Of a stretch of 64,000 bases of DNA, positions 1-64,000 are shown one piece after another. This stretch comes from Rothia sp. (in: high G+C Gram-positive bacteria). Its GTDB lineage: Bacteria; Actinomycetota; Actinomycetes; Actinomycetales; Micrococcaceae. Positions within the stretch are counted from its first letter, which is position 1, and the number at the start of each line of letters is the position of its first letter. Both the position numbers and the translations under genes were made by a program. Location of the stretch: the NCBI GenBank assembly GCA_030524105.1, contig JAUNHE010000005.1:124001-188000 (forward strand), written 5' to 3'. Below the pieces are notes generated by a model. It saw only the letters and a program-made list of their open reading frames with translations, searched no databases and had not been told where the DNA came from.

Positions 1-1044
1 GTATTTTTTGCCCTGTATCTACTCATTTTTATCCGCACTATGCAGGGGCACTTTAGCATTGGCGATATGGTGCTCCTTATTCAACTCATGAGCATGGCTA
101 TTCAGCCCGTCACCGCCATGAGTTGGATAGTAGACACGGCCCAGCGCGCTATCGCGGGATCAAAAGATTATTTTGCTGTGATGGAAGAGACTACAGATAG
201 TAGGATTCGCCTGGACGCTGTGGATAAGCCCAGCCGGCAGAAGCTGGCACAGTTGACCAGCCTGCCCGGTCAAGAAATAATACGCTTTAAGGGGGTCAGC
301 TTTGGTTATCCTGGTGAAGAGAACGTACTGCACGATATTGACCTCTCCATTCGCCGCGGTGAAAAAATAGCCTTTGTGGGAGAATCTGGGGGAGGGAAGT
401 CAACCTTGATGGCCTTACTAGAAGGTCTTTACCCGCCCCGCTCCGGCAGCATCAGCCTGGAAGGCAAAGACATCTGGCAGATCAGTCTAGACCAATTGCG
501 TGCCAGTATTGGCATGGTTTTTCAAGATGCCTCCTTATTTTCTGGGACGATTGCCGAGAACATTGCCTATGGTCGGCCCCAGGCTAGCCAGGAAGAAATT
601 AGGGCAGCAGCCCGGCAGGCCAATGCCGATACCTTTATTAGCAGTTTTGCCGATGGTTACAAAACTCTTATTGGTGAGCGGGGCATTAAGCTTTCGGGCG
701 GTCAAAAACAAAGGATTGCAGTGGCCAGAGCTATCCTCAAGGACGCTCCTATTCTTATCTTAGATGAGGCCACCTCAGCCTTAGATAGTAAGGCAGAACG
801 AGCTGTACAGGCCGGTTTAGAACAGCTAATGGTTGGGCGAACCTCACTCATTATTGCTCATCGGCTCTCCACTATTTCACGGGTAGACAGGATTGTGACC
901 CTCCGCGCTGGCCGGATTGATGAGGTTGGTAGTCCAGCAGAACTGGCAGCAAGCGCTGGAATCTATGCGGAGCTTTTGGAACTACAAAATTCTGACCGTA
1001 AGGAAGATAAAAAGCGGCTTAAAAACTTCGATATCGTTGGCTAA
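1..1044 (+). CDS. ABC exporter, permease-ATPase fusion (5' end missing)
   Basis: This is the 3' part of an ABC half-transporter. The reading frame is open from the first base, so the gene starts upstream of the window. The visible N-terminal part (about codons 1-50) is hydrophobic and is the end of a transmembrane domain. The nucleotide-binding domain follows, with Walker A GESGGGKST (nt 379-405), signature LSGGQKQR and Walker B ILILDEATSALD, then the H-loop histidine in IIAHRLST. The permease-then-ATPase order is that of type IV exporters (MsbA/LmrA-like) for lipids, drugs or peptides. The substrate cannot be read from the sequence. A hydrolase gene follows after 27 bp on the same strand and may be co-transcribed. 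The family call is secure; the partner subunit, if any, lies outside the window. Confidence 0.9.
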   Translation, partial: VFFALYLLIFIRTMQGHFSIGDMVLLIQLMSMAIQPVTAMSWIVDTAQRAIAGSKDYFAVMEETTDSRIRLDAVDKPSRQKLAQLTSLPGQEIIRFKGVSFGYPGEENVLHDIDLSIRRGEKIAFVGESGGGKSTLMALLEGLYPPRSGSISLEGKDIWQISLDQLRASIGMVFQDASLFSGTIAENIAYGRPQASQEEIRAAARQANADTFISSFADGYKTLIGERGIKLSGGQKQRIAVARAILKDAPILILDEATSALDSKAERAVQAGLEQLMVGRTSLIIAHRLSTISRVDRIVTLRAGRIDEVGSPAELAASAGIYAELLELQNSDRKEDKKRLKNFDIVG

Positions 1045-1071
1045 AGACCCAGCCTAGGTAGTATTTACTAT

Positions 1072-2112
1072 ATGAAGACAGCTGCAAAACTTTTGACGTG
1101 TGCCGTAGTGGGGGCCTATATTTTTCGTAGGCGTCGTTACTTAAACAGGGTAGCGCCGGGTCTAAAACATCCGCTGCTCTACCTGCCCATTGCTACACCT
1201 GTACCCGCTTTGATGAGACTGATTCCAGCAAGACTTTCGGACCTGCTACCAGCTACACAAGCAGCAGAGAAAGTGGAGATCAAGACCATTAAAGCCGGCA
1301 GCCCCGACCCAGACCACCAGGAATTTCAGGCAGTTTTGTACCAGCCCTCCTGGCGTAGCCAGCTTGAGGGAGCCATCCTGTGGATCCAAGGCACCGGGCA
1401 CCTAGTGGGCAACGCCTACCTGGACCAGACCCTTACCAGCCATATAGCTGAAGAGCTGGGCGTGCCGGTCTTATCAGCCCAGTATCGGCCCGCTAACGGC
1501 GGTGGACAGTTCCCCGGTGATCTCAATGAATGTTATGCAGCCTACCGCTGGCTACAGACTCAGTCAGAAGAGCTGGGCTTTAAAGAGGGCAATATTGCTG
1601 TCGCCGGTTCCAGTGCCGGCGGCGGGCTGGCAGCCGCTCTGGTTCAAAAGGCAGCAGATCGGGGTAAGGCGCCGGCCTTTCAGGCCCTGGCCTACCCAAT
1701 GCTAGATCATAGGAGTGCCTACCGTGCTAGGTCGGCTAACCGGCAGCGGGGTAGGCTGCTGTGGACCCATAACCTTAACAGCGGCGCCTGGCAAACCTAT
1801 CTTAGAGACCAAGACCGGGCAAACCTGCCTCCCTATGCATCACCGGCCCAATACGACTCCTTTGCCAAGCTACCGCCCACTTGGATCGGTGTAGGGGACT
1901 TAGACCTCTTTTACGATGAAGACCTGGCCTACGCCAAGGCCCTGCGTCAAGCCGGTGTCGCCACTGAACTCCACATTGAAAAAGGCATGTACCATGCGGC
2001 AGATTCCCTGGTACCGCAGGCAGAAGAATCTAAAGATTTTCGGGGCAAACTGGTTGACGCCATCAGCGAGGCCCTCAGTAAGAACAGCGACCAGCCAGAA
2101 GTCGTAGAATAG
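1072..2112 (+). CDS. alpha/beta hydrolase, HSL/esterase family
   Basis: This 346-residue alpha/beta hydrolase is of the hormone-sensitive-lipase (fold-3) type. The nucleophile elbow is GSSAG (Ser181), followed by a run of glycines. Asp278 in GDLDLFYDE and His308 in KGMYHAADS complete the likely triad. The oxyanion region reads IQGTGH instead of the family's usual HGG, a deviation that makes the substrate uncertain. The first 20 residues contain a short hydrophobic stretch followed by RRRR, possibly a membrane anchor. The gene sits between an ABC exporter and dxr, with only 5 bp to dxr. Family membership is clear; an esterase acting on small acyl esters is inference. Confidence 0.8.
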   Translation: MKTAAKLLTCAVVGAYIFRRRRYLNRVAPGLKHPLLYLPIATPVPALMRLIPARLSDLLPATQAAEKVEIKTIKAGSPDPDHQEFQAVLYQPSWRSQLEGAILWIQGTGHLVGNAYLDQTLTSHIAEELGVPVLSAQYRPANGGGQFPGDLNECYAAYRWLQTQSEELGFKEGNIAVAGSSAGGGLAAALVQKAADRGKAPAFQALAYPMLDHRSAYRARSANRQRGRLLWTHNLNSGAWQTYLRDQDRANLPPYASPAQYDSFAKLPPTWIGVGDLDLFYDEDLAYAKALRQAGVATELHIEKGMYHAADSLVPQAEESKDFRGKLVDAISEALSKNSDQPEVVE

Positions 2113-2117
2113 GAGCC

Positions 2118-3443
2118 ATGAAATTTGGTTCACCGCAGCTTAAGCCAACACCGAGCGGGCAACTGACACCAGAGTTAGCTAGCCTCCTTAAAACCCCCCG
2201 CACCGTCAGCCTCCTGGGCTCTACCGGATCCATAGGCCGGCAGGGCCTGCAAGTGGTTGAGCACCTCAATAAACTGGCCGGCACTAGGATGGAAAGTCCG
2301 CAGGCTGCTATGAAAGTGCTCGCCCTAGCAGCTGGTAGCTCATCCCTTGACCTCTTGGCTGAACAGGCAGTTGTCTGTGCTGCTGAACTTGTTGCCACCT
2401 CTGGGGGAGCCCAGGCGGCCCAAGAACTAGAAGAGGCGATAGCAGCACGGGCCAAAGCCAGAGGCTACCAGCAGTACAAACCCATCATTTGCTACGGTGC
2501 AGATGCTGCCAGTCAAGCTGCTAGCTACGGTGCCGATGTCGTTCTTAACGGAATCACCGGGTCTATCGGCTTACAGCCCAGCCTGGCAGCTCTAGCGGCA
2601 GGGTCACAGTTAGCCTTGGCAAATAAGGAATCTTTGATTGCCGGTGGGCCTCTGGTACGGTCAGCCGTGGCTGCATCTGCACTGGAGCAGCCCCTTATTC
2701 CAGTGGACTCCGAACACTCTGCCCTGGCACAGGCGCTAGCTTCTGGCAGCGATGCCGAAATTGACCGGCTTATCCTCACTGCCTCAGGAGGTCCCTTTTT
2801 TGGCATGACCTACCAGCAGCTGAGCAAGGTCACCCCTCAGCAGGCCCTGGCTCACCCCACCTGGGACATGGGCCTTGTTGTTACTACAAACTCTGCTTCT
2901 ATGGTTAACAAGGCTCTGGAAGTGCTAGAAGCCCACCATCTCTTTGGGGTGGACTTAGATAAAATTGACGTTACCGTGCATCGGCAATCGGTAGTGCACT
3001 CCATGGTGCAGTTTGTGGACGGTTCAACCATTGCCCAGGCTAGTCCGCCCAGCATGCTCCTTCCCATTGCCCTGGGCTTAACCTGGCCGCATCGAATACC
3101 GGCGGCTGCCCAAAGTTGCGACTGGTCCCAGGCTAGCAGCTGGAGTTTTGAACCCCTTGACGAGCAGGTTTTTCCTGCCGTGGCCTTGATTAAAGAAGCC
3201 GGAAAAGCCGGTGGCAGCTACCCGGCTGTTTTTAACGCTGCCAACGAAGAAGCTGTTACTGCCTTCCACGCCGGTGCCATCGGCTTTACCCAGATTCTTG
3301 AAACGGTGCGGGCAGTCCTTGAACAACATAGCAGTTCGTCGGCGCTCTCTAAAGAGCAGGAGCTGTCTTTGGCTGCGGTCTTAGCGGCCGAAGACTGGGC
3401 CAGGGCAGCAGCAGGCAGGGTGATAGCGGCTGCAAGAGCCTAA
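2118..3443 (+). CDS. dxr: 1-deoxy-D-xylulose-5-phosphate reductoisomerase
   Basis: DXR makes 2-C-methyl-D-erythritol 4-phosphate from DXP with NADPH, the committed step of the non-mevalonate isoprenoid pathway in the cytosol. The 441-residue protein has the NADPH loop GSTGSIG (residues 34-40), LANKESLIAGG (167-177), and the metal/substrate segment VDSEH with Asp197 and Glu199. It is somewhat longer than the usual ~400 residues because of an N-terminal extension of about 28 residues and an Ala-rich C-terminus. AGGAG lies only 2 nt before the chosen ATG, so a slightly later start is possible. ispG, the late-pathway enzyme, lies 5 kb downstream; the pfl operon separates them. Confidence 0.95.
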   Translation: MKFGSPQLKPTPSGQLTPELASLLKTPRTVSLLGSTGSIGRQGLQVVEHLNKLAGTRMESPQAAMKVLALAAGSSSLDLLAEQAVVCAAELVATSGGAQAAQELEEAIAARAKARGYQQYKPIICYGADAASQAASYGADVVLNGITGSIGLQPSLAALAAGSQLALANKESLIAGGPLVRSAVAASALEQPLIPVDSEHSALAQALASGSDAEIDRLILTASGGPFFGMTYQQLSKVTPQQALAHPTWDMGLVVTTNSASMVNKALEVLEAHHLFGVDLDKIDVTVHRQSVVHSMVQFVDGSTIAQASPPSMLLPIALGLTWPHRIPAAAQSCDWSQASSWSFEPLDEQVFPAVALIKEAGKAGGSYPAVFNAANEEAVTAFHAGAIGFTQILETVRAVLEQHSSSSALSKEQELSLAAVLAAEDWARAAAGRVIAAARA

Positions 3444-3465
3444 GATGCTGCTAAAGATGCCAGTC

Positions 3466-4338
3466 CTAGTAGACCTTTAACCCCCGAGCCTTAAACTGAT
3501 CGCGGACACGCTCCGTTTCTTCTTTACTAGGGGGTTTAAGGCCTTCCAGCTCATAGTGGAGCCCTAGCCGCTGCCATTTATCGCTGCCCATCTGATGGAA
3601 GGGTAGTACCTCCACCCTGGAAACAGCCTGAGGCCAGCGGCAGACAATATCGGCTACTTTTTCTACATTCTGGTAGGAATCCGTATAGCCGGGAACCAGC
3701 ACAAACCGGATCCAGACTTCCTTGCCGAGGGCGTTAAGTCTGTCCCCAAAATCAATGGTTGGCTGTAGCTGCCTGCCTGTCAGCCGCCGGTAGGATTGCT
3801 CATCGCCGGACTTAACGTCAAGAAGCACGAGGTCAACGGAATCTAAAAAGTCACTACTAGCGGCAGCTCCCAGGTAACCAGAAGTATCAATGCAGGTGTG
3901 AATACCCATAGATTTAGCGCCCATAAGCACATTCCAGGCAAAAGCCCGCTGCATCAAAACCTCACCGCCAGAGATGGTTAAGCCGCCGCCGGTAGCCTTA
4001 AAAATTTTCCGGTAGCGTTTAAGCCTCTTGAGTAGATCACTTGCTTCTACCGGCTGACCGTCACGCATATTAAAGGTATCGGGATTGTGGCAGTAAAGGC
4101 AGCGTAAGGGGCAACCATTCATAAAGACGGTCATTCTTGTGCCGGGGCCGTCCACTGCAGTAACGAGCTCCCAGGAGTGCACCGACCCAAGTTTGCCTTC
4201 ACGCATGCGGCTTAGCTGTTCACTGCGTTCTAGGTCTGTCATGTCACCTAGACCCCAGGTACCTGCCCCCAGATGGCGTGAAGCTGGGGGAGCAAAATCG
4301 TAGTCCCCCAGCGGTTCAACGCCAGTTTCTTCTTGCAT
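3466..4338 (-). CDS. pflA: pyruvate formate-lyase activating enzyme
   Basis: This radical SAM activase installs the glycyl radical on pyruvate formate-lyase using S-adenosylmethionine and a [4Fe-4S] cluster. The CxxxCxxC cluster motif is Cys76-Cys80-Cys83 within NGCPLRCLYCHNPDT, and the glycine-rich GGGLTISGGE follows. At 290 residues it is longer than E. coli PflA because of about 45 extra N-terminal residues. A later start at residue 33 (ATG) is possible, since no good ribosome-binding site precedes the first ATG. The gene follows the glycyl-radical gene after 9 bp, so it is the last gene of the pflB / radical-domain / pflA operon. Its target glycine is in the separate small protein next door. 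Confidence 0.93.
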   Translation of the reverse strand: MQEETGVEPLGDYDFAPPASRHLGAGTWGLGDMTDLERSEQLSRMREGKLGSVHSWELVTAVDGPGTRMTVFMNGCPLRCLYCHNPDTFNMRDGQPVEASDLLKRLKRYRKIFKATGGGLTISGGEVLMQRAFAWNVLMGAKSMGIHTCIDTSGYLGAAASSDFLDSVDLVLLDVKSGDEQSYRRLTGRQLQPTIDFGDRLNALGKEVWIRFVLVPGYTDSYQNVEKVADIVCRWPQAVSRVEVLPFHQMGSDKWQRLGLHYELEGLKPPSKEETERVRDQFKARGLKVY

Positions 4339-4347
4339 TAAAGGGCT

Positions 4348-4605
4348 TTAAGCGCTGTGGTGGAAGGTACGGGAGAGAACGTCCAGCTGCTGCTCGCGGG
4401 TAAGGCGAACAAAGTTGACGGCGTAGCCCGAAACCCTGACGGTGAGGTTAGGGTAGTTCTCTGGATGTTCCATAGCGTCTTCTAAGGTTTCCCTGTTGAG
4501 GACATTAATATTTGCATGGTACAAACCGGGGCCCGTTTGTTCTGCGTGAGCCGAGCGGTTAGCCTTCATATCTGCTAGACGCTCATCAAATGTTTTTACT
4601 GCCAT
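4348..4605 (-). CDS. separate glycyl-radical domain of pyruvate formate-lyase (GrcA-like)
   Basis: This 85-residue protein is the C-terminal glycyl-radical domain of pyruvate formate-lyase as a stand-alone polypeptide. The motif RVSGYAVNF carries the radical glycine (Gly60), and the tail [12 protein letters not shown] is that of full PFLs. The start is set at the second ATG: AAGGAG lies 7 nt before it but only 1 nt before the ATG two codons earlier (4611). It resembles the spare part GrcA/YfiD. Here, however, the neighbouring PflB has no radical domain of its own, so this gene must supply an essential half of the enzyme and not a repair part. About 27 residues precede the conserved domain and could serve docking. 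The gene lies between pflB and pflA. Confidence 0.9.
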
Positions 4606-4684
4606 GGTCATTCTCCTTTGTTGGTAAGCTAGGCAGCTAGCGGGCCTGATCCGGCTAACTGCTCCTTATACTGATGCTCTGCAC

Positions 4685-4719
4685 AGGCAGCGGCCCGTTG
4701 CAGGGGTGAGCCGCTACCT
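4685..4719 (-). other. intercistronic hairpin between pflB and its radical-domain gene
   Basis: Inverted repeat: the arm at 4685-4694 pairs with 4710-4719 over 10 positions (one G-U in RNA), with a 15-nt loop, inside the 118-bp gap between the two halves of the split PFL. No U-run follows it in the minus-strand direction, so it is more likely a processing or stability element, or a partial terminator, than a full terminator. Its role in setting the ratio of the two subunits is inference. Confidence 0.5.
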
Positions 4720-4729
4720 AGAGCGAAAA

Positions 4730-6850
4730 CTAGTTTTCTTCAGGGACAAAGCCGGCATCGAGAATGCCAACCAGGTTTTGCACCTGTTCTTCTTTTGTCT
4801 TTCCGAGGGCACTGGGGGTGATGGTGTTGGTCAAAGAAATCCCGTCCAGGGCATCCTGATAGTCCAGTTTGCCTACGGAAAGCATGGAGGCCACCATACC
4901 GTGTGTATCCATACCGTTTTCTGGGTTAGCCCCCGGCGAGAAGGGTGTTCCCGCCCGGTGGCCGGAGGGGAAGTTACCGGTGGCCTTACCATAAACCACA
5001 TTGGAGGTAATGGTCAGTACCGACTGGGTAGGGATTGCATCCCGGTACATAGGTATTGCCTTAATCTTGCTCATGACCGTGTGCACAATAGTTGCGGCAA
5101 TATCGTCGGCAGCATCATCGTCATTACCGTAGGTGGGAAAATCCCCTTCGGTGATGTAGTCAACAATCAGGCCGGTTTCGTCTCGGATAGGGGTGACCTT
5201 GGCGTATTTGATGGCTGCCAGGGAGTCGGCCACAATAGAAAGCCCGGCGATTCCGCAGCCCATAGCCCGGATAATATCTGAGTCGTGCAGGGCCATTTCA
5301 ATTGATTCGTAGGCGTATTTATCGTGGCTGTAATGAATAATATTGAGGGCCTCAACGTAGGTTCCTACTACCCAGTCCAGCATATGTTCGTATTTTTCCC
5401 AGACTTCGTCAAAGTCTAGGGGGCCGTCGCCGCTGATGGGGCTGTAGCCTTCTACCACCTGAACCCCGGTCATCTCGTCCCTACCACCGTTTATAGCGTA
5501 GAGCAGGGCCTTGGCGGCGTTAACTCTGGCACCAAAGAACTGCATCTGTTTGCCCACTTTCATAGGGGATACGCAGCAGGCAATAGCGGCGTCATCTCCC
5601 CACTGGTTGCGGATCTGTGGGTCAGACTCGTATTGAATGGAGGAGGTCTCAATAGAAATAGCTGAGCAGAATTCCTTGTAACCTGCGGGTAGGTTTTCAT
5701 CCCAGAAAATGGTGATATTGGGTTCGGGCGCCGGGCCTAAGTTACGCAAGGTTTGCAGCAAACGGAAGGAGGTTTTAACCACCAGAGTACGGCCGTCATC
5801 ACCAAAACCTGCATCTGACCAGGTAGCCCAGTAGGGATCACCGGAGAAAATTTGATCGTAGTCAATGGTGCGCAAAAAACGGGTGATGCGCAATTTAATG
5901 ACGAGTGCATCAATCATTTCTTGGGCGTCAGACTCAGTGATCAATCCGGCAGCAAGATCTCGTTCAAAGTAAACGTCCAAGAAGCCGGAGAGCCTACCAA
6001 TGGACATAGCGGCGCCGTCCTGGGACTTAACCGAAGCCAGATAACCAAAGTAGGTCCACTGAACAGCCTCTTGGGCTGTCCTTGCTGGTGCCGAAATATC
6101 AATACCGTACTGGGCGGCCATGTTCTTAAGCCGTTTGAGGGCCTTAATCTGCTCGGCGTGCTCTTCTCTGTAGCGAGCCCAATGCTCAGAGAAACCTTGA
6201 TCGGCTACACGATCCTTATCTTTTTGTTTCTGCTCAATCAGAAAATCAACGCCGTAGAGGGCCACACGACGATAATCGCCAATAATCCGACCCCGGCCGT
6301 AGGCATCGGGCAGGCCGGTAATAATGTGGGAGGAACGGGCGGCCCGGATGCGCGGTGTGTAGATGTCAAAAACGGCGTCGTTGTGGGTTTTACGGTATTG
6401 GGTAAAGATCTTTTTAACGGCTGGGTTGTATTCTTTACCGGCTTCTTTAATGGCTGTTTCTACCATACGCCAGCCACCGTTGGGCATCATGGCTCTCTTG
6501 AGGGGCACGTCCGTCTGCAGGCCAACAATGACATTGTCATCTTCACTGATGTACCCTGCCGGAAAGGCATCGATTTCTGCCGGAGTGTCAACGTCAACGT
6601 CGTAGACTCGCCGTTTACGCTCTTCAGAGAGGTACTTGCTTTCTAAGGTTTGCCAGACGCGTAAGGTTTTTTGGGTAGGGCCTGCCAAGAAAGATGCATC
6701 GCCCTCGTAGGGGGTGTAGTTGCGCTGGATAAAATCGCGTACATCTACCCGTTCTTGCCAGGGGCCGGCTGCAAAACCAGCCCAAGCCTGAGCTCGAAGG
6801 TCTTGTTGGTTAGTTTCTGGCACTTGAGGACGATCCGCTGTAACGGTCAT
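4730..6850 (-). CDS. pflB: pyruvate formate-lyase body lacking the glycyl-radical domain
   Basis: This is the large part of formate C-acetyltransferase, which converts pyruvate and CoA to acetyl-CoA and formate in anaerobic fermentation. The adjacent catalytic cysteines are Cys425-Cys426 (AACCVSPM, start-corrected numbering). The protein is 706 residues and stops after NLVGILDAGFVPEEN, just where full-length PFLs (about 760 residues) continue into the radical domain with RVSGYAV; that domain is encoded by the next gene. The start is set at 6850 because AGGAG lies 9 nt upstream; the longer frame to 6943 has no such signal and no family similarity. The stop is followed by a spacer and a separate ribosome-binding site, so this is a gene split and not a simple frameshift. 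Confidence 0.93.
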   Translation of the reverse strand: MTVTADRPQVPETNQQDLRAQAWAGFAAGPWQERVDVRDFIQRNYTPYEGDASFLAGPTQKTLRVWQTLESKYLSEERKRRVYDVDVDTPAEIDAFPAGYISEDDNVIVGLQTDVPLKRAMMPNGGWRMVETAIKEAGKEYNPAVKKIFTQYRKTHNDAVFDIYTPRIRAARSSHIITGLPDAYGRGRIIGDYRRVALYGVDFLIEQKQKDKDRVADQGFSEHWARYREEHAEQIKALKRLKNMAAQYGIDISAPARTAQEAVQWTYFGYLASVKSQDGAAMSIGRLSGFLDVYFERDLAAGLITESDAQEMIDALVIKLRITRFLRTIDYDQIFSGDPYWATWSDAGFGDDGRTLVVKTSFRLLQTLRNLGPAPEPNITIFWDENLPAGYKEFCSAISIETSSIQYESDPQIRNQWGDDAAIACCVSPMKVGKQMQFFGARVNAAKALLYAINGGRDEMTGVQVVEGYSPISGDGPLDFDEVWEKYEHMLDWVVGTYVEALNIIHYSHDKYAYESIEMALHDSDIIRAMGCGIAGLSIVADSLAAIKYAKVTPIRDETGLIVDYITEGDFPTYGNDDDAADDIAATIVHTVMSKIKAIPMYRDAIPTQSVLTITSNVVYGKATGNFPSGHRAGTPFSPGANPENGMDTHGMVASMLSVGKLDYQDALDGISLTNTITPSALGKTKEEQVQNLVGILDAGFVPEEN

Positions 6851-7242
6851 GATCTGCTGCTCCTGTATGTGATCAGGCTGTGGTAGGAAGACAAGTTCCC
6901 TCTCTATATAAATCCTAGACAAAATGGTAGGATGCTGGGCCAAATAATTCTAGCTGTCTTAACTTAAACGACACGATAGCCAGGGGCCTGAGGGCTTGTT
7001 TACGGGGGTTTGAACCCGTTTGCCCGGTTGACCTGTGATGCTAGTAGACGAGTATCACAGCCTTTATTTTTTCTTGTTACGTTTTTGCTTTTTTCACCTA
7101 AAGAATGGGGTAAGAATAACCTTTTCTGCTGGTGCGGGTAGGCTGAGCAGGAGCGGCTAGCAGCAAGTTTTACGGTAAACGTGGTTTGATAGATGCTAAC
7201 TAGCTTCAACTACCTCTCTTTTGACCAATCCTGGGAGTTTTT
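6851..7242. other. intergenic region between divergent pflB and rseP, with a terminator-like stem-loop
   Basis: This 392-bp stretch contains the promoters of the pfl operon (minus) and probably of rseP (plus); no clear -35/-10 pair could be fixed. A short hairpin GGGTTTGAACCC occurs near 7007-7018. At 7033-7060 a stem-loop with arms 7033-7042 and 7051-7060 (10 pairs, one G-T) is followed on the plus strand by CCTTTATTTTTTC, the shape of an intrinsic terminator. No gene lies upstream of it on that strand, so it could end a small RNA or act as an attenuator in the rseP leader. No protein-coding gene was seen. Confidence 0.45.
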
Positions 7243-8574
7243 GTGGAGATTCTGCTCTTTATCGCCGGTGTACTTATTATGGCCGCTGCCATAGCCGCTT
7301 CCATTGCCTTGCATGAGCTGGGGCACCTGCTGCCGGCTAAAATTTTTGGTGTTCGGGTCCGTCAGTACATGATTGGTTTTGGTAAAACGATCTTCTCGCG
7401 GTCTTGGGGCGAGACAGAGTACGGTTTTAAAGCCATACCGCTGGGCGGTTACATTGCCATGGTGGGAATGTACCCGCCAGAAAAGGCCGGTATAAAGGCA
7501 GGACGCCTGGCTCAAGTGCTTACCCAAGCCCGCCAGGCTGATAAGGACTTTATTACTCCAGCAGATCAAGGCCGCCTTTTTTATCAGCTGCCGGTCTGGA
7601 AAAGAATAATTATCATGTTGGGAGGTCCCAGCATGAATCTTTTGATTGGCATAGTGTGCACGGCTGTGCTCCTGCTTGGTTTTGGACAAAACCAGGCCAC
7701 CACACAGATCGAGACAGTTTCTGCTTGTATCCAGTCGGTCAGCTCAACTAATCTTCCGCAACAAGAACAAGAGAATTGTAGTCAAGATGATCAGCCTTCC
7801 CCAGCTCAGCAAGCCGGTTTAAGAGCTGGAGATGTAATTACCAGCTTTGCCGGGCAGGATATTACTAGTTGGGAGCAGCTAACTTCTTTGATCAAGTCCC
7901 ATGCCGACCAGCAGACTGTACTGACCGTTGAACGGGATGGAAAAACTCAGCAGCTCAGTATTAAGCCTTTATTGACGGTTCGGCCTGTCTATAACGACTT
8001 AACCGGCCAGTATGAACGGGATGCTGACGGTAGCTACCAGACCCAGGCTGTTGGTTTTATTGGAGTGAGCCCTCGCAGCCAACTGCAGCCGGGCAGTATT
8101 GATCAGGTGCTGCCAACAGTAGGGCAAAATATGCAACAGATTGGAGCCGCCCTCATTAAGCTACCTGCCCGGGTGTACGGGGTTGCGGTGACTTTGGTCA
8201 GTAACGGAGAGCGGGATGCAGACTCACCTGTTTCTGTGGTTGGTGTAGGCCGGGTAGCTGGAGAAATAGCCGCTACCGACCAGATTGACCTACGGGATAA
8301 AGCCGCTTCTTTAGTAGCTTTGACGGCATCCCTTAACCTCATGCTTTTTGTCTTTAACCTACTGCCGCTGCTGCCCTTGGACGGTGGGCACGTTGTGGGT
8401 GCCCTGTGGGAGGGAGTTCGTAGGCTCTGGGCACGGCTGGTTAAAAGGCCGGATCCGGGCCCCTTTGATCCGGTCAAACTATTGCCTTTGACCTGGGTTG
8501 TTGCTGGCTGCTTTATGGCTATGTCTGTGCTGCTTATTACTGCCGACCTCTTTAAACCCATTAGCCTTTTTTAA
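7243..8574 (+). CDS. rseP: site-2 protease, M50 family (RseP/Rip1-like)
   Basis: This intramembrane zinc metalloprotease cuts anti-sigma factors or other membrane proteins within the bilayer. The 443-residue protein has the metal motif HELGH (His24, Glu25, His28) in the first transmembrane helix. A PDZ domain follows at about residues 185-245 (QAGLRAGDVITSFAGQD), and the second active-site segment LPLLPLDGGH near residue 375 sits in another helix. A Gln/Ser-rich linker with two cysteines precedes the PDZ domain. The start is GTG with GGGAG upstream. The order dxr - protease - ispG is common in actinobacteria; here the pfl operon is inserted between the first two. Confidence 0.93.
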   Translation: MEILLFIAGVLIMAAAIAASIALHELGHLLPAKIFGVRVRQYMIGFGKTIFSRSWGETEYGFKAIPLGGYIAMVGMYPPEKAGIKAGRLAQVLTQARQADKDFITPADQGRLFYQLPVWKRIIIMLGGPSMNLLIGIVCTAVLLLGFGQNQATTQIETVSACIQSVSSTNLPQQEQENCSQDDQPSPAQQAGLRAGDVITSFAGQDITSWEQLTSLIKSHADQQTVLTVERDGKTQQLSIKPLLTVRPVYNDLTGQYERDADGSYQTQAVGFIGVSPRSQLQPGSIDQVLPTVGQNMQQIGAALIKLPARVYGVAVTLVSNGERDADSPVSVVGVGRVAGEIAATDQIDLRDKAASLVALTASLNLMLFVFNLLPLLPLDGGHVVGALWEGVRRLWARLVKRPDPGPFDPVKLLPLTWVVAGCFMAMSVLLITADLFKPISLF

Positions 8575-8758
8575 GGCAAGGTGTAAAGACTCACCGGAAA
8601 GTTTGCAGACTATGAATCCCTATTTGACAAGCTAAAACATATTATCTTTAGCCTGTTCTGAATCTCTAGTGGGCAGAAGAGTGCCAACTAGGGCACAATA
8701 GATAGCGGTATCGGCTCCCCAGATGGTGGTGCCACAAGGAAATCTTTGGAGGAATATC

Positions 8759-9934
8759 TTGACTTCGGTCGCACTCGGTATGCCTGCCCCACCGCCGGCA
8801 GTTCTTGCGCCTCGACGTCCAACCCGGCAGTTCTCGGTAGGCTCGGTTGGCATTGGATCTGGCTCTCCTATATCGGTTCAATCCATGACGACCACAAAGA
8901 CACACGATATCGGTGCAACCTTGCAGCAGATAGCAGAATTAACAGCGGCCGGTTGCGATATTGTCCGGGTTGCCTGTCCCACCGACAAGGATGCTGAAGC
9001 CCTGCCCATTATTGCTCAGCAGTCGCAGATACCGGTTATTGCCGATATCCATTTTCAACCTAAATACGTTTTTGCTGCTATTGAAGCGGGCTGTGGCGCC
9101 GTTCGAGTTAACCCGGGCAATATACGGAAGTTTGATGACCAGGTTAAGGAGATTGCTCAGGCAGCTCAAGAACACGGTACTTCTATTCGTATTGGTGTCA
9201 ACGCTGGATCCCTGGATAGGCGGCTCCTGCAAAAATACGGTAAGGCAACACCGGAAGCTCTGGTTGAGTCTGCAGTGTGGGAGGCATCGCTTTTTGAAGA
9301 GCACGGCTTTCATGATTTTAAAATTTCGGTTAAACATAATGATCCGGTGATCATGGTTGAGGCTTATCGGCAGCTGGCCGCCGCCGGAGACTGGCCCCTG
9401 CACCTGGGGGTTACCGAGGCGGGCCCGGCCTTCCAGGGAACTATTAAATCTGCCACGGCCTTTGGTGCCTTACTCTCTGAGGGAATTGGAGACACCATTC
9501 GGGTTTCCCTCTCTGCTCCTCCGGTAGAAGAGGTTAAGGTGGGCTCCCAGATTCTTGAGTCCTTGAATTTGCGGCCCCGAAAGTTAGACATTGTTTCTTG
9601 CCCTTCCTGCGGCCGGGCACAGGTTAACGTTTGGGAGCTGGCCGAGAATGTTACCGCCGGTCTTGAAGGCATGAAGGTGCCGCTTCGGGTTGCCGTCATG
9701 GGTTGTGTTGTTAACGGACCCGGTGAGGCCCGGGAGGCAGATCTGGGAGTGGCTTCTGGTAACGGTAAGGGACAGATTTTTGTTAAGGGTCGGGTTATTA
9801 AAACTGTCCCAGAAGATCAGATTGTTGAGACCTTGATCCAGGAGGCCAACCGTATTGCCGATGAGATGAAGGCTTCGGGCCAGTGGGTTCCCGAGGAATC
9901 AGCTGAGCCTTCTGTTAAAGTCTCGGTGAGCTAG
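8759..9934 (+). CDS. ispG: 4-hydroxy-3-methylbut-2-en-1-yl diphosphate synthase
   Basis: IspG (GcpE) reduces MEcPP to HMBPP in the isoprenoid pathway using a [4Fe-4S] cluster. The cysteine motif CPSCGR and the later Cys in [13 protein letters not shown] are present. The start is placed at the TTG at 8759: GGAGGA lies 5-8 nt upstream, and the protein then begins [13 protein letters not shown], the usual actinobacterial IspG beginning. The upstream ATG at 8723 adds 12 residues without family similarity. The protein is 391 residues. A TTGACA at 8624-8629 could be a -35 element, but I see no matching -10. An acetyltransferase follows on the same strand. Confidence 0.95.
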
Positions 9935-9975
9935 ATCGATTTGCTGGATATTTGTGCTAGAAGGCTGCTGAGCTT

Positions 9976-11115
9976 GTGCTTCCGCTAATACAGGGTGCCG
10001 GACCGCAGGCTTTGATCCGTCCGGTTACCCTTGATGACCGTCCTGAGCTTGAGGAGCTTATTAATCGAGATCCGATTGCTTTTTTATACGCTGCAGAGCA
10101 CTTGGAATTTTTTGGCCTGCCGGCTTCTTCTGCACTGAGTAATTACCGGTCTGCTCACGGGTTTATGGGAATTTTTGTTTCTCAGCAAGAGTCGCAGGCG
10201 AGTGCTGTTACAGCCCTGGCTAGATTGCCGCGGGCAGGGGATATAAAAAGACGGTTACGCTCTGCCGCCCAGGCTTTTGTTTCTCCTCTTTCTCAGCGGG
10301 GGGCCTCCTCGCTGACGACGGGTCTGAAGGCTGGCGCTGCAATACCTGGCCAGAGTGAAGCCCTGTCAGTTTTAGCTCAGGGAACTGCCGATTTTAGGAT
10401 GGTAGGGGCTTTTTGGCTGGGAGCCAACTGCGTTCCGATTCATATTCCGCCTGAGTATCGCCGACAAGTTGCTAGCGTCGTTGCCAAGGCCTCAAGAAAT
10501 CTGGCCTCCATCTTTGGGGTTGCCCAGGATGTGCTGGGCCTGTGGGAGGTGCTTCGGCACCGAGTGGCCACACCTTTTTCTGTACGGGAGAATCAGCCGC
10601 TTCTCTATTTACCCCCAGAACGTGAGCTTAAAGCTTTTAGCCAGCAACCGCTTTATCGGGCAGGTTTGCCGCTGACTTCCTTGGCTTCTAAGGGGGTGCG
10701 GTGGGCCCGTCCCGCCGATCGTCCTTCTTTGATTAAGGCATCGGTTGCCATGTTTATTGAAGAGGTTGGCTACGATCCCTTAGAGCGGGATCCGGCCGGT
10801 TATACGGGCAGAATTGACGAATTTATTAAAACGGGCAGGTCTCTGGTGGCCTGCAATCGTGACGGCACGGTTGTCTTTAAGGTTGACATTGGTTTAGCAA
10901 ACGGGCAGTACTGCCAGGTTCAGGGGGTCTGGTTGCACCCCTCCTACCGCGGTAGGGGAATTTCAAAGGTGCTGCTGGCACAAGCCTTTGAACTTATTCG
11001 CAGCCGGCACCGGCATATTAGTCTCTACGTTAATGATTACAACAGACGGGCTTGCGGTCTTTATACCGGCCTTGGCCTGGAACAACGGGGGAAATTTACC
11101 AGTATACTGTTTTAG
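9976..11115 (+). CDS. GNAT acetyltransferase with DUF4081-like N-terminal domain
   Basis: This 379-residue two-domain protein sits just after ispG. The C-terminal third is a GNAT N-acetyltransferase domain with the acetyl-CoA loop in WLHPSYRGRGISKVLL and the usual final strand. The N-terminal domain matches the actinobacterial family often found between ispG and proS (DUF4081), including a second degenerate acetyltransferase-like half. A Ser/Ala-rich insertion (about residues 85-130) has no clear homology. The start is GTG, 41 bp after ispG. The acceptor is unknown. Family call good; domain naming is from memory. Confidence 0.75.
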   Translation: MLPLIQGAGPQALIRPVTLDDRPELEELINRDPIAFLYAAEHLEFFGLPASSALSNYRSAHGFMGIFVSQQESQASAVTALARLPRAGDIKRRLRSAAQAFVSPLSQRGASSLTTGLKAGAAIPGQSEALSVLAQGTADFRMVGAFWLGANCVPIHIPPEYRRQVASVVAKASRNLASIFGVAQDVLGLWEVLRHRVATPFSVRENQPLLYLPPERELKAFSQQPLYRAGLPLTSLASKGVRWARPADRPSLIKASVAMFIEEVGYDPLERDPAGYTGRIDEFIKTGRSLVACNRDGTVVFKVDIGLANGQYCQVQGVWLHPSYRGRGISKVLLAQAFELIRSRHRHISLYVNDYNRRACGLYTGLGLEQRGKFTSILF

Positions 11116-11467
11116 TTTTGTCATACTTTTTGTTGGCATTTGCCAACTTATATGGGGGCAACTTGGGCAAATTGGCCGGTCTGCTCTAGAATCTACTCTT
11201 AAAAGAGGTTATCTTAACTCTTAGAGCCAGAAAGGTTTTTTAGTGGAAGTCGGGGGAGCTACTGAAAGGCTAGTCCTTGGCCCGTTTTTACCGAGAGAGA
11301 TGGATGGGTTGCAAGGGCAAGAACCCTAACCTTAGCCCAGATTTGGCCGTGAAGGTTACTGACAGGGCATCCTTGGGCCAGTAGGTAGGTTCTGGTATCT
11401 AGCTAGCGATATTCGTCGCACTCTAAACCACAACGTGCCCCTTAGGGGCAGAAACTAGGGGAATCTG
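11116..11467. other. 352-bp leader/intergenic region upstream of the secreted protein
   Basis: No gene is seen. A near-perfect palindrome GTTGGCATTTGCCAAC (11132-11147) follows the acetyltransferase stop and could be its terminator or an operator. Several G-rich/C-rich short repeats suggest a folded leader RNA between about 11250 and 11420. A 6-bp hairpin TGCCCC-tta-GGGGCA (11436-11450) ends just before the ribosome-binding site of the next gene. A riboswitch was considered but no class could be matched. Confidence 0.4.
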
Positions 11468-12973
11468 ATGCATATAACCCGCACAAAACTAGGTGCTGCG
11501 CTGACTGCAGCAACCTTGCTCTTTGGTCTTACCCCCACAGCCGCCCAGGCTGATCAAGCTGTTAAGGTGGATACCAGCACAGCTATTGGAGGGCTCTGGT
11601 CCGAGCACCGCAGCGAATACGGCAAAGCCCTCAGCGCAGAAGAGTGTTTTGCTAACGGCAATTGCCAGCAGCAATTTGAACAAGCAGTTATCACCTGGAA
11701 CTACAAGACCGGTGCTCATGCCATTACCGGTCAGAATGCCCAGGCCTTTTTGGCTGCTGGCGGTGCAGCAAAGGTAGGTGCCATTGAATCGGATGTTTGG
11801 AACCACGCACAGTGTGGACCGGCCGTAACAGCCTACGACGGAACTACCCGCTGGCTTGTTGTTACTGCAGGAGATTACGCTGGAAAATTTATAGATCTCA
11901 ATGGGGAGCAGGCAAATCAATGGCGCAGTAACCGTCTGGTTAATAATAAGTGCTTTGCAGATCCAGCTGTTGGGGAGCTACCCCAGACACCCGCTGAGCC
12001 TCTTGAACCTGCTAGCAAGGAGAAGCCCAGTGATGCAGCCCAGGCTGCTGCAGCAAAAATTGCTGAGCTAAAAGCTAACATAAATCAAATTAAGGTGGGG
12101 GAGGCGCAGAGCCAGCTAACCAAGGTGAGCGAAGACCTCTACACCCAAAGTTTTGCAGACAATATTTCTGTTATCTACAGCTACCGGCAGAACCTGGCTA
12201 TCTGGATTAACAGCAATGCCCTGCAGGCCTACCTCAAAGATCCCCAGCGTTATGGGCAATTCCTCTACAACAATGAATTCCGTCCCAATGAGGCAAGCGG
12301 CAAAATTGATCTAGTGGCCCAATTTTCCCACCAGGAAGATATGTCCTCCTGCACCAGTCCACAGAAGGCTGACGCCTACGGTTACGGCCTTTACTCTGCC
12401 TCCGGTGCAGACGCCGTCTTTAAACACTACTATCAGCTAGAATCCCAGGGCGATGGCTGTGTTAGCTACCACGGTGAAATGCCCTCCCTGGTCGGCACCT
12501 TTCCGGCCTCTTTGATGGACCGTCCGGAAGATCCTCAAGGTGCGGTAGATAATAGTAAAGACTGGTCACAAGCAGAATTTATTGAATTGCAGCAGGTGCT
12601 AGAGCTGCAAGATAAAGAGAGCGGCCTGGTCTACTACATTATGGCTACCCCCGAAGGCACTCCGCTGCCGGGAGCAAAGCCGATTGAATCTAGCCTCCTG
12701 GAGCAGAGCAGCAAGAATGCTGACCGGCCCCGCTTTAGTGACTACGGCAGCTGGGCCTACGGTGGTGCTTACAACATCTACAGTGACATCACCATGCTGG
12801 GAGCTCCTATTGCCGAGGAAGTAAGGTCAAGCCCAAGTTCCGGACTCGTCACCGTTAGCCAAGACTTTGAGGGTGGCAAGCTCATTTGGGAAGAAGGAAG
12901 CAGAACCGTCAAGGTTAAGCTTAACGCTGTTGGCCAGGCTAAAAAAGACTGGTACAAGTCTCAAGGTTTCTAA
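11468..12973 (+). CDS. secreted protein with LGFP-like repeats
   Basis: This 501-residue exported protein has a clear Sec signal peptide: N-terminal Arg/Lys, hydrophobic core at about residues 10-24, cleavage likely after AQA near residue 28. The mature part has segments resembling LGFP cell-wall repeats (GGLWSEHRSEYG ... WNYKTGAHAITG near the N-terminus and LGAPIAEE ... QDFEGGKLIWEEG near the C-terminus). There are at least seven cysteines, plausible for disulfides outside the membrane. No enzymatic motif and no sortase signal were found. LGFP domains are associated with the cell wall in actinobacteria, so a cell-envelope role is likely but unproven. It is monocistronic: long leader upstream, strong terminator downstream. 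Confidence 0.7.
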   Translation: MHITRTKLGAALTAATLLFGLTPTAAQADQAVKVDTSTAIGGLWSEHRSEYGKALSAEECFANGNCQQQFEQAVITWNYKTGAHAITGQNAQAFLAAGGAAKVGAIESDVWNHAQCGPAVTAYDGTTRWLVVTAGDYAGKFIDLNGEQANQWRSNRLVNNKCFADPAVGELPQTPAEPLEPASKEKPSDAAQAAAAKIAELKANINQIKVGEAQSQLTKVSEDLYTQSFADNISVIYSYRQNLAIWINSNALQAYLKDPQRYGQFLYNNEFRPNEASGKIDLVAQFSHQEDMSSCTSPQKADAYGYGLYSASGADAVFKHYYQLESQGDGCVSYHGEMPSLVGTFPASLMDRPEDPQGAVDNSKDWSQAEFIELQQVLELQDKESGLVYYIMATPEGTPLPGAKPIESSLLEQSSKNADRPRFSDYGSWAYGGAYNIYSDITMLGAPIAEEVRSSPSSGLVTVSQDFEGGKLIWEEGSRTVKVKLNAVGQAKKDWYKSQGF

Positions 12974-13013
12974 GCTGACCGGCAGGGGTAAAGCTTTTAA
13001 ACTCTGCTTAAGG

Positions 13014-13055
13014 GTGGGAGTAGTCGATATACCGGCTACTCCCACTGTCTTTATG
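13014..13055 (+). terminator. intrinsic terminator after the secreted-protein gene
   Basis: The arms 13014-13023 and 13036-13045 pair over 10 bp (GTGGGAGTAG / CTACTCCCAC) with a 12-nt loop and are followed by TGTCTTTAT. It lies about 40 bp past the stop codon. Confidence 0.85.
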
Positions 13056-13157
13056 GGCTAGCCGGTTAAAATATATCTGTTAGAGCAGGCAGGGTAGACT
13101 GGGAAAGACCAAATAATCCCGGCAGCAGCGGGATCCCCAACAGAAGGGAAGACCCAG

Positions 13158-14957
13158 GTGAGCATAACCCGCCTCTCACAGCTATTTGTCCGCACCCTGC
13201 GCGCTGACCCGGCAGACGCCGAAGTCGCCAGCCATAAGCTGCTCATACGAGCAGGTTACATCCGGCGTTCTGCACCGGGTATCTACACCTGGCTGCCGCT
13301 GGGCCTTACCGTGCTCAGAAAAATTGAAGATATCATCCGGCAGGAGATGCAGGCTATCGGTGCTCAAGAGGTGCACTTTCCGGCTCTACTACCGCGTGAA
13401 CCCTACCAGGCTAGCGGGCGCTGGGATGAATACGGGCAGAATCTCTTTCGCCTCCAGGACCGCCGAGGTGCGGATATGCTCCTGGCCCCAACCCACGAAG
13501 AAGTCTTTACCCTCTTGGTTAAGGACATGTATAACTCCTATAAAGATTTACCCCTCTATCTTTATCAAATCCAAACAAAGTATCGGGACGAGGCCCGTCC
13601 CAGGGCAGGTCTGCTACGCGGACGTGAATTTATTATGAAGGACTCTTATTCCTTTACCCTGGACCAAGAGGGCCTTAAAGCTGCCTATTTTGCCCACCGC
13701 AAGGCCTACCAGAAAATCTTTGAGCGCCTGGGGCTGGAGATTGTGATTGTTCAGGCCCAATCTGGAGCTATGGGTGGATCCCGCTCAGAGGAGTTCTTAC
13801 ACCCTACTGACATTGGTGAAGATACCTTTGTGCAATCAGAAGGGGGTTACGCAGCTAATGTTGAAGCTGTCAGTACCCTGGTTCCTGCCCCCCTGGATGC
13901 TAGTGGACTTCCGCAAGCGCAGGTGGCGGATACGCCGGATTCACCGACCATTAAAACCCTTGTTGACCAGGCTAACGCCCTGTATCCCAAAGAAGAGGGG
14001 CAGTGGCAGGCGGCAGATACTCTTAAAAATGTGCTGCTAGCTGCCACCTTACCCGGCGGCGAGCGCCAGCTCGTGGCTATTGGCATTCCCGGAGACCGAG
14101 CTATAGATCTTAAACGAGTGCAGGCTAATCTGCCTGCTCTGCTGGGTATAGGTGCCGAGCTGGAGGTTGAACCGGCCCAGGACCAAGATTTTGCCCGCTA
14201 TCCTCAACTGATTAAAGGCTATATTGGTCCCGGTTTAAATCTTGACGAAAAACTATTGGGCTGGCAGTCACAAACCGGTATCCCCTTCTATTTGGATCCG
14301 CGGGTTGTGCCCGGTTCGGCCTGGATTACTGGAGCTAACCAGGATCAAAAACATGTCTACCACTTAGTTTTTGGCAGGGACTTTGAGGCTGATGGTAGCA
14401 TCGAGGCTTGTCAAATTAGGGAAGGGGACCCGGCGCCGGATGGCTCTGGTCCGCTGAAGACCCGCAGGGGTATAGAAATGGGGCATATTTTTGAACTGGG
14501 TCAAAAGTATGCCGAGGCCCTGGACCTGAGTGTTTTAGATCAGCAGGGAAAACTGCAGACCGTCAGTATGGGCTCTTATGGAATCGGAGTGACCCGGGCC
14601 TTGGCGGCTATTGCCCAAGAAAACCACGATGAGCGTGGTTTAATCTGGCCGCGTAACCTGGCGCCGGCCCAGGTGCACCTGCTGGTAACCGGTAAAGACC
14701 CCCAGGTTTTTGCCGGGGCAGAGCAGCTGGCTCAAGACTTAAGCGACCGGGGGGTGGACCTAATTTTTGATGACCGTCCCAAGGTTTCTCCTGGAGTTAA
14801 ATTTGCGGATGCAGAGTTACTGGGGATTCCCACGATTCTGGTTCTAGGGCGTGGGTTTGCGGAAGGGAAAATAGAAATCAGAGACCGCCGTAGTGGAGCT
14901 AGCCGAGAGGTTTCTTTAGCGCTGGCTCTGGACGAAATCATTCAGGAGATCAGCTAA
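13158..14957 (+). CDS. proS: prolyl-tRNA synthetase (bacterial type)
   Basis: This class II synthetase charges tRNA-Pro. At 599 residues with a long insert between motifs 2 and 3, it is the bacterial type that carries the INS editing domain (about residues 220-410). Motif 1 lies in the first 100 residues, motif 2 in [19 protein letters not shown], motif 3 in [12 protein letters not shown]. The C-terminal part is the anticodon-binding domain. The start is GTG at 13158, with GAAGGGAAG upstream. It precedes the rimP-nusA-infB cluster as in many actinobacteria, separated by a gene on the opposite strand. Confidence 0.96.
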
Positions 14958-14976
14958 AGGCAGGCAGCAGCTTAGG

Positions 14977-15007
14977 GCCGGCTACAGCTTCTGGAGCCCT
15001 AGCCGGC
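14977..15007. terminator. bidirectional terminator between convergent genes
   Basis: The arms 14977-14984 and 15000-15007 (GCCGGCTA / TAGCCGGC) lie in the 53-bp gap between proS and the convergent gene. No strong U-run is present on either side, so efficiency is uncertain. Confidence 0.5.
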
Positions 15008-15010
15008 GGG

Positions 15011-15895
15011 CTAGCTACTATAGCTTTTGAGCAGTAGCTCTTGAGCTAGGGAGGAATCCAGGGCAAGCTCCGGGTCTGCTAGGGCCGCTTTGATGTTGCT
15101 ATTGACCTGTTCTTTAAGCCTGTTGAGGTCCTGCTGAGGGTCCTCTTCTAGCCGGTAGCTGGGCTCCAGGGCTTCGGTTTGAAAGCTGCATTTAATGAGT
15201 TCAGTATAGGTTTTCTGCCACTGCTGGGACTGGTAGAGGTGGTTGGCAATCTGGGTTTTTTGTTTGTCGCTCCATTTTTCTGCCGGCTGACGGGCCTGAT
15301 AAACCTGGGCAGCATAAACATAGGCGTTTAAGGATTGGTAGAGGGCTTGCACTGAGGCCGGTCCTTGCTGGCGCTGGTCAGTAGCTAGACAGTTGGTGCT
15401 GGCATCTTGTTTTATCCAGTCTGGAGTCTCGGGTAGTTGAGCTTCAGCTGACTGGCCAGCATAGTTCCATAAGGTTTCGGAGAGGCTGAGGGCCTGCCAG
15501 CGATCGGAGCTTGTTTTAGCACGGGAGGCTAGGGAAAAAATACGGTCAGCGCTGCGCTCTAGGGATTGTGAAAGGTCTGAAAAATAGGCGGAAGATCCCA
15601 AGGTTTGTGGTTTAAAGTCTGTTGTGAGGGCAAGACTTCTAGCTGCTTGGGGTAGTTCAGCTAGTTGCTGGTCAAGGAGTTCTTCCAGCCTTTGGGCGTA
15701 GCTTTGATCCTGCTGGGCCTGGCTGGCACGGTAGAGGGCCCGGTCCTTAAGGGAGTAAAGTTCTGCCGCTAATCTGGTGGCAAAGGCCAGCTCTTGTGCC
15801 AGCTCTTTTTCTGCCTGTTTGGCGGCGATCCCTATTGTGCCCAGCACTAGGATTCCCACTAAAGCACAAATAGATATAACCTTGGAAACTTTCAA
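15011..15895 (-). CDS. membrane-anchored or secreted helical protein (DUF4439-like)
   Basis: The 294-residue protein starts with Lys residues and one hydrophobic segment (about residues 5-25) and continues as an Ala/Gln/Leu-rich, mostly helical domain. The first segment can be a signal peptide or anchor; no lipobox is visible. Its position divergent from rimP and next to proS is where actinobacteria carry a ferritin-like DUF4439 protein. The segment ALYQSLNAYVYAAQVYQAR near residue 187 fits a helix of that domain. Two cysteines (in STNCLA and IKCSFQ) are present. I do not know its function; the DUF4439 assignment rests on context and weak similarity. Confidence 0.55.
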   Translation of the reverse strand: MKVSKVISICALVGILVLGTIGIAAKQAEKELAQELAFATRLAAELYSLKDRALYRASQAQQDQSYAQRLEELLDQQLAELPQAARSLALTTDFKPQTLGSSAYFSDLSQSLERSADRIFSLASRAKTSSDRWQALSLSETLWNYAGQSAEAQLPETPDWIKQDASTNCLATDQRQQGPASVQALYQSLNAYVYAAQVYQARQPAEKWSDKQKTQIANHLYQSQQWQKTYTELIKCSFQTEALEPSYRLEEDPQQDLNRLKEQVNSNIKAALADPELALDSSLAQELLLKSYSS

Positions 15896-16076
15896 GAGCG
15901 TACTCCCAACAAATCAAGCTGCCAACCTATTGTGCCACAAGGCGAGGGCAAAGAAGGATGTAGCTAAGATATCACTTAAAATCTATTCGGATGTTTTTGA
16001 GGCTAGGGTAGTCTTAATCGCCGGTTAGGCCAGATCAGAGCCGCTGTAAGAAAGATCGGAAGTGGAGACAAGCAAG

Positions 16077-16640
16077 ATGGCACAGCAGAGAAAAAAGCAG
16101 TCGCGCATGATGAGTGTCGGGGCTTCCAGAGCGTACAGTGATTTACCCAGTGCCGAGGAATTGGCTGATTTGCTCCAAGAGACCGTGGCGGAACATTCTT
16201 GTTTGATTGAATCAATTCAGGTGGCAGATAGCGGGGCGCAGAAGACCCTGCTTATTGTGGTGGATTACGTCAGTGGGACTGAGCCAGTCAGCCTGGATAC
16301 CGTGGCAGATCTCACCCAGGCAATTTCGGCCCAGCTTGATCAGCTTGAGGGATCCAGTCAACCCTACACTTTGGAGGTGTCGTCTCCGGGGGCTGGGCGT
16401 CGCTTAAGCCAACGACGCCATTGGGAACGCTCCTTAGGCCGACTGCTGGAGATTACCCTGACAGACCAGTCCCTTCCTTTCCTGGCCCGCCTGCTGGCGG
16501 TCAAGGAGGAAGGCGTAGAAATTGCACGGAAGAAAAATACCAAAAAAGGACAGGCAGAATCCTATAAGCCGGCTGAAACCGTGGCCTGGGATGCAATTTC
16601 TCGCTCAAAAGTTGAAATTGAATTCAACCAATACAGCTAA
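16077..16640 (+). CDS. rimP: ribosome maturation factor RimP
   Basis: RimP assists assembly of the 30S subunit. The 187-residue protein has the N-terminal domain with YTLEVSSPGAGRRL and a C-terminal SH3-like domain. The start is set at ATG 16077 because GGAG lies 9 nt upstream; the longer frame from the GTG at 16062 adds five residues with poorer spacing. It heads the translation-factor cluster rimP-nusA-ylxR-infB-rbfA-truB. It is divergent from the DUF4439-like gene, so its promoter should lie in the 181-bp gap. Confidence 0.93.
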   Translation: MAQQRKKQSRMMSVGASRAYSDLPSAEELADLLQETVAEHSCLIESIQVADSGAQKTLLIVVDYVSGTEPVSLDTVADLTQAISAQLDQLEGSSQPYTLEVSSPGAGRRLSQRRHWERSLGRLLEITLTDQSLPFLARLLAVKEEGVEIARKKNTKKGQAESYKPAETVAWDAISRSKVEIEFNQYS

Positions 16641-16762
16641 GTTCGTTAGAATCGTTAGAACAGTACAGAATTTGTGCGGGATAGCTCGCGTGAATTAACA
16701 CAGTGGCGGAGCCGGGGTGCAGGTGCATCCCGGCACTTGTTCTAAAAATTGAAAGGCCTGCC

Positions 16763-17788
16763 ATGGATATTGACCTGAGCAACCTACGTTTACTTGAAAA
16801 AGAACGCGATATTGCGCTGGATGAGCTGATCCCTCTGATCGAAAGTGCCCTCCTGCTGGCCTATATGAAGCAGCCTGGTGCTATTAAAGACTCCCGGGCT
16901 GTTATTGATCCTAAGAGTGGCAAGGTAACTATTTGGGCACCTGAACTGGACGAGAATAACCAAAAAATTGGTGAATTTGATGATACTCCCAACAACTTTG
17001 GGCGCATTGCGGCATCGACAGCACGTCAGATCATATTTCAGAGGTTACGCGATGCAGAAGACTCCCACGTCCTTGGTGAATTCCGAGACCGTGAGGGGCA
17101 GCTAGCCTCAGGGGTGATTCAGCAGGGCCCTAATCCGCGTATGGTGCACGTGGATCTGGGCAGCGTGGAGGCAGTTCTGCCCAGTACAGAACAGGTTCCG
17201 GGCGAAACTTACCCGCACGCTTCCCGGATTCGTGCCTATATTCTGGAGGCAAAACGAGGGCCTAAGGGTCCCTCTATTGTGCTCTCACGTTCACATCCCA
17301 ACCTGGTTCGCCGTCTTTTTGAACATGAAGTTCCGGAAATCCAGGACGGTTCTGTGGAAATTATGGCTATAGCACGCGAGGCCGGTCACCGTACTAAAAT
17401 TGCTGTACGGGCCAATAAACCGGGGATCAATCCTAAGGGCTCTTGCATTGGAGAGATGGGTTCGCGGGTGAGGGCTGTCATGAGTGAGCTGAACGATGAA
17501 AAAATAGATATTGTTGACTACTCAGAGGAACCTACGGAATTTATTTCTGCGGCACTTTCGCCTTCAAAGGTCAAATCCGTCACCGTGATCGACCGTAAAA
17601 CCTTCTCGGCTAGAGCCGTTGTTCCAGACGATCAGCTTTCTTTGGCTATTGGTAAGGAGGGCCAGAACGCTCGTTTGGCTGCTAAACTTACGGGCTGGCG
17701 GATTGATATTTTGTCAGAATCCCGCTACGAGCAGGCCCGGGCTGAGGTTGAATCTGCCGGTAGAATCATTGAAGAAGATGCGAATTAA
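16763..17788 (+). CDS. nusA: transcription termination/antitermination protein NusA
   Basis: NusA binds RNA polymerase and nascent RNA and modulates pausing, termination and antitermination. The 341-residue protein has the N-terminal RNAP-binding domain, an S1 domain (about 110-180) and two KH domains, with [11 protein letters not shown] in the first and [13 protein letters not shown] in the second. It lacks the acidic C-terminal repeats of E. coli NusA, as expected outside the proteobacteria. The start is ATG 16763 with GAAAGG upstream; the longer frame to 16703 lies in the rimP-nusA gap and is not conserved. Confidence 0.95.
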
Positions 17789-17849
17789 CTCACTTAGTTA
17801 GGTTTAGCCTTGCCTGCGGGGCTAGACTGGTAGGTGGTTTATTCTTACT

Positions 17850-17884
17850 CTAGGTTAGAGCCGGCCCGGCCGGCTCTAACCTAG
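17850..17884. other. 15-bp perfect inverted repeat between nusA and ylxR
   Basis: The arms 17850-17864 and 17870-17884 are perfectly complementary (15 bp, GC-rich core) around a 5-nt loop. On the plus strand TGGGG follows with no U-run; on the minus strand the flank is AGTAAGAATAA. It lies within an operon that is normally co-transcribed, 26 bp before ylxR. This favours an internal terminator, a processing site or a NusA-sensitive pause over a true operon end. Confidence 0.7.
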
Positions 17885-17909
17885 TGGGGCTGATGGAAGG
17901 GAGAGGGCC

Positions 17910-18158
17910 ATGAGCAATCCCCAAAGAACTTGCATTGGCTGCAGAGTTAAAACTGCTCAAAAAGAATTAATCAAGCTTGTTTGTCTGCCGGCCCAGCCCG
18001 GGCAGCTACCTAGGGTAGTTTTTGACCAACAGCAGCAATATCCCGGACGCGGGGCCTGGCTTCATGAGCAAGGCTCTTGTTTGGAGAAGGCCAGGCGTAA
18101 AGCCGCCTTTAACCGAGCTTTTCGTGGCCGGGTTGATGCCAGCAGGTTAACCGTCTAA
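17910..18158 (+). CDS. ylxR: YlxR family RNA-binding protein
   Basis: This 82-residue basic protein of the YlxR (DUF448) family nearly always lies between nusA and infB. It starts with RTCIGCRVK, the conserved RTCIGCR motif, and contains GRGAWLHEQGSC, the GRGAY-like second motif. YlxR has been linked to RNA binding and to RNase P or nucleoid functions in other bacteria; the role here is not visible. A purine-rich GGAAGGGAGAGG precedes the ATG. Confidence 0.9.
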   Translation: MSNPQRTCIGCRVKTAQKELIKLVCLPAQPGQLPRVVFDQQQQYPGRGAWLHEQGSCLEKARRKAAFNRAFRGRVDASRLTV

Positions 18159-18396
18159 TTCTGTTATACAGTTAACCTTGGCTCGATTTACCGCGGTAAA
18201 TTTGGGCTGGCGAACCCCCAGTAAGTTATGTCAACGAGTTTGACGGCTTCTTAGTGTGAAAGCGAGTCAGAAAACTGATGGAAATCCAATGAGTGCCGCA
18301 CGATGAGTACCTTTCTGTGCTCTCAAACCGGTAAAAATACTGGCAGTATCCAAAGATCGGGTCTGCCTGCTTATAGTAAAAACTGAGAGGTTCGCG

Positions 18397-18420
18397 CTGT
18401 CCTGGCGTGGGCCAGGACAG
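18397..18420 (+). promoter_or_regulatory. hairpin overlapping the infB ribosome-binding site
   Basis: The arms 18397-18406 and 18411-18420 (CTGTCCTGGC / GCCAGGACAG) form a perfect 10-bp stem with a 4-nt loop. The last two bases of the stem are the first two of the AGGAG (18419-18423) that serves the GTG at 18428. The stem would partly cover the ribosome-binding site, which suggests translational control of IF2. The rest of the 269-bp ylxR-infB gap holds no gene. Confidence 0.6.
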
Positions 18421-18427
18421 GAGAAAA

Positions 18428-21370
18428 GTGGCAAAACCACGCGTACACGAGATTGCAAAAGATCTTGGTATTACGTCTAAAGAAGCTGTTGCAAAGCTTC
18501 AAGAACTTGGCGAGTTCGTTAAAGGTGCCTCGTCTACCGTAGAGCCGCCCGTAGAGAAAAAACTACGGGCTGCCTTCCCCAAGGCAGCTGCAGCCCCCGC
18601 TGAGAAAAGCGGCCAGGATCAGCCGTCACAGGAGCAAAAGACTAGTAGCCCTAAGCCAGCTGCGCCCAAGCCGGTAGCAGCCAGCCCCAAGTCTGCTGCT
18701 AAACCGGCACCAAAACCGGGTCTGCCCAAGCCGGCTGCCAGTAAGAAGCCCAGTGCAGCTAAACCGGCTAAGCCAGCGGCTAAAGCCCAGAAGGACCAAG
18801 CCGCTAAACCGGCTGCTACCGCGCTAGCAGAGCAGACACCCGCTAGCCAGCCGGCAGCTAGGACCAGCGGTCCGCGGCCCGGTAACAACCCCTTCTCAAC
18901 GGCTCAGGGCATGGCCCGGCCTGAAGCGCCCAAACCTGCGGCTAAACCCGCACCCAAACCGGGTATGCCCTCACCGAAGCCCGGCCCTCGACCGGGCAAT
19001 AACCCTTTTACTTCTTCGCAAGGCATGTCCAAACGTTCAGAACGCGGTGGACGCGGTGGCGAACGGCCCGGTGGGCCGCGCCCCGCTGCGGGGCGCGGCC
19101 AGCGTCCTGGTGGGGGTGGCCCCCGCCCGGGTGGTGCCCAGGCAGGGCCCCGCCCAGCAGGTGGCCGTAACGCCCGTCCCGGTGCTGCTCAGGCAGGTTC
19201 TCGCCCGGGTGCTTCTTCGCCGGAGCGTACCAGCTCGGCGCCGCGTCCCGCTGGTGGGGCTAGCCGGCCTTCACCCAATATGATGCCTAAGATCTCCGCA
19301 GGCCCCGGTGCGCCCAGTGGCGGGCGTGGTGCTGGATCCAACGCCCCCGGTGGTGGAGGTGGCTCCCGTCGCGGTGGCGGTACCGGCGGCTTTAACCGCG
19401 GTCCGGCACGCGGCGGCCCCGGAGCTGGTCGCGGAAATGCCCAAGGTGCTTTTGGTCGCGGCGGCGGCAAACGCGGTAAAAAGTCAAAGGCCGCAAAGCG
19501 TCGGGAGCAGGAGCAGCTGCAGGCACCCAGCGTTGGCGGTGTTGTTGTTCCTCGCGGTGACGGCACCACCCCGGTACGGATGCGTCGCGGTGCCTCCATC
19601 ATGGATTTTGCAGAAAAGATTAACGCTAACCCTGCTTCCTTAATTACTATTCTTTTTCACCTGGGTGAGATGGCTACACAAACCCAGTCTCTGGACGAAG
19701 ACACCTTTGAGCTCTTAGGCGCTGAGCTAGGCTACAAGGTTCAGATTGTCTCCCCAGAGGATGAAGAACGTGAGCTTCTAGAATCCTTTGACATTGACCT
19801 TGAGGCAGAGGCTGAAGGTGAAGACGACGATGTACTGGAGGTTCGTCCGCCAGTGGTTACCGTCATGGGCCATGTGGACCACGGTAAGACCCGCCTGCTG
19901 GACGCTATCCGCAATACTAATGTTATTGAGGGTGAAGCCGGCGGGATCACCCAGCATATTGGTGCTTACCAGATTACTGCCCATGTTGAAGGGGAAGACC
20001 GTAAGATTACCTTTATTGATACCCCCGGTCACGAGGCTTTTACTGCCATGCGTGCCCGCGGTGCTAAGGTAACCGACATTGCTGTTCTGGTGGTTGCCGC
20101 AGATGATGGCGTCATGCCACAAACAGTGGAGGCTCTTAACCACGCCCAGGCAGCGGATGTTCCAATTGTGGTTGCTGTTAACAAGATTGATAAAGAAGGC
20201 GCTTCTCCGGATAAGATCCGTGGGCAGCTTGCTGAATACGGTCTGCTACCCGAAGAATACGGTGGCGACACCATGTTTGTGGATGTTTCAGCGCGTCAGG
20301 GCCTTAATATTGACGGGCTTCTGGAGGCCATCTGCCTGACTGCTGACGGGGCACTGGAGCTACGGGCTAATCCCCACAAGGAAGCCAGGGGTGTGGCTAT
20401 TGAAGCTAACCTGGATAAGGGCCGCGGTGCCGTCTCAACGGTACTGGTTCAGTCCGGTACCCTCAGCGTCGGCGCGGCCATTGTTGCCGGTGTTGCTCAC
20501 GGGCGTGTGCGGGCTATGTTTGATGAAAACGGCCACCCTGTCGACTCTGCCGGGCCTTCTCGCCCCGTGCAGGTGCTGGGTCTTTCCACGGTTCCTAGAG
20601 CTGGCGATACCTTCCTCTCTACAGCAGAGGAAAGAACAGCCCGGCAAATCGCTGAAAAACGGGAAGCTGCCGACCGTAACGCTCAGCTAGCTAAACGGCG
20701 CAAACGCGTTACTCTTGAGTCCTTTGACGCCGCTGTGGCTGAGGGCAATATGGATACGCTTAACCTCATTATTAAGGGTGACGTTTCCGGTGCTGTTGAG
20801 GCCCTGGAAGAATCCTTAACAAAGATTGATGTTGGCGGAGACGAGGTTCAGCTACGGGTTATTCACCGCGGCGTGGGTGCTATTACTCAGAACGATGTTA
20901 ACCTGGCAACCGTTGATAACGCCGTGATCATTGGCTTCAATGTTCGGCCGGCTGAAAGGGTTACTGAACTAGCCGATCGCGAGGGCGTAGAAATGAAGTT
21001 CTACTCCGTGATCTACCGCGCAATTGAAGAGATTGAGGCTGCTGTTAAGGGCATGCTCAAACCAGAGTATGAAGAAGTTGAGCTTGGCGCTGCCGAAATC
21101 CGGGAGGTCTTCCGCTCCTCTAAGTGGGGTAATATTGCTGGTTCTTTGGTCAAATCCGGTGTTATTAAGCGTAACGCTAAGGCTCGTTTGGTCAGAGATG
21201 GCAAGGTTGTCCAGGACAACCTGTCCATAGAATCGCTCCGGCGCTTTAAGGACGATGCTACCGAGGTGCGGGAAGGATACGAGTGCGGTATTGGCTTAGG
21301 ATCCTTCAATGACATCAAGGAAGGCGACATGATCGAGACCTGGGAGCTGAAAGAAAAGCCGCGGGTCTAG
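18428..21370 (+). CDS. infB: translation initiation factor IF-2
   Basis: IF2 is the GTPase that brings initiator tRNA to the ribosome. The protein is 980 residues. The N-terminal IF2N domain ([16 protein letters not shown]) is followed by a very long low-complexity region (about 60-385) rich in Pro, Ala, Lys and then Gly/Arg. A second IF2N module and the G domain come next, with G1 GHVDHGKT (481-488), [11 protein letters not shown] and NKID, then domains II-IV. The unit RPGNNPF..xQGM occurs twice in the linker. The start is the GTG at 18428, preceded by AGGAG; a longer frame from the GTG at 18407 begins inside the hairpin loop and is rejected because IF2 of relatives starts MAKxRVxEIAK. Confidence 0.97.
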
Positions 21371-21397
21371 GCCCGGTATCCAAGGCTAGGCCGGCAG

Positions 21398-21441
21398 CGC
21401 AGGGAGCGGGTTAGTTCTAAGGAGCTGGCCCGCTCCCTGCG
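21398..21441 (+). terminator. stem-loop between infB and rbfA
   Basis: The arms 21398-21410 and 21429-21441 pair over 13 GC-rich bp with an 18-nt loop, 27 bp after the infB stop. No U-run follows (GATTATAAAG), so it may be a weak terminator or an mRNA 3'-end stabiliser within the operon. Confidence 0.6.
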
Positions 21442-21496
21442 GATTATAAAGAGTTAAAATAGCTAGCAGAATAGTTGAGAGGGAAAGGACTTAGTC

Positions 21497-21946
21497 ATGG
21501 CTGATGCAGCGCGGGCAAGCCGCCTGGCAGACCGAATTAAAGTGATTGTTGCCCAGGCTCTTGAACGTCGGGTCAAGGATCCGCGACTAGGCTTTGTGAC
21601 CATCACCGACGCTAAGGTCAGCAGGGATTTACAGCATGCCACTATTTATTACACCGTCTACGGAACGGTGGAAGAACAGGTCTCTAGCAAGGCAGCCCTG
21701 GAATCGGCCAAGGGCATGCTTCGGTCAGAGGTAGGCAAAAACATTAGCGCCAGGTTAACACCCAGCTTAACCTTTGTTGCCGATGAGGTTCCGGTGACTG
21801 CCACCCATATTGAAGACCTGGTCCAGCAGGCTCGTTCTCGGGATGAAGATCTGGCCCAGGCTGCCCAGGCTGCCAGCTATGCCGGGGAGGCTGACCCTTA
21901 TAAACGTCCTGCGCAGGAGGACCAAACCGAGCCGGAAGAAGACTGA
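21497..21946 (+). CDS. rbfA: ribosome-binding factor A
   Basis: RbfA is a KH-fold factor for 16S rRNA 5'-end maturation and cold adaptation. The 149-residue protein has the N-terminal RADRIKVIVAQAL-like segment, the conserved DPRLGFVTITDAKVSRDL and the later LTPSLTFVAD strand. An acidic C-terminal tail (QEDQTEPEED) follows. It lies between infB and truB, 5 bp before truB. Confidence 0.95.
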   Translation: MADAARASRLADRIKVIVAQALERRVKDPRLGFVTITDAKVSRDLQHATIYYTVYGTVEEQVSSKAALESAKGMLRSEVGKNISARLTPSLTFVADEVPVTATHIEDLVQQARSRDEDLAQAAQAASYAGEADPYKRPAQEDQTEPEED

Positions 21947-21951
21947 ACCCA

Positions 21952-22917
21952 GTGGCAAAAAGAGAGCATAAAGGCCCCTCCGGTCTGCTGCTGCTAGATA
22001 AACCGGCGGGCATGACTAGCCACGATCTGGTCTCTCGGGTGCGTAGGCTGGCCCAGAGCCCCAAGGTTGGCCATGCCGGGACCCTGGATCCGGACGCTAC
22101 CGGCCTGCTTATTCTTGGACTTGGTAAGGCTACCAGGCTGCTGACCTGGCTGGTTGGCCAGCCCAAAACCTATACCGCCACCATACGTCTGGGGATGGCA
22201 ACCAATACGGATGACGCCGCTGGGCAGCCCTTATCCTGGGCTGATCCGCTGCGCCTAGCAGCGCTTGGCCAAGAGCAGATTGAGCAGCAGGTGGCGGCAC
22301 TGACCGGAGATATTATGCAGGTACCCTCTTCGGTTTCTGCCATTAAAGTTGCTGGGGTCCGCTCTTATGCCCGTGTCCGTCAGGGGCAGGAGGTAAAGCT
22401 AGCGGCTCGGCCAGTAAGAGTAAGTGAGTTTAGAGTTTCTGCCTACCGGGAAGTTATTGACCCTACCGGGCCTAGGCTTCTTGAACTGGATGCCCTTATT
22501 TCTTGTTCTTCAGGAACCTATGTGCGGGCCTTGGCCCGGGATCTGGGCCAGGCCCTCCAGGTAGGCGCCCACCTGAGCAGCTTGCGCAGGATAAAGATTG
22601 GGCAGCGGCTGGTCACAGATGCCTGGAGTCTGGATGAGCTGGCTGAGCAGGAGCAGCTACCCCTGCAGCCCCTGGAAGAGGCTGCCAAAGAACTCTTTGC
22701 CAGTAGGCAGCTCAGCGCCCGTCAGGCCACTGATCTTTCCTTTGGACGGCCTATTCCAGCTGAAGATGGCCCCGACCAGTCCGGTCCGGTGGCTGGATTT
22801 GCCCCCAATGGCAGCTTGGTTGCTCTCTTAGAGCGGAAAAACCGTTCTGGCCAGTTACTGTATGCGCCGTCGCTGGTTTTTGAAGCCGGCCAGACCTTTG
22901 AGGAGTTAGGGTGCTAG
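21952..22917 (+). CDS. truB: tRNA pseudouridine-55 synthase
   Basis: TruB makes pseudouridine 55 in the T-loop of tRNAs. The 321-residue protein has the catalytic motif GHAGTLDPDATGLL with Asp46, the N-terminal GLLLLDKPAGMTSHD and the Y/SSGTYVRALARDLG segment. The C-terminal part (240-320) is an actinobacterial extension resembling a PUA-like domain. The start is GTG. Its last codons overlap the start of the next gene by 7 bp. Confidence 0.95.
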   Translation: MAKREHKGPSGLLLLDKPAGMTSHDLVSRVRRLAQSPKVGHAGTLDPDATGLLILGLGKATRLLTWLVGQPKTYTATIRLGMATNTDDAAGQPLSWADPLRLAALGQEQIEQQVAALTGDIMQVPSSVSAIKVAGVRSYARVRQGQEVKLAARPVRVSEFRVSAYREVIDPTGPRLLELDALISCSSGTYVRALARDLGQALQVGAHLSSLRRIKIGQRLVTDAWSLDELAEQEQLPLQPLEEAAKELFASRQLSARQATDLSFGRPIPAEDGPDQSGPVAGFAPNGSLVALLERKNRSGQLLYAPSLVFEAGQTFEELGC

Positions 22918-23282
22918 CCGGTTACGACTATTGGTTTTGGATAACCTGCCTCTTAGGGGGGCTGTCCTTTGTGATCTGCTTGGGGCAGTTTATACGGGGG
23001 AGGGCCCCGGATGACTACTCGCAGGGTTCTGTGATTGTTTTGCAGGGCTGGCTCTTTATTTACTGTCTGGGATCTATTATTATGCAACTGCTAACGCCGG
23101 GTCCCAGCGGCGACTGGCTGGAATACTACGGCTACTTGCTGACTGCCATGATTATTCCGGCCGGTGCCTTTACCTGGTCTTTATCGGAGCGTTCCCGGTG
23201 GAGTACCCTGGTGCTTGCAGCCGTAGGTCCAGTGCTGATCGTTATGGTTCAGCGTATGAATATGCTCTGGTATTACTATTAA
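22911..23282 (+). CDS. small membrane protein, unknown function
   Basis: This 123-residue protein has four hydrophobic segments (about 8-27, 43-62, 72-92 and 100-118) and few charges. Its GTG start overlaps the end of truB, and the next membrane gene follows after 13 bp. The three are likely translated together. No family is recognised. The coding case rests on overlap, hydrophobic pattern and codon use like its neighbours. Confidence 0.65.
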   Translation: MLAGYDYWFWITCLLGGLSFVICLGQFIRGRAPDDYSQGSVIVLQGWLFIYCLGSIIMQLLTPGPSGDWLEYYGYLLTAMIIPAGAFTWSLSERSRWSTLVLAAVGPVLIVMVQRMNMLWYYY

Positions 23283-23295
23283 GAAAGCGAAGGTC

Positions 23296-23736
23296 ATGTC
23301 CAGTCCGTCACCCAGAAAAAATGGTGGTTTTGGCCGTATTCTGATTTTAATCTACTGGGTTTTTTCCCTGTCTGCCGGTGCCAGGGCTGCCTATCAGTTG
23401 ATCCGTAAATTTGATCAAGCACCCTTATCCATTAGTCTTTCGGTGCTTTCGGCGCTTATTTATATTGTGGCCACTATTTTTTTGGCTAAAAGGGATGCCC
23501 TCTCCTGGAAGATCGCTAGGGCGGCCCTGATGGTTGAGCTAGTGGGCGTACTCGGCGTTGGTTTCTTCTCTTATCTGCGTCCAGATCTGTTTGCTTTAGC
23601 TTCAGTCTGGTCACATTTTGGGCAGGGCTACGGTTTTATTCCCCTACTTTTGCCCTGTATTGGCTTGTGGTGGTTGCATCGAACCAGGCTGGCTTCCCTG
23701 CAGGCAGAAGAGCCAGCAGACAGCCGCTGTGCCTAA
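23296..23736 (+). CDS. conserved actinobacterial membrane protein
   Basis: The 146-residue membrane protein has four predicted helices and conserved-looking segments SLSAGARAAYQLIRKFDQAP and ASVWSHFGQGYGF. Proteins of this appearance lie beside truB/ribF or similar genes in many actinobacteria; no function is known to me. It is preceded by GAAAGCGAAGG and lies in the truB-ribF interval, probably in the same transcript. Confidence 0.75.
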   Translation: MSSPSPRKNGGFGRILILIYWVFSLSAGARAAYQLIRKFDQAPLSISLSVLSALIYIVATIFLAKRDALSWKIARAALMVELVGVLGVGFFSYLRPDLFALASVWSHFGQGYGFIPLLLPCIGLWWLHRTRLASLQAEEPADSRCA

Positions 23737-23793
23737 GGTATACCCTGGGTCGTTTAAGGCTTAATATGGGAGAGAGCCTGCAAAAGGAGAGAC

Positions 23794-24759
23794 GTGGAAC
23801 TGTACCGAAATCTCAGTGACATTCCGGCTGATTTTGGCCCGTCCGTGGTGACTATTGGTAACTTTGACGGTGTTCACACCGGTCATACAGCTGTTTTGAC
23901 TAAAGTTGTAGACATAGCCCAGAAGCAGCGGCTGACTTCTGTGGTCGTTTCTTTTGACCCTCACCCGGTTCAGGTGCACCGGCCTGAACTGCAGCTGCGT
24001 CAGATTATGGGCCAGCAGGACCGCCAGCATTGTATAGCGCAGCTGGGCATTCAATCTTATCTCCTGCTGAACTACACCCTGGAGTTTGCCCAGCAGTCCG
24101 CCAGGGATTTTGTGAGGTCAACTTTTGTTGAGGCCTTAGCAGCCCAGTATGTGGTTATTGGCGAGGACGTCCATTTTGGGCGCAACAATGCCGGAAATCT
24201 AGCAACCATGCAGGACTTAGGGGCCCAGTATGGCTTTGAGGTGGTAACGGTCGAGGACCTGCTAGCCGATGACCAGCAGCGGACTTCTTCTACCATGATT
24301 CGGCACTTGCTCAGCCAGGGGCAGGTAGAAGAGGCCGCCCTCCTCTTGGGCAGGCCACACCGGATGTCTGGTGAGATCGTGCATGGTTCGGCTCGAGGTA
24401 GGGAGCTAGGTTTCCCGACCGCTAATCTAGCCGCAGATGCTGCCGGCTTTATCCCAGCTGACGGTGTTTACGCCGGCTGGTTACTTGACCAAGACCAGCA
24501 GCGTCACCCGGTAGCGATCTCTGTGGGCACTAACCCAACCTTTGAAGGGGTGAGCCAACGGCAGGTAGAGGCCCATGTGATTGGCCGGCCGCAGGAGCCG
24601 GTAGAGAACTTTAACCTTTATGGGCAGCAGGTGCTGCTGGAATTTACGCAGCATCTGCGTCCCATGGTGGCCTACACCGGTGTCCAGGCTCTGATTGAGC
24701 AGATGGGTAGGGATGTGCTGGATGCCCAGCAGGCTTTAGGGGTTCACATTTCTTCGTGA
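23794..24759 (+). CDS. ribF: bifunctional riboflavin kinase / FMN adenylyltransferase
   Basis: RibF makes FMN and FAD from riboflavin. The N-terminal nucleotidyltransferase domain has GNFDGVHTGH; the C-terminal kinase domain starts at about residue 185 with GSARGRELGFPTANL and has the PADGVYAGW segment. The length, 321, is typical. It starts with GTG after AAAGGAGAG. The 3' end overlaps the convergent aldo/keto reductase gene by 16 bp. Confidence 0.96.
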   Translation: MELYRNLSDIPADFGPSVVTIGNFDGVHTGHTAVLTKVVDIAQKQRLTSVVVSFDPHPVQVHRPELQLRQIMGQQDRQHCIAQLGIQSYLLLNYTLEFAQQSARDFVRSTFVEALAAQYVVIGEDVHFGRNNAGNLATMQDLGAQYGFEVVTVEDLLADDQQRTSSTMIRHLLSQGQVEEAALLLGRPHRMSGEIVHGSARGRELGFPTANLAADAAGFIPADGVYAGWLLDQDQQRHPVAISVGTNPTFEGVSQRQVEAHVIGRPQEPVENFNLYGQQVLLEFTQHLRPMVAYTGVQALIEQMGRDVLDAQQALGVHISS

Positions 24760-25571
24760 TAGTTGGGGTCAAAACCAAAACCTGATTTTTTGCGGTCCAG
24801 CTGATCCAGTAGCTGCATCTGATCGGGGTCTAGCTCCCAGGTAAAGACATCCAGGTTGTGTTTGACTCTTTCTAGTTGAGAGCTCTTAGGGATAGGCAAA
24901 AGCTGCTGCTGCACGTGCCAGCGCAGGATAACTTGGGCAGCTGTTCTGCCTATTTCTTGAGCTAGGTCTGCTACTGTCTCATTTTTGAGCAGGTCGGTTT
25001 TTCGGCCCAGAGGAGCCCAGCACTGGCTAATAATGGCCTGGTTAGCGTTGTAGTCCTGAATATCTTTTTGCTGGTGGTAGGGGTTAAGTTCTAGCTGATT
25101 GACTACCGGGGTGTGGCCGGTTTCTTCAATCAACAGGTCAATATGGTGGGGTAGGAAGTTAGAGACCCCAATAGATTTTGTTAATCCCTCTTCCTGGGCT
25201 TGGATGAGTCCCTGCCAGGTTTCTAGGTAGCGGTTTTGGCTGGGGTTTGGCCAGTGTATAAGGACCAGATCCAAATAATCTAGCTGCATCCGCTGCAGGG
25301 AGGATTTAATAGAGGCGATAGCTTGCTCTGTGCCGTGGTCAGCCCCGGGCACCTTGCTGGTGACAAAGATATCTTGCCGCTTCAGGCCGCAACGGTTGAC
25401 TGCCCTGCCAACTGCGTCTTCGTTTTCATAGCGGACAGCAGTGTCGATGAGTCTGTATCCGGCCCGGATAGCTTCGGCGATGATTGCCTCACCTTGAGAT
25501 CCGCTGAGGCCGTAGGTACCTAAACCAAGGGGCGGAATGGGGTTGCTATCGCGCATAATGTGGTCTTGCAT
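24744..25571 (-). CDS. aldo/keto reductase
   Basis: This NADPH-dependent oxidoreductase is of the AKR5-like group (2,5-diketo-D-gluconate reductase type). The 275-residue protein has the full catalytic tetrad Asp43, Tyr48, Lys73, His106 (LIDTAVRYEN, TSKVPG, LIHWPNP), the SIGVSNF motif and the C-terminal IPKSSQLERVKHNL for NADPH binding. The carbonyl substrate cannot be deduced. The gene lies 19 bp downstream of mtnN on the minus strand and may be the last gene of the luxS-mtnN transcript. Confidence 0.9.
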   Translation of the reverse strand: MQDHIMRDSNPIPPLGLGTYGLSGSQGEAIIAEAIRAGYRLIDTAVRYENEDAVGRAVNRCGLKRQDIFVTSKVPGADHGTEQAIASIKSSLQRMQLDYLDLVLIHWPNPSQNRYLETWQGLIQAQEEGLTKSIGVSNFLPHHIDLLIEETGHTPVVNQLELNPYHQQKDIQDYNANQAIISQCWAPLGRKTDLLKNETVADLAQEIGRTAAQVILRWHVQQQLLPIPKSSQLERVKHNLDVFTWELDPDQMQLLDQLDRKKSGFGFDPNYHEEM

Positions 25572-25590
25572 GGGGTTTCTCGCTTTATTG

Positions 25591-26349
25591 CTAGTGGGTT
25601 GGGTTTGAGCCAGCTTGCTCTAGGATGGCCAGGGCTAGCTGGGCTGATCGGGGGGCTACAATATCGGCTTCGAGGTGGAAGTCCTGGTCGGCGCTGGGCC
25701 CGCAGAGATCGGAAATGCCGCGAACGGCAATAAAAGGTAGCGCATAATTGTGGCAAACCTGGGCTATGGCCGTGGTTTCCATATCGGTGGAAAGGGCCTG
25801 GGGAAAGAGTTGGCGTGTTTGGGCTACGTTGTGGGCGGTCACAAAGGAGCTGCCGGCCAGCATCCTACCTATATGGATTTTTCCTGGCCCGCTGTAGTCT
25901 GCTGCCAGTTGGCTGGCAATATTCAGTAACCGGGGATCAGCCTGGTAGGATTCGGGCATGCCGGGCACCTGCCCATAGGCGTAACCAAAAGCGGTTGCGT
26001 CTGAGTCGGTGTAGCTGTAGCTACTGCCGAGAACCAGGTCTCCCACACAAATATCAGACCTGAGCCCGCCAGCTGTACCGGCACTGATCACTAGACTAGC
26101 CTGCGGCACCAGGCTAAGGGCTGTTGCGCTTGCTGCGGCTGCGTTAGCTATGCCGATAGCGGATTCGACCAGCAGGATCTCTTGCCTTGGCCGGTCGATG
26201 GGGTAGCTGAGGGGGGTAAAACTGGCCTTACCCAGCTTGAGTGTTTCTGCCTCAGTCCGCGCTAGCTGACGGAAGGGGGCTGCTTCTAGGCCCATAGCCA
26301 CCTGAATGATGGCTGCCTGGGGGTCGATTTTAAGCTGCCTGCTGATCAA
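25591..26349 (-). CDS. mtnN: 5'-methylthioadenosine/S-adenosylhomocysteine nucleosidase
   Basis: This nucleosidase cleaves adenine from S-adenosylhomocysteine and methylthioadenosine. With LuxS it recycles SAM by-products and yields the AI-2 precursor. The phosphorylase fold shows SAGTAGGL near residue 93, the substrate motif STDMETTAIAQV and the catalytic aspartate in RGISDLCG. The start is placed at a TTG that overlaps the luxS stop (TTGA), with GGAAGAGG 7 nt upstream; a GTG at 26367 would add six residues but has no ribosome-binding site. Length 252, slightly more than the usual 230. Coupled to luxS. Confidence 0.9.
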   Translation of the reverse strand: MISRQLKIDPQAAIIQVAMGLEAAPFRQLARTEAETLKLGKASFTPLSYPIDRPRQEILLVESAIGIANAAAASATALSLVPQASLVISAGTAGGLRSDICVGDLVLGSSYSYTDSDATAFGYAYGQVPGMPESYQADPRLLNIASQLAADYSGPGKIHIGRMLAGSSFVTAHNVAQTRQLFPQALSTDMETTAIAQVCHNYALPFIAVRGISDLCGPSADQDFHLEADIVAPRSAQLALAILEQAGSNPTH

Positions 26350-26813
26350 GCCATGACCTCTTCCCACTCTGCCCGGGCGGCCAGGAAACGACGAACGGCC
26401 TTTTGGGCTAGTTCTAGGCTATGGTTTTCTCCCCAGCCGCACTGGATTTTGTTGGCAGCAGGTACTTGGGTTGCCTCCAGCAGATCCTGCATTGTTGCTT
26501 GGAGGATAGGTAGAAAGTCTGCTAGTTCTAGGTTGCGGGTGAGTGCGTAGAAGCCGGTTTGGCAGCCCATGGGAGAGAAGTCAATGAGGTCTTGGGTATG
26601 GTTGCGCATATGGTGGGCGGTGAGGTGTTCTATAGAATGGACCGCTTTCATTGCTAGATGTTCTTTATTGGGTTGTGTAAAACGGATGTCGTATTTGATG
26701 AGATCAACCCCGTCTGCTATGGGGGTTCGTCCTGCTAGCCGAACGTAGGGAGCCGCTACGGCAGTGTGATCTAGGTCAAAGGATTCAACGTTGGTCTTTT
26801 CTGTATTAGGCAT
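26346..26813 (-). CDS. luxS: S-ribosylhomocysteine lyase (AI-2 synthase)
   Basis: LuxS splits S-ribosylhomocysteine to homocysteine and DPD, the precursor of autoinducer-2. The 155-residue protein has the metal ligands His59 and His63 (HSIEH, with Glu62) and Cys125 (CGWGENHSLELA), and the catalytic Cys84 in MGCQTGFY. The start is at 26813, where AAGGAAAG lies 9 nt upstream; the longer frame to 26984 is not family-like. First gene of luxS-mtnN(-aldo/keto reductase). Divergent from the permease gene. Confidence 0.95.
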   Translation of the reverse strand: MPNTEKTNVESFDLDHTAVAAPYVRLAGRTPIADGVDLIKYDIRFTQPNKEHLAMKAVHSIEHLTAHHMRNHTQDLIDFSPMGCQTGFYALTRNLELADFLPILQATMQDLLEATQVPAANKIQCGWGENHSLELAQKAVRRFLAARAEWEEVMA

Positions 26814-27033
26814 GTTTCTATTCTTTCCTTTTTGTTGGCAAAGTTCTATTTCTTGCTGCTCGATGTAACAGTGACTTGAGTAGGGTAGGGGCCTGCCCCC
26901 TTGAGCTGGGGTGGCTAGCGCCCGCCTGGAGTACACATAATGGGACAGCATTAGGTTTTTTGGGCAGGAACAAGAACAATACATTACGTAAAATATTACT
27001 TTTTACCCTGTCCACGCCAAGGAGAGAAGTCTC

Positions 27034-28419
27034 ATGTTTGAGCAGTCAGGCCAGCAGAGTCCTGTCCCAGCAGCTAGTTTGCGCCGCGGCCTGTCCCTGC
27101 GGCACATCCTTTTTATTGCCCTTGGCTCGGCAATAGGCACCGGCCTTTTTTACGGATCGGCTAGTGCTATTTCCTTTGCCGGGCCCAGCGTTATTTTGGC
27201 CTACCTCCTTGGTGGGGCAGCGGTTTTTATGGTCATGCGGGCTATGGGAGAAATGGCCCTGGCTCATCCGGTATCGGGAGCTTTTTCGGAGTATGCCACG
27301 CGTTATTTAGGCCGCTGGGCTGGCTTTGTTACCGGCTGGACCTATGCCTTTGAAATGGCTTTGGTTGCTATTGCAGACTGCACAGCTTTTGCTATTTATA
27401 TGAAACTTTGGTTTCCCAGTACGCCGGCCTGGGTGTGGATAGCTTCGGTTATTTTGCTGATTATGGTTATTAACCTGGTTCAGGTTAAGGCTTTTGGTGA
27501 GAGCGAATTTTGGTTTACCGCCATCAAGGTCGCTGCTATTGTGGCCATGATTGTGGGTGGGATCCTGCTGATGATCTTTGGGGTGCAGCTGCATTCAGAT
27601 GTTCCAGCTAGCCCAGCCAACCTGTGGAACCAAGGCGGTTTTTTTGCGCATGGCTTGACCGGGTTTCTGGCCTGCTTTACCGTGGTGATGTTTGCCTTTG
27701 GCGGTATAGAGACCATTGGTGTTGCCGCAGGAGAGGCCGAAAACCCTAGTCAATCTATACCCAAGGCCGTTAACACCACTCCGGTTCGAATTCTTCTTTT
27801 TTATGTGCTGACCCTGACGGTTATTATGTCCCTCTACCCTTGGAGTGATATAGACGGGCAGGCCTCACCTTTTGTGCAAATTTTTGAGGGTTTGGGTATT
27901 AGCTGGGCAGCAGATCTGCTCAATTTTGTGGTGATCACCGCCGCTGTATCCGCCATTAACGCTGATGTCTACGGTGCTGGTCGTATGCTCTACGGTCTTT
28001 CTACCCGAGGGCTGGCGCCACGTTCCTTTGGGGCTGTGGCTAAAAATGGAACTCCCTACATGACCGTAGTCTGCATGGGTTTGGTGATGGTGCTGGGGGT
28101 CCTGGCCAATCACTTTTTTGAAAATGCCTTTTTGGTTGTGGCCTCGCTGGCTACTTTTGCTACGGTCATGGTCTGGATTATGATTCTTATCTCTCACCTT
28201 GCCTTTAAAAGAGAGCTGGCTCGAAGCGGCGCTAGCAGCCAGTTTCCTAGTCCCGGCTGGCCGCTAGCTTCTTGGGCGGCTCTGGCCTTTATGCTGGCTG
28301 TCCTGGTGCTTTTTGCCTTCTTTCCGGATACTCGCCTAGCCCTGATCGTGGGAGTCATTTGGTCTGCCCTGCTTTTTCTTATTTACCGGCTTTCTGTTCG
28401 GCAAGAAAAACAGGCCTGA
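27034..28419 (+). CDS. APC-family amino-acid permease
   Basis: This 461-residue amino-acid:proton symporter has 12 hydrophobic segments. The family marker GSAIGTGLFYGSASAI in helix 1 and GIETIGVAAGEAENP in helix 6 identify the amino-acid transporter (AAT) group that includes AnsP, GabP, ProY and AroP. The substrate cannot be fixed. CAAGGAGAG precedes the ATG. Monocistronic; a 6-bp AGGTTG/CAACCT hairpin just after the stop may be its terminator. Confidence 0.9.
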   Translation: MFEQSGQQSPVPAASLRRGLSLRHILFIALGSAIGTGLFYGSASAISFAGPSVILAYLLGGAAVFMVMRAMGEMALAHPVSGAFSEYATRYLGRWAGFVTGWTYAFEMALVAIADCTAFAIYMKLWFPSTPAWVWIASVILLIMVINLVQVKAFGESEFWFTAIKVAAIVAMIVGGILLMIFGVQLHSDVPASPANLWNQGGFFAHGLTGFLACFTVVMFAFGGIETIGVAAGEAENPSQSIPKAVNTTPVRILLFYVLTLTVIMSLYPWSDIDGQASPFVQIFEGLGISWAADLLNFVVITAAVSAINADVYGAGRMLYGLSTRGLAPRSFGAVAKNGTPYMTVVCMGLVMVLGVLANHFFENAFLVVASLATFATVMVWIMILISHLAFKRELARSGASSQFPSPGWPLASWAALAFMLAVLVLFAFFPDTRLALIVGVIWSALLFLIYRLSVRQEKQA

Positions 28420-28475
28420 CATTTTAAAGAGGTTGTCATCCTTTGTTCAACCTAAAGTTTGGGGTAGTGTGGTGA

Positions 28476-28511
28476 CTGCATGTAACTGCGGTCCGTGGTT
28501 GTTGCATGCAG
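28476..28511 (+). promoter_or_regulatory. hairpin in the rpsO leader, candidate S15 autoregulatory element
   Basis: The arms 28476-28486 and 28501-28511 pair over 11 positions with one G-U and a 14-nt loop, about 90 nt before the rpsO start. S15 represses its own translation through structured leaders in many bacteria. The leader shape here is seen in the sequence; the role is inference. Confidence 0.45.
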
Positions 28512-28602
28512 CGATTCTTTGGACAGTATCTAAAAATCCTCAACCCGGCAGCAAAAATGTTGACCGGGCCGCTACACGGCACTAACTCTAGGAGTTATTT
28601 CA

Positions 28603-28872
28603 GTGGCACTTGATCCAGCTATTAAGCAGGAAATCATTAAAGAATACGCAACTCATGAGGGGGACACCGGTTCTCCAGAAGTGCAGATTGCGGTTCTTAC
28701 TCGTCGGATTAGCGATCTGACTGAACACCTTAAGTTCCATACGCACGATCACCATTCACGTCGCGGGCTGATGATCCTTGTTGGCCGTCGCCGTAACATG
28801 CTTGGTTACCTTAAGCGTATTGATATTGAACGGTATCGTTCACTCATTGAGCGTCTAGGCATTCGTCGCTAA
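28603..28872 (+). CDS. rpsO: 30S ribosomal protein S15
   Basis: S15 binds the central domain of 16S rRNA. It has the typical 89 residues, with [38 protein letters not shown] and the C-terminal IERLGIRR. It starts with GTG (relatives read MALD), with AGGAG 8 nt upstream. It precedes pnp as in most bacteria. Confidence 0.98.
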
Positions 28873-28892
28873 GGCGGGCCAATCTTGCCAGC

Positions 28893-28942
28893 GGGCCGGG
28901 CAGTATCTTTCCCTTAAAATAAGGGGCGGTTGCTGCCGGTCC
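28893..28942 (+). terminator. bulged stem-loop after rpsO
   Basis: Segments 28893-28897 plus 28899-28903 pair with 28933-28942 (10 pairs, one G-U, one bulged G). It lies 21 bp after the rpsO stop and could terminate the rpsO transcript or be an RNase III-type processing site before pnp. The remaining leader to 29160 holds a further 6-bp stem (29035-29040 / 29071-29076) and no gene. Confidence 0.45.
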
Positions 28943-29160
28943 TCAGCAGGGTGGGGGTGGGCTGTTTGCCCCCTTGCCTGGCTCAGAAACATTAAACATT
29001 AACAGTCAAACTAACTGAGGTTGGCCGCTTACAGACCTGTGGTCCTCGGTTGTGGCTTACGGAAGGCACGACAGGTGCAGACCGTGAACTTCAATCGAAG
29101 ATCCAAGCTCTAAGCCGGCTCAATGCTCAGCAGAAGTAGAACAAGAAGTGGAGGAACCCC

Positions 29161-31413
29161 TTGGAAGGTCCCGAAATTCAATTTGCTGAAGCAATCATTG
29201 ACAACGGCAAATTTGGCCAGCGTACCGTCCGTTTTGAGACCGGACGGCTGGCAAAACAGGCAGCAGGCTCAGCCCTGGTGACCATCGACGAAGAAACTAC
29301 CCTGCTCTCGGCAACGGCTATTGGTAAATCACCTCGGGAAGGTTTTGATTTCTTTCCGCTGACCGTTGACGTTGAAGAGCGTATGTATGCAGCCGGAAAA
29401 ATTCCCGGTTCTTTTTTCCGTAGAGAAGGCCGGCCCTCTACCGAGGCTGTCTTGGCTGCCCGATTAATTGACCGCCCTTTGCGTCCGGCTTTTACCAAGG
29501 GAATCCGGAATGAAGTTCAGGTGGTTGTTACCGTTCTGACTATCGAACCGGATGAGATTTACAATACCGTAGCTATCAACGCGGCCTCCTGCTCTACCGC
29601 TCTCTCCGGTGCCCCTTTTTCGGGCCCTATTGGCGGTGTGCGGATTGCTTTGATAGACGGCCAGTGGGTTTGTTTCCCTAAGTACTCGCAGCTGGAAAAC
29701 GCTACCTTTGATATGGCTGTAGCCGGCCGTATTGTTAGCAAGGCAGACGGTAGCGAAGACGTGGCTATTATGATGGTAGAGGCAGAAGCAACCGATAATT
29801 CCTGGACTTTAATTAAAGATAAGGGCCAGCAGGCGCCCACCGAGGAGATTGTGGCTCAGGGGCTGGAGGCAGCAAAACCTTTTATTAAGGCTCTCTGCCA
29901 GGCCCAGCTGGCTCTTAAAGAACAGGCGGGATCGGAGCCTCTGGAGCTGCCAACCTTTGGCTCACACGGTGAGGACGTTGATGCGGCAGTTAAAGAGTTT
30001 GCGCAGGAGAAAATCCTTGCCGTTTATTCTATTGCCGGTAAGCAGGAACGTGAAATAGCTTCTGCTGAGCTGCAGCAAGAAATTATTGATCAGCTGGCCG
30101 GTGAAGGCAAGGAATTTGAAGGCCGTGATGAAGAGATCAATGCAGCCTTTAACGCCTTGACCAAGCAGACTGTGCGCCAACGTATTCTCACGGAGCAGGT
30201 TCGAATTGACGGGCGTGGGCTTACCGATATTCGCCAGTTGACCGCGGAAGTAGAAGTGCTACCGCGGGTTCACGGGTCAGCTATTTTTGAGCGCGGTGAA
30301 ACCCAGATTATGGGTGTCACTACCTTAAACATGCTCAAGATGGAGCAGCAGCTTGACTCGCTGTACCCGGTTAAAGCTAAACGTTACATTCACCACTACA
30401 ATTTTCCGCCCTACTCCACGGGTGAAACTGGGCGGGTGGGCTCACCCAAGCGTCGTGAAATAGGTCATGGTGCTCTTGCTGAGCGGGCCCTGGTGCCGGT
30501 GCTGCCTGCCCGTGAAGACTTTCCCTATGCTATTCGGCAGGTTTCTGAAGCCCTTGGTTCTAATGGTTCAACATCCATGGGTTCTGTTTGTGCTTCTACC
30601 CTGTCTATGCTTAATGCCGGTGTACCTTTGCGGGCTCCGGTGGCCGGTATTGCTATGGGCCTGGTTTCTGATCAGGTTGATGGTGAGACTCGTTATGCCG
30701 CCTTAACCGACATTCTTGGTGCAGAGGATGCCTTGGGCGATATGGACTTTAAAGTTGCCGGTACCTCCGAGTTTGTCACTGCTATCCAGCTTGATACTAA
30801 ACTGGACGGTATTCCGGCTTCTGTGCTGGCGGCGGCCCTTACCCAGGCTAGGGAGGCCCGTCTGCACATCTTAGAGGTACTGACTGCCGCTATTGATGCT
30901 CCGGATGAGATGAGCGACTACGCACCGCGGGTTATTTCCGTTAACGTGCCGGTTTCTAAGATCGGTGAGGTTATTGGTCCTAAGGGTAAGATGATCAACC
31001 AGATTCAGGAAGAAACTGGGACCGATATTTCTATTGAAGATGACGGTACCGTCTATATTGGCGGTATGGATGGTCCTTCGGCGGAGGCAGCTCGCTCAGC
31101 TATTAACGCGATTGCTAATCCCCAGGTGCCCGAAGTTGGCGAACGTTACCTGGGTACCGTTGTTAAAACTACTACCTTTGGTGCCTTTGTTTCCCTTACT
31201 CCCGGTAAGGATGGCCTGCTGCATATTTCTGAGTTGCGTAAGCTTAACGAGGGCAAGCGGGTTAACGATGTAGAGGACGTTGTTGCCGTTGGGCAAAAGG
31301 TGCAGGTTGAAATTAGCAAGATTGATGACCGCGGTAAACTTTCTTTAGCTCCGGTTGTTGCCGATGAAGATCAGGCTTCAGAGGAAGACAATCAGGATGA
31401 GGCAGAGTTTTAA
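29161..31413 (+). CDS. pnp: polyribonucleotide nucleotidyltransferase (PNPase)
   Basis: PNPase is a phosphorolytic 3'-5' exoribonuclease of mRNA decay. The 750-residue protein has two RNase PH domains (about 15-230 and 340-560), the [12 protein letters not shown] and [17 protein letters not shown] segments, a KH domain ([17 protein letters not shown], about 600) and an S1 domain (about 660-730) with an acidic tail. It starts with TTG at 29161, with GGAGGAA just upstream. The S1 domain and leader structures are the usual targets of autoregulation. Confidence 0.97.
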
Positions 31414-31427
31414 AAGCCTATTGCGCT

Positions 31428-31467
31428 AGTAGTCAGGCCCCCTGTTTAGGCAGGGGGCCTGACTACT
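31428..31467 (+). terminator. strong hairpin after pnp
   Basis: The arms 31428-31444 and 31451-31467 pair perfectly over 17 bp with a 6-nt loop, 14 bp after the pnp stop. T-rich sequence (ATTCTCTCATTATTTTT) follows after a few bases. Confidence 0.85.
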
Positions 31468-31506
31468 GCATTCTCTCATTATTTTTCTAGCAGACGTGAG
31501 GACTTT

Positions 31507-32847
31507 ATGCCGGTTCTACTACCCATCGAATACGATCAGACCACTCAGGAGCGTCAGGACCCCTATGGGCGTTTGATTGATGCTGGCTCAGGTGGCCACC
31601 AGGTTCGTCGGTCGATTTTGCCTGGAGGTATTCGGGTTATTAGTGAATCTATGCCTTCTTTGCGCAGTGTTTCGGTTGGTTTTTGGGTGGGGGTTGGTTC
31701 CCGGGACGAGACTGCGGGTATGTTTGGATCAACCCATTTTTTGGAGCACCTCCTTTTTAAGGGAACGAGTAACCGTTCTGCCTTGGAGATAGCTCAGGCT
31801 TTTGACCGGGTTGGGGGTGAGTCTAATGCTTTAACGGCTAAGGAACATACCTGCTATTATGCCCGGGTCCTGGGTGAGGATCTGGCTATGGCTGTTGATG
31901 TTTTGGCGGATATGGTTGTTAATGCGGTTTTGGATCCTGAATTGATGGAGCAGGAGCGCGGGGTTATCCTGGAAGAAATTGCCATGGATCAAGATGACCC
32001 TACCGATCTTGTTTTTGAAAATTTTATGGGTCAGCTCATGGGCCAGCACCCTTTGGGCCGGCCAATTGGTGGTAGCCGGCCAGAGATTGAGCAGGTATCG
32101 CGCCAGGCTGTTTGGGAGCATTATAAGAAGTTTTATACCCCGGACCGGTTGGTTATTTCTGCTGCGGGTGCTTTGGAGCATCAGCAGCTGGTGGATCTGG
32201 TTTATCGGTCTTTGAGCCGGTATGGTTGGATAGATCAAAAGCGGGAGCAGCGGGCTCAGCCGCAGCAGCGTCGGCCCCGGCGGCAGCAGAGTATTATTCC
32301 AGAAAAATCCTTGGGTGAGATGACTAAAGGGTTTGAGCAGGCCAATATTGTGATGGGCTGTCCTAGCCTTATTGCCGGTGATGAGCGCCGCTATGCTATG
32401 AGTGTTTTGACTGCTGCCTTGGGTGGGGGCATGTCTTCACGGCTTTTTCAGCAGATTCGGGAGAAGCGGGGGTTGGCTTATTCAACCTTTGCTTTTTCTA
32501 CCTCCTATGCTGATACCGGGTATTTTGCTATGTACGCCGGTTGTTTGGCGGCTAAGGTGGAGCAGGTCTGCCAGTTGATGCGTCATGAATTTGCTGAGCT
32601 TGCCCGGACGGGGCTGAGCGAGGCCGAACTGGCTAAGGTGGCTGGTCAGCTTAGTGCTGCCACCGTGATGGGCAGTGAGGATGCGAGTTCTCGTATGAGC
32701 CGCTTAGGGCGGGCTGAGTTAGAAGCGGGCAGGTACACCAGTTTGGATGAATTACAGCAGGCTATCCGATCGGTTTCCTTGGATGAGGTGCAGCAGCTGG
32801 CCGCTTGGCTGGCAGAACAGCAGATGATCACTACCATTCTGTATTAG
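31507..32847 (+). CDS. M16 zinc peptidase (insulinase/processing-peptidase family)
   Basis: This 446-residue pitrilysin-family peptidase has the inverted zinc motif HFLEH (His77, Glu80, His81) and the downstream Glu in the LEEIAMDQDDP region. It has the two-domain layout of single-chain M16B enzymes (YmxG/PepR-like), with a C-terminal half carrying GGGMSSRLFQQIREKRGLAY. It follows pnp as in most Gram-positive genomes. In relatives the next gene is dapB; here about 10 kb of other DNA intervenes. The 3' end overlaps the convergent acyltransferase gene by 4 bp. Confidence 0.92.
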   Translation: MPVLLPIEYDQTTQERQDPYGRLIDAGSGGHQVRRSILPGGIRVISESMPSLRSVSVGFWVGVGSRDETAGMFGSTHFLEHLLFKGTSNRSALEIAQAFDRVGGESNALTAKEHTCYYARVLGEDLAMAVDVLADMVVNAVLDPELMEQERGVILEEIAMDQDDPTDLVFENFMGQLMGQHPLGRPIGGSRPEIEQVSRQAVWEHYKKFYTPDRLVISAAGALEHQQLVDLVYRSLSRYGWIDQKREQRAQPQQRRPRRQQSIIPEKSLGEMTKGFEQANIVMGCPSLIAGDERRYAMSVLTAALGGGMSSRLFQQIREKRGLAYSTFAFSTSYADTGYFAMYAGCLAAKVEQVCQLMRHEFAELARTGLSEAELAKVAGQLSAATVMGSEDASSRMSRLGRAELEAGRYTSLDELQQAIRSVSLDEVQQLAAWLAEQQMITTILY

Positions 32848-34748
32848 GGTGTATTCTGGCTGGCTTGGCCTTCGGTGAGGCCTAGCCGGTTTCTGGCCTC
32901 TTGGACGGCGGCGGCCAGGGTGAGGGCGTAGGCTTGCTGTCCTTGCTCTTGGGGGTGGATGCCATCTGAAACAAAGTAGGTGGGGTGGCCGGCTGCTGCG
33001 CTGGCCCAGTCTGCGATGATGATTCTTTGTGGGTCTGTTGCGGCTAGGTTTGTGAGAACCTGGTTGGAGGGTTGAACCCAGCTGAATTCTTCTGGGGCGT
33101 ACCCGTTGACAAAGATAAGGATTCTTTGCTGCTGGTTCAGGAGGTGTTGGGCTGTTTGTGTGACTTCTTGCTGGTTGAGGGTTGAGTTAGTGGTGAGGGC
33201 GATGATGAGGATCTGACCTAGCTGGCCTTGATCGGATTGGCTCTCGATCTGCTGCTGATAGCTGCTGAAGGTACGGGAGGTTTGGGCATCAATATGGGCT
33301 GTGGGTAGTGCTTCTTGGATGGCTGGGCTGGCAGCTAGGGTTACAGAGTCTCCGATAATGCTGATGCTGCCGGGTTGTTGGGCTAGCTTGGTTTGCTCTT
33401 CTGGTTGCTGGCTTGGTGTTGAGGCAGCAGCTGAGCCTGCCGCAACAACTTCTTGTGCCTGGGTTTGCTGGGGTGCGTTGTTGAGGGCGAGCCCGGTTCC
33501 TAGGCTGGCGGCTAGTAGCAGAACCAGGGCGGTTAGGCCTAGGGCTGGCTTTGAGCTGCGTAAGGATTTTACCCAGCTGGTCAGGGCGGTTTTAAAGCCT
33601 AGCCGGCGGATGGGTTCTTCAATGTAGCGGTAGGATAGACCGGCCAGAAGCAGGGTGGCTAGGAGGACAAACGGGCTGCGCCAGGGGGAGCTGAGTTGTA
33701 GGGGCAGGTAATGGGTGAGGACGTAGAGGGGCCAGTGCCAGAGGTAGATGCCGTAGGAACGTTGGCCTAGCCAGACCAGCGCTTTGAGGGAGAGTAGCTG
33801 GCGCATGAGCTCTGCTAGGGGATTGTGTAGGTCGTCAAAGAGGCCTTGAATAACGCCTGCTGTTAGTAGGCAGGCTAGGAAGAGCCCCCAGGGTAGGAGA
33901 AGTTTTGGGGCATGGTGGAGGGGGGAGAGCATGAGGGCTGGCAGCGCTAGGAGGCAGCACCATGCCAGGGTTGTGCGCAGGGAGGCGAGGAGGGCCTGGG
34001 GATAGTTTTGGTTGGAGTGTAGACGCTTATTGGCCGGGGGGTACATGCTCCAGGGCGCAAGAAAGGCTAGGAGAACTCCGAGCATTAGCCCGTAGAGGTG
34101 GCTGTCGGTGCCGTAGTAGATTCGGCTGGTGGTAACGGGGAAAAGGGATAGGATGCCGGCTAGTAGGAGTGAGCTGAGGCCCAGGATAAGGGGGATGAGG
34201 GCTCTGTTCTTCCAGCTGCTGATGAACATGAAAATAAAAACCAGGATGACTGGCCAAAAAATATAGAATTGCTCTTCGAGGGCTAGGGACCAAAAGTTGG
34301 TTAATAATTCTGGGGAGGTTTGGGCAAAGTAGTCTTTTCCTGCTGCTATGTAAAGCCAGTTGGAGGAGAAGGTGAAGGCGCCCAGTATTTGCCGGCTGAG
34401 CCCTACTCGGGCATCGGCTTCAAGAAAGCAGCTGAGGGCAGCTATAGTGATTACTAGCACAAATATTGCTGGTAGTAGCCGGCGTGCCCGGCGTAGCCAA
34501 AAGTTGATGATGTTCATGGAGCCTTGGTAGGCTCCTTCGCGCAGTAGTAGGGCTGTGATGAGGTAGCCGGAGATAACAAAAAAAATATCAACACCTACCA
34601 TGCCTGTTGGTAGCAGTTGTGGCCAGAGGTGGTAGAGGACTACTGCTAGTACGGCTAGGGCTCTGAGTCCGTCTAAGCCTGGCATAAAGTAGTGCTGCTG
34701 CCCTTGGGCTGGGTCAAGGCTGGAGCGGAATACATGGTTATTGTTCAC
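32844..34748 (-). CDS. membrane acyltransferase with SGNH domain (OafA/OatA type)
   Basis: This integral-membrane acyltransferase-3 protein has about 11 helices: GLDGLRALAVLAVVLYH in the first, then a DIFFVISGY segment. The extracellular C-terminal domain (about 450-620) looks like SGNH hydrolases, with SIIGDSVTLAASP (Ser) and SDGIHPQEQG (Asp/His). Such proteins O-acetylate peptidoglycan or surface polysaccharides. The 634-residue length fits OatA-like enzymes. The target here is unknown. It is convergent with the M16 peptidase gene and borders the AT-rich island, but its own composition is like the core. Confidence 0.87.
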   Translation of the reverse strand: MNNNHVFRSSLDPAQGQQHYFMPGLDGLRALAVLAVVLYHLWPQLLPTGMVGVDIFFVISGYLITALLLREGAYQGSMNIINFWLRRARRLLPAIFVLVITIAALSCFLEADARVGLSRQILGAFTFSSNWLYIAAGKDYFAQTSPELLTNFWSLALEEQFYIFWPVILVFIFMFISSWKNRALIPLILGLSSLLLAGILSLFPVTTSRIYYGTDSHLYGLMLGVLLAFLAPWSMYPPANKRLHSNQNYPQALLASLRTTLAWCCLLALPALMLSPLHHAPKLLLPWGLFLACLLTAGVIQGLFDDLHNPLAELMRQLLSLKALVWLGQRSYGIYLWHWPLYVLTHYLPLQLSSPWRSPFVLLATLLLAGLSYRYIEEPIRRLGFKTALTSWVKSLRSSKPALGLTALVLLLAASLGTGLALNNAPQQTQAQEVVAAGSAAASTPSQQPEEQTKLAQQPGSISIIGDSVTLAASPAIQEALPTAHIDAQTSRTFSSYQQQIESQSDQGQLGQILIIALTTNSTLNQQEVTQTAQHLLNQQQRILIFVNGYAPEEFSWVQPSNQVLTNLAATDPQRIIIADWASAAAGHPTYFVSDGIHPQEQGQQAYALTLAAAVQEARNRLGLTEGQASQNTP

Positions 34749-34890
34749 GGTGAACCTTAGGTGCTCTGCGAGGGGGAGGGGCTGCGACTGTATAAGTTTA
34801 GATGCATCCGTAGCTGATGGAGCAGATTAAGGGGGTGTCTCAAAGACATTTGTGGGTAGGTGATTGGACCCTGGGTCTGCTGGCTATGAA

Positions 34891-36147
34891 CTATGAGTAA
34901 TAGTTTTTCCAGTCTTCGGTCTTCCAACCTTTGTTGTAGTTGCCGAATGTTTTTCTAAAAACAAAAATGAGAATAATAGGGAATATAAGCGAAATAAAGG
35001 AAATTAATAGAGGGGAAAAGTATAAGAATTCTTCCTTGTTGGAAGAAATTCCTGGGATTAGGAGGATAAGGTATCCCGAAAATATTCCAAAATTTTCACA
35101 GATAGAGAGCAGGGAGGAAATTCTACCTACGTTTGTTTTTGGAACTCCATCTAGCACTACAGTTTGTCCATAAAATATTAGGAGCTCAAACATGATTCCG
35201 GATAGGAGGAAAAGAAAAAGAAGGGTTATGAGAGGAACTCCGTCAAAGGTCATGCATAAGAGAGGAGCCCCAATTCCGAAAGAAGAGAAAAAGGCCCAAA
35301 ATATTTCTTTTGAGAATTGTACTTTAACCGTTAGGACGCTTCCAATGATTAACCCTATGTTGAATACCCCTACCATCCATCCCCATATTGAGGGGTTGCT
35401 TACCCGAGATATAAAGTAGTCAGCTGCGACAATTCTAAAACTTGCCAGCCAGAGTCCCCCAACCAGGGTGCCATGGAGGGCAAACCAGGGGAGCCATTTT
35501 ATTTTTAAAAAGATTTTTCCGGCATTCAGTAAATCTTTTAGGATGCCCACTTTTTTATCGTGTTTTTTATGATTTACGTCTATCTTTTGTATAAAAAGTA
35601 AGGCGGTGGCAATTATAAATGAGGGGAATAGCAACACTAGGTTATGGTTTAAGGAGCTTGTTAAGGATGCGCCTACTCCGGGGCCTAGAACGAGGGAGAG
35701 GTTTCTTAAGCTTCTTATTGTTGATACTTTATCTTTTATAGATCCTTCTGAGCCGCCGCGAATAAAAACAGAGATGGAAGGGTTCTGAACACTCGCTATG
35801 AGACCTAGTATAAAGCTCAAGAAGGCTAGCAAACTTATAGTAACATTATTAATGCTCCCAATCATAAAGCCTAGAATGACATAAATAATTATTTCTATAA
35901 TCGCTGAATATTTTATGAGCTTCTTGGCTTCTCCCCGATCTGATAGGCTCCCAGAGAAAGGTGCCAATAGAACGTTGGATAAGACCATTGCGGCAGCAAC
36001 CAGTGCAGCATAGGTTAGACTACTATTCTTTAATACGAGCAGGGTTATTGCCATGTTTGCTATAGTGGAAGCAAAATATTTTAAAGAAATAAATATTGCT
36101 AAATTTCGATAATAGTAATCGTTGAAGGTAGCTTTAAACTTATCCAT
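34891..36147 (-). CDS. MFS transporter in the AT-rich island
   Basis: This 418-residue major-facilitator protein has about 12 hydrophobic segments and motif A as GSLSDRGEAKK between helices 2 and 3. It resembles drug or peptide efflux members (macrolide-efflux-like), but the substrate is unknown. Base composition is clearly more AT-rich than the genes on either side (many ATA, TTA and AAA codons), which indicates horizontal transfer. It is the leftmost gene of the island and faces away from the bacteriocin operon. GGATTA precedes the ATG. It might export or protect against a peptide, given the locus, but that is inference. Confidence 0.8.
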   Translation of the reverse strand: MDKFKATFNDYYYRNLAIFISLKYFASTIANMAITLLVLKNSSLTYAALVAAAMVLSNVLLAPFSGSLSDRGEAKKLIKYSAIIEIIIYVILGFMIGSINNVTISLLAFLSFILGLIASVQNPSISVFIRGGSEGSIKDKVSTIRSLRNLSLVLGPGVGASLTSSLNHNLVLLFPSFIIATALLFIQKIDVNHKKHDKKVGILKDLLNAGKIFLKIKWLPWFALHGTLVGGLWLASFRIVAADYFISRVSNPSIWGWMVGVFNIGLIIGSVLTVKVQFSKEIFWAFFSSFGIGAPLLCMTFDGVPLITLLFLFLLSGIMFELLIFYGQTVVLDGVPKTNVGRISSLLSICENFGIFSGYLILLIPGISSNKEEFLYFSPLLISFISLIFPIILIFVFRKTFGNYNKGWKTEDWKNYYS

Positions 36148-36162
36148 TAAAATTAATCCTAC

Positions 36163-36330
36163 TTACCCACCTGCAACAGCAGAAATAATATACATTTGAG
36201 AAGGAGATGTTCCGGAACCCTTGTATGGAAATCGAGAATACCCTTTTCTAATTCGATGTCAGCAATTTTCCACTGTTGCGCATCCCAACCTTGGAGTAGC
36301 TCCTGAGGACTTGATGGCCTCGTAGACTCG
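36163..36330 (-). pseudogene. interrupted reading frame upstream of the MFS gene
   Basis: One minus-strand frame reads as plausible protein for 56 codons with one internal TGA (36259-36261). It begins RVYEAIKSSGATPRLG and ends GSGTSPSQMYIISAVAGG then TAA. It has no start codon of its own. It lies between the 61-aa membrane protein and the MFS gene. It may be a broken small peptide gene or chance; nothing similar is recognised. Confidence 0.2.
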
Positions 36331-36334
36331 TCAG

Positions 36335-36520
36335 CTAATCGGAGTTTTTGTCGAAGAGAGCCCAGATAAGCGAAATGAGGCCAATTACGGCGAACACGAG
36401 ACCGACCTTCGCTGGGTCTACTACACCCCATGAAATATTCTGCATGGTTAGCCAGGCTCCTCCGCCTACGACAATTGAGATGATACTCCAGAAAATTTCT
36501 TTCGATTTTTCGGCTTTCAT
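36335..36520 (-). CDS. small two-helix membrane protein
   Basis: A 61-residue protein: charged N-terminus MKAEKSKE, two hydrophobic segments (about 9-22 and 36-55), then a DKNSD tail. The start is chosen at 36520 because AAGGAAGG lies 8 nt upstream; the longer frame to 36625 has no ribosome-binding site. Size and topology are like immunity peptides or holin-like proteins, but no family is recognised. It may share a transcript with the MFS gene. Confidence 0.55.
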   Translation of the reverse strand: MKAEKSKEIFWSIISIVVGGGAWLTMQNISWGVVDPAKVGLVFAVIGLISLIWALFDKNSD

Positions 36521-37472
36521 GCTGCCTACCTTCCTTAGGAAAAAGCTTTCATCCTTAAATATAGGGGTAAGAAAAGTGAATGTAAGCTGACATGCCCAGC
36601 AACCCAGGATCAGCACCCACATCAAAATTGTCTACGCCCGCGTTCTTACCACAGACCAATATCTAGCCCCCAGTACTAGGAGGTTTATTGCGGCTTGTTC
36701 ACAAGTTCTCCCAGCTGCATAAGACACCAGCCCTCGCACCACTGCAAACACCCTAGAATATACAAGGTAAGCGGCCGTTGTCTCTTGGTGGGCGTGGAGT
36801 GCTTACCTAACTTTTGAATAAGCCTCATCGAAGACAAACGAGCTGCCTAACGAGCCAAGCAAAGCAAACAGGGCTCAGCAACCGCTGGTCGGTTCATGGA
36901 AGGAGCACGAGTTTCTGGCTGGAAACAAGCTATCAACCAGATAGCCGTAGCTTACCCCGACCGCTTTGACAAATATTTATAAATCTAGCCTCACGCACAA
37001 CAACTTGACAAGCTCAAAAAATTTGATATTCGGTCTACGACGTCGTTGCGTAGTGAGTTAAAGATTTAAGCTATGGGTTACAGTACGAAAGGTTGTGGAG
37101 CAGGCGATCAAAGAAGTAAAGGTCCATATTTGTCAATAATAAGAAGTTTTTCTAAGAGGTCCCTCAGGGCATGCAGTCGGTCCTAGCTTCATCAACCACC
37201 CAGTCAGTCGTCTCAGCCTCCACCAAATTACTGTAACAAAAAGTCAAGTCCGTACCCTCTCACCTTATTAGGAAACATTAATACCCCAACGACCTGTCAT
37301 ATAAATTTAGTCAATTTTAGCTTTGAGTTTTCAAAATTTAATATTTAACAGAAATACATCTTCCATACTGTCTATCAAGGTGCTAGAATTTTTGTGTACT
37401 CAAAATCGCATAAGAGAGTATGTATCTGCAAAATCCATCTTTTCGCATACAAAACGAAGGGAATATACTAAA
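36521..37472. other. 952-bp non-coding stretch upstream of the bacteriocin operon
   Basis: No intact gene is seen. A plus-strand frame of 43 codons (36851-36979) contains GWKQAINQIAVAYPDRF and ends in TAA; it resembles the C-terminal tail of some transposases and may be an insertion-sequence remnant (weak). The last 200 bp are very AT-rich and should hold the promoter of the bacteriocin operon; AAGGGA lies 9 nt before the precursor ATG. No regulator gene and no direct repeats marking an insertion were found. Confidence 0.4.
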
Positions 37473-37787
37473 ATGAAACAGTATAGTGCCATAAATTTGA
37501 TGACCGTTGGTTTGCTAACTACTGCCTGCATGTGCTTGGCATTTTTTGTTATGCAAGGCCTACCCCTGGCAAACATGGTAAAAGAATTCGGAATTCCCGC
37601 TGGACTGGCGGCAACTATTCTTAACATTATAGAAGCCGGTGGAGCTGTTACTACTATTCTAACGATTCTAACTGGTATTGGTTCTGGTGGGCTTAGTTTA
37701 ATCGCCGCAGCTGGTAGGGAAACAATTCGCCAATATCTTAAGAATGAAGTTAAGAAGAGGGGACGCAAGGCCGTAATCGCGTGGTAA
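37473..37787 (+). CDS. circular bacteriocin precursor, enterocin AS-48 family
   Basis: This is the precursor of a head-to-tail cyclised antibacterial peptide. The 104-residue product has a 34-residue hydrophobic leader ending GLPLAN and a 70-residue core (nt 37575-37784) starting [10 protein letters not shown] and ending KAVIAW. Aligned by hand to enterocin AS-48 from memory, about 49 of 70 core positions are identical, with no gaps. The junction residues Met1 and Trp70, the acidic Glu4, 20, 49 and 58 and the Lys/Arg-rich region 52-65 are kept. AS-48 Trp24 is Ala here. The leader is 34 residues against 35 in AS-48. AAGGGA precedes the ATG. The stop overlaps the next gene. The core helices insert into target membranes. 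Confidence 0.95.
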
Positions 37788-39634
37788 ATGAAAAATTATC
37801 CAAAAATGTTGCAGTGCGGAGCCCTAGAACCCCCGCACTGCAATACATTAATTTGAATGATATTTTATTACGACGAAGATGGGTGTCGGATCATGAGCTA
37901 AATAAAAGATTAGTTCACTCTCTCGGTATAAAAATCGGTTTTTTTGATTTATGGATGCAGGGTAAGGCCACCTTTTTGGGCCGAAGGATCTCAGTTATGA
38001 GGCAGCTACAGATTTCATTTTGTATACAAGTTCTGCTATCAGGGATATTTTGTTTCGGATTTATTAAGGCCTTCCCTAATTTATTAAACTATCCATGGGT
38101 GGGACCACTATATGTAATTGCTGTTTGTTTTATTTTAGGCATATCTTCTACACCTCGTATCTGTGCTTTTCCCTTTGAATCGATGAGTCGTTTGTCCCCG
38201 GCTACCAGTAGTATGCTCGCTAAGATACTTCTTAAGTCTGAAGTTACATACCTTTTTTATAGGAACCCAGTAATATTTTTACCGATTGGGTACGCATTTT
38301 TGATTAGGGGACTTTCCCTTAATAATCATCGACAATATGTATTTATATGGATGATTCTATTACCTTTTATCTCATTTGCCGCCATAAGATTTGGAGGGGT
38401 AATTGGAACTCTTATCCTCAAGTTCAGGGTTCTAAAAAAAACAGGGTTCAAGCGTTTTGTCACAGCATTTCTGATATCTATTGCGGCATCCATTGTAGGA
38501 TTTTTTATCTCGAATACTGTTATATTTAACTTTCTGATATCTGCACGAAGTAATGTATCAACTGTTGATCAAGTGTTGGAAGATTCTGCGTGGAATTCCG
38601 CCATGCATGATTTTTCCAATAACGTTAAAGCAGATATCTACGAAATATCAAAATTTTATTATCATTTTAATTATGTTGAATCAATTTCTACATATCCAAT
38701 TGTGTTTTTTTTGACCATTTTTATACTATTTTCTTACTTTTATCGATCAAGTATTTTGACTAAAAGGGATAGGGAAAATACGGAAGAGTTAAAAGATGCG
38801 GTTTACTTTTATCTTCTAGGAGTGTGCAAGTTCGTTAAACCTTTTGGTTATATTAACGTTGCTTTGGCTAGGAATATGCTCAAAAACCGATGGGTAGTCT
38901 CAAAATATTTTTGGTTTCTCATACTTCCGAATCCAGAGTCCTCTTTTATTCTATCTTTTGCTTTAGGAATTATAAATTTTTCATCAAACGAATGGTTAAT
39001 ATTACTAACTATTAGTATAGTTTCCGTCATGGTAATAAATATTCAGATGAGTGAAATAATTTATGAATTAATGCCCACGGTGGGGGTTGCTAGCATTCAA
39101 AAAAGACTCAGATGGCTGCTTCTAACCCCGGAGCTAGAGGGAATAAAATCTGAAGTATGTGCACGTAAGACTGTTACTGGCGTTTTCTTGTTTCCATCTT
39201 CATCTATTTTTATATTAATTACTTCCGTATTTTTAGTATATAAAAATTTTTCAATTGCATTATTAGCAATTTATCTACTGGTAGTAATAATAGCATTCTT
39301 TCTTGCAGTGGAAACTCAATGGTATATGGCTCCTCTGTTAATGGTTCAGACAAGAAGTGAGAGGGACTATGAGCAAGGATTGGGATCAGCTTCTGAGACT
39401 CTACGAAGCAAGCTTCAAGGTATTCCTAGACTCTGGTACATAGTCATACCATCATATTTTGTATTAGGACTTAATATCTTAGGCTCTTTAATTCCTGAGA
39501 TTGTTACAGTTGTTTGTACTTTTATATATATAATATTACTTTTTTTCTGTTTCTTCATTCTTAAATATATTGGAAACAAAATTATATTAAAAATAGGTAG
39601 CAAAGGATTGGATGTATCTTATGCCAATAGCTAA
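37781..39634 (+). CDS. large membrane protein for bacteriocin maturation/export (AS-48B position)
   Basis: The 617-residue polytopic membrane protein has about 12 hydrophobic segments and AT-rich codon use. It takes the place of as-48B, whose product (about 560 residues) is needed for AS-48 maturation and secretion; the molecular step, cyclisation or translocation, is not established. The start is GTG inside the last codons of the precursor gene (7-bp overlap), which implies translational coupling. The family assignment rests mainly on size, topology and gene order. The long soluble loop at about 255-305 has no recognisable motif. Confidence 0.8.
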
Positions 39635-40160
39635 ACAGAAAAATTGGGTTAGGAACACTTTAATCTGCAGCAGTTTGTTTTTTTGTTTGGGATTATTATA
39701 TGGTTTCTTTTCAGTGCAGCTAAATCTAAACATTAATGATCTTACTCCTGAAAGTAGCTCTTCTTCTATGGCAGCGATAGCCCAAAATAACCTTATTTTT
39801 GGAGCCTCATTACTAGTATTAGGTATCGTTTCTTTTTGTGTGATACCTATGATTCTCTTATTTCTAAACGGTTCATTAACGGGTGCGGTGGTATTTGCTG
39901 TATTTTCAGGGGGACACCATGAAACTTTGGTAACTGGTCTTTTACCCCATATTTTGTTTGAAGTATACGGATTTTTTCTTATAACTTCCTCTTCTATAAT
40001 TCCAATAGAATTAGCATTACTATCCGTTTCTCATAAATATTTGAGTAAAGATTATATTAAAACTAGCTCTTTATATTTTATGAGATTAATACTATCCGGT
40101 ATATTTTTTATCATTGTAGGTGTATTTATTGAAGGAAATTTTAGTTATGTTAAATTTTGA
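39612..40160 (+). CDS. DUF95/SpoIIM-family membrane protein (AS-48C-like)
   Basis: This 182-residue membrane protein is of the stage II sporulation protein M family (DUF95), a constant partner in circular-bacteriocin loci. The family mark is LPHILFEVYGFF (near residue 115), together with a conserved Asn in AQNNLIFG and FLNGSLTG. It has about five hydrophobic segments. The start is at 39612: AAAGGA lies 4 nt upstream, and the gene overlaps the end of the B gene by 23 bp. It contributes to production and immunity in the AS-48 system. Confidence 0.85.
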   Translation: MYLMPIAKQKNWVRNTLICSSLFFCLGLLYGFFSVQLNLNINDLTPESSSSSMAAIAQNNLIFGASLLVLGIVSFCVIPMILLFLNGSLTGAVVFAVFSGGHHETLVTGLLPHILFEVYGFFLITSSSIIPIELALLSVSHKYLSKDYIKTSSLYFMRLILSGIFFIIVGVFIEGNFSYVKF

Positions 40161-40710
40161 CAGGGGATATAGTAGTACTCAACAAAAGTTGTGTAAGATA
40201 AATGATAAATATTTTCTGACGATGCGCGGGAGATTTTATTTCTTTATTTCTACATTACTTTTGGTAAGTATTTCATATTTTATAGTTGAATTTTATTTAG
40301 TAAAAAATAATATAATTGAGATTGAATCTACTGTTGTGGCAGCGATTGTGGGCCTTCTATTTGTGCTCCCCTTGTTTGTTTCCGTCAGTTTTATTTTAAC
40401 TTGTTTTGCGGGGGCGATCGCGAGTCTTTATAAGAGACCATTTAGTCTCAGGAACCTCTTTATCTGCATTTCCTTTTATTTATCTGTTTTATCGGTGGTC
40501 AATGCTGCCTCTTATTTATTTGCGCTTGAAACTGATATTTCAATTTTAGTTACAGTTATTTCGTTCCTTCTAAACATCATTTTAATTTTATTATTTAATA
40601 AATATGCACCCCAATTTTCTGGTATCTCTTGCGGAGCGAGCTTAACTATTTCTATAATTATGATTATATATTTATTTTTAACAACATTTGTAGGTGCTTC
40701 CATTGTCTAG
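40147..40710 (+). CDS. membrane protein (AS-48C1 position)
   Basis: The 187-residue protein has five or six hydrophobic segments and no motif I recognise. It sits where as-48C1 lies, and together with the following ATPase it probably forms an ABC transporter, being its membrane partner. The start is at ATG 40147 because AAGGAA lies 9 nt upstream; a GTG at 40120 would lengthen it by nine residues. It overlaps the C gene by 14 bp and the ATPase gene by 17 bp. Confidence 0.75.
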   Translation: MLNFDRGYSSTQQKLCKINDKYFLTMRGRFYFFISTLLLVSISYFIVEFYLVKNNIIEIESTVVAAIVGLLFVLPLFVSVSFILTCFAGAIASLYKRPFSLRNLFICISFYLSVLSVVNAASYLFALETDISILVTVISFLLNIILILLFNKYAPQFSGISCGASLTISIIMIIYLFLTTFVGASIV

Positions 40711-41329
40711 CTTAATTATAAAAAGTATTAATTATCAATACCCAGGTTCCCAGGTTAATATATTTGACGGTTTTAGCGAAATATTTGAAACTGATAAATT
40801 ATATAGATTAGTAGGACCGAATGGGGCGGGTAAAACGACACTATTGGAACTGATAGCCGGCCTAAGAAAACCTAAAAATGGTGAAATAACTTTAGGAAAT
40901 TATCCAATTATGCGAACTGATGTTTCTTACTTATCTTCTGAATCATCTCTTGTGCCTGAATTAAACATAGAAGAACATCTTGGCCTTATTGCCACCTTAT
41001 GGAAAATGACTGAGGATAATTTGAGGGAATTTTATAGGGACTGCTTCGAGCTTCTAGAAATGTTTAATCTTTTATCTAGAAATGATACTGTTGATAACTT
41101 TTCTTTAGGGATGAAGGAAAAATTAGATTTTTTATTAACGATCTCCCGCCCTAGTAAAGTAATTTTACTTGATGAGCCCTTCGGTGCACTTGATCTTCCT
41201 TCTCTTAACTTGGCTCAAAAGGTGCTAATGGAGTATACTAAAAATAAAGTTTGTATAATTGTTACCCATAGGGATGAAATAGTCTCTCCTCTAGTAGTAA
41301 CAGAAATACCTATTGAAAGGAATGTGTAA
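40694..41329 (+). CDS. ABC transporter ATPase of the bacteriocin locus (AS-48D-like)
   Basis: This 211-residue ATP-binding subunit has Walker A GPNGAGKTT, the degenerate signature FSLGMKEKLD (LSGGQ not standard), Walker B VILLDEPFGALD and the switch histidine in IVTHRDE. It resembles as-48D, which with C1 serves secretion of the peptide, with a contribution to self-protection. The start is GTG 40694 or TTG 40703; both overlap the C1 gene. The non-canonical signature is typical of bacteriocin-immunity ATPases. Confidence 0.85.
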   Translation: MLPLSSLIIKSINYQYPGSQVNIFDGFSEIFETDKLYRLVGPNGAGKTTLLELIAGLRKPKNGEITLGNYPIMRTDVSYLSSESSLVPELNIEEHLGLIATLWKMTEDNLREFYRDCFELLEMFNLLSRNDTVDNFSLGMKEKLDFLLTISRPSKVILLDEPFGALDLPSLNLAQKVLMEYTKNKVCIIVTHRDEIVSPLVVTEIPIERNV

Positions 41330-41331
41330 TT

Positions 41332-41496
41332 ATGAAAAAATATGATTTAACCATTGGAATACTTTCTATTATTGGGATAATTGCAGCGGTATTTTTTATT
41401 GGTTTAGAAGTAATGCCAGGAAAAATTTTATTAGCAATGTCCGCAGCTTTTGCCTCATCGGCTATACTTCATTTATTTTCCCCGAGGGAAAAATAA
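41332..41496 (+). CDS. 54-aa immunity-like peptide (AS-48D1 position)
   Basis: A 54-residue, two-helix basic membrane peptide: MKKYDLTIG, hydrophobic segments at about 7-26 and 32-50, and the tail SPREK. It starts 2 bp after the ATPase stop, with AAAGG 11 nt upstream. Size (as-48D1 is 56 residues), topology and place match the dedicated AS-48 immunity peptide, and the conserved order A-B-C-C1-D-D1 supports the call. Because it is shorter than 60 codons it is easily missed in automated annotation. Confidence 0.85.
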   Translation: MKKYDLTIGILSIIGIIAAVFFIGLEVMPGKILLAMSAAFASSAILHLFSPREK

Positions 41497-41578
41497 GTAA
41501 AGCTTATCTATAGAGGACAAAACCCACAACCCCTGCCTCGCCAGGTCTACTCCGACTGTCCTATCTGAATAAGTTTAC
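41497..41578 (+). terminator. imperfect 22-bp inverted repeat after the bacteriocin operon
   Basis: The left arm 41497-41519 and right arm 41557-41578 match in inverted orientation with about two gaps/mismatch clusters (shared blocks GTAAA, CTTAT, ATAG, AGGACA). A short CCTG...CAGG hairpin lies in the 37-nt loop. It begins one base after the stop of the immunity gene. It may be the operon terminator or the remains of a small mobile repeat. Confidence 0.5.
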
Positions 41579-41702
41579 CGTTGGTAGTAAATAGTAATGA
41601 AAAGGTATTGTCAAATACGATACTTAATATTTTCTTTCCTAAAACACAACTTAGGCCAACCTGCAAAACTGATCTCCTACATAGTTCGACAGGAATAATA
41701 TT

Positions 41703-42422
41703 TTGAACCCACTTATTCTTGGAAAAAATCTAGTAAAAAAATTTCCAAACAAGACAAAACCTGCAATTAATAAAGTAAATTTAACTATTTGCTCGGGGGA
41801 GATTATAGCTGTTGTTGGCCATAATGGTGCAGGGAAAACAACCCTTTTTGACCTAGTTAGCGGATTCACCCTCCCCAGCTCGGGAACACTAGCAATTAAT
41901 ATCGACCGGTCAAAAATAGGATGGTGCCCCCAGCGCGAAATAATTGACTGGTCTCTTACAGTGCGCCAAAATATCTCCCTAGGTCTAGAAATCAGGCAAA
42001 GAAAGCTCCGAAAACAAACTAGCTCAATAATTGAAGAAGTTGCCACAACACTGGGATTAAGCAACTATATGGATAAAACTGCTGAAACATTATCTGGTGG
42101 AGAACTACGACGAACACAAATCGCGCGAGCAATTGCAGGAAACCCCCAATTAATGATTCTTGACGAACCTACCACCGGCCTAGACCCGGAAGGCATAGAA
42201 GCTGTTTTTAAATACCTCGATGATTGCAGAAAACAAGGATCCACTGCCCTGATAAGCACCCACGAAACCTCTAGATTCTCCAGCCACTGCACACGAGTAA
42301 TTGCTATCAACGAGGGAAAGATAATTGCCGACTTACCCATTGAAAAATACTTAAAACTATACCCAGGTTTAACTGAAGACCTTTGGGATGTTTATAGACA
42401 TATTAGAGAAAGAACCTTCTAA
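41703..42422 (+). CDS. ABC transporter ATPase, ABC-2 type
   Basis: This 239-residue ATPase has Walker A GHNGAGKTT, the standard signature LSGGELRRTQ and Walker B LMILDEPTTGLDPEG. It resembles drug/antibiotic-resistance ABC-2 ATPases. It starts with TTG at 41703, with AGGA 8 nt upstream. The following permease overlaps the stop (TAATG), so the two form one transporter. Composition is intermediate between the bacteriocin genes and the core. It stands where AS-48 has the EFGH immunity transporter, but is not homologous to that four-gene set. A second immunity or export system is a reasonable inference. Confidence 0.85.
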   Translation: MNPLILGKNLVKKFPNKTKPAINKVNLTICSGEIIAVVGHNGAGKTTLFDLVSGFTLPSSGTLAINIDRSKIGWCPQREIIDWSLTVRQNISLGLEIRQRKLRKQTSSIIEEVATTLGLSNYMDKTAETLSGGELRRTQIARAIAGNPQLMILDEPTTGLDPEGIEAVFKYLDDCRKQGSTALISTHETSRFSSHCTRVIAINEGKIIADLPIEKYLKLYPGLTEDLWDVYRHIRERTF

Positions 42423-43153
42423 TGCTGCGTCCTCTTATCCTTATAAAATTCCATTTTCTATCCTTATGGAACTGGCGTAGTTCATACCTGGGTCGATTTA
42501 TTGAACCCGCCGCTTACCTGCTCTTCCTGTCCACAGGGCTCCGCAACTCCCTGGAAGGAAAAATTGCCAGCTACAGTGAATTTGTTCTAGCCGGGTTAGT
42601 ATGCTTACTGGCATTCCGTGCAGCAACAACAAGCATAAGTGATGTCGCCAATGACAGAAAATGGGGTGTTTTAGCTCTATACATACTTCAAGGTGGATCA
42701 ATTGCAGGGTATATAATCAGTATCGTCATTTTTGGGTCATTAATATTTATAGCTCAATTTATTCTTCTATTCTTTTGCTCTATTTTAATATCTCCAGAAT
42801 CTTCAGTAGATATATTTAGAATGTTAAATTTACTAGGCCTAGGAATATTATTCGTAACAGGCTGGTGCGGATTCGGCGCAGCTCTAGGAGGAAAAATTGA
42901 CTCCTACGCAAAACGTGACTTTGTGGTTACTGTGACTTCCCTCCCAGTAGTCTTTACAGCCCCCTTGTTCTACCCTATTCAAGGAAACTGGCTTGCAACA
43001 GTCGCAGCCCTAAACCCCCTAACCTACCAAGTTAGTATTCTCAGACAGCCCAGTACCCTAGGCTTTTTACTTGCCCTCACCTGGGCAGCCGTCGGAATTA
43101 TAAGCTCCACCATAATGCTCAGTAAAACTTCGCACCTCAGCCAGGAACGATAG
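42422..43153 (+). CDS. ABC-2 type permease
   Basis: The 243-residue permease has six hydrophobic segments and shows the ABC-2 pattern, with conserved-looking FEPAAYLL-like IEPAAYLLFLSTGL near the first helix and PLTYQVSILRQP near the last loop. It is translationally coupled to the ATPase upstream (TAATG). The substrate is unknown; given the neighbours, expulsion of a membrane-active peptide is possible. The same frame continues for 37 codons after its TAG, probably without meaning. It is the last gene of the island before dapB. Confidence 0.82.
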   Translation: MLRPLILIKFHFLSLWNWRSSYLGRFIEPAAYLLFLSTGLRNSLEGKIASYSEFVLAGLVCLLAFRAATTSISDVANDRKWGVLALYILQGGSIAGYIISIVIFGSLIFIAQFILLFFCSILISPESSVDIFRMLNLLGLGILFVTGWCGFGAALGGKIDSYAKRDFVVTVTSLPVVFTAPLFYPIQGNWLATVAALNPLTYQVSILRQPSTLGFLLALTWAAVGIISSTIMLSKTSHLSQER

Positions 43154-43291
43154 ACCGATTATATTTATGACCCAGCCTCGCCCAATATTCAGCTCAAGCT
43201 TAAAAAAGATCTGAAGAAAGACGCTAAAGTTGGCAAGGACAAAGAATCTGGGCTGGCCTTGGAACAGCCCTAGCAAAGGCAGGAAAGATAG

Positions 43292-44044
43292 ATGGATCGG
43301 GTTTGGAAGGTTGCCGTAGCCGGGGCCTACGGACGTATGGGAAGTCAAGCAGTACAGGCCATTGAGGCCGCCCAAGACATGGAACTGGTAGCAGCCCTGG
43401 GGCGGGAAGACCCTCTAGAGACGCTACTGACCACCGGTGCCCAGGTCCTAGTGGACTTGACGGTTCCTGAAGCCACTGAGACCAACGTCCGCTTTGCGGT
43501 AGAGCACAATATCCATGCGGTTGTTGGAACAAGCGGTTGGGACCAAGCCAAACGCACAGGCCTGGAAGACCTGCTTGCCCAGCACCGGGACATTGGAGTC
43601 CTACTGGCCCCAAACTTTGCGATCGGTGCCGTTTTAGCCAGTGAATTTGCTGCCCGCGCCGCAGTATTTTTTGAATCTGTTGAACTCATTGAAATGCACC
43701 ATCCCGACAAACTAGACGCCCCATCCGGCACAGCGGTCTACACTGCACAAAAGATCGCCCAAGCCCGCCAAAAAGCCGGCCTGGGAGCCAGCCCCGACGC
43801 TACCAAAACGGATCAAGGCGGCTCCCGAGGAGCAGACTACGACGGCGTTCGGGTGCACGCAGTACGATTACTCGGACTCACCGCCAGCCAGGAAATTCTC
43901 TTGGGTGATCGGGGCCAGCAGCTTCTGATTCGCCACGACTCCTTTGACCGGGCCTCCTTTATGCCCGGGGTTCTACTGGGCATCCGTCAAGTAGCCCAGC
44001 ACCCGGGGCTAACACAGGGGCTAGCAAGCTACCTGGGTCTTTAA
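43292..44044 (+). CDS. dapB: 4-hydroxy-tetrahydrodipicolinate reductase
   Basis: DapB reduces the dapA product on the path to diaminopimelate and lysine. The 250-residue protein has the nucleotide loop GAYGRMG (11-17), the active-site segment MHHPDKLDAPSGTA (His136, His137, Lys140) and GTSGWDQ near residue 79. It is normally next to the M16 peptidase gene in relatives; here the island separates them. The stop overlaps the next start (TAATG). Confidence 0.96.
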   Translation: MDRVWKVAVAGAYGRMGSQAVQAIEAAQDMELVAALGREDPLETLLTTGAQVLVDLTVPEATETNVRFAVEHNIHAVVGTSGWDQAKRTGLEDLLAQHRDIGVLLAPNFAIGAVLASEFAARAAVFFESVELIEMHHPDKLDAPSGTAVYTAQKIAQARQKAGLGASPDATKTDQGGSRGADYDGVRVHAVRLLGLTASQEILLGDRGQQLLIRHDSFDRASFMPGVLLGIRQVAQHPGLTQGLASYLGL

Positions 44045-44649
44045 TGAAGTCTTTACGACTCTTTGTGCTGCTACTTGCCCTGGCCCTGCTGCTAACGGTT
44101 TTTTTACTACCCCTAGCCGCCGGACTTAAGCTTTTTGTGCTAGCTGTCCTAGCTTTCTCTGCCGTCTTTGTTTTTGTAGAAGCTAACGGTATGGGCAAAA
44201 CTTTTACCGCCTTGATCCTTGCTGCACTGGTTTTTTACCTAGGAGTCTGCTTTCATCGAGGTCTCTTACTGCTAGAAGGAGCCAATGCCCCAGCCCTCAT
44301 CCTAGGCCTATCCATGCTGGTACTTCCCTGCCTAGGCGCCTGGGCCCTGATCCGGGAAGTCCTCTTTGGCTCCCGGGTGCAGCAGCTAGCCCACCAGCTC
44401 CGACTACAGGGACAACTACCCGAAGACAACCTAAGGCGTAGCCCCTCTGGAAGGGTAGACCGCGAAGCCGCAGACGCAGAATTTCAGAAATTTCGTAGCC
44501 TACTCGAAGCTGACCCCCAGAATTGGGTGCACTGGTTTAATATAGCCAGCCTCTATGACGTCGCGGGGGACAGAAAACGGGCTCGAAAGGCAATGAGAAC
44601 CGCCATTGCACTGTGGCAAGGAAAGACCGAGGTAGACCTAGAAATCTAG
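44044..44649 (+). CDS. membrane protein with C-terminal TPR-like segment
   Basis: The 201-residue protein has three or four hydrophobic segments in its first 110 residues. A soluble C-terminal part ends with a TPR-like helix pair (NWVHWFNIASLYDVAGDRKR, about 157-176). It lies between dapB and dapA, translationally coupled to dapB. No function is recognised. Confidence 0.75.
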   Translation: MKSLRLFVLLLALALLLTVFLLPLAAGLKLFVLAVLAFSAVFVFVEANGMGKTFTALILAALVFYLGVCFHRGLLLLEGANAPALILGLSMLVLPCLGAWALIREVLFGSRVQQLAHQLRLQGQLPEDNLRRSPSGRVDREAADAEFQKFRSLLEADPQNWVHWFNIASLYDVAGDRKRARKAMRTAIALWQGKTEVDLEI

Positions 44650-44722
44650 ATCATCAGTAGATTTAGCAATCACACGCCAAAAAATCCGGCGAAAGTTCCT
44701 AAAAGCGGGTAATCTTGGGTTT

Positions 44723-45658
44723 ATGTCTGAGTCTTCACCAAAAAATGCAGCTACCTTTGCAGAACCGGTCTTTGGCCGCTTACTGACTGCTATGGTTACT
44801 CCCTTTAAAAAGTCAGGAGAAGTAGACCAGGAACAGACTGCTCAGCTTGCTCAGGATTTGGTTGACCGCGGCCATGACGGCTTAGTTGTCTGCGGTACAA
44901 CCGGTGAATACTCCACGATGACAGACCAAGAAAATGAGAGCGTCTTTAGGATAGTTCAAGAAGCGGTAGGGGATAGGGCTAAAATTGTTGCCGGGGTAGG
45001 CTCCAATGACACGGCCCACACCCTCGAACTTGCCGCTCGGGCAGAGAAAGTAGGGGTAGACGGCCTGCTGGTGGTCACCCCCTACTACAACAAGCCAACA
45101 CAGGCGGGGCTGCTGGCCCACTTTAGAAGCCTTGCAGATGCCGTAGAGACCCCCATTATGCTTTACGATATTCCCGGACGAGCGGGAATCCCCATTCAGC
45201 TGCAAACCTACCTTGAATTAGCTAAGCATCCTAACATCTTAGCTGTTAAGGATGCCAAGGCAGACTTCACGGCCGCAACCGAAGTCATGGCCGCCAGCAA
45301 ACTACAGTACTATTCCGGTGACGATGGGCTGACCCTACCCTGGTTAGCTCAAGGGGCAGTAGGCCTGGTAGGCGTCAGCACGCACCTGGCTCCAGAACTA
45401 TTTAGGGAACTCATTGATGCCACACTGGCTCAAAATCTAGCCCGCGCCCAAGAACTTCACCTGACGCTGGCCCCTATTGTGCGGGCCTGCATGTCCCGAG
45501 TGCCCGGCTGTGTGGCGGCAAAGCAGATCCTCTACTGGCAAGAGAGACTGGCCTGCCCCCTTGTTCGCTTGCCGCATGTAGGCCCTACTCCAGCGGAAGA
45601 ACAGCAGATCAGAGCAGACCTTGCTCAGGCTGTGATCGCAGAGACCATCATTCGATAG
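44723..45658 (+). CDS. dapA: 4-hydroxy-tetrahydrodipicolinate synthase
   Basis: DapA condenses pyruvate with aspartate semialdehyde, the first committed step to diaminopimelate/lysine. The 311-residue TIM-barrel enzyme has Tyr148 (MLYDIPGR), the Schiff-base Lys176 (ILAVKDAKAD) and GTTGEYSTM for substrate binding. It follows the dapB pair by 73 bp and precedes RNase J. Confidence 0.96.
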   Translation: MSESSPKNAATFAEPVFGRLLTAMVTPFKKSGEVDQEQTAQLAQDLVDRGHDGLVVCGTTGEYSTMTDQENESVFRIVQEAVGDRAKIVAGVGSNDTAHTLELAARAEKVGVDGLLVVTPYYNKPTQAGLLAHFRSLADAVETPIMLYDIPGRAGIPIQLQTYLELAKHPNILAVKDAKADFTAATEVMAASKLQYYSGDDGLTLPWLAQGAVGLVGVSTHLAPELFRELIDATLAQNLARAQELHLTLAPIVRACMSRVPGCVAAKQILYWQERLACPLVRLPHVGPTPAEEQQIRADLAQAVIAETIIR

Positions 45659-45748
45659 ATTATAGAAAAAGCCGGATGAAGCGGGCTTGCGGACCAATCT
45701 AGTCGGTTCGTAGGCTCGCTTTTACCATGATAAGAAAGGCTACAAATA

Positions 45749-47461
45749 TTGGCAGTAATTGATGCAGAGCTACGGATGCCTAAAAAGCTCAAAAAGGATA
45801 CCCTGCGTGTAGTACCCCTGGGTGGTTTGGGCGAAGTAGGCAGAAACATGACCGTCTACGAGATCAACGGTAAACTCTTAGTCCTAGACTGCGGCGTCCT
45901 CTTTCCCGAAGAGTCGCAACCCGGGGTGGACCTGATCTTGCCAGACCTTAACTACATTAAAGATCGGCTGGCTGACGTTGTAGCTGTGGTGCTTACACAC
46001 GGGCACGAGGACCACATTGGAGCTGTTCCCTACCTGCTTAAACGCCGGCCAGATATTCCTCTCATTGGCTCAGAGCTAACCTTAGCACTGGTAGAGGCTA
46101 AACTAGCCGAGCACCGGATCAAACCCTACACACTAACAGTTAAAGAAGGCCAGGTGGAGCGCTTTGGGCCCTTTGAATGTGAATTTGTTGCCGTTAACCA
46201 CTCCATCCCAGATGCGCTAGCAGTTTTTATTCGCACCGTGGCAGGCAAGGTACTGCACACCGGCGATTTTAAAATGGATCAGCTGCCCCTGGACGGGCGA
46301 CTAACCGACCTGCGCCACTTTGCCCGACTAGGAGAAGAAGGCGTCGATCTTTTCCTGCCCGACTCCACCAACGCAGAAGTCCCCGGCTTTACCCCCACCG
46401 AAAAGAATATTGGCAAAGTTCTTTCAGAAGTATTTCGAGACTCTAGCCAACGCATTATCGTAGCTTCCTTCTCTTCCCACGTTCACCGGGTACAGCAGGT
46501 TCTTGATGCAGCTGCAGAACGTGGCCGCAAAGTAGTGCTCGTAGGCCGCTCTATGGTGCGCAATATGACCATCGCAGAAAAGCTGGGTTACCTCAAAGTG
46601 CCAGAGGATACGCTAGTAGACCTCAAAAAAATTGACCAGTACAGGCCAGAAGAAATCGTCATGATGTGCACCGGCTCCCAAGGAGAGCCCATGGCTGCCC
46701 TCTCTCGTATGGCTAATGGCGACCACAAGATTCAAGTAGAAGAAGGCGACACCATCGTCCTTGCTTCATCCCTGATCCCGGGTAACGAGACATCGGTCTT
46801 TAGAGTTATTAACGCCCTCCTTAAACTGGGAGCCAAGGTAATTCATAAAGGCAATGCCAGGGTACACGTCTCCGGACACGCCGCTGCCGGTGAGCTGCTC
46901 TACTGCTACAACATCCTCAAACCCAAGAACGTTCTACCCGTGCACGGAGAAGTTCGCCACCTTATTGCCAACGGTAACCTAGCCATAGAAACCGGAGTTG
47001 ACCCCGAACGGGTACTCCTGTGCGAGGGAGGAAGCGTGGTAGATTTAGCCGACGGTCTTGCAGAGATTGTTGGCCAGGTGCGCTGCGACTACGTTTACGT
47101 TGACGGTCGTTCTGTGGGGGAAATCACAGAAGAAGATCTTAAGGACCGCAGAGTCCTGGGTGAAGAGGGCTTTGTCTCCATCGTTGCTGTGGTTGACAGA
47201 GCCAGTAAGAGGGTAGTCTCAGGGCCCGATATCCATGCCCGAGGAGTAGCCGAGGACGAGACCGTATTTGAGGACATCATTCCTAAAATCACCTCAGCCC
47301 TTGAAGACGCCTTACACCTGGCACCCGAAAAAATTCATACAACCCACCAGCTCCAGCAGATTATTCGGCGCACTATTGGCTCCTGGGTGGCGCGCCGCCT
47401 GCGGCGTAAACCCATGATTATTCCCGTGGTGGTAGATAACCCCACTGAAAACAGGGCCTAA
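45749..47461 (+). CDS. rnj: ribonuclease J
   Basis: RNase J is a metallo-beta-lactamase-fold ribonuclease of mRNA decay and rRNA maturation with endo- and 5'-exonuclease activity. The 570-residue protein has the metal motif HGHEDHIG (His84, His86, Asp88, His89), the later HTGDFK and the beta-CASP segment with SGHAAAGE. The start is taken as TTG 45749 with GAAAGG 10 nt upstream; an ATG at 45776 is the alternative. The order dapA-rnj-ftsK is the standard actinobacterial one. Confidence 0.95.
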   Translation: MAVIDAELRMPKKLKKDTLRVVPLGGLGEVGRNMTVYEINGKLLVLDCGVLFPEESQPGVDLILPDLNYIKDRLADVVAVVLTHGHEDHIGAVPYLLKRRPDIPLIGSELTLALVEAKLAEHRIKPYTLTVKEGQVERFGPFECEFVAVNHSIPDALAVFIRTVAGKVLHTGDFKMDQLPLDGRLTDLRHFARLGEEGVDLFLPDSTNAEVPGFTPTEKNIGKVLSEVFRDSSQRIIVASFSSHVHRVQQVLDAAAERGRKVVLVGRSMVRNMTIAEKLGYLKVPEDTLVDLKKIDQYRPEEIVMMCTGSQGEPMAALSRMANGDHKIQVEEGDTIVLASSLIPGNETSVFRVINALLKLGAKVIHKGNARVHVSGHAAAGELLYCYNILKPKNVLPVHGEVRHLIANGNLAIETGVDPERVLLCEGGSVVDLADGLAEIVGQVRCDYVYVDGRSVGEITEEDLKDRRVLGEEGFVSIVAVVDRASKRVVSGPDIHARGVAEDETVFEDIIPKITSALEDALHLAPEKIHTTHQLQQIIRRTIGSWVARRLRRKPMIIPVVVDNPTENRA

Positions 47462-47573
47462 TCAGGTAGCCTAAACATGGGCCTTACCCTAAGAGATGAA
47501 GGACAAAATAAAGGAGCATAGACTTCTTTAGAAGAGCTAGAAATTGGTCAAGGACTGAACTAGATACAAAAAC

Positions 47574-50459
47574 ATGGCAGCAAAATCCTACTCGCAGCGT
47601 TCTGGAACAGCAAAGTCCAGGGCCAAAAAGACAAGCAGCAGCGGAACCGCCAAACGAAGCGGTACCGCTAGGAGCGCCCAAAAAAACCAGTCTGCCCAGG
47701 CAGGAAATTGGTTTACCCGTACTATTATCGGGGCCTGGGTAGGGCTAGGGCACGGTATCGGTGCCGCCATCCGGCGTATGGGGGCACTACGGACAGACCT
47801 GGAACCTCAGGACAGGCGGGACGGCGGTGCTCTCCTGGTCCTGGTCATCGGCTTTATCACTGCCGGGGTAGAGTGGTGGGCCTGGCGGTCCATGACGACG
47901 CTACCCTGGTTGGATTGGCTGATCAACACCTGGCACGTTGCCATTGCAGGAACCTTTGGCCAAGGGGCTCTTCTCATCCCTATCTTTTGCCTCATCTTTT
48001 CTTTTAGAATTTTTCGCCACCCTTTAGAAGTAGCAGCCAATAACCGTATCGCCCTTGGCATGCTGCTTATGGTCATTTCAATCAGCCTGCTAGACGCAAA
48101 AATAAGCGGCTACCCGGGCTTCTCTCAAGGCTTCCAAGCCCTCTGGTCTGGAGGCGGCATGATCGGCTACCTGCTGGGAACCCCGGCATCACGCCTCTTG
48201 GGATCCATCAGTATTTTGGAATGGCTCCTGATCATCCTCATCTTTATCAGCGGTTTGCTGGTGGCAACTAAAACCCCCATCCGCCACATCTGGCCCAAAA
48301 CTCTGGCTCTCTTCCACACCATCCTGGGAGACAAACCTAGCCAGGAAGCCAGCACAGAAATATTTGCCCCAAACCAGCATGACCGCAGCTATCTGGACGA
48401 GGAAGGCCAGCAGCCCCCATCATCCAAAGGATTTTGGGCCTGGCTAGGCTTTGGCCCTCGAGCAAAGAAGGACAAGCGCCTAGACCGCTATGAGGCAGAT
48501 CAAGCCTTTGAAACGGCCCTTCTTTCCCCAGAAGAAGCCTACGATGCCGGCCCCCAACCAGCAGGAAAACAAAAAACTCCGGGCAGCAAAAAATCCAGGG
48601 CAGCACAAGCAGACCCCGACAGCGGCCAGGGCCAGCTCTTTGATCAAGATCAGTGGGAGCAGAACCAAAACTCCCAAGCCCCAGGACAAAGGTTGCAGCA
48701 GGTCAAACAGGCTGCAAAAACCAGCCCTCCTAGGGCCGGCCTAGCCCCCGAGACTGGCACAAAGCAGCCTATCCAAAACAACACGATTACCGCTGCCACC
48801 AACGAACCCAGACCTGCCCAAGTAGTTCAATCTTCCGCAGGTAGCTATGAGCTACCCCAAGAATCAATCCTGGTAGCCGGACCACCGGCCAAAGAATCCT
48901 CTGAAGTCAACGAAGAAGTTGTTGACGCCCTCACCAGCGTCCTACAGCAGTTTAAGGTAGACGCCCGAGTAACCGGTTTTTCCCGGGGACCCACCGTCAC
49001 CCGCTACGAAATTGAGCTGGGCTCAGGAACCAAAGTAGAGCGGGTTACTGCCCTCTCAAAAAATATTTCCTACGCCGTAGCCTCAGCAGACGTTAGGATC
49101 CTCTCGCCCATTCCCGGCAAATCTGCCATAGGAATCGAAATTCCCAATACGGACAGGGAGACCGTTGCCCTAGGGGATGTGCTGCGCTCGCCGCAGGCCC
49201 ACCAGAACACCCACCCCATGGTCATGGGCGTGGGCAAGGACGTTGAAGGTGGCTTTGTCCTGGCTAATCTGGCAAAAATGCCGCATATGCTGGTAGCAGG
49301 TGCAACCGGCGCCGGTAAATCCTCTTTTGTTAACTCCATGATCACCTCCATCCTGATGCGCTCGACCCCTGATCAGGTACGTCTGATTATGGTTGACCCC
49401 AAGCGCGTGGAACTGACAGCCTATGAGGGCATCCCTCACCTCATTACCCCCATCATCACTAACCCCAAAAAAGCGGCTGAAGCTTTGCAGTGGGTAGTGC
49501 GGGAAATGGATGCCCGCTACGATGATCTAGCCCACTACGGCTACAAGCACATTGATGACTTTAATAAGGCGGTTCAGGCCGGCAAGATTGAGCCAGACCC
49601 CGGGTCAAAACGTAAGGTCAAGGCCTACCCCTACCTGCTGGTGATTGTGGATGAGCTGGCAGATTTGATGATGGTTGCTCCTCGAGATGTTGAGGAGTCT
49701 ATTGTAAGGATTACCCAGCTGGCCCGGGCTGCAGGTATTCACCTGGTGCTTGCTACCCAACGGCCTTCGGTTGATGTGGTTACCGGCCTCATTAAAGCCA
49801 ACGTTCCATCCCGCATGGCTTTTGCCACCTCGTCAGTAACGGATTCTCGAGTGGTGCTGGACCAGCCCGGGGCTGAAAAACTTATTGGCCAAGGTGATGC
49901 ACTCTTCCTGCCCATGGGAGCCTCCAAGCCCATGCGTGTGCAGGGAGCCTGGGTAGGCGAATCAGAAATCCATGAGATTGTAGAACACGTCAAGACACAG
50001 ATGCCGGTCCACTACCAGGACGATGTCTTCCAGGCTGCGGAGAAAAAAACAATTGATGAGGATATTGGCGACGATCTGGACGACCTATTACGGGCTGCTG
50101 AACTTGTGATTACCACTCAGTTTGGGTCTACTTCCATGTTGCAGCGTAAACTGAGGGTAGGTTTTGCCCGAGCCGGACGCCTTATGGATCTGATGGAATC
50201 GCGGGAAATCGTTGGGCCCTCTGAGGGTTCCAAAGCCAGGGACGTTTTAGTCCAGCCAGACGACTTAGAACTGGTTTTAGCCCGGCTTAAGGGGCAGGAG
50301 CCGCCGCAAGCAGCTAGTCCAGCCCCTGAGCAAGATGACTGGCAGGAGGCCTCAGGCTCCTACGGTTTAGCCCAGACTGAAGACGAAAGCAGTCAAAACT
50401 ACTATGCCGGCACAGATCGGGCTGATTCTGAGGATGCCTGGAATCTAACGGGACGTTAG
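47574..50459 (+). CDS. ftsK: DNA translocase FtsK
   Basis: FtsK pumps DNA through the closing septum and helps resolve chromosome dimers. The 961-residue protein has a basic N-terminus, four transmembrane helices (about 75-230), a Pro/Gln-rich linker (260-440), and an alpha/beta motor with Walker A GATGAGKSS (from about 576) and Walker B LLVIVDELADLMM. The C-terminal gamma winged helix ends near 900 (SMLQRKLRVGFARAGRLMD) and binds the orienting sequence. An acidic tail follows. Confidence 0.96.
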   Translation: MAAKSYSQRSGTAKSRAKKTSSSGTAKRSGTARSAQKNQSAQAGNWFTRTIIGAWVGLGHGIGAAIRRMGALRTDLEPQDRRDGGALLVLVIGFITAGVEWWAWRSMTTLPWLDWLINTWHVAIAGTFGQGALLIPIFCLIFSFRIFRHPLEVAANNRIALGMLLMVISISLLDAKISGYPGFSQGFQALWSGGGMIGYLLGTPASRLLGSISILEWLLIILIFISGLLVATKTPIRHIWPKTLALFHTILGDKPSQEASTEIFAPNQHDRSYLDEEGQQPPSSKGFWAWLGFGPRAKKDKRLDRYEADQAFETALLSPEEAYDAGPQPAGKQKTPGSKKSRAAQADPDSGQGQLFDQDQWEQNQNSQAPGQRLQQVKQAAKTSPPRAGLAPETGTKQPIQNNTITAATNEPRPAQVVQSSAGSYELPQESILVAGPPAKESSEVNEEVVDALTSVLQQFKVDARVTGFSRGPTVTRYEIELGSGTKVERVTALSKNISYAVASADVRILSPIPGKSAIGIEIPNTDRETVALGDVLRSPQAHQNTHPMVMGVGKDVEGGFVLANLAKMPHMLVAGATGAGKSSFVNSMITSILMRSTPDQVRLIMVDPKRVELTAYEGIPHLITPIITNPKKAAEALQWVVREMDARYDDLAHYGYKHIDDFNKAVQAGKIEPDPGSKRKVKAYPYLLVIVDELADLMMVAPRDVEESIVRITQLARAAGIHLVLATQRPSVDVVTGLIKANVPSRMAFATSSVTDSRVVLDQPGAEKLIGQGDALFLPMGASKPMRVQGAWVGESEIHEIVEHVKTQMPVHYQDDVFQAAEKKTIDEDIGDDLDDLLRAAELVITTQFGSTSMLQRKLRVGFARAGRLMDLMESREIVGPSEGSKARDVLVQPDDLELVLARLKGQEPPQAASPAPEQDDWQEASGSYGLAQTEDESSQNYYAGTDRADSEDAWNLTGR

Positions 50460-50495
50460 TTGCCAGCTGGTCCGGGTCAAAGAAGAGAGGATAAA

Positions 50496-51089
50496 GTGAG
50501 TCAAGCAGCTGTATCAAACTGGAATCTGCCCAATGTGCTGACCAGCATCCGTGTGGTCATGGTGCCCTTTTTTGTGTGGTTGATGCTGCTGGGCGGTAGC
50601 TTTGGGTCAGCCTCCCTCACCGCACGCTGGGCAGCCTTGGCCCTGTTTATCCTGGCTATGCTCACGGACTGGCTGGACGGCTCTATTGCCCGTTCTCGGA
50701 ATCTGATCACTAGTTTTGGCAAAATTGCTGACCCCATTGCGGATAAACTGCTGACCGGTGCAGCTTTTGTACTGCTTTCTTTGCTGGGTGAGTTGTGGTG
50801 GTGGGTTACCCTGGTGATCCTCGTGCGCGAGTGGGGCATCACTCTCCTGCGCTTTTTTGTGATTAAATACGGCGTGATGGCTGCTGGCAAAGGGGGAAAG
50901 ATCAAGACTGTTTTGCAGACCCTTGCCCTGGTGCTTTTACTAGCTCCACTTGGCCAGCTGGGTTTCTGGGCCCTCATACCCGGCTATAGCCTGATGGCTG
51001 CGGTCCTGGTTATCACCGTGGTCACCGGTTTTGATTACTTGTATAAGGCAGCGGAACTTAGACGTAAATATCGCGCAAAAAATTCGTAA
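50496..51089 (+). CDS. pgsA: CDP-diacylglycerol-glycerol-3-phosphate 3-phosphatidyltransferase
   Basis: PgsA makes phosphatidylglycerol phosphate in the membrane. The 197-residue protein has the CDP-alcohol phosphotransferase motif DWLDGSIARSR...FGKIADPIADK with its conserved aspartates and several helices. The start is GTG 50496, preceded by GAAGAGAGG; a TTG at 50460, right after ftsK, adds 12 unconserved residues. Followed by cinA. Confidence 0.92.
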   Translation: MSQAAVSNWNLPNVLTSIRVVMVPFFVWLMLLGGSFGSASLTARWAALALFILAMLTDWLDGSIARSRNLITSFGKIADPIADKLLTGAAFVLLSLLGELWWWVTLVILVREWGITLLRFFVIKYGVMAAGKGGKIKTVLQTLALVLLLAPLGQLGFWALIPGYSLMAAVLVITVVTGFDYLYKAAELRRKYRAKNS

Positions 51090-51194
51090 CACCCTTTACG
51101 GGGCCCACCTCTCTATCCAAGAATGGGTAAGGTAGGTTGGTCGAAATCCGGCGAGCAAAGTATATACTAAGTCGGATATTTTTTGAAGGGGATG

Positions 51195-51722
51195 ATGGCC
51201 GCAGTGACTAGTACTGAGACCAGTCCGATTGTTGTTCTTGAGCAGGATCCCATTCTTGCTGCTGCACCCTTGCTGGCTTTAGCCGTCCGTCAGGGGGTAA
51301 CCCTGGCTACGGCAGAATCCTTAACAGCCGGTATGCTGGGCCAAACTATCGGTTCTATTGCCGGTGCTTCCCAGGCCTATCTGGGAGGGGTGATTTCTTA
51401 TGCTAATTCAGTCAAGGAATCTGTCTTAGGCGTTTCGGGGCAGCTGCTAGCCCAAGAAGGCTCGGTTGCCGCTGAGGTTGCTATTCAAATGGCCAGCCGT
51501 GTAGTGCAGCTTTGTGGTGCAGATTATGGTATTTCAACAACGGGAGTAGCCGGACCGCAGGACCATGAGGGTAAACCAGTAGGCAGAGTCTATATTGGTC
51601 TTTGTGGCCCCCACGGTGCCCGGGCTATTGAGAAAAATTACAGGGGAGACAGGCAAGAAATTCGGGAACAGACAACCTTTGATGCCTTGCAGATTCTCCT
51701 GCGGGAAATAGCCGACGCCTAA
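51195..51722 (+). CDS. cinA: CinA C-terminal domain protein (NMN amidohydrolase-like)
   Basis: This is the stand-alone C-terminal (PncC) domain of the competence/damage-inducible protein CinA, found before recA in many Gram-positives. It probably deamidates nicotinamide mononucleotide in NAD recycling. It has TAESLTAGMLGQTIGSIAGAS near the N-terminus and STTGVAGPQDHEGKPVG later. About 175 residues. Start uncertain: ATG 51195, ATG 51192, GTG 51204 and TTG 51183 all lie close to AAGGGG. The N-terminal MoCF domain of full CinA is absent, as usual in actinobacteria. Confidence 0.9.
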   Translation: MAAVTSTETSPIVVLEQDPILAAAPLLALAVRQGVTLATAESLTAGMLGQTIGSIAGASQAYLGGVISYANSVKESVLGVSGQLLAQEGSVAAEVAIQMASRVVQLCGADYGISTTGVAGPQDHEGKPVGRVYIGLCGPHGARAIEKNYRGDRQEIREQTTFDALQILLREIADA

Positions 51723-51987
51723 GCTATGATATTACCTAACTACCTTACTCATTGTTTTCCTAGGAAAGCCTCAGCAAGAATTTTGGCTTTTAGGGAATGA
51801 ATCCACAGGTTGATGCTGTTATATAGAGTGCAAGCCTTGAGTCAAGCAGTATCAAGTAGGGTTGTTAACCCCGTGATTCTGCGGAACAAGCTACAAAATT
51901 GCTTGCAATGTCAAAACAGGTTAGGCTAAACGAAACCGTTCTGGAAAACTTTCAGAGCGTACAAATATCAGGAGATAGGTTATAAAA

Positions 51988-52440
51988 ATGACCAAGCAAC
52001 CCGTATCCGTGAACGGTGTCGTCCGTTGGAAGGATGTGGGTCAGTCCCCAAATACTGCACCCGCACCCCGTGAACCCAAGGAGATTCTTCTCCGCCACGC
52101 TATTGGTGAGGTGCTTCGTGATGTACGGCAGCGTCAGGGCCGTACCTTGCGTGAGGTATCCCATAGCGCCCGAGTCTCGCTGGGCTATCTCAGTGAAGTT
52201 GAACGTGGCCAGAAGGAAGCTTCTTCTGAGCTGCTGGCCTCTATTTGCCAGGCACTAGATATTACCCTTTCGCAGATGCTGCGTGAGGTGTCGGACCGGA
52301 TGGCTGTTGAAGAAAGCTTTGCCGTACCCGACACGATTCCTACTGAATTTTCTGAGCAGTTTAAGCGTGAATACGGTATTGCTGCTACATCCTCACGGGA
52401 TATTCCTGGCGCTGAGCGCCCCTTTGCTCCAGTGCGTTAG
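51988..52440 (+). CDS. clgR: ClgR-like helix-turn-helix regulator
   Basis: This 150-residue XRE-family regulator lies between cinA and recA, the place of ClgR, the actinobacterial activator of clp protease genes and other stress genes. The HTH is at about 50-105 ([19 protein letters not shown]). ClgR is unstable in relatives and recognised by its own Clp protease through its C-terminus; the tail here, FAPVR, differs from the usual Ala-Ala end. The 265-bp region upstream should hold its promoter; AGGAGATAGG precedes the ATG. The name rests on synteny. Confidence 0.82.
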
Positions 52441-52481
52441 CGGTGAGGTAAACGGTCCGTGAGGGCTTTTGTTTGTCTTTG

Positions 52482-52522
52482 AAAGGCTGCCCATTTACTC
52501 TTGTCGGTGGGCAGCCTTTTGA
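52482..52522 (+). terminator. intrinsic terminator after clgR
   Basis: The arms 52482-52493 and 52508-52519 pair over 12 bp (AAAGGCTGCCCA / TGGGCAGCCTTT) with a 14-nt loop and a short T-run. The symmetry allows action in both directions, but no convergent gene is present. Confidence 0.8.
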
Positions 52523-52546
52523 TGTTCCAATGAGAGGTGTGTTGCT

Positions 52547-52768
52547 GTGACTCTGAGTGAATTTTGGTTCTTGATGGAGCAAGAGTTTGGTGCAAGCTAT
52601 TCTCGGATACTGGCTAAAGATTTGGTGCTGGGTGTTTTTGGAGATCGTACTGCCTGTGAAGCCCTAGAAGCGGGGGAGGACGTCCGGCAGGTCTGGCTGG
52701 CTATTTGTGACGTGCAGCAGCTGCCCCCAGAGCGGCGTTTGGGGCCCGATAGGCCCATTAAGCCCTAG
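52547..52768 (+). CDS. DUF3046 family protein
   Basis: A 73-residue actinobacterial protein of unknown function that nearly always precedes recA. It begins LSEFWFLMEQEFGASYSRILAKD-like and ends VPPERRLG-like (LPPERRLGPDRPIKP), as in the family. It starts with GTG, with GAGAGG upstream. Confidence 0.88.
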   Translation: MTLSEFWFLMEQEFGASYSRILAKDLVLGVFGDRTACEALEAGEDVRQVWLAICDVQQLPPERRLGPDRPIKP

Positions 52769-52831
52769 CCTGCGGACCGTCGAGCTGTTCTAATAATTTT
52801 CTAACACTCCGGGGTAGAGTAGAAAATATAT

Positions 52832-52928
52832 TCGAAAAACGGTAAGCTCTGTACACAGAAAGAAAATTTCAAGTTTTTTGAGCCGGTTTATCCACAGATT
52901 CCTCCTAAGGGCTCAAATTTTTGTTCAG
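52832..52928. promoter_or_regulatory. recA upstream region: DnaA-box and degenerate SOS-box-like sites
   Basis: The 229-bp gap holds a perfect TTATCCACA (52888-52896), the DnaA-box consensus. Two sites fit the actinobacterial SOS consensus TCGAAC-N4-GTTCGA only at 8 of 12 positions: 52832-52847 and 52913-52928. RecA is expected to be LexA-controlled, so one of them may be functional. The matches are too weak to be sure. Confidence 0.35.
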
Positions 52929-52997
52929 ACCCTCTAGGCTGGTGGATGTGATGTACAGTTCACCTTTGATGCGGGTTAAAAGTGAGGTAGAAATTTA

Positions 52998-54098
52998 ATG
53001 GCAGCAAAAGCTCGTACTAGTCAGCAGGTTGGCCGTGTCTCGGACGAAGGCCGGCAGAAGGCTCTTGACTCGGTTCTTGCCCAGATCGATAAAAACTACG
53101 GCAAGGGTGCAGTCATGCGCTTAGGAGATAAGGAAGCGGTTAAGGTAGACACCATTTCAACCGGTGCCCTGTCTCTGGATGCTGCTCTGGGAATTGGTGG
53201 TCTACCGCGCGGACGAGTTATTGAGATTTACGGGCCCGAATCTTCCGGTAAGACAACGGTGGCCCTTCACGCAGTTGCCGACGTCCAACGCGGCGGCGGT
53301 ATTGCTGCCTTTATTGATGCTGAGCATGCCTTAGATCCTGTCTATGCTGCCAAACTGGGTGTAGATACGGATGCCCTCCTGGTCTCACAGCCAGATACCG
53401 GTGAGCAGGCCTTAGAGATTATGGATATGCTCGTTGGCTCTGGCTCCGTTGATATTGTGGTGGTGGACTCCGTTGCCGCCCTGGTTCCCCGGGCCGAGAT
53501 TGAAGGTGAAATGGGGGACTCCCATGTTGGCCTTCAGGCTAGGCTCATGTCCCAGGCCTTGCGTAAAATTACCGGGCGACTGGCCCAAACCGGTACTACA
53601 GCTATCTTTATTAACCAGCTGCGGGAAAAAATTGGTGTTTTCTTTGGTTCACCAGAGACCACAACCGGTGGTAAGGCGCTTAAGTTTTACGCATCGGTCC
53701 GCATCGACATTCGCCGCATTGAAACCCTTAAAGACGGGGCTAACCCGATCGGCAACCGCACCCGGGCCAAGGTAGTTAAAAATAAAATGGCCCCGCCCTT
53801 TAAACAGGCAGAGTTTGACATCCTCTACGGCGAAGGCATCTCTATTGAGGGTGGCATTATTGATATGGGTGTTGAAAACGGTATTGTCAAGAAATCTGGC
53901 GCCTGGTTTACCTATGAGGGGGATCAGCTGGGGCAAGGAAAAGAAAATGTGCGCCGTTTCCTCAAAGATAATCCCGAGCTTGCCCAAGAAATTAAGTACA
54001 AGACCCTGGTCAAACTCGGCATTGTTGAAGATGAGGCTGGGCAAGAGCAGACTCCAGCCAGCCCTGATCCCCTGGACGCCGTCAGCGATACCTACTAA
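52998..54098 (+). CDS. recA: recombinase RecA
   Basis: RecA forms filaments on single-stranded DNA, catalyses strand exchange and triggers LexA self-cleavage. The 366-residue protein has Walker A GPESSGKT (79-86), Walker [13 protein letters not shown], the L1/L2 DNA-binding loops ([40 protein letters not shown] region) and an acidic C-terminus. No intein is present. Upstream signals are described separately. recX follows. Confidence 0.98.
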
Positions 54099-54101
54099 GA
54101 A

Positions 54102-54119
54102 GCAGGCGGCTAGGCCTGC
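54102..54119 (+). other. short hairpin between recA and recX
   Basis: The arms GCAGGC (54102-54107) and GCCTGC (54114-54119) surround a 6-nt loop, three bases after the recA stop. In other bacteria such a hairpin lets only a fraction of transcripts read on into recX. No U-run follows. Confidence 0.5.
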
Positions 54120-54148
54120 GCCCAAGCAGCCCTAGCAGAAGGAGAAGC

Positions 54149-54670
54149 GTGAGCGGGCAAGCCCAAGAAGCAGATTGGGAACAAACAGAATTTGCGCAGG
54201 CCAAGAGTATTGTGCTCAATCAGCTGGCTGCCTCAGCTAAATCCCGGGCGCAGCTAGAGCAAAAACTGAACCAAAAAGGTTTCTCCCAGGCCCTTATTGC
54301 CGACTTGCTAGATCGTTGTGAAGCAAGAGGTTTGGTTAATGACCAAGAGTTTGCCCAGCTTTACCTGGCCAGTAGGGCTCGTTCTCGTAAGCTGGCCAAT
54401 GCCGCTATCAGCCGGGAGCTTCGGGAAAAGGGGTTAGCTGCTGACATCATAGAGCGAGTGCTCACGGAACGTAGCCCGGAGCAGGAGCAGGCAGATGCGG
54501 CAGAGCTGGTGCGCAAAAAAATTCCAGCGGGAGCAGATTTAAGGAATTTTGAAGAGCGCCAGAAAATTACTCGGCGGCTGCTGGCTATGCTGGGGCGTAA
54601 AGGCTACAGCTCATCCTTAGCCAGGGCTGTTGTGCAGCAGCACATAGAAGCCCAGCTTGATCAGGCCTAG
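54149..54670 (+). CDS. recX: regulatory protein RecX
   Basis: RecX binds RecA filaments and limits their activity. The 173-residue, helical and charged protein has three-helix repeats, with KSRAQLEQKLNQKGFSQALI-like and RGLVNDQEFAQLYLASRAR segments. It starts with GTG after AAGGAGAAGC, 50 bp after recA. Confidence 0.92.
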   Translation: MSGQAQEADWEQTEFAQAKSIVLNQLAASAKSRAQLEQKLNQKGFSQALIADLLDRCEARGLVNDQEFAQLYLASRARSRKLANAAISRELREKGLAADIIERVLTERSPEQEQADAAELVRKKIPAGADLRNFEERQKITRRLLAMLGRKGYSSSLARAVVQQHIEAQLDQA

Positions 54671-54752
54671 CCGGGCATAAAGTGAGTAAAAACCAGTGCT
54701 GCCCAGCCCCGCGCCCTGGAGGCCGGGCAAGGGTTTCTAGTAGTCTTTAACG

Positions 54753-56270
54753 GTGACCTTGAATCTAGCTGAATCCCAGACGGCAGCAAACGCCAGTTCT
54801 GCCCCCACCTATCAGGTAAGAACTTTTGGCTGTCAGATGAATGTACACGACTCAGAACGTATGGCCGGCTTACTTGAAGCTGACGGCTATCTGCCGGCGC
54901 CTGAAGGGCAGACTCCGGACCTCATTGTTTTTAATACCTGTGCCGTCCGGGAAAATGCAGCCAACAAACTGTATGGAAACCTGGGCCAGCTAGCCCCTCT
55001 TAAACGAGCCAGAGAGGGAATGCAAATAGCGGTCGGCGGCTGCCTGGCACAAAAAGACCAGGACCGGATCCTCCAAAAAGCTCCCTGGGTGGACGTTGTC
55101 TTTGGGACCCACAATATTGGTTCCCTGCCCGTCTTACTTAAACGGGCCCGGCATAATCAGCAGGCTCAGGCAGAGTTGCTTGAGTCCTTAGACGTTTTTC
55201 CATCCACCTTGCCTACCAAGAGGGAACAGGTCTACTCGGGGTGGGTTTCCATTTCGGTAGGATGCAATAACACCTGCACTTTCTGTATTGTGCCTAGCCT
55301 GCGAGGTAAAGAGAAAGACCGCCGGCCCGGAGATATTTTGGCGGAAGTAAAGGCCCTGGTAGCAGATGGGGCTATCGAAATTACCCTGCTGGGACAAAAC
55401 GTTAATTCATACGGGGTTGAATTTGGCGATCGGCAGGCCTTCTCCAAACTGCTCAGAGCCTGCGGAGATATTGAGGGCCTAGAGCGGGTTCGTTTTACCT
55501 CACCCCACCCGGCTATGTTTACCGACGATGTTATTGCTGCCATGGCAGAGACCCCCAACGTTATGCCGGTGCTGCATATGCCCCTACAGTCTGGATCAGA
55601 CAAGGTTCTTAAAGATATGCGCCGCTCATACAGGTCCAAAAAGTTTTTAGACATTCTCACAAAAGTGCGGGCCAGAATTCCCCAGGCAGCTATCACAACC
55701 GACATTATTGTTGGTTTTCCCGGTGAAACGGAAGAAGACTTTCAAGAAACCATGCGTGTTGTGCAAGAAGCTAGGTTTTCTTCAGCTTTCACCTTCCAGT
55801 ACTCCGTCCGGGAGGGAACCCCGGCAGCCAGTATGCCTCACCAAGTTCCTAAAGCTGTTGTCCAAGATCGCTATGAGCGCCTTATTGAAGTTCAAGACCG
55901 GATAGCTGGTGAAGAAAACCGGAAACAGCTCGGTAAAACGGTAGAGCTTATGGTGGTTGCCGACTCCGGGCGTAAGGCTCAACAAACCCATCGGCTGGCG
56001 GGCAGAACCCGGGATATGCGTTTGGTTCATTTCTCGGTTCCTGAGCTGGGTCAGGTACCCAGGCCCGGAGACCTGGTTACCCTACCGATTACCGAGGCAG
56101 GTTCTTTCCACTTACTTTCTGATCCAACCCTGGATAAGTATCGGGTCCGCCGCTCCCGGGCAGGGGACGCCTGGGACCGAGCCCAAGCAGACTCCTGCGA
56201 CGTCCAGCCCGCTACAAAGCAGAGCCCCGGTGCACCGGTATCCCTGGGCCTGCCCAGTTTTCCTTCCTAG
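54753..56270 (+). CDS. miaB: tRNA-2-methylthio-N6-dimethylallyladenosine synthase
   Basis: MiaB adds the methylthio group to i6A37 of tRNAs using two [4Fe-4S] clusters and SAM. The 505-residue protein has the N-terminal MTTase domain with three cysteines (Cys27 in FGCQMN, then FNTCAVREN and GGCLAQ), the radical-SAM triad CNNTCTFC and a C-terminal TRAM domain. Its last 50 residues are not conserved. It starts with GTG; the ribosome-binding site is weak. miaA, which provides the substrate modification, follows after 3 bp. Confidence 0.95.
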
Positions 56271-56273
56271 ATC

Positions 56274-57236
56274 ATGACAGCTGATCCTGCACAGTTTCCA
56301 GCACCGGTTGTGGCCCTCGTGGGGCCAACCGGCGTAGGGAAGTCTGACCTAGCTATTGAGCTGGCCCAGCAGCTAGGCGGCGAGTGTATCAACGCTGATT
56401 CTATGCAGTTCTACCGGGGAATGGATATTGGTACCGCTAAAGTTAGCCCGGCTCAGCGGCAACTCGTTGCCCACCATCTTTTAGACTGCCTGGATTTACG
56501 GGAAGAGGCTTCTGTAGCTGTTTTTCAAGAACAGGCCCGCCAGATTATTGGTCAGGTGCAGCAGCGGGGTAACTATCCCATCCTGGTCGGTGGTTCCGGC
56601 CTTTATGTGCGTGCAGCCTTGGACCTGCTGGAGTTTCCGCCTACAGACGCAGCCTTGAGGGCTGACTTAGAGGCAGAACTGGCGCAAAAAGGCCCTGGCG
56701 CGCTAGCAGCAGACCTGGCCCGGGTCGACCCAATTTCGGCTGCACGAATTAAGGACAATCGCCGCCTGGTACGGGCTCTAGAAGTGTGGCAGCTGACCGG
56801 TAGGCCCTTCTCCTCTTTTATGCCGCGCCGTCAATACCTGCAGCCCAGCCTGCAGGTGGGGTTAAGGATGGACCGGGCCCAGCTGCATGAGCGGCTAGAG
56901 CAGAGGGTCCACACTATGCTGGATCAAGGGCTGATAGAAGAGGTTAAAACCCTGCGGCAGCGGGGCCTGGACTCAGCTAAAACGGCGAGTAGCGCTATAG
57001 GTTACCGGCAGTTTTTACGGTATTTAAGGATGCAGGAGCAAGGGCAGGAGTCTGCCTACCCACGAGAGCAGGCCAGGTTAGAAACAGTAATAGCAACCCG
57101 GCAGTTTGCCCGCAGGCAGCTGACCTGGTTTAGGGCAGACCCCAGGGTGCACTGGCTTGATGCCGGATCAAAGACCAAGCTTGCGCAGATTCGGGAGCTA
57201 CTTGCCAGAATGCAGCAGGGCCAGTTTAATGTTTAG
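56274..57236 (+). CDS. miaA: tRNA dimethylallyltransferase
   Basis: MiaA transfers the dimethylallyl group to A37 of tRNAs, giving the substrate of MiaB. The 320-residue protein has the P-loop GPTGVGKS (17-24), [18 protein letters not shown] and the [14 protein letters not shown] segment. It draws its DMAPP from the dxr/ispG pathway also encoded in the window. It is coupled to miaB. Confidence 0.96.
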
Positions 57237-57303
57237 CTGGTTAACGCGCTAGACGTAAGATAAAACAGATCACAAAGAATTTTGATGCAAGGAGAGAGTA
57301 GAC

Positions 57304-58239
57304 ATGAGCCAGGATCACAAGAGGTGGGGAGATCTGACCGGTGTTTCGCTGAGCAAGGGGCATGGAACCGGTAATGATTTTATTCTGCTGACCGATCCTG
57401 ACCTGGCCCTGAACCTAGAAGCAGCCCATATTGCGGCCCTGTGCGATCGGCACCGCGGTATCGGTGCTGACGGTCTGATTCGTGCGGTTAAAACAAATGC
57501 TATTGATCCGGCATCCCAGGCCCCCGCTGACCAGTGGTTCATGGACTACTACAATGCAGACGGGTCCGTCTCTGAGATGTGCGGTAACGGCGTGAGGGTT
57601 TTTGTGGAATACCTGGTCAAAGAGGGACTGATCTCTCTTGCCGACGGTGAGCAGGTTCAGGTTGCCACCCGGGCAGGCAGCAAAACGGTCGGTAAAACGG
57701 AAGACGGCTATGCGGTGGATATGGGGCCCTGGAGTTTTATCCACGGAGAGCAGGCGCGGGACACCGGTTTTGACGCAACCGTTAGTGCCCGCGGACTTAA
57801 AACTGCCCGTTCGGCCCTGTCTATTTCTATGGGGAATCCGCACACGGTGGTCATGCTGGGATCAAAGGCTAAAGTTGAGGGGCTAGGGTTAGAGCAGGCC
57901 CCTAAGGTTTCGCCCACTCCACCCGAAGGAAGCAATATCGAGTTTGTGGTCCCAGAAGAATCTGAAGAAACAGCTGCTGAAACGGGGCAGGCAAACGTCG
58001 GTGTTATCCGAATGCGGGTCTATGAGCGTGGCGTAGGGGAGACTCTCTCCTGCGGTACCGGTGCCTGTGCAGCCGCAGCGGCAACCAGGTTTTGGGGCGG
58101 TGAAGAAGCTCCCGATGAGTGGCTGGTGCATCTTCCCGGTGGTACCTTGGCAGTTACTTTTGTCTTAGGACCAGACGAGGTGGAGCACGTCGTGCTGGCA
58201 GGTCCGGCAGAAATTGTTGCCAAGATGCTGCCACTCTAA
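57304..58239 (+). CDS. dapF: diaminopimelate epimerase
   Basis: DapF converts LL- to meso-diaminopimelate, for lysine and peptidoglycan. The 311-residue protein has the catalytic pair Cys93 (EMCGNGVRVF) and Cys250 (SCGTGACAAA). The N-terminus has SKGHGTGNDF. An acidic, low-complexity insert (about 215-232) separates conserved blocks. AAGGAGAG precedes the ATG. It has the classic place after miaA. Confidence 0.95.
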   Translation: MSQDHKRWGDLTGVSLSKGHGTGNDFILLTDPDLALNLEAAHIAALCDRHRGIGADGLIRAVKTNAIDPASQAPADQWFMDYYNADGSVSEMCGNGVRVFVEYLVKEGLISLADGEQVQVATRAGSKTVGKTEDGYAVDMGPWSFIHGEQARDTGFDATVSARGLKTARSALSISMGNPHTVVMLGSKAKVEGLGLEQAPKVSPTPPEGSNIEFVVPEESEETAAETGQANVGVIRMRVYERGVGETLSCGTGACAAAAATRFWGGEEAPDEWLVHLPGGTLAVTFVLGPDEVEHVVLAGPAEIVAKMLPL

Positions 58240-58248
58240 GAGTTAGCT

Positions 58249-58869
58249 CTAGTGCAAAGAGGCACAGCGCAGAAGGCGGAAACCCTTGGAACTACCGTAG
58301 CGGCTTACCGCAAATCTGCCCGGGTAGTCCTTTTCTAGCCGGTCTGCTAGCCAGGCTTGCAGGGAATCGGCCCCAAGATTTTTTTGCACAACCAGGTAGG
58401 CCTGCCCGCCGGGAGCCAGCCGAGGTAGCCAGGTGAGCAAAATCTTGTGTAGGGCCTGCTTACCCACCCGAATTGGGGGGTTGGACCAAATGGTATCAAA
58501 GCGAAGCTGGGGATCAACCTGATCGGGCTGAAAAACCTCTACTCTGTCCAGGCCTAGGCGCGCAGCGTTCAGCCTGGTTAGCTCAGCTGAACGCTGGTTA
58601 ACTTCTACTGCAATAACCCTGGCCTGGGGGAGCTTGAGGGCTAGAGCTAGGGTGAGTGGCCCCCAGCCGCTGCCTATATCAAGAACAAGCTTTCCTACCG
58701 GTGCTGGCACCTTGTCCAGCAGGACGGCACTGCCTTTGTCAAGGCCGGCCGGGCTAAAAATGCCTGCTGCAGTGGACACCTCAACCCTATGGCCGGCTAG
58801 GTCCAGGCTGAGGGTACGAGCTTTAAAATCGCTGTCCGGGCTAGAAGAAAAATAATGCTGCGCTGACAT
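58249..58869 (-). CDS. class I methyltransferase, RsmC-like
   Basis: This 206-residue SAM-dependent methyltransferase of the small-subunit rRNA G-methyltransferase (RsmC/MTS) family has the SAM loop VLDIGSGWGPL and the N6/N2-type motif IWSNPPIRVG. The target is likely 16S rRNA guanine N2, by family. It is convergent with dapF (9-bp gap) and on the opposite strand to its neighbours, as in many actinobacteria. Confidence 0.88.
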   Translation of the reverse strand: MSAQHYFSSSPDSDFKARTLSLDLAGHRVEVSTAAGIFSPAGLDKGSAVLLDKVPAPVGKLVLDIGSGWGPLTLALALKLPQARVIAVEVNQRSAELTRLNAARLGLDRVEVFQPDQVDPQLRFDTIWSNPPIRVGKQALHKILLTWLPRLAPGGQAYLVVQKNLGADSLQAWLADRLEKDYPGRFAVSRYGSSKGFRLLRCASLH

Positions 58870-59005
58870 AGAACCTACTTTACGTGCTCAAGAGCTAAAA
58901 GCAAGGCCAGCCAAAACAGGCTCATCTTCCTCGCTGACAGAAAACACATCAGCAGGATGCTGCCAGCACCGGTAGACTGGGTAAAAAGCCCCGTGGGAAG
59001 GAACT

Positions 59006-60622
59006 ATGGTTAAGAAGCAGTTAGATGGCGGTCAAGAGCAGTCTAAACCTAGCGATCAACTCCTCAGAGAGACCGTAGACCGGGTCTTGGGGCGGGCAGA
59101 AGCCCAGCCCGGCCAGTACAGCCTTCTTGGGATGCCTGCCAGAGAACTTGCAGAGCAAGAGCAGGAGCACACCAGTTTTGATGGAGCTCAGGAGGATCTT
59201 GCCGACCGGCGGGCCTTGCGGCGTGTAGCTGGCTTATCCAGCGAACTCGAAGACGTTACCGAGGTTGAATACCGCCAGCTCAGGCTAGAGAAAGTGGTGC
59301 TGGCTGGCTTATGGACCGAGGGAACGGTGGCCGATGCAGAGAATTCACTGCGAGAGCTAGCGGCACTGGCTCAAACAGCCGGTTCGGAGGTCCTCGACGG
59401 TATCGTCCAGCGTCGTTCTAAGCCGGATCCAGGTACTTTTCTTGGCTCAGGTAAGGCACTAGAGCTGAAGGATATTGTTAATATGACCGGTGCAGATACG
59501 GTCATCGTTGACAGCGAACTGGCTCCTTCCCAGCGCCGCGCCTTAGAAGACATTGTTAAGGTCAAGGTTATTGACAGAACAGCACTAATTCTTGATATTT
59601 TTGCTCAGCACGCCAAATCCCGGGAGGGTAAAGCTCAGGTCGAGTTAGCCCAACTGGAGTATATGCTGCCTAGGTTGCGCGGCTGGGGTGCCTCGCTATC
59701 CCGGCAGGCAGGTGGACGTGCAGCCTCCGGTGAGGGTATCGGTTCCCGCGGCCCCGGTGAGACCAAGATTGAAATGGACCGGCGCCGGCTCCGGGCTCGG
59801 ATGGCAAAACTCCGGCGGGAAATTGAGGCCATGGAGCCTGCCCGTAAGACCCAGCGTCTACAACGCCAGCGTCATAGAATACCGGCGGTAGCTATTGCCG
59901 GTTATACCAATGCCGGTAAATCCTCCCTGCTCAATAGGCTAACGGACGCTGGGGTCCTGGTAGAGAACGCCCTTTTTGCCACCTTGGATCCAACGGTCCG
60001 TAAGGCACAGACACCCGATGGCATCGGGTACACGCTCTCGGATACCGTTGGCTTTGTGCGCTCCTTACCAACTCAACTGGTGGAAGCCTTTAGATCAACG
60101 CTGGAAGAGGTTGCCCAGGCGGATGTGATTGTACACGTGGTGGATGGTTCCCATCCGGACCCCCAGGGGCAGATCAAGACGGTTCGCCAAGTTTTTGCTG
60201 AGGTCGATGCTCTGAATATCCCGGAGATACTGGTTCTTAACAAGGTAGATGTGGCAGATCCTTTTGTGCTAGAAGGAATCCGTCAGCAGGAGAAGAACGT
60301 CATCCTTGTCTCAACCCGCACCGGTACAGGAATCCAGGAGCTTAAAACCCTCATTAGCCAGCTGATACCTAGGCCTTCCCTCATGCTTGATCTTTTGATT
60401 CCGTATGATCAGGGACAGCTACTTTCTCGCCTCCACGAATGGGATGCCGAGATTCTTGAAACGGCCTATAGCCCAGAGGGCACCTATGTGCGGGCTCTGG
60501 TGCGAGAAGAACTAGCTGCTGAGTTAGCTCCCTATAGTTTAGACGAGCATGCTTTACAGCTGGCAAAGGCAAAAATTGCTCAAGTGCAGCCGGAAAAAGC
60601 GGCAGAAACATCTAGCAGATGA
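59006..60622 (+). CDS. hflX: ribosome-associated GTPase HflX
   Basis: HflX is a GTPase that splits stalled ribosomes under stress. The 538-residue protein has the HflX N-terminal domain with the conserved GxGK (FLGSGKALEL), the GSRGPGETKIEMDRRR linker, G1 GYTNAGKSS (from 299), G3 DTVGFVR and G4 NKVD. About 90 N-terminal residues are not conserved. Its stop overlaps the dinG start by 4 bp (ATGA). Confidence 0.95.
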   Translation: MVKKQLDGGQEQSKPSDQLLRETVDRVLGRAEAQPGQYSLLGMPARELAEQEQEHTSFDGAQEDLADRRALRRVAGLSSELEDVTEVEYRQLRLEKVVLAGLWTEGTVADAENSLRELAALAQTAGSEVLDGIVQRRSKPDPGTFLGSGKALELKDIVNMTGADTVIVDSELAPSQRRALEDIVKVKVIDRTALILDIFAQHAKSREGKAQVELAQLEYMLPRLRGWGASLSRQAGGRAASGEGIGSRGPGETKIEMDRRRLRARMAKLRREIEAMEPARKTQRLQRQRHRIPAVAIAGYTNAGKSSLLNRLTDAGVLVENALFATLDPTVRKAQTPDGIGYTLSDTVGFVRSLPTQLVEAFRSTLEEVAQADVIVHVVDGSHPDPQGQIKTVRQVFAEVDALNIPEILVLNKVDVADPFVLEGIRQQEKNVILVSTRTGTGIQELKTLISQLIPRPSLMLDLLIPYDQGQLLSRLHEWDAEILETAYSPEGTYVRALVREELAAELAPYSLDEHALQLAKAKIAQVQPEKAAETSSR

Positions 60623-62676
60623 GCAGCAGGGATACTGGCCGGCCGGATGTAGCTGCCTCTGTCCCCGCTGGCCAAGAGATTGAAAGGCTGCCCGGTGCCC
60701 AGGAGGCTCTTGATCTGCTGGATCATGCCATTGCAGTAGGAGGCGGCCAGCTGCGTCAAGGTCAGCGTGTCATGGCAGCCCATGTTGCTCGAGCCTTGAC
60801 GGTGGGTGAGCACTTACTGGTGCAAGCAGGAACCGGCACCGGCAAATCCCTTGCCTACCTGGTGCCTGCCCTGAAGAAGGCACAAAAAAGCGATAAACCT
60901 ATTATTGTGGCCACTGCTACCTTGGCTTTGCAGACACAGATCGTCAAAAGGGATATACCGCAGCTGCTAGAGGCGCTCGGGCCCCGCGCAGAGTCTGAGG
61001 TGGAGGTTGCCACCCTGAAAGGCAGGAACAACTATGTGTGCCTGCATAAGCTTGAGGGCGGCTACCCAGCCGATGAGCAGGAGACTCTGTTTGCTGTGGA
61101 ACCTTCCGGGCTGACCGGCAAACTGGGTCAGGAGGTCATGCGTTTACGTGCCTGGGCAGAAGAGACCGATAGTGGAGACAGGGATGAGCTCTTGCCCGGT
61201 GTTTCAGATAGGGCCTGGAGGCAGGTATCGGTCTCAGCTACCGAGTGTTTAGGAAGATCCTGCCCCTTGGTTGAATCCTGTTTTAGCGAGTTGGCCAGGC
61301 AAAAGGCCAGCCAGGCAGATCTGGTGGTTACTAATCACACTTTACTGGCTATTCATGCTTTTGAGGGGCGAGCAGTCCTACCCGAGCACGAAGTGGTCAT
61401 TATTGATGAAGCCCATGAGTTAGCCGATCGGGTGACCGCAGCCGTTACGGGTTCCCTGTCGCCAGCCATGCTGGCTTCAGCCGTCCTTGTCCTGGCAAAA
61501 AATACGCAGGTAGAGTCAGCCCCACTGGAACAGGCATCCCATGCCCTAGAGGCAGCCTTGACAGGTCTTGAGGCCCAGCTACTGCCGCAGGGCCTAGGGG
61601 GCCAGCTTGCTACCGCCCTTGCTGCTGTCCGGGATGCCAGTCGTGCAGCCTTGTCAGATATGAAATCGGAGAGTCAGGATCCTGACGCTGCTAGGCAGCA
61701 GGCCCGGGCTAAGGTAACGGAAATCTTGGAATTAAGCGAGCGTCTTTTAGCAGCAGATCAAGACCATGACGTTATCTGGCTTTCGAAGCCCAGCTCCTGG
61801 GAAGAAGGAAAAGGTTACCGGCAAGCAGACGAAACCGAAGCCGCCACTCTTGAGCTAGCCCCCTTAAGCGTCGGTGGCAGACTGCGGCAAGGCCTTTTTG
61901 AAGGTCGTACTGTTATTTTAACCTCTGCCACGCTGACAATCGGCCACTCCTTTAGAGGTAGCGCTGAGGTCTTGGGCCTGAGCGAAAACCGGGCCCCCTC
62001 CTGGCGCGGTATTGACGTTGGCTCACCCTTTAATTACCCCCGTCAAGGGGTCCTGTATGTGGCCGGGGACCTACCTAAACCCGGTCAGTCTATTTCTGAG
62101 CAGCAATTAGAGCGTATGGCCCAGCTAGTTAAGGCCTCTGCTGGCGGGGCCCTGGGACTTTTTTCTTCTCGCGGGGCGGCGCAGACAGCAGCCGCCTACC
62201 TACGAAAGCATACGGATTGTAAGGTTCTTTTGCAGGGGGAATCCAGCATTGGGGCTTTGGTGAAGGAATTTACGGAAGATAAAAATAGCTGTCTGCTAGG
62301 AAGTATGACTCTTTGGCAAGGGGTGGACGTTCCGGGTCAGTCCTGTCGCTTAGTTGTGGTGGATCGGATTCCTTTTCCGCGGCCTAACGATCCCCTGATT
62401 GCTGCCAGGACTCGGGCTGTTTCTAGAGCTGGAGGAAACGGATTCATGGCTGTTTCTGCATACCATGCGGCGATTCGTTTGGCGCAGGGCGCGGGCCGTC
62501 TTATTCGTAGGGTTGAGGATCGTGGTGTTGTTGCCCTCCTGGATTCGCGCCTGGCCTCCCAGCCTTATGGGGCTTACATTGTCTCTGCCTTGCCTCCTTT
62601 TTGGAGGACTCAGGATCAGCAGACTGTGCTGGCGGCGCTGAGCCGTTTGGCTGATGAAGAGAAGACAGAAAGCTAG
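60619..62676 (+). CDS. dinG: DinG-family ATP-dependent helicase
   Basis: This XPD/DinG-type 5'-3' DNA helicase has 685 residues. It has Walker A GTGTGKSLAYL (from 71), DEAH in IIDEAHELADRV and the motif VI region with GRLIRRVEDRG. Four cysteines (VCLHK; ECLGRSCPLVESC) form the likely Fe-S cluster between motifs I and II. It is coupled to hflX and convergent with lexA, 24 bp away. SOS control is common for dinG, but no LexA box is seen directly before it. Confidence 0.93.
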   Translation: MSSRDTGRPDVAASVPAGQEIERLPGAQEALDLLDHAIAVGGGQLRQGQRVMAAHVARALTVGEHLLVQAGTGTGKSLAYLVPALKKAQKSDKPIIVATATLALQTQIVKRDIPQLLEALGPRAESEVEVATLKGRNNYVCLHKLEGGYPADEQETLFAVEPSGLTGKLGQEVMRLRAWAEETDSGDRDELLPGVSDRAWRQVSVSATECLGRSCPLVESCFSELARQKASQADLVVTNHTLLAIHAFEGRAVLPEHEVVIIDEAHELADRVTAAVTGSLSPAMLASAVLVLAKNTQVESAPLEQASHALEAALTGLEAQLLPQGLGGQLATALAAVRDASRAALSDMKSESQDPDAARQQARAKVTEILELSERLLAADQDHDVIWLSKPSSWEEGKGYRQADETEAATLELAPLSVGGRLRQGLFEGRTVILTSATLTIGHSFRGSAEVLGLSENRAPSWRGIDVGSPFNYPRQGVLYVAGDLPKPGQSISEQQLERMAQLVKASAGGALGLFSSRGAAQTAAAYLRKHTDCKVLLQGESSIGALVKEFTEDKNSCLLGSMTLWQGVDVPGQSCRLVVVDRIPFPRPNDPLIAARTRAVSRAGGNGFMAVSAYHAAIRLAQGAGRLIRRVEDRGVVALLDSRLASQPYGAYIVSALPPFWRTQDQQTVLAALSRLADEEKTES

Positions 62677-62700
62677 CCGGCCTGATCGGGTAAAAATTGG

Positions 62701-63420
62701 CTAGAGGCTGCGTAGCACAGAAACAACTTTACCCATAATGCTGGCCTTGTCTCCCAGGATAGGTTCATACTGAGTGTTCTGGGGCAGCAGCCAGGTGTGA
62801 CCGTCCCGTTGGCGGAAAGTTTTAACAGTGGCCTCGTCATCCAGCAGAGCTGCCACAATATCGCCATTGTGGGCAGTGCTTTGGCTGCGGACAACTACCC
62901 AGTCGCCATCGCAGATAGCGGCATCCACCATTGAATCTCCCTTGACGCGCAGCATGAAGAGCTGGCCTGAACCAACAATTTGGCGGGGCAGGGTCATGAC
63001 GTCTTCAACGGATTGCTCTGCCGTGATGGGCCCTCCGGCAGCGATTTGTCCCACGAGGGGGACAACTGCAAAGTCATCGGAGGACTGCTCAAACTGTGGT
63101 AATTCAATGATTTGTGTGATGGGAGAGCTAGCGGGAGAAGGATCCTTACTGACGGGATCTTCAGTAAGGATTTCAATGGCCCGGGGGCGTTTGGGGTCCC
63201 GCCGAATGTAGCCCATTTCTTCTAATCTGGTCAACTGATGCGTTACAGAGGAGAGGGAGGCTAAGCCAACGATATCCCCAATTTCTCGCATGGACGGTGG
63301 ATAGCCGCGAGTTTCAATGGCTTCTGTAATGGCCGTTAAAATTTTTTCTTGCCGCACGGTCAGGGGGCGTCTATTACTTTTACTGGCATCGGCCCGGCTA
63401 AAGATTTGCTTATCGCTCAC
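62701..63420 (-). CDS. lexA: SOS repressor LexA
   Basis: LexA represses the SOS genes and cleaves itself when RecA is activated. The 239-residue protein has the winged helix ([19 protein letters not shown]), the cleavage site Ala128-Gly129 (GQIAAGGPI), nucleophile Ser163 (VKGDSMVDA) and Lys200 (EATVKTF). The start is GTG 63420, with GAGGG 7 nt upstream; starts at 63426 (ATG) and 63465 (GTG) have poorer spacing or no site. SOS-box-like sites lie in the 253-bp divergent region. Confidence 0.95.
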
Positions 63421-63532
63421 GGTCATTCCCTCTACGACACTGCTGCTAGCGAGACTTCTGGCCACGGTGCTGTCTAGAGCGAGGCAAGCAGAAGCTCTTT
63501 AGAGTCAAGACTAGGCTACTTCAGGAAAAAAT

Positions 63533-63613
63533 CCAAACATTTGTTCTAATTTAAGTCGACTGTGTTCGAATTTTCTGGTAGAACATAAATACGAGACTAG
63601 AATATAAGTTCGA
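63533..63613. promoter_or_regulatory. two SOS-box-like operators between lexA and the LysM gene
   Basis: Compared with the actinobacterial consensus TCGAAC-N4-GTTCGA, the site 63598-63613 (TAGAAT-ATAA-GTTCGA) matches 10 of 12 positions and 63533-63548 (CCAAAC-ATTT-GTTCTA) matches 9 of 12. They sit in the shared divergent promoter region, one nearer each gene. Consensus is from memory. Confidence 0.6.
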
Positions 63614-63673
63614 TTTACTGACTCGAAGATCAAGCTGACTAGCCCCGGGATGGGCTACAGAAGGGAGTGTCTC

Positions 63674-64000
63674 ATGGAAGCAGGTTGGCAGTTAACCCGC
63701 CGTGGCCGATTTGTATTTTTTGGGCTAGCACCACTGACGGTAGTCTTTACCTTGTTTTTGCTGGTAGGCAGCCTGCTAGGCCCCGGTGTGGCTCAGGCAA
63801 ACTCTGCCCAGGAGGGGGAGGCTGCCAGTACAATTGTTGTAGCAAAGTCGGGTCAAACACTGTGGGACATAGCCTATGCTAGCGCTCCGGAGCAGGATAC
63901 TCGAGACGTAGTCTACGAGCTCATGCGTATCAATGACTTAGAAACAAGCAGAATAGTTGGAGGACAGCAGCTAGAAGTGCCCGTATATGCCCCAAAATAG
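63674..64000 (+). CDS. small LysM membrane protein, probable SOS division inhibitor
   Basis: The 108-residue protein has one N-terminal hydrophobic segment (about 15-38, ending ...AQA) and one LysM domain (SGQTLWDIA through QQLEVPVY). It is divergent from lexA with SOS-box-like sites between, the context of YneA in Bacillus and of Rv2719c/DivS-type proteins in actinobacteria, which suppress cell division during DNA damage. The start is ATG 63674, with AAGGGAG 6 nt upstream. The stop codon is the last three bases of the window, so the gene is complete. The function is from context. Confidence 0.8.
   Translation: MEAGWQLTRRGRFVFFGLAPLTVVFTLFLLVGSLLGPGVAQANSAQEGEAASTIVVAKSGQTLWDIAYASAPEQDTRDVVYELMRINDLETSRIVGGQQLEVPVYAPK

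Follow-up and report, generated by a model that had tools for sequence, protein, structure and literature searches.

Enterocin AS-48/BacA is encoded on the Enterococcus faecalis plasmid pPD1 (NZ_KT290268), and six genes are reported to be indispensable for AS-48 (PMC6131525; PMC7132975). An AS-48-like cluster with a precursor identity of 71.3% was reported in 2023 (PMC10456417) from Arthrobacter sp. APC 3897 (BioProject PRJNA883941), an actinobacterium that seems to belong to the family of the genome studied here. We analyzed a 64,000-nucleotide stretch of a Rothia sp. contig (JAUNHE010000005.1), referred to here as the window, and compared the AS-48-type locus that it carries with these and other relatives.

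The six-gene locus and its AS-48 counterparts

Six compact open ORFs occupy positions 37473–41496 of the window in the AS-48 order A-B-C-C1-D-D1, with overlaps at A-B, B-C, C-C1, and C1-D and a spacing of 2 nt between D and D1. The first-pass annotation had claimed a six-gene locus in this order, and every ORF is indeed open where it was placed; comparison with the as-48 locus likewise found A-B-C-C1-D-D1 counterparts on pPD1, in the same order. All six AS-48-indispensable genes have counterparts here, in order, including the SpoIIM/DUF95 gene, with B and C1 recognized by weak pairwise similarity and position. Assignment to the AS-48 type is supported, and none of the six reported essential AS-48 genes is missing.

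Gene A (37473–37787, + strand) encodes a circular bacteriocin precursor of 104 aa, composed of a leader (residues 1–34) and a core (residues 35–104), and a purine-rich stretch, AAGGGA, lies upstream of its ATG. The precursor scores 78.9 bits with TIGR03651, the circularin A/uberolysin family profile (cut-off 30.7), and 46.2 bits with PF09221 (cut-off 23.6). The 70-residue core (MVKEFGIP...KAVIAW; 37575–37784, + strand) has a predicted circular mass of 7245.5 average and 7241.14 monoisotopic. It is identical to the AS-48 core encoded on pPD1 at 49/70 positions, which bears out the earlier hand-counted figure of about 70%, and AS-48 chains in the PDB were matched with a phmmer E-value of 2.7e-28. 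A saposin-like fold of the ring is likely, because the core shares 70% identity with AS-48 of solved structure (1e68).

Residues described as features of this family in PMC5695211 are kept in the alignment. These include the C-terminal aromatic residue, Trp70; Glu at core positions 4, 20, 49, and 58, which belong to the charged plane; and, in the leader, Leu at −5, Pro at −4, and a polar Asn at −1. Core position 1, where Met or Leu is expected, is Met. The leader is 34 residues long, versus 35 in AS-48 of pPD1, and position −8 is Met in both the window and G353, a genome from another genus of the same family, versus Leu in the LxxLP motif reported for the long leaders of this subfamily. Core position 24 is Ala in the window and Trp in AS-48; PMC5695211 reports Ala at this position in pumilarin, which is active.

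The machinery encoded on pPD1 is 25–41% identical to that of the window. B (37781–39634, + strand) is a large membrane protein of 617 aa with 10 hydrophobic segments, 26.1% identical to the pPD1 protein (z 13.5 above shuffled sequences); tblastn of B against plasmids gave no match, pPD1 included, which shows how far B has diverged. C (39612–40160, + strand; 182 aa) is a SpoIIM/DUF95 membrane protein, as the first-pass annotation had proposed, with a PF01944 domain (E 3e-16, 60.2 bits versus a cut-off of 26.9) and 29.3% identity to its pPD1 counterpart. The membrane protein C1 (40147–40710, + strand; 187 aa) is assigned to As-48C1 on the strength of its position and a weak similarity (25.0% to the pPD1 ORF, z 8.3 over shuffles), and neither B nor C1 matched a family in Pfam or NCBIfam. 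D (40703–41329, + strand; 208 aa) is an ABC transporter ATPase (PF00005, E 1.8e-21) with 35.1% identity to As-48D. The putative immunity peptide D1 (41332–41496, + strand; 54 aa), which had also been picked out as D1-like, contains two hydrophobic segments and is 40.7% identical to D1 of pPD1 (z 11.9 over shuffles), with a sub-threshold Pfam match only in the profile search. Residues that are invariant across the compared loci are all present in the window core and machinery; in C, positions N59, N86, H113, E117, and E174 are invariant in six loci, and in B, positions such as W371, E386, E531, and R550 are invariant in five.

The surrounding island

The locus is positioned within a foreign island (approximately 34,749–43,291) between an acyltransferase gene and dapB, whereas pPD1 is a plasmid typed as mobilizable. 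The GC content of the island is 0.31–0.45 per kb versus about 0.50–0.58 nearby, and GC3 is 0.22–0.40 in island genes versus 0.49–0.62 in the eight flanking genes measured. The acyltransferase-dapB gap is 8.5 kb in the window genome; among 18 congeners inspected it is 23–339 bp in 17 and 1,016 bp in one, and a precursor relative was found in 0 of 34 congeners. Among 20 of the 39 direct repeats and 25 of the 37 inverted ones, none convincingly flanks the island. Upstream of A, an MFS exporter gene (34891–36147, − strand; PF07690, E 2.4e-18) has a GC content of 0.384, and repeat debris at 36688–36827 looks like the terminal 3' part of a transposase gene. Positions 36688–36780 match C10:174975–175066 at 91%, and positions 36773–36827 match the termini of contigs C3 and C9 at 85–86%; the C10 ORFs that match the debris are presumably transposases of IS5 type.

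Downstream of D1, an ABC ATPase (41703–42422, + strand; PF00005, with the DrrA model TIGR01188 below cut-off) and its partner ABC-2 permease (42422–43153, + strand; PF01061, 34.4 bits versus 26.9, with DrrB TIGR01247 below cut-off) form a two-gene exporter. The ATPase has 30.1% identity to As-48G of pPD1 and 25.6% to its As-48D, the level of generic ABC ATPases, and the permease has no similarity to As-48H; these two genes hold no recognizable counterpart of the non-essential as-48EFGH accessory immunity operon, in whose position pPD1 does carry genes. The pair at 41703–43153 is possibly an accessory exporter. A dedicated immunity role was considered and is weakened, because a 63% homologue of the permease occurs in one of 34 congeners (G031), in which no precursor was found.

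We assign a rough probability of 0.87 to the reading that the island holds a functional AS-48-type circular bacteriocin operon, with production predicted from its sequence. An unlikely alternative is that the genes are complete and silent or sub-functional in this host, the island having landed there but lacking a functional promoter or complete immunity. The promoter scan gave 18 sites versus a mean of 22.0 in shuffles, with none that stands out, and the terminator scan was not above shuffles; the upstream transposase-like debris and the lack of a recognizable EFGH counterpart point in the same direction. Against this, the six ORFs are all open and tightly packed, and the invariant residues are kept in both core and machinery. 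Nor is the missing EFGH region proof of silence, because homologues of D1EFGH are reported in PMC5695211 to be frequently undetected in clusters for circular bacteriocins.

Relationship to other AS-48-type loci

We compared six loci, namely the window, G353, and four Bacillota loci, Neobacillus among them. The highest core identity to the window, 52/70, was found in a pumilarin-type locus from Bacilli (G1028), which shares the Ala at core position 24 and whose B, C, C1, and D are 25–29% identical to those of the window. A Listeria innocua plasmid locus (NZ_CP124265), with IS6 transposases close by, has a core identity of 51/70, a D1 identity of 43%, and B, C, C1, and D identities of 27–33%, where B is an annotated piece only. 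The G353 locus has the full A-D1 order, with 47/70 core identity (67%) and 23–30% machinery identity to the window; its precursor is identical to AS-48 at 75/105 positions, a value close to the 71.3% given for Arthrobacter sp. APC 3897, and the two may be of the same type. It differs from the window in the GC content of B–D (0.525 versus 0.331) and in having putative HlyD-, ATPase-, and permease-like ORFs downstream, which the window lacks. Given the complete G353 locus and the APC 3897 cluster (PMC10456417), a claim of "first in actinobacteria" would be wrong; the window locus is a fresh example of an already known AS-48 kind. A search of viral contigs and phages found no relative. Over the 15 pairs of six loci, mean identity is 67% for the core and 25–34% for B, C, C1, and D; for D1 it is 34% over 10 pairs.

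The first-pass annotation had envisaged a close AS-48 relative that crossed phyla. The foreign island in an actinobacterial chromosome agrees with part of this claim, but closeness to AS-48 is limited to the core and does not extend to the machinery. A recent transfer with Enterococcus or one of its near Bacillota relatives as the donor would fit the low GC and the core, which shares 70–74% identity with the Bacillota cores other than that of Neobacillus (46%). However, the machinery is only 23–43% identical to that of the five comparison loci, and in each of the five pairs formed with the window, core sites that share a residue use the same codon no more often than expected by chance, so that no recent cross-phylum transfer of AS-48 itself is seen. 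Together with the 25–41% machinery identity to pPD1, this makes a recent gift from Enterococcus very unlikely. A swap of the precursor alone between loci was rejected, as none of the nine pairs involving the window or G353 has an excess of shared synonymous codons; among the six remaining pairs, a mild excess is seen for Enterococcus-Listeria (30/55 versus 23.2 expected, p 0.032).

The all-gene tree, in which the window does not fall among the four Bacillota loci, also argues against recent transfer, though rooted trees do not settle the point. In unrooted trees of six loci, the window and G353 are split from the Bacillota loci with support of 100 for all genes, 100 for B, 81 for D, and 84 for C1, and A and C alone place the window weakly with Neobacillus (64 and 56). 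Five-locus AU tests on all genes and on B retained only the window and G353 together; the SH test also retained four other arrangements, two of them without this pair, and tests on A or D alone gave no decision. With outgroups, C alone grouped the window and G353 (84), a pair that fell within the Bacillota loci with low inner support; C and D together paired them at 57, and in the tree of D alone the window joined a different type of bacteriocin (65). The all-gene unrooted trees suggest that the window stands apart from the sampled Bacillota loci, while single-gene and outgroup trees do not settle this; the trees point to no firm donor. An old AS-48 branch in this actinobacterial family, separate from that of Bacillota, with a ring peptide that changed far less than its machinery and with the window and G353 loci as its two examples, is a tentative reading that we consider rather doubtful.

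Proposed working and implications

For a functional operon, the product is most likely a head-to-tail cyclized, membrane-permeabilizing bacteriocin of about 7.24 kDa with its own immunity, where cyclization, pore formation, and immunity are modeled on work with AS-48 and pumilarin. A would be made with its 34-residue leader, and a predicted membrane complex of the ATPase D with B, C1, and the DUF95 protein C would take off the leader, close the 70-residue chain between Trp70 and Met1, and export the resulting ring. The producer cell would be shielded by D1, and the cationic ring would bind and permeabilize the membranes of Gram-positive competitors. The operon itself derives from a low-GC background, and recent arrival on an AS-48 plasmid of enterococci is very unlikely. 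Sequence cannot reveal cyclization or killing, but the terminal residues, Trp70, and the DUF95 gene match characterized circular bacteriocins, and export of a linear peptide for signaling or another role instead of killing is scarcely credible.

Among the papers inspected in our search of the Rothia literature, none reported a circular bacteriocin, and the window adds a second divergent AS-48-type locus for one actinobacterial family, here in a small-genome host. Across the compared loci, conservation is higher in the core peptide than in its machinery, and the comparison therefore narrows the cyclization step to a small set of positions that can be tested. If the reading of an old branch were true, the few invariant machinery residues would mark the site that cleaves the leader and closes the ring, since similar cores are processed by machineries that differ greatly.

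Organization of the locus and its predicted peptide

The AS-48-type locus comprises six open frames on the plus strand at 37473–41496, encoding A (104 aa), B (617 aa), C (182 aa), C1 (187 aa), D (208 aa) and D1 (54 aa). Adjacent genes overlap, save for D and D1, which are spaced by 2 nt, and the likeliest start codons are GTG for B and TTG for D. The A precursor scores above the cut-offs of TIGR03651 and PF09221, and profile searches place C above the SpoIIM/DUF95 cut-off and D above that of ABC_tran. B, C1 and D1 are 26, 25 and 41% identical to their counterparts on pPD1, the Enterococcus faecalis plasmid encoding the AS-48 locus (z 13.5, 8.3 and 11.9 against shuffles, respectively). The gene order is that of as-48ABCC1DD1, a set described as indispensable for AS-48 in two reports (PMC6131525; PMC7132975). 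The first-pass annotation had proposed six genes in this order, with a DUF95 protein, a 54-residue D1-like peptide and a core about 70% identical to enterocin AS-48, all of which held; the 70-residue core is identical to the pPD1 peptide at 49/70 positions.

The entire core aligns with the AS-48 chains of the PDB (E 2.7e-28). Alignment of the precursor shows retention of Met1, Trp70 and the Glu residues at core positions 4, 20, 49 and 58, as well as Leu −5, Pro −4 and a polar residue at −1 in the leader; position −8 is Met, whereas the reported motif has Leu there. Core position 24 is Ala. The Trp24Ala substitution in AS-48 is reported to raise the MIC sharply, yet pumilarin, which naturally carries Ala24, is described in the same source as active (PMC5695211), so Ala24 does not point to inactivity. 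The predicted ring has a net charge of +5 and a mass of 7245.5 (average) or 7241.14 (monoisotopic).

A low-GC island between an acyltransferase gene and dapB

The locus is positioned within an island (~34,749–43,291) of distinct composition, with GC per kb of 0.31–0.45 over 35,001–43,000 versus ~0.50–0.58 in the neighbouring kilobases, and GC3 of 0.22–0.40 in the island genes versus 0.49–0.62 in the eight flanking genes measured. This composition indicates a low-GC source for the locus. The host gene order at the site is pnp, M16 peptidase, acyltransferase, dapB; an Actino-pnp RNA leader upstream of pnp (29038–29106), the sole Rfam match in the window at the gathering threshold, is consistent with an actinobacterial host.

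The peptidase gene and dapB are present in 35/35 genomes of the genus, this one included. They lie 10.4 kb apart here, compared with 2.2–2.5 kb (n = 18), 3.7 kb (n = 4), 4.6–6.9 kb (n = 4) and 19–28 kb (n = 4) in the 30 congeners with both on one contig, and are on separate contigs in 4 congeners. The acyltransferase–dapB stretch was inspected in 18 of those 30: the gap is 8.5 kb in the window genome versus 23–339 bp in 17 congeners, with 1,016 bp in the other (G001), where the acyltransferase is matched at just 33% across 375 residues. In the 17 short-gap congeners, bigger inserts lie at the opposite side of the acyltransferase. That adjoining peptidase–acyltransferase interval is a variable hotspot. 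It spans 19–28 kb in four congeners, and in the three of them inspected (loci L040, L041–L042 and L043–L044) peptide synthetase-like ORFs of >1,000 aa were seen by eye.

The sequence at 36688–36827, ~650 bp upstream of A, matches the 3′ end of an apparent transposase elsewhere in the same genome, as well as sequences at two of its contig ends, and is thus probably a mobile-element remnant. No tRNA was found across the 64-kb window. Where the island is otherwise poor in genes, it carries a small hydrophobic-looking minus-strand ORF (36335–36625; sub-threshold DUF5708 match, E 0.017). Elsewhere in the genome (contig C10, locus L053, 3653–6832), four minus-strand ORFs adjoining the transposase-like remnant perhaps form another bacteriocin or immunity module; by eye, they encode a CPBP-protease-like protein alongside membrane proteins and an ABC ATPase.

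Distribution and relationships

No relative of the precursor was found in 34 congeners and 64 other relatives. Across overlapping genome samples, the locus type exceeds the TIGR03651 cut-off in 2/395 genomes of the family, this one and G353, of another genus, with sub-cut-off matches in a further 15. The window precursor used as query against 396 genomes of the phylum recovered, apart from its own genome, a single weak match at 28%, and a five-row profile against 396 genomes of the order returned its own genome and one weak match, G353 not being among the matches. The same profile gave 11 matches in 398 genomes of the class containing Neobacillus, two of them strong: the Neobacillus itself (G822) and G1028, a Bacilli genome with a pumilarin-type locus. 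One scan of genome contigs yielded the one Neobacillus locus, and none was added by the 193 genomes of the family to which that organism belongs, its own included. At E 1e-5, relatives occur on 2/72,556 plasmids, pPD1 and a Listeria innocua plasmid.

A second, commoner putative circular bacteriocin type occurs at 16 loci (L007–L022) in 15 genomes of the same family. Its precursors are short and fall below the TIGR03651 cut-off, with PF09221 exceeded in the 2 tested; a SpoIIM-like gene adjoins the precursor place in 13/16 loci, and in the 12 of 13 aligned, the PHxxxE motif keeps its Glu but has its His replaced.

Published actinobacterial cases include an AS-48-like cluster in Arthrobacter sp. 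APC 3897, a strain that inhibits Listeria (PMC10456417), two circular bacteriocin precursors from Actinobacteria (PMC8534725) and five circular bacteriocin clusters in propionibacteria (PMC5695211). Among the open-licence PMC papers listed, none was seen to describe a circular bacteriocin in Rothia; six other clusters are given for Rothia dentocariosa (PMC10668837).

The window core is identical to the four nearest cores at 47–52/70 positions and to that of Neobacillus at 32/70. Codons were compared at core positions where both members of a pair carry an identical residue, the expectation being taken from each gene's own codon use. Identical codons number 16/45 with G353, 14/50 with Listeria, 18/51 with G1028 and 11/31 with Neobacillus, and all five pairs, Enterococcus included, are at the expected level, so that the likeness is old and maintained by selection on the protein. 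A recent cross-phylum transfer of enterococcal AS-48 is thus not supported, identical codons with Enterococcus (22/47) being at the expected level and the machinery 23–43% identical to that of the five comparison loci.

With all genes of the six loci combined, the unrooted tree separates the window and G353 from the four Bacillota loci (bootstrap 100), as do B (100), D (81) and C1 (84) singly; the single-gene trees of A and C instead group the window weakly with Neobacillus (64 and 56). In five-locus AU tests on all genes and on B, the window–G353 pair is the sole arrangement retained, whereas the SH test retains four further arrangements, two without the pair, and tests on A alone or D alone are not decisive. 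With other circular-bacteriocin loci as outgroups, C alone recovers the pair at 84, nested among Bacillota loci with inner support of 31–69, C+D recovers it at 57, and in the tree of D alone the pair is lost. Long branches may attract in these trees, and a separate window–G353 branch is suggested by them but not settled.

Proposed function

An ABC pair at 41703–43153 may serve as an additional export or immunity system, a role reported for EFGH in AS-48 (PMC6131525). A 63% homologue of its permease occurs in one congener (G031), in which the precursor search gave no match and no AS-48 gene was seen by eye in the 16 kb surrounding that homologue, which makes a dedicated role for the pair in the bacteriocin uncertain. 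Near that homologue (locus L073, 11422–15515), a helicase-like gene and ATPase/nuclease-like ORFs resemble, by eye, a Gabija defence pair.

The cutting, closure and secretion of circular bacteriocins are described as not fully elucidated (PMC10028692). By analogy with AS-48, the six genes would most likely serve to produce a cationic peptide, process it, cyclise it, export the ring and render the host tolerant of it; the ring most likely would permeabilise Gram-positive membranes.
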